The position numbers were made by a program, and so were the translations under genes. From Myxococcales bacterium (GTDB lineage Bacteria > Myxococcota_A > Polyangia > DRWM01 > JAAZOP01), in assembly GCA_012797735.1 (NCBI GenBank), contig JAAZOP010000188.1:1-37419 (forward strand): 37,419 bases of DNA, read 5' to 3'. The notes beneath the pieces were generated by a model. It did no database searches and was not told where the DNA came from. It saw nothing but the letters and a program-made list of their open reading frames with translations. Below, piece after piece: positions 1 through 37,419 of the stretch (positions within the stretch are counted from its first letter, which is position 1; the number at the start of each line of letters is the position of its first letter).

Positions 1-2568
1 GTTGTTGAACCAGCCGCTGGAGAGGCTCGACCCTTGCATGGAGAGCCCGGAAATCTTCAGGCCGAACAGCCCGGGGTCGTCGGGCCCGTAGAACGGGAAG
101 GAGCAGGTCGAGGCGGAGTAGTTGCGGATGGCGACGTAGACGCCGCGGGGCGGGATCACGTCCGCGTCGGTAAAGTTCATCCAGCGGAAGCCGGCGCCCG
201 AGTAGTTCTGGTAGCCGAAGTGGTCGCCGCTCAGCGTCACGGGGCAGTTCGAGAGGTTGGTGATCTCGATCGCCTCGCCGGCCTCGCAGGTGTCGCCGGG
301 GCAGGTGCCCGGGTTGCCGTTGCCGTCGATCAGGTACTCGCTGAAGACGATGTTCTCGGCGGTGGCGGCGATCGGGGTCGTGCAGGACTCGATCAGGCCG
401 ACGGTGATCGGCGAGGTGGTGGCGCAGCAGGTCGGGTCGGTGGTCCGGCAAGCCTTGAGATAGATCGTGGTCGTCGTGCCGCCGGGCGGCGGTCCGCCGG
501 GTCCGAGCGGCGCGGCGGGGCGGTGGTAGTTGTAGCCGGTCGTGGCGATCGTCGCGTAGGGCGTCGCGTCCGCGTCCTGGAAGAGCTGGTAGGTGATGCC
601 GGCGGGGACGGGGTCGAACTCGACGATCGGCCGCCGGTCCCAGCTCACGGGGCAGGTGGAGATGGCCGGCGTCGCCGGGACCGTGCACGCCGGCGTCGCG
701 CTGACGGCGACGGTGCAGCAGGTCGAAACCGACTCGTCGTCGGTGACGCACAGCCGCAGGGTGAAGGTGCCGGGGGCGTCCGGCGTGAAGACCGTCGTCG
801 CCGCGTCGGGGGGCGCCGGGTTGGCCGTCGATCCGGTCGGGCGGGTCACGACGGTCCAGGCGAAGGTCACGGGGCCGCCATCGGGGTCCGAGCCGGTCCC
901 GGCGAGGGTCGTCGGGGTGCCGGCGACGACGCTCCGGCCCGCCGGACACTCGACGACCGGCGGGTAGCGCGGGCAGACGTCGTCCTCGTCGGTGGAGCCG
1001 TCGCAGTCGTTGTCGCGTCCGTCGCAGACTTCGGGGACGGGGGCGGTGGCGCCGAGGCAGGGGCCCCAGTGGCCGGTGCCGTCGCAGGTCTCCAGTCCCG
1101 CGACGCATTCGCCGGTGTCGGTGCCGCAGGGGCGGGTGGCGCCGGTGACGCAGTCGCATCCCTCGTCGGTGGTCCCGTCGCAGTCGTCGTCGGCGAGGTT
1201 GCATTCCTCGAGGGTCGGGCCCACGGCGCCGGTGCACGGACCCCAGTCGCCCGACGTGCTGCAGACCTGGGTTCCGGCGACACAGGCGCCCTCGTCGGTG
1301 CCGCACGAGCGGACGGCGCCGGAGGCGCAGGCGCACCCCTCGTCGGTGGTCCCGTCGCAGTCCTCGTCGAGCCGTCCGTCGCAGGTCTCGGTGGTGGGGC
1401 CGACGGAGCCGAGGCAGGCGGACCAGCCGGTCGCGCCGAGGCAGTCCTGGTGTCCGGCGACGCAGGCGCCCTCGTCGGTGCCGCACGACCGCGTCAGGTC
1501 TTCGTCGGTTTCGCCGTCGCAGTCGTCGTCGACCCCGTTGCACGATTCGGCGATCGGATCGATCGCGCCCTCGCAGGGACCGAACGCGCCGGCCGTGCAG
1601 GTCTCGACGCCGGCCAGGCAGCGGCCGCGGGTGATTCCGCACGACCGCGTGACGTCCTCGTCGGTCTCGCCGTCGCAGTCGTTGTCGAGGTCGTCGCAGA
1701 CCTCGGTGGCGGGGATGCGGCCGCCTTCGCAGTCGCTCCAGGCGCCGCGGTCGCACCGTTCGTAGCCCTGGCGGCAGGTGCCGATCGACGTGCCGCAGAG
1801 CCGGAGCAGGCCTTCGTCGGTGCCGCGGTCGCAGTCGTCGTCGAGCAGGTTGCACTCCTCGGGCTGCGGTCCGATCGCGCCGAGGCATTCGGACCAGCGG
1901 CCGGCGATGCAGCGCTGGACGCCGGGCCGGCACTCGCCGACGTCGGTGCCGCAGGCCAGTTCGGGGTCGCCGGCGGAGCAGTCGCAGCCGTCGTTCGGGG
2001 CTCCGTCGCAGTCCTCGTCGAGGGCGGCGGCGTCGCAGAGGTCGGCGTCCAGGCCCACGCCGTCGCCCTCGCACGGGCCCCACAGGCCGAACTCGCCGGT
2101 TCCCTCGCAGATCATCGTGCCGTCGCGGCAGATGCCGAGACCCCGGCGGCGGGGGTCGCCGCGGAAGCAGGTGCCCACCTCGCCCGGGGCGCAGAAGCAC
2201 TCCTCGTCCACGACGCCGTCGCAGTCGTTGTCCAGTCCGTCTCCGCACCGCTCGTCGACGCATTCGCGCGGCGGCGGGCCGTCGCCGTCGTCGGCGCCGT
2301 CGCCGTCGCCGGCATCGTCGCCGTCGGCGTCCGCGCCGTCCGGTGCCCCGTCGGCCTCGTCCGGCTCGACGTCGGGCAACGCGTCGGCCTCGGTTCCGTC
2401 GTCCGCGTCGCCGTCGGCGTCCGCGCCGTCCACGTCCTGTTCGCGGTCCGTCGCGCCGTCGTCGCCGTCGCCGGCGTCGGTGGGCGTGCCTTCGGTCGCG
2501 CACGCGCCGGCCCACAGGAGAGCGGTCGCGGCCGCCGCGCACAGGGTCCGGATGGATCGGGTTCTCAT
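1..2568 (-). CDS. MopE-like cysteine-rich lipoprotein with PKD-like and lamin-tail domains (3' end outside window)
   Basis: No stop is met in 856 codons, so the C-terminus lies beyond the left edge. The start is the ATG at 2568, with GGAG eight bases upstream. The N-terminus is basic-hydrophobic with a weak lipobox ending at Cys23, so an exported lipoprotein is likely. An Asp/Ala/Gly-rich linker follows. Residues about 105-520 hold eight copies of a motif of the form C-(D/N)-x-x-D-(N/D)-D-C-D-G-x-T-D-E, the putative metal-binding motif of MopE-like proteins. Most are followed by a spacer with regularly placed Cys, Gly and Trp. Residues about 535-630 resemble a PKD/Ig-like fold, and residues about 725-856 resemble a lamin-tail (LTD) domain. 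The role is unknown; a Cys-rich, metal-binding surface protein is the best reading. It is divergent from the cupin gene. Confidence 0.85.
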   Translation of the reverse strand, partial: MRTRSIRTLCAAAATALLWAGACATEGTPTDAGDGDDGATDREQDVDGADADGDADDGTEADALPDVEPDEADGAPDGADADGDDAGDGDGADDGDGPPPRECVDERCGDGLDNDCDGVVDEECFCAPGEVGTCFRGDPRRRGLGICRDGTMICEGTGEFGLWGPCEGDGVGLDADLCDAAALDEDCDGAPNDGCDCSAGDPELACGTDVGECRPGVQRCIAGRWSECLGAIGPQPEECNLLDDDCDRGTDEGLLRLCGTSIGTCRQGYERCDRGAWSDCEGGRIPATEVCDDLDNDCDGETDEDVTRSCGITRGRCLAGVETCTAGAFGPCEGAIDPIAESCNGVDDDCDGETDEDLTRSCGTDEGACVAGHQDCLGATGWSACLGSVGPTTETCDGRLDEDCDGTTDEGCACASGAVRSCGTDEGACVAGTQVCSTSGDWGPCTGAVGPTLEECNLADDDCDGTTDEGCDCVTGATRPCGTDTGECVAGLETCDGTGHWGPCLGATAPVPEVCDGRDNDCDGSTDEDDVCPRYPPVVECPAGRSVVAGTPTTLAGTGSDPDGGPVTFAWTVVTRPTGSTANPAPPDAATTVFTPDAPGTFTLRLCVTDDESVSTCCTVAVSATPACTVPATPAISTCPVSWDRRPIVEFDPVPAGITYQLFQDADATPYATIATTGYNYHRPAAPLGPGGPPPGGTTTTIYLKACRTTDPTCCATTSPITVGLIESCTTPIAATAENIVFSEYLIDGNGNPGTCPGDTCEAGEAIEITNLSNCPVTLSGDHFGYQNYSGAGFRWMNFTDADVIPPRGVYVAIRNYSASTCSFPFYGPDDPGLFGLKISGLSMQGSSLSSGWFNN

Positions 2569-2683
2569 CGTCGTTGCTCCTCGTCCGCCCCGTTCCCGAC
2601 GCCGCGCTTGCGTCGGGTACGCGGATAGGCTACCCCCGGAGCCGGGCGCCGTCGAGTGGGGGGCGGCGACCGGGGAGTGCAGC

Positions 2684-3036
2684 ATGGCGGAATCCGAGTT
2701 CGAGTACCCGGCGGCGATCGCGGCGTTGCCCGACGCGGACATCCCGCTGCCCGGCGTCCGCGGCAAGCTCTTGCAGGCGGAGGGCCGGCAGGTCGTGTTC
2801 TTCGACATCGAGCCGATCGGCGCGATTCCGCCCCACCGCCACGCCGCCCAGTTCGGCGTGGTGCTCGACGGGGAGATGAGCCTGACGGTCGCCGGCGTGA
2901 CGCGTCGCTACCGGCGCGGCGACAGCTACTTCATCCCGGCGGGGGCGGAGCATTCGGCGGTGTTCCACACGCGGGTCCGGGTGATGGACCTGTTCGACGA
3001 GCCGGCCCGCTACCGGCCCCGCGACCGGGCGGTCTG

Positions 3037-3037
<1 letters not shown>
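2684..3037 (+). CDS. Small cupin-domain protein
   Basis: This 117-residue protein has one cupin barrel. The sequence PPHRHAAQFGVVLDGEM gives the His-x-His and downstream residues of cupin motif 1, and the RRGDSYFIPAGAEHS segment is a good motif 2 with the last metal-ligand His. The substrate is not evident. I chose the ATG at 2684 because GGGGAG lies six bases upstream and the protein then starts just before the conserved core; the same frame is open far upstream only as antisense to the MopE-like gene. Its TGA overlaps the ATG of the next gene (TGATG), so the cupin and the flavin oxidase are probably co-translated and may act on the same compound. Confidence 0.85.
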
Positions 3038-4490
<1,453 letters not shown>

Positions 4491-4494
<4 letters not shown>

Positions 4495-4518
4495 GCCTCC
4501 GGCCGGGCGTGCTAGGCT
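4491..4518 (+). promoter_or_regulatory. Candidate sigma-70 promoter of the VWA lipoprotein gene
   Basis: TTGAGC at 4491-4496 and TAGGCT at 4513-4518 are separated by 16 bases. They lie across the end of the flavin oxidase gene and 55 bases before the next ATG. In such GC-rich DNA the match is suggestive only. Confidence 0.35.
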
Positions 4519-4573
4519 CTGTCGGTTCCGGGCGGGCGCGCCCGCGGGGAGCCGGGCGCGGAAGGAGTGTCCG

Positions 4574-6580
4574 ATGAGCGGAGGAGCTTGGAAGACGATC
4601 GCGTGGGTGGCGGTGTGGGCGGTGCTGGGCGCCGGCTGCACGAATCCCGCGGAGGACGACACGACGGACGCGGGCGATGCGCGGGACGGCGACGGGTCCG
4701 ACGGCGACGTCGTCGTGGTGACGACCTGCGCGGAGGCGAGGCTGCCGGACGCGGATCGGGACGGGATTTCCGACGAGACCGAGGGGGACGGCGACCCGGA
4801 CGGCGACGGCCTGCCCAACCGCGAGGACCCGGACTCGGACGGCGACGGCATCCCCGACGCCGTGGAGTCGCAGCAGCCGGATTGCCGGATGAGCCCGCAG
4901 GACCTCGACGGCGACGGCGTGCCCAACTACCTCGACACCGACGCCGACGGCAACGGCATCCCCGACCGGGTGGAGGGCGGGGAGATGGACTTCGACGGCG
5001 ACACGGCGCCGGACGGGCTGGACATGGACGACGACGGGGATGGCCTGCGCGACCTCGACGAGATCGGCCCCGACCCCGCGGCGCCGATCGACACGGACGG
5101 CGACGGGGTTCCCGACTGCCACGAGTTCGATTCGGACGGCGACAACATCGCCGACGGCCACGAGGGGACGACGGACTACGACCGGGACGGCATCCCGAGC
5201 TTCCGCGACCCGGACAGCGACAACGACGGGATTCCGGACATCGAGGAGGAGGGGGACGGTGACGTGGCGACGCGGCCGCCGGACACCGACGGGGACGGCG
5301 CCGCCGACCCGTACGATACGGATGCGGACGACGACGGGTTGGAGGACGGCTACGAGCGTTCGATCGGGTCGGACCCGCGGCTGCAGGACACCGACGGCGA
5401 CGGGTTCACCGACCTGGGCGAGGACCTGGTCGGAACGGACCCCACGGACGGCACCAGCGTGTTCACCGGGTTCTACGTGATCCTGCCGCACTGCGTGGAC
5501 GGCGTGCGGGTGGTGGACGGGACGAGCTGCGGGCCGGAACTGCGGGAGCTGGAGTTCGGCAGCGCGATCCAGATGGCCGACGTGATGTTCATGATCGACT
5601 CGACCGGGTCGATGAGCGAGGAGATCGACACCATCACGGCGCGGCTGGCGGACACGATCGCGCCGGGCATCGCCGCGGAGATCCCGGACGTGTGGCTGGG
5701 CGTCACGGAGTTCCGCGACGAGTGCGACGACGGGTACGTGCCGATGCGGGTGCGGCAGGAGATGACGCCGGACGTGGGGCGCGTGCAGACCGCGTTGCGG
5801 GCGTTCACCGACGGCGGCGGCTGCGGCTACACGACGATCCTGGAGGGGATGTACCAGCTGTTCACGGGCGAGGGGTTCGGGGCGGAGCTGCCGCCCCACA
5901 TGGGTTGCGCGGACTTCGGCTACTACGGCTACCCCTGCTTCCGCTACGGCGCCCTGCCGATCGTCATGGGCTTCTCCGACGCCGAGGCGCGCGGCGGGCC
6001 CGCCGGCATCACCTGGACGGAGACCTTCCCGGGCGCGCGGATCCACACCTACCGGCAGGTCATCGACGTGTTGCTCGACAACGGCGCCCGGTTCATCGGC
6101 GTCGATTCCGGCGACGCGCACACCGATTTCCGCGCGATCTCGATCGACACCGGCACGGTCCGCGCGGACGGCACCCCGCTGCTGTTCGAGATTCCGTCGA
6201 GCGGCACGGGGATCGACAGCAGCATCGTCGACGCGGTCGTGGATCTCGCCCACCAGGTGCTGATGGACGTCGACACCTTCCGCGAGGAGCGCCCGGTGAT
6301 CGGCGACGGGATCGACGCGACGGCGTTCATCCGCTCGGTGGTGCCCGTGTCCTGGGCGGGCGGCGGCGTGGAGGGGCAGGACGAGACGACGTTCTACGGG
6401 GTGTTGCCGGGGACGTTGTTGACCTTCGAGGTGACGTTCCTCAACGACTTCGTGCCCGAGGGCGAGCGGCCGCAGGCGTTCCGGGCGAAGATCGTGGTCC
6501 GCGGCAACGGCGTCGCGCGGCTCGACGAGAGGGACGTCCTGATCATCGTCCCCGGCGACCGCAGCATCGTCATCGGCTAG
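4574..6580 (+). CDS. Lipoprotein with Asp-rich calcium repeats and VWA domain
   Basis: The 668-residue protein begins with a hydrophobic signal ending VLGAGC (Cys22), a likely lipoprotein signal. Residues about 60-290 are a run of D-x-D-G-D-G-(I/L)-P-D type units, the thrombospondin type-3/calcium-binding style repeat. A VWA domain follows at about 335-560; its MIDAS begins at Asp342 in DSTGSMS. The C-terminal 100 residues look like a beta-sandwich. Proteins of this type bind calcium and act in adhesion or surface complexes; the partner is unknown. The start has AAGGAG eight bases upstream. Eleven bases separate it from the next lipoprotein gene, so the two are probably one operon. Confidence 0.88.
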   Translation: MSGGAWKTIAWVAVWAVLGAGCTNPAEDDTTDAGDARDGDGSDGDVVVVTTCAEARLPDADRDGISDETEGDGDPDGDGLPNREDPDSDGDGIPDAVESQQPDCRMSPQDLDGDGVPNYLDTDADGNGIPDRVEGGEMDFDGDTAPDGLDMDDDGDGLRDLDEIGPDPAAPIDTDGDGVPDCHEFDSDGDNIADGHEGTTDYDRDGIPSFRDPDSDNDGIPDIEEEGDGDVATRPPDTDGDGAADPYDTDADDDGLEDGYERSIGSDPRLQDTDGDGFTDLGEDLVGTDPTDGTSVFTGFYVILPHCVDGVRVVDGTSCGPELRELEFGSAIQMADVMFMIDSTGSMSEEIDTITARLADTIAPGIAAEIPDVWLGVTEFRDECDDGYVPMRVRQEMTPDVGRVQTALRAFTDGGGCGYTTILEGMYQLFTGEGFGAELPPHMGCADFGYYGYPCFRYGALPIVMGFSDAEARGGPAGITWTETFPGARIHTYRQVIDVLLDNGARFIGVDSGDAHTDFRAISIDTGTVRADGTPLLFEIPSSGTGIDSSIVDAVVDLAHQVLMDVDTFREERPVIGDGIDATAFIRSVVPVSWAGGGVEGQDETTFYGVLPGTLLTFEVTFLNDFVPEGERPQAFRAKIVVRGNGVARLDERDVLIIVPGDRSIVIG

Positions 6581-6591
6581 GGGAGGGCACC

Positions 6592-8019
6592 ATGCGCGCA
6601 TCGCTGATCCTGTTCGCCGCCCTGGCCCTTGCGGCCGGCGGCTGCAACGACCCCGCGGGCGACGAGGCGGACGCGCCGGACGCGCGCGACGTCCGCGAGG
6701 ACGGCGGCGGGACGGAGGCCGACGTCGACGAGACGGTCGGGCACGAGTGCGAGACGGCGTACGACTGTTCGGACGGCGTGTACTGCAACGGCGTGGAGCA
6801 GTGCGTCCGCGGCTGGTGCGTCCCGCCCGAGGCGGTGGCGTGCGACGACGGGCTGGACTGCACGTGGGACGAGTGCAACGAGGACCTCAAGACCTGCGTC
6901 TTCACGCCGGACGACGCGCGGTGCGACGACGGGGATCCCTGCACGGGCGTCGAGCGTTGCGTGTCGACGGCGCGGGAGTCCGGCGGCTGCGTCGCCGGGC
7001 GCGCGCTGATCTGCGACGACGGCCAGGACTGCACCGACGACTACTGCGACTCGGCCGACGGCGCCTGCCACGTCCGGCTGCACGACGGCGACGGCGACAC
7101 GCACGGCGACCGCCGCTGCTTCCTCCTCGACGCCGGCGGCACCCGCATCCAGGGCGACGACTGCAACGACGCCGACCCCGAGGTCCATCCGGGCCGGGAC
7201 GAGATCTGCGACGACGGGATCGACAACAACTGCGATCGCCAGCTCGACGTCCACGACCCCCTGTGCTTCGGCACCAACGACCGCTGCGACGCGCCCGTCG
7301 TGATCGACCACCCCGGCACGTACCTCGGCTCGACCCGCGGATTCGGCGCCGAGGTCGTCACCTCGTGCGGGAGCGGCGCCGACGCGATCTTCGAGCTGCG
7401 CCTGACGGAGCCGCACGACGTGCTGCTGTCGGCGTTCGGCGATTCCGAGACCTACATCGCGGTGCGCGACGCGTGTCCCGGGACGGCCGACCTGGTCTGC
7501 GCGGCGGGCCAGGTCCGCGCCCGCGGCCTGGCCGCCGGCACCTGGTACGTGATCGTCAAGACCGCTTCCTTCGGCAATTTCTCGCTGACCGTCGAGCTGT
7601 TCGCGCCGGCGGTCGTGGAGTACGTGACGGGCAACGACACCTGCGTCCAGGCCCACGAGATGGTGAACGCGGCCGGTTCGACCACGATGTACATCGGCTC
7701 CACCTCCGGCATGGCCAACGACGCCAGCGCCAGCTGCGCCGGCAGCGCGAACTCCCCGGACGCCGTCTATCGCCTGGTGCTCGACACCGCCCGCTCCGTG
7801 ACCTTCGACATGCGCACCACCTCCTTCGACAACGCCCTGCACGTCAAGCGCGACGCCTGTCCCGGCGGGACCGAGGTCGGCTGCAACGACGACTCCGGCA
7901 GCACCCGCCGTTCGTACCTGTCGCTGTCCCTCGCCCCAGGGACGTACTACGTCTTCGCCGACGGCTTCTCGTCGTCGAACTCCGGCAGCTACGAGCTCGA
8001 GGTGACGATCTCGCCCTAG
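6592..8019 (+). CDS. Cysteine-rich MopE-like lipoprotein with two PPC-like domains
   Basis: This 475-residue protein starts at the ATG preceded by GGGGAGG. A signal ending LAAGGC gives a lipoprotein Cys18. Residues about 45-165 are dense in Cys-Asp-Asp-Gly repeats. Residues about 180-225 carry a MopE-type metal-binding motif (DDCNDADPEVHPG, then ICDDGIDNNCD). The C-terminal half holds two similar units of about 110 residues, each ending in a (A/G)GTWYV or PGTYYVFADG strand and resembling bacterial pre-peptidase C-terminal (PPC) domains. The role is unknown; a surface or secreted binding protein fits. It follows the VWA lipoprotein in the same operon, and its stop shares CTAG with the stop of the convergent dehydrogenase gene. 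Confidence 0.85.
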   Translation: MRASLILFAALALAAGGCNDPAGDEADAPDARDVREDGGGTEADVDETVGHECETAYDCSDGVYCNGVEQCVRGWCVPPEAVACDDGLDCTWDECNEDLKTCVFTPDDARCDDGDPCTGVERCVSTARESGGCVAGRALICDDGQDCTDDYCDSADGACHVRLHDGDGDTHGDRRCFLLDAGGTRIQGDDCNDADPEVHPGRDEICDDGIDNNCDRQLDVHDPLCFGTNDRCDAPVVIDHPGTYLGSTRGFGAEVVTSCGSGADAIFELRLTEPHDVLLSAFGDSETYIAVRDACPGTADLVCAAGQVRARGLAAGTWYVIVKTASFGNFSLTVELFAPAVVEYVTGNDTCVQAHEMVNAAGSTTMYIGSTSGMANDASASCAGSANSPDAVYRLVLDTARSVTFDMRTTSFDNALHVKRDACPGGTEVGCNDDSGSTRRSYLSLSLAPGTYYVFADGFSSSNSGSYELEVTISP

Positions 8020-8960
8020 GCGCGGCGCCAGGCCCGCGCCGCCGCCTCGATCGCGGCGAGGATGCGGACATCGCCGGCGCCGTCGCCGGGCGATTCCGTC
8101 TCGGACGCTCGAATGCGCGCCGCGAAGGTCTCGCACAGCCGCCGCAGCGGCTCGGTCGTATCCGGTCCGGCGACCGGCGTCCAGCCCGCGCCGTTGCCGC
8201 CGTCCCGCGCCAGCACCGGATCGGCCGGCCCGAACCCCTCGGCCCGCAGCTCCCCGCGGGTGCCGCGGACTTCCAGTTCCCGCCGGCGCGCGGGTGCGCC
8301 TCGGCGCAGCCGCAGTTCGACCTCCCAGCCGGCCGCGGTGCGCAGGTCGAGCGCCAGCGGTCCGTCGGGGGAGCCCCCGTTCCCGTCCCGCAGTTCCACC
8401 GCCGCCATCGCGCCGGCGCCCAGCGCTTCCAGGATCGCGAAGTCGTGGGGCGCCAGGTCCCACAGCACGTCGAGGTCCCCGGGGCCCGCGCCCGGGTTCT
8501 CGTGGACGAGGCGCACCGATCGGACGTCGCCGAGTTGCCCGGCGGCGATGCGGTCGGCCAGCGCCCGGAACGTCCCCGAGTGCAGCTCGGTGTGGTCGGT
8601 GAGCAGCACGCGGCCGGCGCGCCGCGCCCGCTCGTGCAGGTCGGCGCCCGCCGACGCCGACAGCGCCAGCGGCTTCTCGCACAGCACGTGCAGTCCCGCC
8701 TCGAGCGCCGCCGCGGCCAGTTCCGCGTGCGTCGCCGCGGGCGTCGCCAGCACCACCGCCTCCAGGCCGCCCTCGCGCCACAGCGACGCGGCATCGACCG
8801 TCGACCATTCCACGTCGTACCCGACGGAGACGGCCCAGGCGCGGGCCGGGTCGAGGCCGCAGACGGCCGCGAGGCGGAAGGAGCGGAGGGCGGCCAGGTT
8901 GCGCGCCAGCCGTTCGCCCCATCGCCCGCATCCGATCAATCCGGTCCGGATCGCACGCAC
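8016..8960 (-). CDS. Gfo/Idh/MocA-family oxidoreductase
   Basis: The predicted 314-residue protein has an N-terminal Rossmann fold with GLIGCGRWGERLARNL, then a VLATPAATHAELAAAALEAG helix and the family signature CEKPLALS. The C-terminal half is the mixed alpha/beta GFO/IDH/MocA substrate domain. Such enzymes use NAD(P) to oxidise or reduce sugars, inositols or related compounds; the substrate cannot be told. The frame is open upstream with no ATG, and the GTG at 8960 is the best start because it places the Rossmann strand at residue 5; GGAG lies ten bases upstream. A TTGACT sits further upstream. The gene may also be read from the crtY-crtI operon, 256 bases away on the same strand. Confidence 0.85.
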   Translation of the reverse strand: MRAIRTGLIGCGRWGERLARNLAALRSFRLAAVCGLDPARAWAVSVGYDVEWSTVDAASLWREGGLEAVVLATPAATHAELAAAALEAGLHVLCEKPLALSASAGADLHERARRAGRVLLTDHTELHSGTFRALADRIAAGQLGDVRSVRLVHENPGAGPGDLDVLWDLAPHDFAILEALGAGAMAAVELRDGNGGSPDGPLALDLRTAAGWEVELRLRRGAPARRRELEVRGTRGELRAEGFGPADPVLARDGGNGAGWTPVAGPDTTEPLRRLCETFAARIRASETESPGDGAGDVRILAAIEAAARAWRRA

Positions 8961-9125
8961 GGCGCGTAGACTCCGCGTTCGGCGCGCGAGAGTCAAGGGC
9001 GTCGAGGGGCTCGCCGTCGCGGTTTCCGCGCCGTCGGTCGCCGATCGGTGCGACGACAACCGGTTCGGCAGGGCGGAGCCGGCGGCAGGCTCGAGGGCGA
9101 GCGCGCCGGCGGCGCCGATCTCGAC

Positions 9126-9162
9126 CACGATCGGGCCGGTGCGGGATGCGTCCCCGATCGTG
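9126..9162 (-). terminator. Hairpin downstream of crtI
   Basis: The bases 9126-9135 pair perfectly with 9153-9162 (10 bp, core CACGATCGGG) around a 17-base loop, about 55 bases after the crtI stop. No T-run follows, so this could be a terminator, an mRNA-stabilising hairpin or chance. Confidence 0.3.
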
Positions 9163-9170
9163 ATCGTCGC

Positions 9171-9207
9171 TGGGCCGGGGACCACGTTGGGCCGGGGACC
9201 ACGTTGG
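9171..9207. repeat. 17-bp perfect tandem repeat, 2.2 copies
   Basis: The unit TGGGCCGGGGACCACGT occurs at 9171-9187 and again at 9188-9204, followed by TGG. It lies in the non-coding gap just after crtI, whose stop is at 9217-9219. It is the only perfect tandem DNA repeat I found outside genes. Confidence 0.85.
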
Positions 9208-9216
9208 CGTTTCCGC

Positions 9217-10758
9217 TCAGCGCGCGCGACCGGGTGGACCCGGCGGCAGTTCCAGGGGCGGACGCCCGAGATCGGACAGGATGACCCGCACGGTCGCCTT
9301 GGCGGAGTTGATGACGCCCGGCACTCCGGCGCCCGGATGGGTCCCTGCCCCGACGATGTAGAGGCCCGGGATGCGCGGATCGCGGTTGTGCGGGCGGAAC
9401 CAAGCGCTCTGCCGCAGCAGTGGCGCCACCGAGAAGGCGTTGCCATGGAACGCGCCGAGCTGTTCGCGGAAGTCCTCGGGTGTGAAGACCGAACGGACCA
9501 CGATGCTGCGCCGCAGGCCGGGCAACAGACGTTCCAGCACCTCCAGGATCCGCTCGGCATACCTCGGCGCCGTCGCTGCCCAGTCGATCGGCGCGTGGCC
9601 CAGGTGCGGCACGGGGCTCAGCGCGTAGAACGACGCGCAGCCGTCCGGCGCGAGCGACGGGTCGGTCACGGTTGGGCAGTGCAGGTAGAGGCTGAAATCC
9701 TGGGGCAGCGCCTTTCCGTGGAAGATCTCCCGCAAAAGGCCCTCGTAGCGCGGCCCGAAGAGGATCGTGTGCTGGCGCAGGCCCGGCCAGGTCCGATCGG
9801 TGCCGAAGTAGATCAGGAACAGCGACATCGACCAGCGCATCCGTTCCAGCCGCCGTCGCATCGGCGCCGCGCGCTCGTCGCGGGCCAGGAGCCCGGCATA
9901 GGTGTGGTGGAGGTCCGCGTTCGACACCACCACGTCGAACGGCGGTCCGCTCCAACCGTCCGCTTCGACGGCGAGCCGTCGGTCGCTGCCGCCCGCGGCG
10001 GGCGACACGCTGCGTACCGGCGTGCCGAGCCGCAGTTCACCGCCCTGCGCTTCGAACAGGCCGGCCAGGGCCCGCACGAGCGTGCCGACGCCGCCCCGCG
10101 GGTAGTGCACGCCGCCCTGTCGCTCGAGGTAGTGGATCAGCGTGTAGATCGAGCTGGTCTCGAGCGGGCTGCCTCCGATCAGCAGGGTGTGGAACGACAG
10201 CGCCTGCCGCAGCCGATCGTCGTGCACGAAGCGGCAGACGCTGCGGTAGACCGGGCGGTCGGCGCGGAGTGCGAGCAGTTTCGGTGCCACGCGCAGCATG
10301 TCCCACGGTCGCAGGAACGCCGTCGATACCAGCTCGCCGTAGCCCGCGTCGTAGTTCTGCCGGCTGTAGTCCAGGAAGCGCAGGTAGCCGTCGACGTCGC
10401 GCGGATCCCGCCGGCGGATCTGCTCCAGCGTCTCCTCGAGTCCCACGCCGTAGTCGAAGCGGTCGCCGTCGTGCCACGCCAGCCGGTAGAACGGCTGCAC
10501 CGGGAGCAGCTCGACGGCGTCGGCCAGTCGGCGCCCGGTCAGCGCGAACAGCTCCTCCAGGCATTCCGGGGCCGTGATCACCGTCGGTCCCGCGTCGAAG
10601 ACGAACCCGTGGTCGCGGAACTGGGTGCCGCGGCCGCCCGGCCGGTCGCGCGCCTCGAACAGCGTGGTACGAATCCCCGCCGCCCGCAGCCGGATCGCCG
10701 CCGCGAGTCCTCCCAGGCCCGCGCCGATCACCGCCGCTCGGATCCCGTTTTCGGTCAT
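9217..10758 (-). CDS. crtI: Phytoene desaturase
   Basis: This 513-residue FAD enzyme converts phytoene to lycopene or a shorter desaturation product. The N-terminus has AAVIGAGLGGLAAAIRL, an acidic strand end, and DRPGGRGTQFRDHGFVFDAGPTVI, all typical of CrtI. The middle has RQALSFHTLLIGGSPLETSSIY and YPRGGVGTLVRAL. The C-terminus has GLYIVGAGTHPGAGVPGVINSAK, the classic CrtI flavin-binding tail. Length fits the family. I chose the ATG at 10758 because GAGG lies eight bases upstream; an in-frame GTG two codons earlier is less likely. Ten bases separate it from crtY, so the two form an operon. The step count (three or four desaturations) cannot be read from the sequence. Confidence 0.93.
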   Translation of the reverse strand: MTENGIRAAVIGAGLGGLAAAIRLRAAGIRTTLFEARDRPGGRGTQFRDHGFVFDAGPTVITAPECLEELFALTGRRLADAVELLPVQPFYRLAWHDGDRFDYGVGLEETLEQIRRRDPRDVDGYLRFLDYSRQNYDAGYGELVSTAFLRPWDMLRVAPKLLALRADRPVYRSVCRFVHDDRLRQALSFHTLLIGGSPLETSSIYTLIHYLERQGGVHYPRGGVGTLVRALAGLFEAQGGELRLGTPVRSVSPAAGGSDRRLAVEADGWSGPPFDVVVSNADLHHTYAGLLARDERAAPMRRRLERMRWSMSLFLIYFGTDRTWPGLRQHTILFGPRYEGLLREIFHGKALPQDFSLYLHCPTVTDPSLAPDGCASFYALSPVPHLGHAPIDWAATAPRYAERILEVLERLLPGLRRSIVVRSVFTPEDFREQLGAFHGNAFSVAPLLRQSAWFRPHNRDPRIPGLYIVGAGTHPGAGVPGVINSAKATVRVILSDLGRPPLELPPGPPGRAR

Positions 10759-10768
10759 CAGCACCGCC

Positions 10769-11911
10769 TCAGCCCGCCCGCCAGCGCTCGAGGAGCCGAC
10801 CCGGCAACAACCCGGGGGGCCGCGACCCGAGCAGGATGCGCCCGCGATCGACCCACGACGTCCGCATCGCGTAGAAGCGCGCGATCGTCTCCTCCGGCAG
10901 TCCGTAGAACCGCTCGAAGACCCGCCACCGCTCCCCCGGCTCGACCCACGTGAACAGCAGTCGGTTCAGCAGTCGGCCGAACGCCGCCTGTCGTTCGTGT
11001 TCGTCCCGCAGGCTGTCCCAGTCCGACGCCTGCGGCGCGCGCGGGAGGATTTCCGCCAGCCGTCGCGCGAGCCGCACGGCGGCCGGGAACGAGTATCCGG
11101 TCGCCGGGTGGAACCAGCCGCCCCGGTAGCCTCCGGTGAACGCCTCGCCGGCCGCGGTCGCCGCCTGCCGCCACGGCATCGGCAAGACCCCCTCTTCCTC
11201 CCGCACGACTCGTTCCACCGCCAGACCCCGCGCCTCCGCCTCCGCCAGGATGCCGGCGCGCAGGGCCGGACGATCCAGTTCCGGTCCGTTGGAGAAGTAC
11301 GTGTCCTCCAACAACACGCGGTCCGGCGCGAACGGCAGCAGGTACAGGAACCGGAAACCGTCGCGCTGGGGCACCGTCGCGTCCATCACCAGCGGCCGGA
11401 GGTCGCCGCGCGGCCGTGACAGGCGCAGTTCGAGGCCCAGGAACTTCTGGAATCCGCAGCCGTCCGTTGCCGCGGGCAGCGGGCCCCGCGCATCGATCAC
11501 CGCCGGCGCCCGCAGGACGTGTCCTCCGGCCAACTCGACCCGCTCGGCCCCGACGCCGACGGCCGCAGTGCCGGTCATGACGACGGAGCCGGTCGACTCC
11601 CGCACCCGACGACCCACGACCTCGTCCAGGCGGTCGGACGTCACCGCGACGTACGGCAGCCCCAGCATCCGGCGCCGACCGGGGAAAGCCACTTCGCAGG
11701 ACGGCCAGCGCCGCACGACCAGAGGCTCCAGCCACGCAGCGTCTTCGGCCGCGACGTCCGGCCCGTGGAAGCACCAGGTGTGGTTTCCACCAAGCCGCTC
11801 GTCGCGTTCGACCAGGGCCAGCCTCAGGCCGGGTCGACGGTCCAGCACCGCCAGCGCCATCAAGCTGCTCTGCAGACCGCCGCCGACGAGGATGAGGTCA
11901 AAGTCGGTCAT
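10769..11911 (-). CDS. crtY: Lycopene beta-cyclase
   Basis: At 380 residues this is the usual size of bacterial CrtY. It opens with DFDLILVGGGLQSSLMAL, then VERDERLGGNHTWCFH, the hallmark CrtY stretch. The middle has VIDARGPLP, FQKFLGLE and LLPFAPDRVLLEDTYFSN, and GYRGGWFHPATGYSFP follows; all are family motifs. The enzyme cyclises lycopene ends to beta-rings, giving beta-carotene, and binds NAD(P)H and FAD at the membrane. It is the first gene of the minus-strand crtY-crtI operon and is divergent from crtB across 73 bases, a natural place for shared control. Confidence 0.93.
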   Translation of the reverse strand: MTDFDLILVGGGLQSSLMALAVLDRRPGLRLALVERDERLGGNHTWCFHGPDVAAEDAAWLEPLVVRRWPSCEVAFPGRRRMLGLPYVAVTSDRLDEVVGRRVRESTGSVVMTGTAAVGVGAERVELAGGHVLRAPAVIDARGPLPAATDGCGFQKFLGLELRLSRPRGDLRPLVMDATVPQRDGFRFLYLLPFAPDRVLLEDTYFSNGPELDRPALRAGILAEAEARGLAVERVVREEEGVLPMPWRQAATAAGEAFTGGYRGGWFHPATGYSFPAAVRLARRLAEILPRAPQASDWDSLRDEHERQAAFGRLLNRLLFTWVEPGERWRVFERFYGLPEETIARFYAMRTSWVDRGRILLGSRPPGLLPGRLLERWRAG

Positions 11912-11941
11912 GCAGCCGCCGTGCGCCTCCGACGCTGCGTC

Positions 11942-11970
11942 ATGCTAACGACGAGATCAGACAACCGCAA
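11942..11970 (-). promoter_or_regulatory. Candidate promoter of crtY-crtI
   Basis: On the minus strand TTGCGG (11970-11965) and TAGCAT (11947-11942) are 17 bases apart, 31 bases before the crtY start codon. The same gap must hold the crtB promoter, which I could not identify. Confidence 0.35.
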
Positions 11971-11984
11971 CCGGGGGACGTGCT

Positions 11985-13049
11985 ATGCTGGCGCGCGTGC
12001 GTGCCGGTGCACCCTGGACGACGGGCCGCCTGTGGGCGTCGGTGCCGGCGGAGGACGCGGCGGCCTGCCGCGAGCTATTGCGCCGCGGGTCGAGGAGCTT
12101 CCACGCGGCGGGGCGACTTCTCCCGTCGCGGCTCCGCGACGCCGTCGCCGCCGCCTACGCCTTCTGTCGTGTCGCCGACGACGCCATCGACCAGGCCGCG
12201 ACGCCGGCGGGCGGTCTTGCGGCCCTGCGCCGCCGTCTCGACCTGCTCTACGAAGGTCGCGCCGACGACCACCCGGTGGACCGGGCGTTCGCCGCGACCG
12301 TGCACGACTACCGCGTGCCCCGCGCGGTCCCCGAGGCGTTGCTGGAAGGGTTCCTGTGGGACGTCGAGCGGCGGCGGTACGAGACGATCGAGGAGCTCCG
12401 CGCGTATGGCGCCCGGGTCGCGTCCGCCGTCGGCGTGCTGATGACCTTGATCATGGGCGAACGCCGCCCGCACGTCCTGGCCCGCGCCTGCGACCTGGGC
12501 GTGGCGATGCAGTTGACCAACATCGCCCGGGACGTCGGCGAGGATGCGCGCAACGGGCGGCTGTACCTCCCGCGGTGCTGGCTGCGCGAGGCAGGGATCG
12601 ACGGCGACGCGTTCCTCGCGGAACCCGCGTTCCGTCCGGCGCTGGGCGACGTCGTCGAGCGCCTCTTGTGCGAGGCCGATCGGTTGTATGAGCGGGCCGC
12701 TCCCGGGATTCCGTTGCTGCCGAAGGACTGCCGGCCGGCGATCCGCGCCGCTCGCCTGATCTACGCCGACATCGGCCGCGTGATCCGCGAGGCCGGGAAC
12801 GACTCCGTCTCGCGCCGCGCCACGACCTCCCGCGGCCGCAAGCTCGTCCTGCTGCTTCGTGCGCGCTGGGGCCGCAAGGCCCGGGCGGAAGAGCGTGTTG
12901 GCGCCGGCCTTCCGCCCCTCGCGGAGACCGCATTCCTCGTCCGCGCCGTCCGCGACGCGGACGCCGTCCGGCCCGGCGGCCGGGATGGTCCCGCTCCATC
13001 AGGCCGTGATACGCTGACGCCCCCAGCGGGTGGACCCGTGGGAGGGTGA
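11985..13049 (+). CDS. crtB: Phytoene synthase
   Basis: This 354-residue squalene/phytoene synthase family protein condenses two GGPP to phytoene. Two Asp-rich substrate-binding motifs are intact: Asp65-Asp66-Ala-Ile-Asp69 in RVADDAIDQ and Asp183-Val-Gly-Glu-Asp187 in NIARDVGEDARNGRLYLP. The GSRSFHAAGRLLPSRLR stretch near the N-terminus is also typical. The ATG at 11985 has GGGGG upstream; about 25 residues precede the conserved core, so a later GTG start is possible. The last 60 or so residues extend beyond the usual core and are Arg/Pro/Gly-rich. It is the first gene of crtB-crtE-crtU. Confidence 0.93.
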   Translation: MLARVRAGAPWTTGRLWASVPAEDAAACRELLRRGSRSFHAAGRLLPSRLRDAVAAAYAFCRVADDAIDQAATPAGGLAALRRRLDLLYEGRADDHPVDRAFAATVHDYRVPRAVPEALLEGFLWDVERRRYETIEELRAYGARVASAVGVLMTLIMGERRPHVLARACDLGVAMQLTNIARDVGEDARNGRLYLPRCWLREAGIDGDAFLAEPAFRPALGDVVERLLCEADRLYERAAPGIPLLPKDCRPAIRAARLIYADIGRVIREAGNDSVSRRATTSRGRKLVLLLRARWGRKARAEERVGAGLPPLAETAFLVRAVRDADAVRPGGRDGPAPSGRDTLTPPAGGPVGG

Positions 13050-13071
13050 CGGTCGGACGGAGCGGCGTTGC

Positions 13072-13917
13072 ATGGACGACCCGGCGCGAGTGGAACGGCT
13101 GCTCGACGCGGCTGTCGGCGGGCTCACGGGCCCCGGATGCCCGCCGAGGCTCGCCTCCGCGCTGCGTCACGCAGTACTCGGCGGCGGCAACCGGCTGCGG
13201 CCGCGCCTCTGTCTCGCCGTCGCCGAGGCGCTGCGGCCGACCAGACTCGCCGCGGCCGAGGCGGCCGCGGTCGCGATCGAGCTGCTCCACTGCGCCTCGC
13301 TGGTCCACGACGACCTGCCGTGCTTCGACGATGCCCCGACCCGCCGCGGCCTCCCCTCCGTTCACCGCGCCTTCGGCGAGCCGCTCGCCGTCCTCGTGGG
13401 CGACGCATTGATCGTCGCCGCCTTCGACACCCTGACCGTGGCGTGCGTCGACGACTGCGACTGCGCCGCTGCGCTGGTCGCCCTGCTCGCCCGCGCCGCG
13501 GGGACCCGCGAGGGCATCACGGCCGGCCAGGCGTGGGAGAACGAGGCGGACGTGGACCTCGAGCGCTACCACCAGGCGAAGACGGCTGCGCTGTTCGAGG
13601 CGGCGGCGACGATGGGCGCGCGGGCCGCCGGCGACGTACCCGAGCGCTGGCGCGAGTTGGGGCGCCGGATCGGCCTGGCCTATCAACTCGCCGACGACCT
13701 CCGCGACGCCGTGGGCGATGCGCAGACCCTGGGGAAGCCCGTGGGGCGCGACGCCGCCCTCGGCCGACCCAACGCCGTGCGCGAGTTGGGCCTTTCGGGG
13801 GCCCTGGCCTGCCTCGACGAGCGGATCGCCGAGGTGGCGCACAGCGTGCCCGACTGCCCCGGCCGGGGCGAACTGGTCGCGACCCTCGAACGCCTGCTGT
13901 CGAGGTTCCGTCCGTGA
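13072..13917 (+). CDS. crtE: Geranylgeranyl diphosphate synthase
   Basis: This 281-residue trans-prenyltransferase makes GGPP from IPP and allylic diphosphates. The first Asp-rich motif is DDLPCFDD (Asp80, Asp81, Asp86) and the second is DDLRD (Asp208, Asp209, Asp212). Both are complete. The motif that normally reads GGKRxRP is GGGNRLRP here, so the diphosphate-contacting Lys is Asn40. An in-frame GTG at 13030 would overlap crtB; the ATG at 13072 is preferred because GGAG lies nine bases upstream and the protein then has normal length. Gaps of 22 bases to crtB and 13 to the next gene support one operon. Confidence 0.9.
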   Translation: MDDPARVERLLDAAVGGLTGPGCPPRLASALRHAVLGGGNRLRPRLCLAVAEALRPTRLAAAEAAAVAIELLHCASLVHDDLPCFDDAPTRRGLPSVHRAFGEPLAVLVGDALIVAAFDTLTVACVDDCDCAAALVALLARAAGTREGITAGQAWENEADVDLERYHQAKTAALFEAAATMGARAAGDVPERWRELGRRIGLAYQLADDLRDAVGDAQTLGKPVGRDAALGRPNAVRELGLSGALACLDERIAEVAHSVPDCPGRGELVATLERLLSRFRP

Positions 13918-13930
13918 GAAGGAGAACACG

Positions 13931-15466
13931 ATGCGCGGATTCCAGGTGCAACGCGTGCCCTTGACCTCCCCGGGAACCCTCGAGCGCGTGCCCCGGCCCG
14001 TGCGGGCCGTCGTCGTCGGCGGTGGTCTGGCGGGCTGCGCGGCGGCGACGGTACTGGCCGAGCGGGGAGCCGAAGTGACGGTGCTCGAGCGCAACGCCTA
14101 CCTCGGCGGGCGCGCGGGTGCCTGGACCGAGCGTTTTCCCGGCGGGGAGCCGTTCGAGATGGAGCGCGGGTTCCACGCCTTCTTCCGCCAGTACTACAAC
14201 CTGCGCGACCTGCTGCGGAGGATCGATCCCGGTTTGCACCACCTCACCCCGCTCCTCGACTATCCGTTGCTCGGGCCGCACGGCGCCCGCGAATCGTTCA
14301 CCGGCCTGCCTCGGAGACCGCCGTTCAACGTGCTGGCGCTGATCCGGCGGACCCCCCGCCTGCGGCTGGCCGACCTGTTGCGCGTCAACGGCGCCGCCGC
14401 GCTCGAGATGGCGGCCTACGACCCGGTGACGACGTGGCGGGATCTCGACGACGTCAACGCCCGCGACTACCTCGACTCCCTTCGCTTCCCCCCCGATGCA
14501 CGGCAAATGCTGTTCAATGTTTTCGCCCACTCGTTCTTCAACCCGGAAGAGGGCATGTCCGCCGCCGACATGCTGATGATGTTCCACTTCTACTTCATGG
14601 GAAACCCGGAGGGTCTGGTCTTCGACGTGCTCGACGAGCCGTTCTCCCTCGCGCTGTGGGAGCCGCTCCGGCGCCATCTCACCCGTCTCGGCGCCACCTT
14701 CCGTCTCGGCACGCCGGCGGAGCGGGTCGAGCGTTGCGGCGACGGTTGGCGCGTCGGGCTGGCGGGTTCCGACGAAGCCCTTGCCGCCGACGTCGTCGTC
14801 CTGGCCACCGAGGTTCCAGCGCTCAAGGCGCTGGTCGATCGCAGCCCGCAGCTCGACGACCCCGCCTGGCGTCGCCAGGTCGCCCGCCTCGATGTCACTC
14901 TGCCCTTCGCCGTGTGGCGCGTCTTTCTCGACCGGCCCGTGCGGCACGACCGCCACCCGTTCGTCGGCACGACCGGCCTGGGCCATGTGGACAACATCTC
15001 GGTCTACGAGCGGTTCGAGGGGGAGAGCCGGCGGTGGGCGATGCGGACCGGCGGTTCCGTCGTCGAGGTCCATGCCTACGCGGTCGACGAGCGGACGACG
15101 GAAGTCGAGCTTCGCGCCGACTTCCTCCGGCAGCTGCACGACCTATACCCGGAGACGGTCGAGGCGAAGCCGCTGCACGAGTTGTTCCTCTGGCGGCAGG
15201 ACTGCGCCTCGTTCGCCCCGGGAACCTACCGGGACCGGACGACGGTGGAAACGCCGTTCCCCGGTCTGGCGCTCGCCGGCGACTTCGTCAAGCTGCCGTT
15301 CCCCTCGGCGCTGATGGAACGCGCCACGGCCTCCGGCTTCCTCGCCGCCGGCCATCTGCTGGCCCGCTGGAACGTCCGTCCGCCTGAGGTCTGGTCGGTG
15401 CCTGGCCGCGGCCTCCTGGGCCCGGTCCGCCACCTGCTGCCCGCCCTGGGCGTTCTGTGGCGTTGA
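13931..15466 (+). CDS. crtU: CrtU-like carotene desaturase/methyltransferase (ring-aromatising FAD enzyme)
   Basis: The 511-residue protein has an FAD Rossmann motif (VVVGGGLAGCAAATVLAERG) and LGGRAGAW near the N-terminus. ERGFHAFFRQYYNLRDLLRR follows, then NPEEGMSAADMLMMFHFYFMG. The C-terminus has LALAGDFVKLPFPSALMERA and GFLAAGHLL. I recognise the FFRQYYNLR and LPFPSALMERA stretches from CrtU/CruE enzymes, which convert beta-rings of carotenes to aromatic rings with a methyl shift. Other amine-oxidase family carotene enzymes are related, so the exact reaction is inferred. The start has AAGGAG six bases upstream. It closes the crtB-crtE-crtU operon and ends one base from the convergent Rieske oxygenase gene. 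Confidence 0.75.
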   Translation: MRGFQVQRVPLTSPGTLERVPRPVRAVVVGGGLAGCAAATVLAERGAEVTVLERNAYLGGRAGAWTERFPGGEPFEMERGFHAFFRQYYNLRDLLRRIDPGLHHLTPLLDYPLLGPHGARESFTGLPRRPPFNVLALIRRTPRLRLADLLRVNGAAALEMAAYDPVTTWRDLDDVNARDYLDSLRFPPDARQMLFNVFAHSFFNPEEGMSAADMLMMFHFYFMGNPEGLVFDVLDEPFSLALWEPLRRHLTRLGATFRLGTPAERVERCGDGWRVGLAGSDEALAADVVVLATEVPALKALVDRSPQLDDPAWRRQVARLDVTLPFAVWRVFLDRPVRHDRHPFVGTTGLGHVDNISVYERFEGESRRWAMRTGGSVVEVHAYAVDERTTEVELRADFLRQLHDLYPETVEAKPLHELFLWRQDCASFAPGTYRDRTTVETPFPGLALAGDFVKLPFPSALMERATASGFLAAGHLLARWNVRPPEVWSVPGRGLLGPVRHLLPALGVLWR

Positions 15467-15467
15467 C

Positions 15468-16496
15468 TCAACGGGGCGTTGGATTCCCGGGTGGCCGCGT
15501 CCAGTCCGTCGGCACGAACGGCTCGGGCGATCCGGCGCCGCGCAGGTAGCGCGTCCGCTCGGCGTAGGCGAGGTCCTCCGCCCACAGCCGCTTCATCCGC
15601 GCCTCGATCACCGGCCGGAGCAGCGGCGCCCCCGGCAGCAGCCAGCGGAACGGTGTCCGCTCCGACGTGGCGATCGTCGCCTCCACCACCGCGCTCCACC
15701 CCGGCACCACCGACGTCGCATGCGTCTCCACCACCGAGCCAACTCCCTCCCCGTCGATGATCGTCATCACGATCGTCCGCGGCTCCGGACAGTGGAACGT
15801 GCAGTCGACCTCGACGCACATCGGACCCCCAACCCGGAACGCCACCCGTACCGTCAGCAGTTCCTCGGTCACCGACAGCACCTTGAGCCGGGCGAACGAG
15901 TGCGGGTGGAACCACGCGCCGTGCCACGGATCGAGCCGGTTGGCGATCACGTCGTCCGGGTCGCAGCGCGCCATCATCCGCAGCACGCCGGACAGTCCGT
16001 TCGCCGGGCGCGGGGCGAGGATTGGTTTCGGCACCCCCTCCTCCTCCGGCCCCGGCCGGATCCAGACCAGCACGCCGTCGTCGTGGACCGTCGCCGGTTC
16101 CCAGCGACCGTGGCGGCCGCCGTCGAGCGCCAGACCGTGCCAGGGGCAGACCAGCTTGCCATCGCGGACCCGGCCCGCCGACAGCGGCGCACCCATGTGC
16201 GGACACGTGTTCGGCCCCATGTGCACGGTGCCCCCGGAGCGCCACGCCACGTACTCCTTGCCATCGATCCAGTAGAACGTCGGGCGTTCGCCGATGCGGT
16301 ACGAGGCATCGACGACGTACCAGCCGCCCGACGGCAGCCGGCGGACGCGCTCTAGCGACTTGCGGATCTCCAGGGGTCGAGCCTGCATCCAGTCCGGAGT
16401 GTTCAGGCGCTCCTGTTCCGGCGTCAGCGGTCGCAGCGCATGCCCGAACAGCACGATCGATCGGCCGAAGACGTCCTTGGCGAGTTGGAAGGGCAT
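15468..16496 (-). CDS. Rieske non-heme iron oxygenase in carotenoid cluster
   Basis: The 342-residue protein has a Rieske 2Fe-2S site at Cys98-Pro-His100 and Cys117-Pro-Trp-His120. In the C-terminal half NRLDPWHGAWFHPH gives Asn186-x2-Asp189-x2-His192-x4-His197, the spacing of the mononuclear-iron site and bridging Asp of Rieske oxygenases. It therefore looks like a full oxygenase, not only an electron carrier. The ATG at 16496 has GAGGAGG six bases upstream; an upstream in-frame GTG has no such site. It is the last gene after the two ABC genes (72-base gap). By position it may hydroxylate a carotenoid, perhaps the CrtU-like product; no reductase is adjacent. Confidence 0.82.
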   Translation of the reverse strand: MPFQLAKDVFGRSIVLFGHALRPLTPEQERLNTPDWMQARPLEIRKSLERVRRLPSGGWYVVDASYRIGERPTFYWIDGKEYVAWRSGGTVHMGPNTCPHMGAPLSAGRVRDGKLVCPWHGLALDGGRHGRWEPATVHDDGVLVWIRPGPEEEGVPKPILAPRPANGLSGVLRMMARCDPDDVIANRLDPWHGAWFHPHSFARLKVLSVTEELLTVRVAFRVGGPMCVEVDCTFHCPEPRTIVMTIIDGEGVGSVVETHATSVVPGWSAVVEATIATSERTPFRWLLPGAPLLRPVIEARMKRLWAEDLAYAERTRYLRGAGSPEPFVPTDWTRPPGNPTPR

Positions 16497-16568
16497 GGCG
16501 AACCTCCTCGAGTCAGCTTGTACCACAAGCGGCCTCGGCGCACACGGGGCGCTCGCCGGGCGCCGGCG

Positions 16569-17828
16569 TCACTCGAACCGGAAGCGCCACAGGCCGAGCA
16601 GGAAGAACAGGGCGCCGAAACCGAGCAGCACACCGGCGCGCGGCAACACCTCCACCACGCCGCAGCCGCGCATCAGGATGTCCTGCAGCCCGTCCAGCGC
16701 CCAGGCGTGCGGCGACGCCAAGCCGACACTGGCCAGCCAGTCGGGCATGGCGACGCGCGGGACGAAGCAGCCGCCGATGGCGGACAGCGTGAGCAGCAGC
16801 ATCGTCGTCAGGCCGCCGATCTGCGCGTCCGTCCGGGTGATCGAACTCACCAGCACGCCCAGGCCGGAGGACGCCACCGAGGCCGCCACGACGATCACCG
16901 CCAGCCCGGCGGGCGAATCGCCCAGGTCCAGATCGAAGATCAGGCTCGCCGCGCCCAGCATCACCGTCGCCTGTACCAGATTGATCAGGAAGTACGGAAG
17001 CAGCTTCCCCACCAGCATCGTTCCTCGTCCCAGCGGGGCGACGAGCAGGCGACGGAAGGTTCCGTGACGTCGTTCGTCGTGGATCGAGTGCGCGATCAGA
17101 CTGACGATCCAGAAGATGCCGAACACGGTGTAGCCCGGCACGTTCTGCTGGAAGGAGTCGGGCAGACGTTGCGGCCGCATCCCGGGCGGCGCCACCCGCT
17201 CGATCCGTACGGCCGATCCACCGCCGTCCTGCATCCTCCCGGCCGCGGCTCGTTCCGCGACCGCACGCAGGGCCGCCCGTCGGGCCGGCGCCATCTCGGG
17301 GGCGATCCAATCGATCATCCGGTCGAGCCCCCGCGGCATCATCGCACGGTAGACGGAGCGCTCCACCAAGCCGCGCACCGTACCGATGATCGGCTGCACG
17401 ATCTGCACCGGCGCAGCCGGGTCGAGCATCACCTGCACGACGGCGGGCGCCGACCGCTCCGTCGGGTCGGCCTCGAGCGCCGCGGAGAAGTCCGCGGGGA
17501 AGATCACCGCCACCGCCTGCTCCCCGGCGGCCACCTGTTCGCCCGCTGCCGCCCGATCGAGCGGCCGTCCGCCGTGGTTCGTCTCCACGTCGAATCCGGG
17601 GAACCGGTCGAGTTCCTCCAGCACGCGCGCCGCCTGGCTCCCGCGGTCCTCGACCACGGCGGCGACGCGGATCGGCCGCTCGTTGCCGCCGCCGAACGAG
17701 CCGCGCAGCGCCAGGCTCATGATCACGATGAACATGAACGGCATGAAGAAGATAAGCAGCAGGCCGCGGATGTCCCGCAGGAAAAGCTGCAAGTCCTTGC
17801 GCACCAGCGCGAAGATCCGGCCCACCAT
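16569..17828 (-). CDS. ABC-2 type transporter permease
   Basis: This 419-residue protein has one membrane helix near residues 22-42 (GLLLIFFMPFMFIVIMSLAL), a soluble extracytoplasmic region of about 190 residues, and a C-terminal block of about five helices from residue 230 on. This is the ABC2_membrane_3 layout of export permeases such as YhhJ/DrrB relatives. The large loop has no motif I know. GAGG lies nine bases before the ATG at 17828; a GTG one codon earlier is possible. It lies ten bases after the ATPase gene and must be its partner. What it exports is unknown; the carotenoid setting suggests a pigment, glycolipid or modified lipid. Confidence 0.87.
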   Translation of the reverse strand: MVGRIFALVRKDLQLFLRDIRGLLLIFFMPFMFIVIMSLALRGSFGGGNERPIRVAAVVEDRGSQAARVLEELDRFPGFDVETNHGGRPLDRAAAGEQVAAGEQAVAVIFPADFSAALEADPTERSAPAVVQVMLDPAAPVQIVQPIIGTVRGLVERSVYRAMMPRGLDRMIDWIAPEMAPARRAALRAVAERAAAGRMQDGGGSAVRIERVAPPGMRPQRLPDSFQQNVPGYTVFGIFWIVSLIAHSIHDERRHGTFRRLLVAPLGRGTMLVGKLLPYFLINLVQATVMLGAASLIFDLDLGDSPAGLAVIVVAASVASSGLGVLVSSITRTDAQIGGLTTMLLLTLSAIGGCFVPRVAMPDWLASVGLASPHAWALDGLQDILMRGCGVVEVLPRAGVLLGFGALFFLLGLWRFRFE

Positions 17829-17838
17829 CACCCGTCCC

Positions 17839-18780
17839 TCAGTCCCGCAGCCGCTTGCCCGTCAGCCGAAGGAACACGCTCTCCAGGCTCGGCGGCAGCA
17901 CCTGCAGCGAGGTGAGCCCGATCTGCCGGACGTTGCACAGGTCGAGCAACTCGACCAGCGCCCGGTTCACGTTGTTCGCTTCCAGGTACAGCCGCCCGTC
18001 ACGCACCGTCACCTTCCCCACCGCGTCCAGCCGGGACGCGCACGGGCTCAGCCCCTCGAGTCCCCCGTCCGGCAGCCCCAGCACCAGCAGCCCTTCCCCC
18101 AACCGGCCCACCAGCGCCTGCGGCGTGTCGAGCGCCAGCATCCGCCCCTCGTCGATGATCGCCACCCGATCGCAGAGCCGCTGCACTTCCTCCATGTAGT
18201 GGCTCGTGTAGAGGATCGTCAGCCCTTCGTTCCGCAGCCGCAGCACATGCTCGAAGATGAAGTTGCGCGACTGCGGGTCCACCCCGACGGTCGGCTCGTC
18301 CAGGAACAGCACCTTCGGCGAGTGGACCAGGCCCGCGGCCAGGTTGAGGCGCCGCATCATGCCGCCGGAGAAGGTTCGCACCAGCTCGCGGGCGCGGTCC
18401 CGCAGGCCGACCACGTCCAGCACGGCGTCGACGCGCTCGGCCAGCTTCCGCCCCCCCAGCCCGTAGATCCGCCCGAAGAACGACAGGTTGTCCCGCGCGC
18501 TCAGCGCCGGGTACAGCGCCAGCTCCTGCGGCACGTAGCCGAGCCACGGCCGCACCCGCCCCGGCTCGCGCACCAGATCCACTCCGTCCAACTCGATCCG
18601 CCCGGCATCGGGGACGAGCAGCGTCGACAGCATCGCCAGCGTCGTGCTCTTGCCCGCGCCGTTGGGGCCGAGCAGCCCGAAGATCTCCTTCGGGCCGACG
18701 GTCAACGAGAGCCCGTCCACGGCCCGGCGGCCGCCGTAGCTCTTGACCAGCCCCTCGACGGTGAGGATCGGCGCGCTCAT
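17839..18780 (-). CDS. ABC transporter ATP-binding protein
   Basis: At 313 residues this is a standard export-type ATPase. Walker A is GLLGPNGAGKSTT, the Q-loop is GYVPQELALY, the signature is FSGGMMRRLNLA, Walker B is KVLFLDEPTVGVDP and the switch His is in YTSHYMEE. A C-terminal extension of about 85 residues follows, as in DrrA/CcmA-like ATPases of ABC-2 exporters. The ATG at 18780 has AAGGA five bases upstream. It heads the run ATPase, permease, Rieske oxygenase and is divergent from the DUF523/DUF1722 gene across 133 bases. I saw no strong promoter in that gap. Confidence 0.92.
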   Translation of the reverse strand: MSAPILTVEGLVKSYGGRRAVDGLSLTVGPKEIFGLLGPNGAGKSTTLAMLSTLLVPDAGRIELDGVDLVREPGRVRPWLGYVPQELALYPALSARDNLSFFGRIYGLGGRKLAERVDAVLDVVGLRDRARELVRTFSGGMMRRLNLAAGLVHSPKVLFLDEPTVGVDPQSRNFIFEHVLRLRNEGLTILYTSHYMEEVQRLCDRVAIIDEGRMLALDTPQALVGRLGEGLLVLGLPDGGLEGLSPCASRLDAVGKVTVRDGRLYLEANNVNRALVELLDLCNVRQIGLTSLQVLPPSLESVFLRLTGKRLRD

Positions 18781-18913
18781 CGACGTCCTTTCCGCCGGCG
18801 CACTGTATCCCACCCGCCGCAACCCTACCAGCGCGCCCATCGCGCGCTGCCCGGGTGTATCATGGGCCTCGCGCGCCCCGGCAGGACGGGACGCCGCGCG
18901 GGAAGGGACGATC

Positions 18914-19885
18914 ATGAACCAGGATCCGCGGCCGGTCGTCGTCGTCAGTCGCTGCCTCGAGCTGGCCGCCTGCCGCTGGAACGGCGTGAGCGTCGCCTGT
19001 CCGTTCGTCCGCAGCCTGCAGGCGCACGCCGACCTGCGACCGGTCTGCCCGGAGGTCGAGCTCGGCCTGGGCGTCCCCCGGGAACCGGTGCGACTGCTCC
19101 TCCGCGACGGCGGCCGCCGGCTGGTCCAACCGGCGACGGGGCGCGACCTGACCGAGGCCATGGACCGGTTCGCGAGGACGTACCTCGACGGCCTGTCCGA
19201 AGTGGACGGCTTCCTGCTCAAGAGTCGCTCCCCCTCCTGCGGGATCAAGGAGGCGAAGCTCTACCGCGGCCCCGAGCGGGGCGCGTACGTCGAAGGCAAG
19301 GTGTCGGGCGCCTTCGCCGCCGCCGTCCTCGAGCGTTTCCCCGGACACGCGATCGAGGATGAGGGTCGGATGCTCAACTTCCGTGCGCGGGAGCACTTCC
19401 TCGTGCGCATCTTCGCCTTCGCCCGGTTCCGCCGCGCCCGGGCATCGGGACGCATGGCGGAGTTGGTCCGGTTCCAGGCGGACAACAAGCTGCTGCTCAT
19501 GGCCCACAGCCAGAAGCACATGCGCGAGCTCGGCCGCGCCGTCGCCAACCACGAACGGCTGCCGTTCGACGCCGTGGCCGCCCGTTGCGAAACCGTGCTT
19601 CGCGCCGCGCTGGCCCGACCTTCACGGCCGTCCAACGAGGTCAACGTCCTGCTGCACGCGCAGGGGTTCTTCGGCCGGACGCTGGCGGCGCGCGAGAAGC
19701 GCTACTTCGAATCCGCGCTGCAGCAGTTCCGCGACGGCCGCCTCCCGCTCAGCGCCGTCGCCGGAATCGTCCACGCCCACGCGGTACGGTTCGAAATCCC
19801 CTGGCTGCTGTCGCAGACCTTCTTCCGGCCCTACCCCGAGGCGCTCGTGGACCTCGCCGACTCCGGGAAAGGCCGCGAGCTCTAG
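18914..19885 (+). CDS. DUF523 (TudS-like) plus DUF1722 (YbgA-like) protein
   Basis: The 323-residue protein joins two families. Residues about 8-150 are DUF523: VVVSRCLELAACRWNG, VCPEVELGLGVPREPVRL and KSRSPSCGIKEAKLY carry the conserved Cys residues. This family includes the thiouracil desulfidase TudS, whose Cys bind a 4Fe-4S cluster. Residues about 165-315 are DUF1722, with RFQADNKLLLMAHSQKHMRELG and EKRYFESALQQFRDGRLPLSAV. The fusion is common, and in many bacteria it sits near photolyase and light-response genes, which fits a carotenoid setting. No reaction can be assigned from sequence. The ATG has AAGGGA nearby. It ends six bases from the convergent SRPBCC gene. Confidence 0.85.
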   Translation: MNQDPRPVVVVSRCLELAACRWNGVSVACPFVRSLQAHADLRPVCPEVELGLGVPREPVRLLLRDGGRRLVQPATGRDLTEAMDRFARTYLDGLSEVDGFLLKSRSPSCGIKEAKLYRGPERGAYVEGKVSGAFAAAVLERFPGHAIEDEGRMLNFRAREHFLVRIFAFARFRRARASGRMAELVRFQADNKLLLMAHSQKHMRELGRAVANHERLPFDAVAARCETVLRAALARPSRPSNEVNVLLHAQGFFGRTLAAREKRYFESALQQFRDGRLPLSAVAGIVHAHAVRFEIPWLLSQTFFRPYPEALVDLADSGKGREL

Positions 19886-19903
19886 CCCGCCTCAGAGGCG
19901 GGC
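19885..19903. terminator. Perfect hairpin at the junction of two convergent genes
   Basis: GCCCGCCT at 19885-19892 pairs fully with AGGCGGGC at 19896-19903 around a three-base loop. It starts on the last base of one stop codon and contains the first base of the other. It has no T-run. Its place suits a two-way terminator or a block to read-through. Confidence 0.55.
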
Positions 19904-20380
19904 GAGGGCGGCGCGCACCTCCTGCTCGAAGCGCGACAGGTCTTCCTCGATCTCCCCGGCGATGATCCGTTCGATCATCCCTCCGATCAGCGGCAGGCGG
20001 ACATCGACCTCGAACTCGGTTTCCAGTTCGCTCCCCCCGTCGACGCCGCGGACCGCGATCCGGCCCCGGAGTCCGACGCGCGCATCCTGCGGTCCGCGCC
20101 AGACCCAGCGGCACTGCCGCGCCGGCAGGTCCCATTCGTAAAGGGTGATCGACGGTTCGATCTTCGAGCGATCGATCCCTCCGGTCCTGGTCCGCGCGTA
20201 GTCCTGGCTGTGCAGCTCCTGAACCAGCCGCGAGGCGTCGCGCGAGACCTCGCGCACCGCGGTCCCTGCGGAGGTGCCGGGCTTCGGCCGGGTCTGGATG
20301 AACTCCGGGTCCGTCACCGCCGCCAGCAGCCGGTCGGGCGGCACGTCGAATCTCCGCACCCGTCGCAACGTCTTCGCCAT
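19892..20380 (-). CDS. SRPBCC-fold protein, DUF2505-like
   Basis: This 162-residue soluble protein has the pattern of an SRPBCC (START/Bet v1-like) lipid- or small-molecule-binding fold: a first strand (RRVRRFDVPPDRLLAAVTDPEF), a run of beta strands, and a C-terminal helix rich in acidic residues (GEIEEDLSRFEQEVRAAL). It resembles the DUF2505 family of actinobacteria and myxobacteria. No catalytic residues stand out. It is nine bases after the aldehyde dehydrogenase gene and has AGGAGG four bases before its ATG, so the two are co-expressed. By context it might bind or present a carotenoid intermediate, but that is a guess. Confidence 0.75.
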   Translation of the reverse strand: MAKTLRRVRRFDVPPDRLLAAVTDPEFIQTRPKPGTSAGTAVREVSRDASRLVQELHSQDYARTRTGGIDRSKIEPSITLYEWDLPARQCRWVWRGPQDARVGLRGRIAVRGVDGGSELETEFEVDVRLPLIGGMIERIIAGEIEEDLSRFEQEVRAALARL

Positions 20381-20389
20381 CGCTCCTCC

Positions 20390-21796
20390 TCAACTCGTCC
20401 AGCGCAGCAGCGAACGCAGCCGCCGGAGCGGCACGCGGTAGGGTGGAAAGACCAGGCCGGGGTCGAACGACCAGCCCCGGCGCATCACGCTTCGCAAGTG
20501 GCTGAAGGTTTCGAATCCCGCCTGTCCCCGGTAGCGGCCGAAGCCGCTGGCCCCCACCCCGCCCAGCGGCAGGTGCGGGGTCGTGATGTGTCGGATCGTG
20601 TCGTTGACGCAGGCGCCGCCCGACGGGATGCCGGCCAACGCGCGCTCCACGAACCGATCGTCGGACGAGAACACGTACAGCGCCAGCGGTCGCGGCAGCG
20701 ACGACACGCGGCGGATGGCCTCTGCGGCATCGTCGAACTCCAGCACCGGCAGGAGCGGACCGAAGATCTCGTCCGCCATCAACGGGTCGTCCCACCCCAC
20801 GCCGTCGATCACCGTCGGCGCCACGTAGCGTTCCTCCCTGACCACCTCGCCGCCGCAGGCGACGCGTTCCGGGATCAACGCGGCCAGCCGGGCCACGTGC
20901 CGGTCGTTGATGATCCGGGCGAAGTCCGGCGAGCGGCGGGGCTCCGGGCCGTAGAACTCGCGCACCGCGGCTCGCAACTCGTCCACCAGCCGGACGCGCA
21001 GCGCCCGGTGGACCAGCACGTAGTCCGGCGCCACGCAGGTCTGGCCGGCGTTGAAGAACTTGCCCCAGGCGATGCGACGCGCGGCGCGCGCCGGGTCCAC
21101 CGTGCGGTCCACCAGGCAAGGGCTCTTTCCGCCCAGTTCGAGCGTCACCGGCGTGAGGTGTCTGGCCGCCGCCGCCATCACCAGCCGGCCCACCGTCCGC
21201 CCGCCCGTGAAGAACAGATGGTCGAAGCGGTGCTCGAGCAGCGCCTGCGCCGTTTCCGCGCCGCCTTCGAAGACCGCGACTTCCTCCTCGGCGAACGTCT
21301 TGCGGATCAACGCCGCGCAGGCCGCCGACGAGTGCGGCGCGACTTCGGACGGCTTGAGCACCGCCGTGTTCCCCGCGGCCAGGGCTCCCACCAGGGGCGC
21401 CAGCAGGAGCTGGACCGGGTAGTTCCACGGCCCGAGGATCAACACCGTCCCCAGGGGTTCCGGCTCGATGCGGCTCGAGGCCGGCAGGTGCAGCCAGGAG
21501 GTCGGTACGCGACGGGGTGCCGCCCACCGGGCCACCCGCCGCAACGCGAAGGACGCCTCGTCCAGCACCAGCTGCAACTCGCTGGTCCACGCCTCGAGCG
21601 GCGGCTTGCGCATGTCCTCGTGCAGCGCCGCCAGCAGTTGGTCCGCGTGGCGTTCGACCGCGTCCCGCAGCCGGCGGAGCCGGTCCCTGCGCCGCTCCAC
21701 GGAGCGCGTGCCCCCGCCCGCGAAGAACCGCCGCTGCGCCTCCAGCACGACGGCCATGCGCTCGTGCCGCCCTTCTTCCGCTCCCCCGGATGCCAT
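20390..21796 (-). CDS. Aldehyde dehydrogenase, ALDH3-like
   Basis: The 468-residue protein has the ALDH landmarks: LILGPWNYPVQLLLAPLVGALAAG, KPSEVAPHSS, FFTGGRTVGRLV, the general base Glu220 in LELGGKSP, and the nucleophile Cys254 in NAGQTCVAPD. EIFGPLLPV and a C-terminal PSGGACVND follow. Length and the LGTVLILGPWNYP start put it with the ALDH3 group (fatty, coniferyl and carotenoid aldehydes; CrtNc/AldH of carotenoid clusters is in this set). It would oxidise an aldehyde to an acid. The ATG at 21796 has AAGGAGG upstream; longer in-frame starts run into the divergent control region. It shares an operon with the SRPBCC protein. Confidence 0.88.
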   Translation of the reverse strand: MASGGAEEGRHERMAVVLEAQRRFFAGGGTRSVERRRDRLRRLRDAVERHADQLLAALHEDMRKPPLEAWTSELQLVLDEASFALRRVARWAAPRRVPTSWLHLPASSRIEPEPLGTVLILGPWNYPVQLLLAPLVGALAAGNTAVLKPSEVAPHSSAACAALIRKTFAEEEVAVFEGGAETAQALLEHRFDHLFFTGGRTVGRLVMAAAARHLTPVTLELGGKSPCLVDRTVDPARAARRIAWGKFFNAGQTCVAPDYVLVHRALRVRLVDELRAAVREFYGPEPRRSPDFARIINDRHVARLAALIPERVACGGEVVREERYVAPTVIDGVGWDDPLMADEIFGPLLPVLEFDDAAEAIRRVSSLPRPLALYVFSSDDRFVERALAGIPSGGACVNDTIRHITTPHLPLGGVGASGFGRYRGQAGFETFSHLRSVMRRGWSFDPGLVFPPYRVPLRRLRSLLRWTS

Positions 21797-21920
21797 CCCG
21801 GTTTCCTCCTTCCACCCCGGGCGGTTCCCGACCCGGCCATGCTCCTCGGTTCCGGTCGCGGCCGCAAGAGGCGTCCATTCGTGATAGGGTTGCGCCTTCG
21901 GAGGCCGGAGCGGGCGGGCG

Positions 21921-23522
21921 ATGATCCGCCGGGAAGCGAGCGAGTGGATGAGCGGACCCGACGTCGCGGTGATCGGTGCCGGGATCGGCGGCCTGACGAC
22001 CGCCGCATTGCTGGCCCGCCGCGGGCTGCGGGTCGAGGTGTTCGAGCGGCGGGCGGTCCCGGGGGGGTGCTGCACCTCCGCGTCCGTCGAGGGCCACCGC
22101 TTCGACGTCGCCGCCAGCCTGTTCTACGGTTTCGGCGCCGGCGGCTTCAACGCCAACCGCCGGGTGCTCGACGAACTCCAGGCGCCGCTCGACGTGCTGC
22201 CCAAGGACCCCGGCTTCCATCTGGTGCTCGAGGGACGGACCATCCCCGTGCACCGCTCCCAGGCCGCGTACCTCGACACGCTGTGCGCCGTCTTTCCGAG
22301 CTGTGCGGCCGGCCTGCGCCGGTTCTACGAGCGGCTGACGACGCTGTACGCCGACGTGCTCCGGGTCGGCTTCCTGCCGGTGGCCGACCAGAGCCTGACG
22401 CAACTGGCCCGGCTATCCTTCGACAACCCCGCGCTGGTGACCCGCTATCTTCCGCTCCTGCGGCACACCGTCTGGTCGTTCCTGCAGCCGTTGCTTCGTG
22501 GCGTGCAGGCCGCCGAAGTGCGACGCCTGCGCGCCCTGCTCGACACCGACCTGGCGTTCGGCACCTGCGCCACGGCCGACGAGGTGCCGCTGCTGCTGGC
22601 CGTGCCGATCCTGATGGACCGCCACGTGGGGGGCATCTGCTACCCCCGCGGGGGCGCGCAGGCGCTCTCGGACACGCTGGCCGCGGCCTTCGAGCGCCAC
22701 GGCGGACGTCTGCGACGCAACACCGGGGTGCGGCGGATTCTGGTCGAGCGGAACCGTGCCGTCGGCCTGCGGCTCGACGACGGCGAGACCGTGCACGCCG
22801 CCCATGTGGTCTCCAACGCCGGCGTCTGGAACACCTTCCAGTCCCTGCTCGACCCGGGCATCGTTCCCGCGCGCGCCCGGCGCCGCGTGGAACAGCTCCA
22901 GCCGTCCTTCAGCGCCTTCGTGACCTGCGTTTCGGTGCCGGCCGAGCTCGTGCCGGCGGGGTTCCAGAACCACACCGTGTCGATCCCGGACGCCGCCGCG
23001 GGGCTGTCGCGCGCCACGATCTGCTATCTGCCGAGCCTCGACGATCCCGCCCTGGCCCCGCCGGGTCGCCACGCCCTGACGCTGGTCCATGTGGCGCCGT
23101 ACGAACGCTGGTCGGCGGGGCCGGGGACGCGGGCCGAAGACCGGCCGGAACTGGACCGCGCGTGGACCGCGCGGGCCCTGACGCTCGCCGAGGACCTGCT
23201 GCCCGGGATCACCGCTCGCGGGCGCGTTCTGGCCAGCTTCAGCCCCGCCCGGCTGGAACGCGAGTTGGGGCGTCGCTTCGGGGCCGTTGGCGGACCTGCG
23301 CAGGTGCGCTCCCAGTCGCTGCACCGCCGCTCGGGCCACGGCACCGGCATCGCCAACCTCCACCTGGTCGGCGATTCGACCTTTCCGGGCGAAGGAGTGG
23401 TCGCGGTGACGATCTCCGGCCTGAACTGCGCCGACCGGATCGCACCGCGACGCCCCGGGATCCGTCGGGACGTGAAGGGAGCGGACCTCACATGGAACGA
23501 CGCAAACAGCGAGTCCTGGTGA
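21921..23522 (+). CDS. CrtI-superfamily FAD enzyme, CrtISO/CrtH-like
   Basis: This 533-residue flavoprotein has PDVAVIGAGIGGLTTAALLARRG and PGGCCTSASVEGHRFDVAASLFYGF at the N-terminus, YPRGGAQALSDTLAAAFERHGG in the middle, and GDSTFPGEGVVAVTISGLNCADRI at the C-terminus. The last stretch is nearest to carotene cis-trans isomerases (CrtISO/CrtH), but CrtO-type ketolases and saturases share the fold, so isomerase is a working label. The ATG at 21921 has GGAG ten bases upstream; the ATG at 21948 would start three residues before the flavin motif and is also possible. It overlaps the next gene by 31 bases and is divergent from the aldehyde dehydrogenase. Confidence 0.8.
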   Translation: MIRREASEWMSGPDVAVIGAGIGGLTTAALLARRGLRVEVFERRAVPGGCCTSASVEGHRFDVAASLFYGFGAGGFNANRRVLDELQAPLDVLPKDPGFHLVLEGRTIPVHRSQAAYLDTLCAVFPSCAAGLRRFYERLTTLYADVLRVGFLPVADQSLTQLARLSFDNPALVTRYLPLLRHTVWSFLQPLLRGVQAAEVRRLRALLDTDLAFGTCATADEVPLLLAVPILMDRHVGGICYPRGGAQALSDTLAAAFERHGGRLRRNTGVRRILVERNRAVGLRLDDGETVHAAHVVSNAGVWNTFQSLLDPGIVPARARRRVEQLQPSFSAFVTCVSVPAELVPAGFQNHTVSIPDAAAGLSRATICYLPSLDDPALAPPGRHALTLVHVAPYERWSAGPGTRAEDRPELDRAWTARALTLAEDLLPGITARGRVLASFSPARLERELGRRFGAVGGPAQVRSQSLHRRSGHGTGIANLHLVGDSTFPGEGVVAVTISGLNCADRIAPRRPGIRRDVKGADLTWNDANSESW

Positions 23523-24982
23523 TCGGCGGGGGCCTCGGCGGCATGTCCGCCGCCGCCGGCCTCGCCGCCGAGGGTTTCGCGGTCGAGCTGTTCGAGAAGA
23601 ACACCCGGCTCGGCGGCAAGCTCAACACCAAGACCGTCCGCGGCTACCGCTTCGACCTCGGCCCCTCGATCTTCATCCTTCCGCACTACTTCCGCCGCCC
23701 GTTCGAGCGGGCCGGGAGGCGGATGGAGGACTACGTCCGCTTCGTCGAGGTTGCCCCCCAGTGGCGCGGCTTCTTCGAGGACGGCCTGACGATCGACCTG
23801 CACCGCGACCTCGCGGCGATGGAGCGGGAGGCGGCCCGCATCGGCGCCGATCCCGCCGGCTATCGCTCGTTCGTCGAGTACTCGCGCAGGCTCTACGCCT
23901 TCGCCGAAGAAGCGTACCTCGAGCGCGGCGCGGACTGGTTCTGGGAGGTGCTTCGCGGCAAGACCCAGCGCGAGGCGCTGGCCGGCATCGACTGGTTCCG
24001 CCGGATGGACCGGGGCGTGCGGCGGCACGTGAAGCACGAGCCCCTGGCCAGGATGCTGGAGTTCTTCGTCAAGTACGTGGGCTCCTCGCCGTACCGTGCC
24101 CCCGCGCTGCTCAACTCATTGGCCTGGTCCCAGCTGGCGCACGGCCTGTGGTACGTGCCCGGAGGCATGCACGGGTACGCCGACGCACTGGCGCGGCTGC
24201 TGGAGGAGTTGGGTGTGACAGTGCACCGGAACGCGGAGGTGACCGCGATCGACCGCGCCGGCAGGCACGTCACGGGGCTCCGCCTCGCCGACGGGCGCCG
24301 CGTGCGAGGCGACCTGGTGGTCTGCAACATGGAGGTCGTGCCGGCCTACCGTCGATTGCTCGGCGAGACCGGGCCGCTGCTGCGGGCCCATGAGTACGCG
24401 CTGGCGCCCGCCGCTTCGGGACTGGTGCTCGACCTCGGCGTCGACTGCCGCTACCCGCAGCTGGCGCACCACAACTTCTTCTACTCCGCCGACCCGCGGC
24501 GCTTCCTGCACCAGATCCACGTCGAACACCGCCTCCCCGACGACCCCACGCTGTACGTCGTCTGCGCCACCCGCTCCGACGACTCGATCGCCCCCCCAGG
24601 ATGCGACGTGATCAAGGTCCTGCCGCACATTCCGTGCGTCCAGGACCCGCCGTTCACTGCGGCAGAGTACGAGGCGCTCAAGCAGCGGGTCTACGACAAG
24701 CTCGAGCGGATGGGGTTGCGCGACCTGCGGCGACACGTGGTGGTGGAGGACGTGCTGGTGCCGGAGGACATCCAACGGATGTACTTCACCCACCGGGGGG
24801 CGATCTACGGCGCGGTGAGCGACCGGACCCGCAACATGGCCTTCAAGGCGCCGAAGCGGTCGCTGCTCTACGAGAATCTCTACTTCGTGGGCGGCACGGT
24901 CAATCCCGGACCCGGGACGCCGATGGTGGTCCTCTGCGGACAGAAGGTTGCCGACGCCATCCTGGCCGACGGGGGACGTTGA
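23492..24982 (+). CDS. CrtI-superfamily carotenoid desaturase/oxygenase (CrtD/CrtN-like)
   Basis: The 496-residue protein has RVLVIGGGLGGMSAAAGLAAEG, LGGKLNTKTVRGYRFDLGPSIFILP, WYVPGGMHGYADALARLLEELG, and ends with NLYFVGGTVNPGPGTPMVVLCGQKVADAI. These are the CrtI/CrtN/CrtD hallmarks. The last stretch resembles C-3,4 desaturases (CrtD) and diapocarotene enzymes (CrtN/CrtNb) more than CrtI. It may desaturate or oxidise an end group; with an aldehyde dehydrogenase gene next door, a CrtNb-like role making an aldehyde is possible. The ATG lies inside the preceding gene, with AAGGGAG upstream, so translation is coupled. I found no clear terminator in the 199 bases to the next gene. Confidence 0.82.
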   Translation: MERRKQRVLVIGGGLGGMSAAAGLAAEGFAVELFEKNTRLGGKLNTKTVRGYRFDLGPSIFILPHYFRRPFERAGRRMEDYVRFVEVAPQWRGFFEDGLTIDLHRDLAAMEREAARIGADPAGYRSFVEYSRRLYAFAEEAYLERGADWFWEVLRGKTQREALAGIDWFRRMDRGVRRHVKHEPLARMLEFFVKYVGSSPYRAPALLNSLAWSQLAHGLWYVPGGMHGYADALARLLEELGVTVHRNAEVTAIDRAGRHVTGLRLADGRRVRGDLVVCNMEVVPAYRRLLGETGPLLRAHEYALAPAASGLVLDLGVDCRYPQLAHHNFFYSADPRRFLHQIHVEHRLPDDPTLYVVCATRSDDSIAPPGCDVIKVLPHIPCVQDPPFTAAEYEALKQRVYDKLERMGLRDLRRHVVVEDVLVPEDIQRMYFTHRGAIYGAVSDRTRNMAFKAPKRSLLYENLYFVGGTVNPGPGTPMVVLCGQKVADAILADGGR

Positions 24983-25181
24983 CTCCGCGCCGAAGCGGAA
25001 ACCCCGTGTGCGCTGCGCCGGAATCGATCGCGGCGGTCGGGAGACCCGGCGTGGTTTGCCGGGGCTTGTCGCCGTCCGTCGCGGGGATGCGCAGGATGCG
25101 TGCTCGTGCGTTTACGGCCAGACCACGCCCACGACGGTGATCGGGCCGGCGCCGGCGGGAATGGTGTCGGGGCGGTGGTGT

Positions 25182-25670
25182 TCAGCCGAAGCGGGAGCAG
25201 CCCGACAACAGGATGATCTTGTCGTTCGTCTCGCGGAGGCGGGCGGCGAGGGTACGGGCGATGTTCCAGAGCAGCTCGTACCCGAGCGCCTTGTCCAGCA
25301 GCATGACGTCCTCGAGGGCGGCGCGATCGATCACGAGCAGGGAGCACGTCTCGTGGGCGATGGCGTCGGCGCTGCGCGGCCCGTCGTCGACGATCGACAA
25401 CTCGCCGAAGTAGGAACCCGGTCCGAGGATCGCCAGCGCTTCCTCGCCCAGCCCTTCGATCGTGCGGCCGATGCGGACCTTGCCCTCCAGCACGACGTAG
25501 ATCCGGTCGGAGGGGTCGCCGTGACGGAACAGGAACTCGCCCTTGGCGTACTTCTCGCCGCGCGCGATCCGGCACAGCTTGGCGACCTGGACGTCACCGA
25601 GGTTGCGGAACAGCCCGACCTTGCGCAGCTCCTCGGACACCGTCTGCTCGTTGCATTCCTGGAGTTCCAT
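25182..25670 (-). CDS. Stand-alone cyclic-nucleotide-binding domain protein
   Basis: The 162-residue protein is one cNMP-binding beta-roll (KYAKGEFLFRHGDPSDRIYVVLEGKV, GPGSYFGELSIVDDGPRSADAIA) with a leading helix and a C-terminal helix. The phosphate-binding cassette reads FGELSIVDDGPRSADA, close to the consensus. There is no helix-turn-helix, so this is not a Crp-like regulator. It overlaps the end of the thioredoxin reductase gene (TGA inside ATGATG). I took the second ATG because AAGGAG then lies four bases away; the first ATG, at 25673, would add one Met. It probably partners the reductase and may confer control by a cyclic nucleotide. Confidence 0.85.
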   Translation of the reverse strand: MELQECNEQTVSEELRKVGLFRNLGDVQVAKLCRIARGEKYAKGEFLFRHGDPSDRIYVVLEGKVRIGRTIEGLGEEALAILGPGSYFGELSIVDDGPRSADAIAHETCSLLVIDRAALEDVMLLDKALGYELLWNIARTLAARLRETNDKIILLSGCSRFG

Positions 25671-26611
25671 CATGCTCCTTCCGTCGCCAGGAACCGCTCG
25701 ACCTCCAGCGCGGCCTGGCAGCCCATGCCCGCGGCGGTCACCGCCTGCCGGTAGTGCGGGCTGGCGACGTCGCCGGCCGCGAACACCCCCGGCACGTTCG
25801 TCCGCGGCGTCCCGGGCGTCGTCACCAGGAATCCGGCCTCGTCCCGTTCGAGCTGTCCCGCGAAGACCTCGGTGGCCGGCGTGTGGCCGATCGCGAGGAA
25901 GACGCCGTCCGCCTCCACGACGCGCTGCTCGCCCGTGCGGGTGTCGCGCAGGCGTGCGCCGGTGAAGCGGCCGGCGGACGCGTCGAGGAACTCCTCGACG
26001 ACGGCGTTCCAGATCGGCGAGATGTTGGGCGTGGCCAGCACCCGCCGGCTCGAGTACTCGCTGGCGCGGAACCGGTCGCGGCGGTGGATGATGCGGACCG
26101 ACTTGCAGGTCCGGGCCAGGTAGGCGGCCTCTTCGAGGGCCGTCTCGCCGCCGCCGACGACGAGCACGTCCTTGCCGCGGAAGAAGAAGGCGTCGCAGGT
26201 GGCGCAGGCCGAGACGCCCTTCCCCCACAGCGCGCTCTCGCTCGGCAGGCCCAGGCGGCGGGCCTGGGCGCCGGTGGCCACGATCACCGTCGCGGCCTGG
26301 AACGCCGGGCCGGAGGTGCGGATCGAGAACGGCCGGGTCCGGAAATCGACGCCGACCACCTCGTCGAGCACGAACCGCGCGCCGAACCGTTCGGCCTGCC
26401 GCCGCATCCGGTCCATCAGTTCCGGACCCTGGATCCCCTCGGGAAAGCCGGGGTAGTTCTCGACCTCGAAGGTGGTCGTGAGCTGGCCGCCGGGTTGCAG
26501 TCCATCGATGACCAGGGGCTGCAGCCCCGCGCGGGCCGCGTAAATCGCGGCCGTCAGACCCGCGGGCCCCGAGCCGAGGATCACGACCTTCTCCACCGTC
26601 ATGACCGTCAT
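25670..26611 (-). CDS. trxB: Thioredoxin-disulfide reductase
   Basis: At 313 residues this is the bacterial TrxB size. It has FAD motif GSGPAGLTAAIYAARAG, then GGQLTTTFEVENYPGFP, the redox pair Cys136-Ala-Thr-Cys139, an NADPH motif VVGGGETALEEAAYL, HRRDRFRAS, and the C-terminal VFAAGDVASPHYRQAVTAAGMG. It passes NADPH electrons to thioredoxin. The ATG at 26611 has GGAGG five bases upstream; a second in-frame ATG lies three codons on, and the longer frame upstream crosses the promoter. The gene is translationally coupled to the cyclic-nucleotide-binding protein, and similar pairs occur fused in one chain in other bacteria. Confidence 0.95.
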   Translation of the reverse strand: MTVMTVEKVVILGSGPAGLTAAIYAARAGLQPLVIDGLQPGGQLTTTFEVENYPGFPEGIQGPELMDRMRRQAERFGARFVLDEVVGVDFRTRPFSIRTSGPAFQAATVIVATGAQARRLGLPSESALWGKGVSACATCDAFFFRGKDVLVVGGGETALEEAAYLARTCKSVRIIHRRDRFRASEYSSRRVLATPNISPIWNAVVEEFLDASAGRFTGARLRDTRTGEQRVVEADGVFLAIGHTPATEVFAGQLERDEAGFLVTTPGTPRTNVPGVFAAGDVASPHYRQAVTAAGMGCQAALEVERFLATEGA

Positions 26612-26644
26612 GCCGACCTCCACCCGGCCCCCGGCGCCGGTTGC

Positions 26645-26674
26645 ATGATAGCCGCGGCGGCGCGCAAAGGGCAA
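26645..26674 (-). promoter_or_regulatory. Promoter of trxB and the cNMP-binding gene
   Basis: On the minus strand TTGCCC (26674-26669) and TATCAT (26650-26645) are 18 bases apart, 33 bases before the trxB ATG. It lies back to back with the kinase promoter. Confidence 0.55.
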
Positions 26675-26680
26675 ACAAAG

Positions 26681-26708
26681 TTGGAAAGATGGCCGGCGAT
26701 GCTATACT
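26681..26708 (+). promoter_or_regulatory. Promoter of the Ser/Thr kinase gene
   Basis: TTGGAA at 26681-26686 and TATACT at 26703-26708 are 16 bases apart, a good sigma-70 match in a GC-rich setting. The start codon is 48 bases beyond the -10. Confidence 0.6.
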
Positions 26709-26756
26709 GACCTCCGCGCGTGACGCCGCGAGGCGTGCGGCGCGAAACGGGGTGCG

Positions 26757-28388
26757 GTGGGCTCGATCTTCTGCCCCGGGTGCCGATCCCGCATCACGGC
26801 CGAGGAGCCGGTTTGCGGGGTGTGCGGACTGCAGCGACCCCCGCCGGGATGGCCGGTCGACGAGCAGATCGGCCGGGTCGTGCACGGCAAGTACTGGATC
26901 GACAATCGACTCTCCGCCGGCGGGTTCGGCACCGTGTTCCTGGCGATGCAGGTGCACGGCGGCATCGAGATGGGCCGCGTGATCCTCAAGTTCCTGCACC
27001 GCGAGCACGCGCAGGACCCGGCCGTCACCAAGCGATTCCTCAACGAGGTCAAGACGGCGCGCGAGTTGATCAATCCCCACATCGTCCGCGTCTTCGACCT
27101 GGGGTACGACAACGACGGCACGCCGTTCATGGTCCAGGAGTTCATCGAGGGCGAGGGGTTGGAAGAGGTGCTGGCGCGGGAGAAGCGCCTGCCGCCGCCC
27201 CGCGCGCTCCGGCTGGCGATCCAGGTGGCCGAGGGGATGGCCGAGGCGCACGGCAAGGGGATCATCCACCGCGACCTCAAGCCGGAGAACCTTCGCATCC
27301 AGGAAGGCACCGGACTCGTCAAGATCCTCGACTTCGGCATCGCCCGCATCAGCACCACCCGCGGCACCGCCACCAACTCGTTCGTCGGCACCCCGCGCTA
27401 CATGCCCCCCGAGCAGATCAAGCAGCAGCCGCTCGACGCGGGGGTCGATATCTTCGCCCTCGGCGTGATCCTGTTCGAGATGCTGGCGGGGGAACCGCCG
27501 ATTCCGAACGAGGGGTCGGAGCTGGAGTACATCCACCTGAACCTGATCCAGGACCCGCGGCGGCTCATCGAACTGCTCCAGGACTGCCCGCGGGAACTCT
27601 CGGACTTCGTCTATTCGATGATGTCCAAGCAGCGGTCCGAGCGCCCGGCGGACATGGAGACGGTCGCCCGGACGTTGGAGGAACTGGCGGCGCGCTTCGG
27701 CTGGACCGACGACTCCACGGCGCGGTTCCGGTTGAGCGGCCCGGTGACGGGTCTCCGCAGGACGGTCGCGCAGCCGACGCGCGACCGCACCCCCTCGCCG
27801 TCGGCGACCGGCCCGGCGGCCGACGAGGAGATCGTGGAGTTGGTGCCGGCGGCGCCGCGCCGCACGGCGATGTGGGTCGGACTGGCCGGCGGCGTCGTCG
27901 GCCTCGTGGCGGTTCTGCTGGCGATCGTGCTCGTCGGCCGTGGAGGCCCCGAGGGCGGTTCTCGCGGCTCCGCGGCCGCGGACGCCGGGGTGGCCGTTCC
28001 GGGCGATGCGGCGGCCCCCGACGATGTCGGGCCGGCGGGGAAGACGGCCGGTGACGCGTTCGACGCCCCGCCGAAGGAGCCGGGTTCCGACGTTGCGGCG
28101 GTCGCGCCGCCGGTGGAGCCCGACGCCGTCGCGGTCAAGGTGGTCGATGCTGCGGAGCCGGACGCCCCCGGGGTCGACACGACGCCGCCGGTCCCCGACC
28201 GGGCGGCCGTCGACGCAGGGCGTCCATCGCGCGATCGCGGCGCGGCGCGCCGCGATGCGGGCATCATCCGGGATCTCGGCGCCTTCGGCGTGGTGCGCGA
28301 CGCGCAGACGCGCACCGACGGCGCCAATCCGTTCACGAAGATCCGCTCCACGGACGGCGGATCGCCGTTCACCAAGGTCGGGCCCTGA
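26757..28388 (+). CDS. Hanks-type Ser/Thr protein kinase with N-terminal zinc ribbon and one TM helix
   Basis: The 543-residue protein starts with a zinc ribbon (Cys6, Cys9, Cys20, Cys23). The kinase domain spans about residues 46-315, with ATP Lys78, catalytic Asp173 in HRDLKPEN, Asp192 of DFG, and a GTPRYMPPEQ activation segment. The glycine loop is SAGGFGTV, so the first Gly is Ser. A linker, one TM helix (about 372-395) and an Ala/Asp/Pro-rich outer region follow. The last 24 residues are a near repeat, DGANPFTKIRST then DGGSPFTKVGP. The GTG at 26757 is the only start that keeps the zinc ribbon. An active membrane sensor kinase is likely; its targets are not visible. Confidence 0.9.
   Translation: MGSIFCPGCRSRITAEEPVCGVCGLQRPPPGWPVDEQIGRVVHGKYWIDNRLSAGGFGTVFLAMQVHGGIEMGRVILKFLHREHAQDPAVTKRFLNEVKTARELINPHIVRVFDLGYDNDGTPFMVQEFIEGEGLEEVLAREKRLPPPRALRLAIQVAEGMAEAHGKGIIHRDLKPENLRIQEGTGLVKILDFGIARISTTRGTATNSFVGTPRYMPPEQIKQQPLDAGVDIFALGVILFEMLAGEPPIPNEGSELEYIHLNLIQDPRRLIELLQDCPRELSDFVYSMMSKQRSERPADMETVARTLEELAARFGWTDDSTARFRLSGPVTGLRRTVAQPTRDRTPSPSATGPAADEEIVELVPAAPRRTAMWVGLAGGVVGLVAVLLAIVLVGRGGPEGGSRGSAAADAGVAVPGDAAAPDDVGPAGKTAGDAFDAPPKEPGSDVAAVAPPVEPDAVAVKVVDAAEPDAPGVDTTPPVPDRAAVDAGRPSRDRGAARRDAGIIRDLGAFGVVRDAQTRTDGANPFTKIRSTDGGSPFTKVGP
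28317..28385 (+). repeat. 36-base coding repeat at the kinase C-terminus
   Basis: Two adjacent units (28317-28352 and 28353-28385) encode DGANPFTKIRST and DGGSPFTKVGP, sharing D-G-x-x-P-F-T-K. They form the very end of the kinase outer domain. Confidence 0.7.
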
Positions 28389-28426
28389 CCGTCGTCCGGG
28401 CGCGCCGGCGTCCCGCCACGAACCGC

Positions 28427-29620
28427 TCAGAAGTGGAAGTCGACCCCGAGGAAGGCGTTGTAGCGCACCAGCAGGCTGGTGGCCGTGGAACCCTCGACCG
28501 AGTAGGGGATGTCGAGGTCGAACGCGAGGGGGGTGGCGACGATGCCGAGCCACGACAGGGGGAGGTACTCGAGCGCGACGGCCGGGCGGAAGTGGATGAT
28601 CGTCATCGGTCCGGTGAGCGCGGCGCCGGCCCAGGGGATGACGGTCCGGGAGTCGGGGGGGAGGTAGGCGCCGACGCCGAGGGCGACCGAGACGACGAGG
28701 TGGAGCTGGTCCAGGGCGACCCAGCGCAGGGCGGGGACGGCGGCGCCGAGCACGAACCAGGAGAACTCCTCCTTCTTGGCGGTGCCGCTGCCGGTGCTGA
28801 GGCGGTAGGCGAGCAGGTCGAGTTGGGCGCCGACGTCGAACCGCAGGTCGCCGTCGAACAGCGTGTAGCCGCCGTGCGCCGTGAAGCCGAAGTTGGCGAA
28901 CGCGTCGTCCGAACCGTCGCGGTCCTCGTCCCAGCCGTTGAGGTGGACGACGGGGCCGCCGGCCAGGCCGAGGAACACCGGGCCCACCTCGAACGGTCCG
29001 GCCGGGCCGTTGTCGGGCGGCGGCGGCGGGATTGCGCCGATCGCCGGCAGGGCGACTTCGATCACGGCGCGGCGTCCGAGACCGCCATCGACGACCTGGG
29101 TCCGCGGCGTGCGCCCCTCCGCCTCGAAGTGCAGCACGTACGTCCCCGGCGGCAGTTCCAGCTCGCACGGCGTCCGCATCTCCCCGTACTCGGGAAGCGG
29201 GAGGCCGTTGGCGTCGGTCACCGTGACGCGGGCGGCCGGCGGGTCGGTGCGCAGGGTGAAGACCGCCTTGCGCCCCCGCAGCTCGCGGATGTGGGCGTAG
29301 ACCTCGTCCCGCCCTTCGGCCAGGTCCGTCGCCAGGTACTGCTCGTAGTAGTTGATCGCCTGTTCGAAATCCCCGAGCCGTTCGTAACACTGCCCGATGT
29401 TGTACAGCGCGTTGGGGTGGCCGTGGTGGACCACGTACGACTCGCGGAACAGTTCGATCGCCTGCTGGATGTTGCCGGCGTTGAACGCCTCCAGTCCGGC
29501 CTGGTACGTCTCGATCGATTCCGGCGAGAACTCCGGCTGGGCGGCGGCGGGGACGCTCCAGGCGGCGGCGAGGCCGGCGAGCAGCAGCCACCGGCGCGGG
29601 AGCGGACGTCGCATCGGCAT
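28427..29620 (-). CDS. TPR protein with PEGA-like domain and C-terminal beta-barrel-like region
   Basis: The predicted 397-residue protein has a Sec signal peptide ending AAAQ near residue 29. Two or three TPR-like repeats follow (ETYQAGLEAFNAGNIQQAIELF, ALYNIGQCYERLGDFEQAINYYEQYL). A PEGA-like segment spans about 115-190 (FTLRTDPPAARVTVTDANGLPL, PPGTYVLHFEAEG). The last 190 residues are alternating amphipathic strands ending in DFHF, with terminal Phe as in outer-membrane barrels. It is likely in the periplasm and outer membrane. I took the ATG at 29620 because GAGG lies eight bases upstream; a GTG at 29629 would overlap the PilZ stop. It is the second gene after PilZ. Confidence 0.8.
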   Translation of the reverse strand: MPMRRPLPRRWLLLAGLAAAWSVPAAAQPEFSPESIETYQAGLEAFNAGNIQQAIELFRESYVVHHGHPNALYNIGQCYERLGDFEQAINYYEQYLATDLAEGRDEVYAHIRELRGRKAVFTLRTDPPAARVTVTDANGLPLPEYGEMRTPCELELPPGTYVLHFEAEGRTPRTQVVDGGLGRRAVIEVALPAIGAIPPPPPDNGPAGPFEVGPVFLGLAGGPVVHLNGWDEDRDGSDDAFANFGFTAHGGYTLFDGDLRFDVGAQLDLLAYRLSTGSGTAKKEEFSWFVLGAAVPALRWVALDQLHLVVSVALGVGAYLPPDSRTVIPWAGAALTGPMTIIHFRPAVALEYLPLSWLGIVATPLAFDLDIPYSVEGSTATSLLVRYNAFLGVDFHF

Positions 29621-29625
29621 GCGGG

Positions 29626-29967
29626 TCACCTCTCGAACGGCAGGCCGACCGCCTTCTCGATGAAGCGATCGATCCGCTCGCGGTCCTCGGGCTTGAGGTC
29701 GACGAACCGGACGCCCATGCCGAGGTCCACCTCCTTGGCGGGCGGCATGATCTCGCCCGTGACCTCGATCGTCGTCTCGTCGCCCGGTAGCGTGAAGCGC
29801 AGCCGGACGCGGGTACCCGGCGGATGCGGCGTCGTCCCTTCGAGGTACAGGCCGCCGGTGCTGAGGTTGGCGGTGCGCTGGAAGTAGATCGAATCCTCGT
29901 GGGTTTCGATCACGTGGAGCTGCACCGGCAGCCGCTGCGACGTCCTGCGTTCCCAGACCGGAGGCAT
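29626..29967 (-). CDS. PilZ-domain protein
   Basis: This 113-residue protein is a single PilZ domain. It has the two c-di-GMP binding motifs: RRTSQRLP (R-x3-R) near residue 8, and NLSTGG (a variant of D/N-x-S-x2-G) near residue 34. It also has the expected strand pattern, ending MGVRFVDLKPEDRERIDRFI. It may respond to c-di-GMP. GAGGAGG lies seven bases before the ATG. The start is only 27 bases after the end of the tRNA gene on the same strand, and the TPR gene follows at once. Confidence 0.9.
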   Translation of the reverse strand: MPPVWERRTSQRLPVQLHVIETHEDSIYFQRTANLSTGGLYLEGTTPHPPGTRVRLRFTLPGDETTIEVTGEIMPPAKEVDLGMGVRFVDLKPEDRERIDRFIEKAVGLPFER

Positions 29968-29994
29968 CCGAACCCCTCCTCGAATGGTCCCTCG

Positions 29995-30068
29995 TGGGCG
30001 ATGCGCGATTCGAACGCGCGACCTTTGGTTCCGGAGACCAGTGCTCTATCCAACTGAGCTAATCGCCC
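29995..30068 (-). tRNA. tRNA-Arg (CCG anticodon)
   Basis: The minus strand folds as a full cloverleaf: acceptor GGCGAT-type stem of seven pairs, a GCTC/GAGC D stem, an anticodon loop CTCCGGA with CCG at its centre, and a GCGCG/CGCGC T stem with TTCGAAT. The first anticodon-stem pair is a C-A mismatch. CCA is not encoded. A strong promoter lies just upstream. Confidence 0.93.
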
Positions 30069-30100
30069 TCACGGCCGACCTCACGAACAGCCGCGGTGTC

Positions 30101-30129
30101 CGTATACCGTTCCGCGCTGCGGGTGTCAA
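30101..30129 (-). promoter_or_regulatory. Promoter of tRNA-Arg
   Basis: On the minus strand TTGACA (30129-30124) and TATACG (30106-30101) are 17 bases apart, 32 bases before the tRNA 5' end. The -35 is a perfect consensus, the best in the window. Confidence 0.75.
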
Positions 30130-30182
30130 ACCGCCGGCACGTCCCGGCGGAGCGGACCCGGCCGGCCCTGGCGGTGGCGCGT

Positions 30183-30277
30183 CCGCCGGCGTTCAAGGGT
30201 CGGGCATGTGGCGGTTCGTCGCCGTCGTGCGCGGCCTGCAAGGCGGCGGCACGCCCGCCGCCGGCGTTCGAGGGTCG
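30183..30277. repeat. Imperfect direct repeats in the tRNA-sigma gap
   Basis: A 20-base unit at 30183-30202 recurs with one change at 30258-30277 (75-base spacing; core CCGCCGGCGTTC, then AGGGTCG). The 384-base gap 30069-30452 holds these repeats, the tRNA promoter and the sigma-gene promoter. I see no gene in it. Confidence 0.6.
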
Positions 30278-30353
30278 CGCCGCCGGGGGTGCGGCCCGCG
30301 GGGTGGGATGCGGTGTTCTTCGCAGGCGAAGCGCCAAGGTGCCTCTCGCGCAG

Positions 30354-30382
30354 TTGTCAAAGGAAACGGCGTGGGGTAATCT
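30354..30382 (+). promoter_or_regulatory. Promoter of the sigma-factor operon
   Basis: TTGTCA at 30354-30359 and TAATCT at 30377-30382 are 17 bases apart, a close sigma-70 match. The start codon is 70 bases beyond the -10. Confidence 0.65.
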
Positions 30383-30452
30383 GGCCCGGCCGGCGGCGGC
30401 GGTGGCTTCGTTCGATTTCGTGCCTCTCGAGGCGGCGCCGTGCGGAGGTCGG

Positions 30453-31037
30453 ATGAACCCTGCGGAGGAGCGTGAACTGGTCGAGCGGGCGCGGGCGGAC
30501 GACCGGGAGGCGCGCGAAGCGATCGCCCGGCAACTCTATCCCGCCCTGCTCGCCTCGGCGTTGCGCATGGCGCGCCGCCGGGACGTGGCGGAGGACCTGG
30601 CGCAGGAGGCGGTGTTCCGGGCGTTGCGGGCGATCCGGACCTTCGACGGACGGAGCACGTTGTTCACATGGGCGTACCGGATCCTCGTGAACCTGTGGCT
30701 GAACTTCGCGCGGCAGGAGGGCCGGCAGCGCTCCGGCACCCTCTCGTTCGACGAGATGTTCGCCGACGGCAAGCAGACGGCCGACAAGGCCCTCGGTCCG
30801 GAACACCTCGCCGCGGACCGCGAGCACCTGCGCAAGCTCTGGGACGCGATCTGCGACCTGCCGGAGTCGCTGCGCATCACGCTGCTGCTGGTGGTGTTCG
30901 AGGAACTGAACTACGAGGAAATCGGTCACGCGCTCGGCTGTTCCGAGGGAACCGTGGCCTGGCGCGTGTTCCGGGCGCGGGAGATCCTTCGCGAGAACCT
31001 GCGGGACGTGCTGGTCGAAGCCCCGGAGGACGGTTAG
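30453..31037 (+). CDS. ECF-like RNA polymerase sigma factor
   Basis: The 194-residue protein has sigma-70 region 2 at about 25-95 (DVAEDLAQEAVFRALRAI, then FTWAYRILVNLWLNFAR), a linker with FDEMFADG, and region 4 at about 130-185 (LPESLRITLLLVVFEELNYEEIGHALG, then SEGTVAWRVFRAREIL, the helix-turn-helix). It has no region 1 or 3, so it is of the ECF group. The ATG has GGAGG four bases upstream and follows a good promoter. Gene order suggests the next protein controls it, though that protein is not a known anti-sigma type. Confidence 0.92.
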   Translation: MNPAEERELVERARADDREAREAIARQLYPALLASALRMARRRDVAEDLAQEAVFRALRAIRTFDGRSTLFTWAYRILVNLWLNFARQEGRQRSGTLSFDEMFADGKQTADKALGPEHLAADREHLRKLWDAICDLPESLRITLLLVVFEELNYEEIGHALGCSEGTVAWRVFRAREILRENLRDVLVEAPEDG

Positions 31038-31080
31038 GTCCCCGGCGGCGGGATCACCGGCCCGTCAGGAGGAACGGACG

Positions 31081-32769
31081 ATGAGCACGAATCGAGGACG
31101 GTCCCTGTCGGAGCGGCTCGATCGCGACGGCCCCGAGTCGGTCGTGCGCCGGGCCCGGGAGATGGGGGGTGACGCTCCGGAGATCGCCCGGGACTTCGTC
31201 GCGCTCCACGAGAAGCTCGGCGCCCTCCGGGCGCTCGAACAGGCCGCCGCTCCCCCGGCGGATCGGTTGGACGAGGTCGTGTCCAGCGTCGTGGAGCGCG
31301 TGGCCGCCGCGGGGGACGGGGAAGAGGCATCCGCCTGGCGGCGGCCGGCGTTCCCGCAGACCGAAGAGGAGACCAAGGCGATGGGCGACGACGAAACCAC
31401 CGGACAGCCTGGAGGGGAGTCGAAGGCGTCTTCCCCCGAGCCGTCCGCCGGTGCCGGCGAGGGGGCGGCGGGCGCCGCCGCGACCGCGGTCCGGCGCGCC
31501 AAGGAGGCCGCCCCCACCGACTCCGGGGTCGTGAACCTCAAGGCGCTGGCCGAGGACTACTTCAAGGCCAAGGCGGCTCGTGCCGAGGCGGTCGCGAAGC
31601 CGGCGGACGCCGCGGCAGCGGCCGCGGCCGGCGTGACCGCCCCGCCGGCGGAACGTCGCCGGGCGATGGGACCGTTGCTGGCCATCGCCGCGGGCCTCGT
31701 CGCCGTGTTCGCCGTCGTGCTCTACCTCTTCCTGCGCGGCCAGGTCGCGGGGAACGAGACCGGCACCGTTCCGGGAGGCGCCGTCGTCGCGACCGGGCCG
31801 GCCCTGGTGGCCAACGAGCCCGAACGGCCGCCGCCGCAGATCGAGGCGCCGCCGCCCAACGCCAGCGCGGAGGAGATCGAGCGATACCGGCGGGAGGTCG
31901 AGCAGCTCAAGCGGCAACTCGCCGAGCAGCAGATCGCGGAACAGTCGGCCGAGACGGCCGCGGCGGAGGCGCCCTCGTCGGCCGCCAAGGTCGAGCCGGC
32001 CGAGCGTCCCGCGGGTGCGCCTGCTTCGGGCGGCGCGACGCCGCGCCGAACCGCGAGTGGCTCGTCGGGGACGACCGGGGGGACGTCGCGTCCCGCCGCG
32101 TCCGCCGGCAGCACCGCCGCCTCGGGGGGCGGAACCGCGGCCGGCACCTCGTCCGGAACGCCTTCCACGAATCCGCTGATCAACATGCTGGGCGGCCGGA
32201 CGCCGGCCGAGGCGACGTCGGGAACCGGCTCGTCGAGCGCCGGGAGCGGCGGGTCCTCGACGCCCGCCTCCGGCGGCGGCTCTTCGACGCCCGCCTCCGG
32301 CGGCGGCTCTTCGACGCCCGCCCCCGGCGGCAGCCAGACCTCCGGAGACTCGCGGCTCGCCGGCAGCCTGACCGACCTGGGGCTCAGCGCCCCCCCGCGT
32401 GCGACGACGACCGCGCCCGCCACGGCACCCGCCACGGCGCCGGCCGCGGTCGCTCCTCCTCCTCCTCCCCCGCCGCCGCCGGAGGAAACGTTGCCGGAGA
32501 CGCTGGGGCGTCCGGAGATCCGCCGCGGCACCGACCTGGTGAAGAGCGCGGTGTTGCGATGCGGCCAGGGTCAGCCGGGCGGGACGATCACGGTCGAGTT
32601 CACCGTCAACGGGAACGACGGTTCGGTGAATGCCACCCGCGTGACCGGGGAATTCGCCGGGACGGCGGTGGGCGCCTGCGCGGAGTCGGCGGCGCGGGGG
32701 GCCACCTTCTCCCGCTTCCGCCGCTCGACGTTCACCTTCACGTTCCCGTTCGTGCTCCCGACCCAGTAG
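31081..32769 (+). CDS. Single-TM protein with low-complexity linker and TonB/AgmX-like C-terminal domain
   Basis: The 562-residue protein has a cytoplasmic part of about 195 residues (charged and helical near the start, then Ala/Pro/Glu-rich), one TM helix at about 198-217, a short coiled coil (EEIERYRREVEQLKRQLAEQQ), and a long Ser/Gly/Thr/Ala/Pro-rich outer stretch. This stretch includes three GSSTPA(S/P)GG units and a Pro run. The last 90 residues resemble the TonB/AgmX C-terminal fold (CGQGQPGGTITVEFTVNGNDG, and a second Cys in GACAESAARGATF). GGAGG lies eight bases before the ATG. It follows the sigma gene by 43 bases, so it may be its membrane-bound regulator. Its last 32 bases overlap the convergent channel-like gene. 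Confidence 0.8.
   Translation: MSTNRGRSLSERLDRDGPESVVRRAREMGGDAPEIARDFVALHEKLGALRALEQAAAPPADRLDEVVSSVVERVAAAGDGEEASAWRRPAFPQTEEETKAMGDDETTGQPGGESKASSPEPSAGAGEGAAGAAATAVRRAKEAAPTDSGVVNLKALAEDYFKAKAARAEAVAKPADAAAAAAAGVTAPPAERRRAMGPLLAIAAGLVAVFAVVLYLFLRGQVAGNETGTVPGGAVVATGPALVANEPERPPPQIEAPPPNASAEEIERYRREVEQLKRQLAEQQIAEQSAETAAAEAPSSAAKVEPAERPAGAPASGGATPRRTASGSSGTTGGTSRPAASAGSTAASGGGTAAGTSSGTPSTNPLINMLGGRTPAEATSGTGSSSAGSGGSSTPASGGGSSTPASGGGSSTPAPGGSQTSGDSRLAGSLTDLGLSAPPRATTTAPATAPATAPAAVAPPPPPPPPPEETLPETLGRPEIRRGTDLVKSAVLRCGQGQPGGTITVEFTVNGNDGSVNATRVTGEFAGTAVGACAESAARGATFSRFRRSTFTFTFPFVLPTQ
32251..32331 (+). repeat. 27-bp tandem coding repeat, three copies
   Basis: Units at 32251-32277, 32278-32304 and 32305-32331 encode GSSTPASGG, GSSTPASGG and GSSTPAPGG. 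They sit in the linker of the single-TM protein and may vary in number between strains. Confidence 0.85.
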
Positions 32770-35398
32770 CGTTCCCGCGCAGCAGGGCCGAGTCCGCGAC
32801 GGCGTAGACGGCGCGGATCCGGTCGACGCGCGGCCGATCGCCGGGCTCGGGGTTGATCGTCAGGGACCAGCGCCCGTCGTCCCGTTCGACCGCCCATCCC
32901 AGCGCGACGACGGAACCGGGGCCGCGGCGGGCCAGCGCGACCAGCAGGTCGCCGAACGACACGCGTTCGCCGGACGGGGCTTCGTCCCCCCCACGGGGGA
33001 CGAAGCGCACGAACTCCTGGCCTTGTTCCGCCAGCCGCTCCTCCAACACCGGCACGACGCCCGGCGTGAGCATCGCATGCGCGAGCAGGTGGGCCCGGAC
33101 CTGCTCCGCGGCCAGGACCGAGACGGGCGGCGGGCCGGCGGCAACCTGCGGGTCGTGGCCGCGCAGCGCGGCGGTGAGCAGTTCGGCGCGGCCCTCGCTT
33201 TCGATCTGCACGACGACGCGGCAACGGCCGAGCCGGGTGACCTCGCCGGCGATGCGCAGCACGCGCGCGGTCGTGCAATCGTCGCCGGCCGGCGCAGCCG
33301 GATGGGACAGGAAGGCCACGCGGTCGAACCGTTCCAGGTCGTCGCGGTCGACCGCGTGGGTTGCGGCTCCCGCTCGTTCGCCGGCATCGTGCAGGGTGAC
33401 GATCCCGGCCCGGCCGTCGGCCAGCACCAGGCGCAGGCGGTTCGCGTCGTCCCGGCGGAGCGTGGCGGCCGGTGCGGCCTCGCGCAGGCCGCTCTGCAGC
33501 TGTTCGCCCAGGTCCGCGAGGCTCGCCCCGGTTTCCGGCAGCAACTCGACCTCGACGCCCGGGAGGAAGCGGATCAGTTCGACGAGCAGGGCGGGCAGGC
33601 AGGGGTGGCTGCCGACCAGCAGCACGCGCCGCACGTCATGGCCGACCAGTTCGAGGGATTCGGCGAGCCGCGCCGCGGCGGGGGCCGGCGCCGGGTCCGG
33701 TTCGTCGAGACGTCCTGCTTGCAGGTCGCGCACCCAGTCGCGCACCAGATGCTCGGTCATCGCCAGGGCCGCCAGCCCGACCACGCGGTCGGCGGAAGGT
33801 GCGCCGGCGTCGAATCCGAGGCGGGTCGAACAGTCTTCGATCCGTCGCAGCGGGCTGGATCCGGGCGGGGTCTCGGCATCCGGGCGGGCGACGAGCGTGC
33901 CGAGCGGCAGGACGCGGTGCCGGCTCCAGGACGAGGCGAGCGGGGGCGCAGGGGGGAGCCGGCGCGAGGCGCCCCGGGCCCGGCGGTCCAGCCTCGGTTC
34001 CGCCAGGCGGACCCAGATGGTCTGGCCGGTCGTGGCGAGCACCTGTTCGTAGAGCGGGTCGAGTCCCGGGTCGAGGAGATGCACGGCGAGGAAGCGGCCG
34101 AGGAGCGATTCCATGTCGAGCACGGCGCAGCCGATGCCGGCGTCGTGCAGGCGGTCGTGCAGCGGCCGGACGGCGGGCAGGCTGGCCGTCTCGCGCAGTT
34201 CGAGGAAGAGGTCGCGCGGGACCGGGCCGCCGAGGTGGCGGGACTCCTGTGCGGCGGCGCGCAGCAGTTCCTCGCTGACCGCCAGGGCGCTGGACAGGCA
34301 GCGCGCGTCGCCCGCGGGATCGGCCTCGTCGGAGACGAGGGCCACGCAGCGCGCCTGGTTGGCGGCGACGAGCCGCGCACCGTTGCGGTCGACCAGCGCC
34401 GTCGGACGATAGCTCACGTCGCGCAGTTCGGGGTCGAGCAGGAACGCCGGCGGTTCCGGCTCCGTGCCGGCCCAGACGATGCGGCGTCGTCCGAACCAGC
34501 GCCGAATGCGCCGGGCGGGCGAGCGGAAGCCGCCTTCGTGCGTCGGGCGTTCCCGCACGTTGCGCGGTTCCAGCCGGCGCAGGTCGCGCAGGATGCGGCG
34601 CGCCGCACCGGGGGGCGCGGCCAGCACGACGTGTCCCTCCATGTCGAGCGGGCGGAGGCGGGCGGCCACGACCAGCGCGCCGACCACGTTCGTACCGAGA
34701 CCGATCAGGAACGCCATCAGGAAGATGCCGGTCAAGGTCAGCAGCACCGACGCGGCGACGACCGCCGGCTCGTCGTGCAGCGTGCGCACGACGTTGTCCG
34801 CACTCTCCAACTGGAGGAACGACCACCAGAACGCCTCCAACACGTCCCCGCGGTGCAGCGGGCTGTGCGGCACCGCGTACAGCAGCAGGGCCGCCGAGAC
34901 GAAGGACAACGTGGCCACCGTCAGCAGCAACAGCAGCAGCTGGCCCAGGCGCTCCCGGCGCGTGATCACGATCCACAGGTCGTGCAGCAGGTCGGCCGCG
35001 TAGCGGACGACGATCACGATCCGGACGAGCCGGGCGAGGCGCAGCAGCCGCACCGACTCGAACCAGTGCCACCACGGCACGAACGACGCGACGGCGACGA
35101 AGTCGAAGACCAGCAGCAGCGGTTCCAGCGGCCGGCGCTCCCGGTCGAGCACGGGTTCGCCGGCCGCGCGGCGCCGGCGCAGCGCACCCCGGCGGGCGAA
35201 GAACAGGCGGACCCGCAGGAGCAGTTCCAGGCCGAACGCCGGCAGGAACACCGCTCCGTGCAACCACGGCCGGTCGAGCGCCGGGAGCAGCGAGACCGCG
35301 ATCAGCAGCACGACGAACGCCTTGACGGCGGCCGATTCGAGGAGGCGCTCGATCCACTGGTTGCCGACCGATAGGCCGGCGGTCGGCTCACGTGGCAT
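32738..35398 (-). CDS. Large ion-channel-like protein with atypical pore and RCK-like cytoplasmic domains
   Basis: The predicted 886-residue protein has about five or six helices in the first 240 residues. A paddle-like, Arg-rich helix (ESVRLLRLARLVRIVIVVRYA) is followed by two helices with a pore loop between them. The loop reads FWWSFLQLESADNVVRTL (Gln196-Leu-Glu-Ser-Ala-Asp-Asn202), where a K+ channel has TVGYG. The ESADN core recalls the altered filters of CASTOR/POLLUX-type channels. The remaining 640 residues look like paired RCK-type regulatory units (GHVVLAAPPGAARRILRDL, and VRRVLLVGSHPCLPALLVEL). Its ATG lies inside the SctJ-like gene (11-base overlap), and no ribosome-binding site is clear, so coupled translation is likely. 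Confidence 0.8.
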   Translation of the reverse strand: MPREPTAGLSVGNQWIERLLESAAVKAFVVLLIAVSLLPALDRPWLHGAVFLPAFGLELLLRVRLFFARRGALRRRRAAGEPVLDRERRPLEPLLLVFDFVAVASFVPWWHWFESVRLLRLARLVRIVIVVRYAADLLHDLWIVITRRERLGQLLLLLLTVATLSFVSAALLLYAVPHSPLHRGDVLEAFWWSFLQLESADNVVRTLHDEPAVVAASVLLTLTGIFLMAFLIGLGTNVVGALVVAARLRPLDMEGHVVLAAPPGAARRILRDLRRLEPRNVRERPTHEGGFRSPARRIRRWFGRRRIVWAGTEPEPPAFLLDPELRDVSYRPTALVDRNGARLVAANQARCVALVSDEADPAGDARCLSSALAVSEELLRAAAQESRHLGGPVPRDLFLELRETASLPAVRPLHDRLHDAGIGCAVLDMESLLGRFLAVHLLDPGLDPLYEQVLATTGQTIWVRLAEPRLDRRARGASRRLPPAPPLASSWSRHRVLPLGTLVARPDAETPPGSSPLRRIEDCSTRLGFDAGAPSADRVVGLAALAMTEHLVRDWVRDLQAGRLDEPDPAPAPAAARLAESLELVGHDVRRVLLVGSHPCLPALLVELIRFLPGVEVELLPETGASLADLGEQLQSGLREAAPAATLRRDDANRLRLVLADGRAGIVTLHDAGERAGAATHAVDRDDLERFDRVAFLSHPAAPAGDDCTTARVLRIAGEVTRLGRCRVVVQIESEGRAELLTAALRGHDPQVAAGPPPVSVLAAEQVRAHLLAHAMLTPGVVPVLEERLAEQGQEFVRFVPRGGDEAPSGERVSFGDLLVALARRGPGSVVALGWAVERDDGRWSLTINPEPGDRPRVDRIRAVYAVADSALLRGNATGSGARTGT

Positions 35399-36182
35399 GG
35401 CGGCGCGTCCGGCCCAGGGTCACCCGGCTCCAGACCAGCAACGCGGCGAGGGCCGCGATGGCGGCCAGACCGCCGACGAGCAGGGCGAGCAGCGGTCCGC
35501 GACTGCCGGTCCGGACTTCGAAGGGTCCGAGCGATTCCCAGGCGTCCGCCGCGGCCCCGGGCACGGTCACCGCCTGCAGCACCACTTCCACCGCTTCCGG
35601 CGCCAGCCCGTCCACCGCGCCGACGACCAGCCGGCGGACGTCCGCCGCGGCCGGAGCCGGCGCGTCCGCCCGGTGTCGGACGAGCACCGAGGCGCGCGGC
35701 GGCCGGAACTCCGCCTCGGGAGCGAAGGCGGGGTCCTCCCCGAGCGGGAATGCGACGTGCACGCGGGCCTCGAGCACGCCGTCGATCGATTCGAGGCTCT
35801 GTTCCACGTCGAGCGAGACGGCGGCGGCGAGCCGCGCGCGTTCCTCGGCCGGGGAAGGAACCAGGCCGCCGGAGGCGGCGAGCGTGGCGGAGCCGGCGCG
35901 CGGGGCCCGCGGCAGGCCGTACGCCGCCAGGATCGCCCTGGCCTGCGGGGCGTCGTCCGCCGCGACGCGCAGTTCGAAGGACGACTCGCGCCCGCGCTGC
36001 GTCGCCTCCAGTTTCGCCGGAACGCCGTGGCGCTCCAGCGCCCCCGCCGCGCGGCTCGCCTCCGCCTCGCGCGTGGTCCGCAGCACGGTCTCCGAGCAGC
36101 CGGCAACGGTCAGGACCACCGCTGCCAGGGCGAGAGCGACGAGACGGGCGCCGCGCGGACGGATCCCCCCGGTGCCGGTCAC
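35388..36182 (-). CDS. SctJ/YscJ-like ring lipoprotein
   Basis: The predicted 264-residue protein has a lipoprotein signal ending VLTVAGC (Cys29), two ring-building-motif folds (about 30-90 and 110-205), and a TM helix at about 228-250, the layout of SctJ (EscJ/YscJ/PrgK), the inner-membrane ring of type III secretion. The second fold shows EQSLESIDGVLEARVHVAFP and PRASVLVRH, typical of the family. Length fits. The GTG at 36182 has GGAGG seven bases upstream and overlaps the stop of the GYF/AgmX-like gene (GTGA). No other type III gene is seen here; more may lie to the right. Confidence 0.85.
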   Translation of the reverse strand: MTGTGGIRPRGARLVALALAAVVLTVAGCSETVLRTTREAEASRAAGALERHGVPAKLEATQRGRESSFELRVAADDAPQARAILAAYGLPRAPRAGSATLAASGGLVPSPAEERARLAAAVSLDVEQSLESIDGVLEARVHVAFPLGEDPAFAPEAEFRPPRASVLVRHRADAPAPAAADVRRLVVGAVDGLAPEAVEVVLQAVTVPGAAADAWESLGPFEVRTGSRGPLLALLVGGLAAIAALAALLVWSRVTLGRTRRHAT

Positions 36183-37419
36183 CGGACGACCTCCATCGAG
36201 AACGCCGAGCGCATCTGGCCGTAGGCTTGGCTGTCGAAGCGCACGGACGACAGGACACCCTGGATGCAGCTTTCCAGGGCGCCGGACTGGCCGGGGACGC
36301 GGGCGGCCACCACTTCGTGCCCGCGGATCAGCATCTCGATGTTGATCTGGCCGGGCATGTTCGGGTTGCGGCTCATCTCGGCCCGCACGCACGAGAACAG
36401 GGCGCTCTGCTTGGAACGCATCTTGGCGTTGATCTCGCGGGCCGTCAGGATCGGCGCACTGTCGCCGCTGCCCAGGTCGAGGTCGCCGCCTGCGTTCCAG
36501 GCCGAGTCCCAGTCCTGCAGGCCGCCGCCCGGCCGATGGGAGCCGGTGCCGGAGCGGCGCGACCCGGGCCGCCGCTTCTTCTTCTCCTCGACGGTCGGCG
36601 GCGGTTGCGTCTCGAGCGACGCCTCGGTGAACTTGGCCTGGACGCCATCGACCTGCAGCGGGCCGCCGCTGGCAACCTGCTGGTCCTCCGTGACCTGGGT
36701 CGCGCCTTCGCTGGTCGTGCGCAGGCCGTAGTACAGGCCGACGGCGGTGCCCGCCACCGCCACGGCGATGCCGAGCGCGATGGCCACCTTCGCCGCCAGC
36801 CCCATCCGCTCGACGCGCACCGAGCGCTTGAGCGCTTCCTGTTCCTCCTGCTGCTTCTTGCGGACCTTGTACTTCTCGAGGAACGGCTTGAACGGCTCGA
36901 CCTGCTTGAGCTTGCAGCGCACGCCGGTCTCGAGGTTGGTGACGGTGTGGTCGGCCAGCGCCGTCCCCTTGAGGATCATCTCGGCCAACTCGCGATCGCG
37001 GAACGGGCCGTGGTCGAGCTTGTCCTTCTGCAGCATCCAACGCTCGACGTCGTCGGCGTCGAGCGACGAGAGGATCGAGCCGAAATCGACGGACGAGGCG
37101 CGGCCGGTGATGGGCAGGGCCGGGATCGGACCGGGCGGCGGAGCCTCCGGCTTGCGGAACTCCTCGTCGGCGCCCACGCGGCTGCCGCGGGCCGGGACGG
37201 AACTCTGCCGGCCGGAGGCGGCGGCGGCCCGGAGCAGCGCGCCCGCGCCCCCCTCGGCGGCGGGCACCGGTCCCACGGCGATCACGCCGCCCGCAAGCCC
37301 CTGCTGCGAAGTCATCGCGCCCTCCGTCACCAGAAAGGCGCAGGCGTCCGCGTAGTAGGACGAGGTGTAGCAGATGCCGCGTTCGTCCGTGTCGAGGGAA
37401 GCGCCCAGCGAGAAGTCCA
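36179..37419 (-). CDS. GYF-domain, single-TM protein with AgmX/TonB-like C-terminus (5' end outside window)
   Basis: In this frame no stop occurs up to the right edge. The 34 codons before the first good ATG (37315) have G or C in the third place in 31 cases and read as normal protein, so the gene probably starts beyond the window. If it starts at 37315 (GGAGG five bases upstream) it has 378 residues. Counting from there, a GYF-like domain spans about 90-150 (RWMLQKDKLDHGPFRDRELAEMI), a TM helix is at about 171-195, then a charged linker, and an AgmX-like C-terminal unit with two Cys (LFSCVRAEM, LESCIQGVL) lies at about 300-378. It heads a coupled set with the SctJ-like and channel-like genes. 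Confidence 0.75.
   Translation of the reverse strand, partial: DFSLGASLDTDERGICYTSSYYADACAFLVTEGAMTSQQGLAGGVIAVGPVPAAEGGAGALLRAAAASGRQSSVPARGSRVGADEEFRKPEAPPPGPIPALPITGRASSVDFGSILSSLDADDVERWMLQKDKLDHGPFRDRELAEMILKGTALADHTVTNLETGVRCKLKQVEPFKPFLEKYKVRKKQQEEQEALKRSVRVERMGLAAKVAIALGIAVAVAGTAVGLYYGLRTTSEGATQVTEDQQVASGGPLQVDGVQAKFTEASLETQPPPTVEEKKKRRPGSRRSGTGSHRPGGGLQDWDSAWNAGGDLDLGSGDSAPILTAREINAKMRSKQSALFSCVRAEMSRNPNMPGQINIEMLIRGHEVVAARVPGQSGALESCIQGVLSSVRFDSQAYGQMRSAFSMEVVR

What the first reader, a model, noticed from the sequence alone, without database searches (positions are those of the whole stretch)
32738..37419. Coupled set: GYF/AgmX-like protein, SctJ ring lipoprotein and channel-like protein
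Three minus-strand genes overlap by 4 and 11 bases. SctJ proteins normally build the inner-membrane ring of type III secretion; here the partner is a large channel-like protein with RCK-like domains and, upstream, a GYF-domain protein with a TonB/AgmX-like outer domain. I know of no described machine with this set. It may be an envelope-spanning complex that joins a ring to gated ion flow.
Basis: partly seen in the sequence, partly recalled or inferred. Interest (0 to 1): 0.8.

Follow-up and report, generated by a model that had tools for sequence, protein, structure and literature searches.

The report
Secretion ring gene coupled to pseudokinase
This Myxococcota stretch encodes the inner-ring lipoprotein of a type III secretion system whose genes are scattered around the genome, written back-to-back with a membrane-spanning dead protein kinase that keeps it company in many relatives, while the neighbouring ion channel is only a local passenger of one genus.

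Summary
The three minus-strand genes and their 4- and 11-base overlaps are real. The window is a whole contig of a Myxococcota-like MAG, and its right end cuts the 'GYF' gene. In relatives that gene encodes a Ser/Thr pseudokinase + GYF-like motif + one TM helix + AgmX/TonB-like tail. The ATP-binding Lys and HRD Asp are lost in every copy with an alignable kinase domain.

The SctJ gene encodes a genuine YscJ/PrgK-type lipoprotein, the only SctJ/FliF match in a 99.85%-complete genome. That genome also has one SctV, SctU and SctR and one T3SS-type SctN, each on its own contig. In the three sister genomes SctV, SctR, SctN and SctJ also lie on separate contigs. So this is the inner ring of a dispersed non-flagellar T3SS, not a separate machine.

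The pseudokinase-SctJ pair recurs in 16 of 78 relatives (six families) and in 16 of 40 further Myxococcota loci. The channel is CASTOR/POLLUX/DMI1-like. It is beside SctJ only in this genus (4 of 4, always 11 bases overlap).

The 'ring plus gated ion flow' reading is therefore not supported. The better reading is a secretion ring coupled to a pseudokinase scaffold that may dock cytosolic partners and reach across the periplasm; that function is inferred.

The parts
36179..37293 (-). 3' part of the pseudokinase - GYF-like - TM - AgmX/TonB-like tail gene (stop at 36179-36181); the pseudokinase domain lies beyond the contig end
   Evidence: open frame; colinear with full-length orthologs L034, L036, L037; kinase fold by Pfam and Foldseek; dead catalytic residues
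37001..37039 (-). GYF-like motif W-x(7)-DHGPF, invariant in 20 SctJ-linked orthologs
   Evidence: alignment A5; PF14237 GYF_2 in 5 of 20 members
36722..36787 (-). single transmembrane helix, basic residues on the N-terminal side (N-in, C-out)
   Evidence: sequence of A5 row 1; long helix in the model of the ortholog
36209..36445 (-). AgmX/PglI (TonB-like) C-terminal domain with two invariant cysteines
   Evidence: NF033768 in 18 of 20 members, window 4.8e-7; C225 and C266 invariant
35388..36182 (-). SctJ/YscJ-type inner-ring lipoprotein; GTG start overlaps the upstream stop by 4 b
32738..35398 (-). CASTOR/POLLUX/DMI1-like channel: Ion_trans module without TVGYG, then RCK-like domains; starts 11 b inside sctJ
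31081..32769 (+). convergent single-TM protein with AgmX-like tail (likely anti-sigma); homologs near SctJ in 7 other families
   Evidence: NF033768 1.6e-5; neighbour cluster 2
30444..31037 (+). ECF-type sigma factor paired with the AgmX-tail protein
   Evidence: Sigma70_r2 1.5e-14; cluster 5
   Evidence: blastn match to L033 ends at window 37293 although L033 continues

Best explanation
The locus encodes the inner-membrane ring lipoprotein (SctJ) of a non-flagellar type III secretion system whose core genes are dispersed over the chromosome, translationally coupled to a bitopic pseudokinase. Shown by sequence: SctJ identity; presence of SctV, SctU, SctR and a T3SS-type SctN in the same genome; the recurrent pairing; loss of the kinase catalytic residues; architecture cytoplasmic pseudokinase + GYF-like motif, one TM helix, low-complexity linker, AgmX/TonB-like domain with two invariant cysteines. 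Inferred: the dead kinase/GYF head docks cytosolic partners (phospho-independent signalling, or sorting-platform parts), the tail reaches across the periplasm to the outer membrane or cell wall, and the SctJ ring recruits it, so that it scaffolds or times assembly of this system. The CASTOR/POLLUX-like channel joined the transcript only in this genus and is most likely co-expressed cargo rather than a part of the ring.
For: SctJ profile matches PrgK 2.7e-32, MxiJ 5.8e-28, EscJ 3.7e-25; lipobox Cys invariant in 30 sequences. It is the only match in its genome. SctV is closer to hrcV (480 bits) than FlhA (418); SctU, SctR and SctN are on other contigs; the SctN ortholog carries T3SS_ATPase_C. 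Two complete genomes without SctV (G024, G032) also lack SctJ/FliF. GYF-TM-AgmX gene next to SctJ in 16 of 78 relatives, six families, and in 16 of 40 further loci. Pseudokinase: PknA/PknB fold; beta3 Lys to Arg/His/Trp and HRD Asp to Ala/Ser/Gly in every copy with an alignable kinase domain, no HRD in the 20 further orthologs examined. Channel beside SctJ only in genus g1.
Against: The pseudokinase gene is also unlinked to SctJ in many relatives, and persists in G024 and G032, which lack SctV and SctJ; so it has at least one role apart from this system, or is not part of it. G030 has SctJ but no SctV was detected, perhaps an assembly gap. SctS, SctT, SctQ, SctL and the secretin were not searched. 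TIGR02544 is below its curated cut-off here (128.9 vs 161.95 bits). SctN of this MAG has an in-frame TAG. The window's own kinase domain is not assembled.
Confidence: 0.62

Rival explanations
1. A dedicated envelope complex in which the SctJ-like ring is joined to the CASTOR/POLLUX-like channel and controls ion flow.
For: Channel start lies inside sctJ with the same 11-b overlap in all four genomes of the genus; the gene is conserved at 58-75% identity.
Against: Channel is not linked to SctJ outside the genus; the ring protein is the only SctJ/FliF match of a genome that has a T3SS export apparatus.
Confidence: 0.06
2. The pseudokinase-GYF-AgmX protein is a general envelope or polarity scaffold (GltJ/AgmX-like) unrelated to secretion; its adjacency to sctJ is an inherited operon accident.
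For: Near-universal in the class (72 of 78 genomes at E<=1e-10, some of these partial tail matches) and usually unlinked; kept in SctV-less genomes. SctJ's neighbours vary: FliA-like sigma, MlaFE, histidine kinase, FliG-like or YscD-like proteins.
Against: Pair recurs in six families and in 16 of 40 further loci, usually within about 180 b, which is unlikely to be retained without co-function.
Confidence: 0.25
3. The SctJ-like protein is not a T3SS part but a free-standing YscJ-domain lipoprotein, for example serving lipid transport, as it precedes MlaF/MlaE-type genes in two families.
For: MlaF/MlaE-type ABC genes follow SctJ in G047 and an ABC gene follows it in G074; no T3SS gene is adjacent in the genus.
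Against: Only SctJ/FliF match in a genome with SctV/U/R/N; in other Myxococcota the next gene is FliG-like (L204, L209) or carries a YscD cytoplasmic domain (L198); absent from the SctV-less genomes G024 and G032.
Confidence: 0.07

Closest known systems
'Needleless' T3SS* of Myxococcus xanthus (PMC12075869) and the Myxo group of Abby & Rocha (PMC3459982)
   Same: Myxococcota non-flagellar T3SS with SctJ, export apparatus and ATPase
   Different: There the genes form one cluster (mxan_2434-2464); here SctJ, SctV, SctR and SctN are on separate contigs in all four genomes, and SctJ is paired with a pseudokinase. Secretin and needle absence were not tested here
SctJ/PrgK/MxiJ inner-ring lipoproteins
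   Same: Lipobox, ring domains, hydrophobic C-terminus; PDB profile match 2.7e-32
   Different: Below the curated TIGR02544 cut-off; not in a T3SS operon
GltJ/AgmX of gliding motility
   Same: AgmX/PglI tail in 18 of 20 members; weak GltJ match in 10 of 20
   Different: N-terminal pseudokinase; GltJ equivalog score far below cut-off (17.9 vs 450 bits); linked to SctJ
CASTOR/POLLUX/DMI1 channels
   Same: Ion_trans-type pore without TVGYG followed by RCK-like domains; profile match 1.8e-7 (PMC6697748)
   Different: Pore loop reads LESADN in this genus against QDPGN in distant homologs; ion selectivity unknown

Membership tests
SctJ/YscJ | YscJ_FliF ring domain | tested here: met
   PF01514 2e-19, 70.6 bits vs cut-off 24.4
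SctJ/YscJ | lipoprotein signal with invariant Cys and C-terminal TM | tested here: met
   C43 invariant in 30 sequences, hydrophobic C-terminus
SctJ/YscJ | above the curated SctJ equivalog cut-off (TIGR02544) | tested here: not met
   128.9 vs 161.95 bits; other class members also below
Flagellar FliF | ~525-600-aa two-TM MS-ring protein | tested here: not met
   short SctJ-type protein; fliF 33.5 vs 129.75 bits
Non-flagellar T3SS | SctV-type export gate in the genome | tested here: met
   hrcV 480 vs FlhA 418 bits for the N part; 179 vs 160 for the C part
Non-flagellar T3SS | SctN ATPase, SctR and SctU | tested here: met
   SctU scores equally as FlhB; SctN of this MAG has an in-frame TAG
Non-flagellar T3SS | SctD large inner ring protein | tested here: inconclusive
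   no TIGR02500 match over cut-off in 49 genomes, mostly short FHA-region hits, no positive control among the control genomes
Non-flagellar T3SS | core genes in one cluster | tested here: not met
   SctJ, SctV, SctR and SctN on separate contigs in G000-G003
Needleless T3SS* | no secretin, needle or translocon | not tested
   no search was made for SctC or SctF
Active Ser/Thr kinase (Hanks type) | beta3 Lys and HRD Asp | tested here: not met
   K to R/H/W and D to A/S/G in every copy with an alignable kinase domain
GYF domain protein | GYF domain profile match | tested here: inconclusive
   PF14237 in 5 of 20 members, best 1e-4, none for the window copy
AgmX/PglI tail protein | NF033768 match | tested here: inconclusive
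   18 of 20 members at E<=0.01, window 29.8 bits vs cut-off 40
CASTOR/POLLUX-type channel | Ion_trans pore without TVGYG plus RCK gating ring | tested here: met
   Ion_trans over cut-off; profile matches CASTOR and DMI1 rings; pore LESADN; full ring not modelled

The most novel reading that the evidence does not exclude
The pseudokinase-GYF-TM-AgmX protein is a structural replacement for SctD, the large inner-ring protein, in dispersed Myxococcota type III secretion systems. It would couple the SctJ ring in the inner membrane to cytosolic partners through a dead kinase, and to the outer membrane through a TonB-like tail in place of a secretin link.
Probability: 0.2. Interest if true: 0.75.

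Novelty: new variant of a known kind. Interest (0 to 1): 0.48.

Why it matters
Myxococcota carry an early-branching non-flagellar T3SS that acts in prey lysis in M. xanthus, but how it is regulated and how it meets the outer membrane without a secretin is open. A conserved pseudokinase with a TonB-like tail, encoded back-to-back with the ring lipoprotein in many lineages, is a concrete and testable candidate. It also suggests that this T3SS can be fully dispersed, so cluster-based surveys would miss it.

Tried and rejected
Ring-channel machine: rejected as a general unit because the channel is linked only in one genus. GYF protein as a complete 383-aa protein: rejected, the contig end cuts the gene. 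Flagellar origin: rejected, the short SctJ is the only SctJ/FliF match and SctV is closer to hrcV. The channel model was poor (pLDDT 45, pTM 0.32), so no fold search was made with it. phmmer of the channel alone gave no significant PDB match; the profile did. SctD search was uninformative. Paper searches for SctJ in Myxococcota and for pseudokinase with T3SS in myxobacteria gave nothing on point; the paper library is incomplete, so this is not proof of novelty.

Full report
What is in the window. The window is the whole of contig C530 of a 5.3-Mb, 662-contig MAG that is 99.85% complete. Three minus-strand genes sit at its right end. The channel gene (32738-35398) starts 11 bases inside sctJ, and sctJ (35388-36182) starts with GTG overlapping the upstream stop by 4 bases. 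The 11-base overlap occurs in all four genomes of the genus; the 4-base overlap is shared with G002, while in G001 and G003 sctJ starts just after the upstream stop.

The 'GYF protein' is a fragment. Its frame is open to the contig end and nucleotide similarity to sister genome G002 stops at 37293, although the G002 contig continues. In G003 (L034), G004 (L036) and G047 (L037) the same gene encodes an N-terminal kinase-fold domain (Pkinase about 1e-21 in L034 and L036; Foldseek best match PknA, 2.1e-18). It is followed by a linker, a W-x(7)-DHGPF GYF-like motif, one TM helix, a low-complexity stretch, and an AgmX/PglI-type tail with two invariant cysteines. The beta3 lysine is Arg, His or Trp, and the HRD aspartate is Ala, Ser or Gly ('HGALRP'), in every copy with an alignable kinase domain. 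Among 20 further orthologs, where a motif of this type was found it was HG[A/G/T], and none had HRD. It is therefore a pseudokinase. The kinase part was not found in the window's own assembly.

SctJ. The protein matches YscJ_FliF (2e-19) and TIGR02544 (1.8e-37, below cut-off). As a 30-row profile it matches PrgK, MxiJ and EscJ in the PDB (2.7e-32 to 3.7e-25). The lipobox cysteine is invariant. It is the only SctJ/FliF match in its genome.

The T3SS is scattered. G000 has one FHIPEP gene, split over the ends of C306 and C311 and closer to hrcV than FlhA; one FlhB/SctU gene on C501; one FliP/SctR on C512; and one T3SS-type ATPase on C372, whose G003 ortholog has T3SS_ATPase_C. In G001, G002 and G003 SctJ, SctV, SctR and SctN are again on separate contigs; in G003 the neighbours of SctN, SctV and SctR include DnaJ-, epimerase-, esterase- and MshEN-domain proteins. 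G001 and G003 have only about 150-160 contigs each, so fragmentation alone is an unlikely cause, though it cannot be excluded for every pair. The FHIPEP-negative, 100%-complete genomes G024 and G032 lack SctJ/FliF; G030 (SctJ present, FHIPEP undetected) is an exception.

Linkage of the pair. Using alignment profiles, the GYF-TM-AgmX gene lies next to SctJ in 16 of 78 relatives from families f1, f2, f9, f12, f15 and f18, and in 16 of 40 further loci from named MAGs, nearly all Myxococcota, several of them Sandaracinaceae. Spacing is tight: where a lipobox could be placed downstream, the pseudokinase stop is 45-170 bases from the SctJ lipobox codon. A pair repeated in this way is not chance. But 72 of 78 genomes have a match to the family at E<=1e-10, many of them single long orthologs that are not beside SctJ and some only partial tail matches, and G024 and G032 keep the gene without SctV or SctJ. 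So the pseudokinase has some role beyond this system, or joins it only in some lineages.

The channel. Profile search puts it with CASTOR and DMI1 (1.8e-7, 3.6e-7) and with BK RCK regions; its pore has no TVGYG and reads LESADN, in line with CASTOR lacking TVGYG (PMC6697748). It is next to SctJ only in genus g1; homologs in family f7 and in G021, G013 and G029 are elsewhere.

Neighbours downstream. Homologs of the convergent AgmX-tail protein (31081-32769) lie near SctJ in seven other families, often immediately after it and convergent, and in some with the ECF sigma factor. The channel gene thus appears inserted between SctJ and this older neighbour. This is inference from gene order, not a dated event.

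How it likely works. Shown: architecture, pairing and genomic context. Inferred: the SctJ ring belongs to the dispersed T3SS; the pseudokinase head binds cytosolic partners without phosphorylating them; the tail contacts the outer membrane or cell wall; the channel is co-expressed without being part of the ring. M. xanthus uses a needleless T3SS* for prey lysis (PMC12075869), and the Myxo group branches at the base of non-flagellar T3SSs (PMC3459982); the large inner ring protein is listed only for the long Myxo locus, which leaves room for a substitute. That the pseudokinase is this substitute is a hypothesis only; the SctD search was not informative.

Limits. No secretin, needle, SctS, SctT, SctQ or SctL search was made. 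Taxonomy rests on named relatives. The in-frame TAG in SctN of this MAG may be a sequencing error or a real defect; orthologs in G001-G003 match without a stop. Gene calls in relatives rest on open frames and homology, not on a trained gene finder.

Noticed in passing
window 30444-32769 (+): ECF sigma factor followed by a single-TM protein with an AgmX-like tail, a possible sigma/anti-sigma pair whose homologs lie near SctJ in several families.
   Followed up: partly
window 26757-28385 (+): A second Ser/Thr kinase gene with a strong Pkinase match (3.9e-48), in the same window as the pseudokinase fragment.
   Followed up: no
L147 (G000:C372) 1047-2282: T3SS ATPase SctN of this MAG carries an in-frame TAG near its start; sister genomes match without a stop.
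   Followed up: partly
L204 8782-10008, L209 8822-9850, L198 7579-9849: In an Archangiaceae MAG and another Myxococcota MAG a FliG-like protein is encoded directly after SctJ; in L198 a YscD-cytoplasmic-domain/FHA/TPR protein.
   Followed up: partly
L037 3966-5479, L042 10412-11143: MlaF-type ABC ATPase (and MlaE permease in L037) genes follow SctJ in two families, in the same orientation.
   Followed up: partly
L088 4321-5190, L099 2890-3600 and others in cluster 4: In family f5 and several others a FliA/WhiG-like sigma factor gene lies just upstream of SctJ.
   Followed up: partly
window 37294-37419: Last 126 bases of the contig match nothing at the corresponding place in the sister genome; possible chimeric end.
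   Followed up: partly
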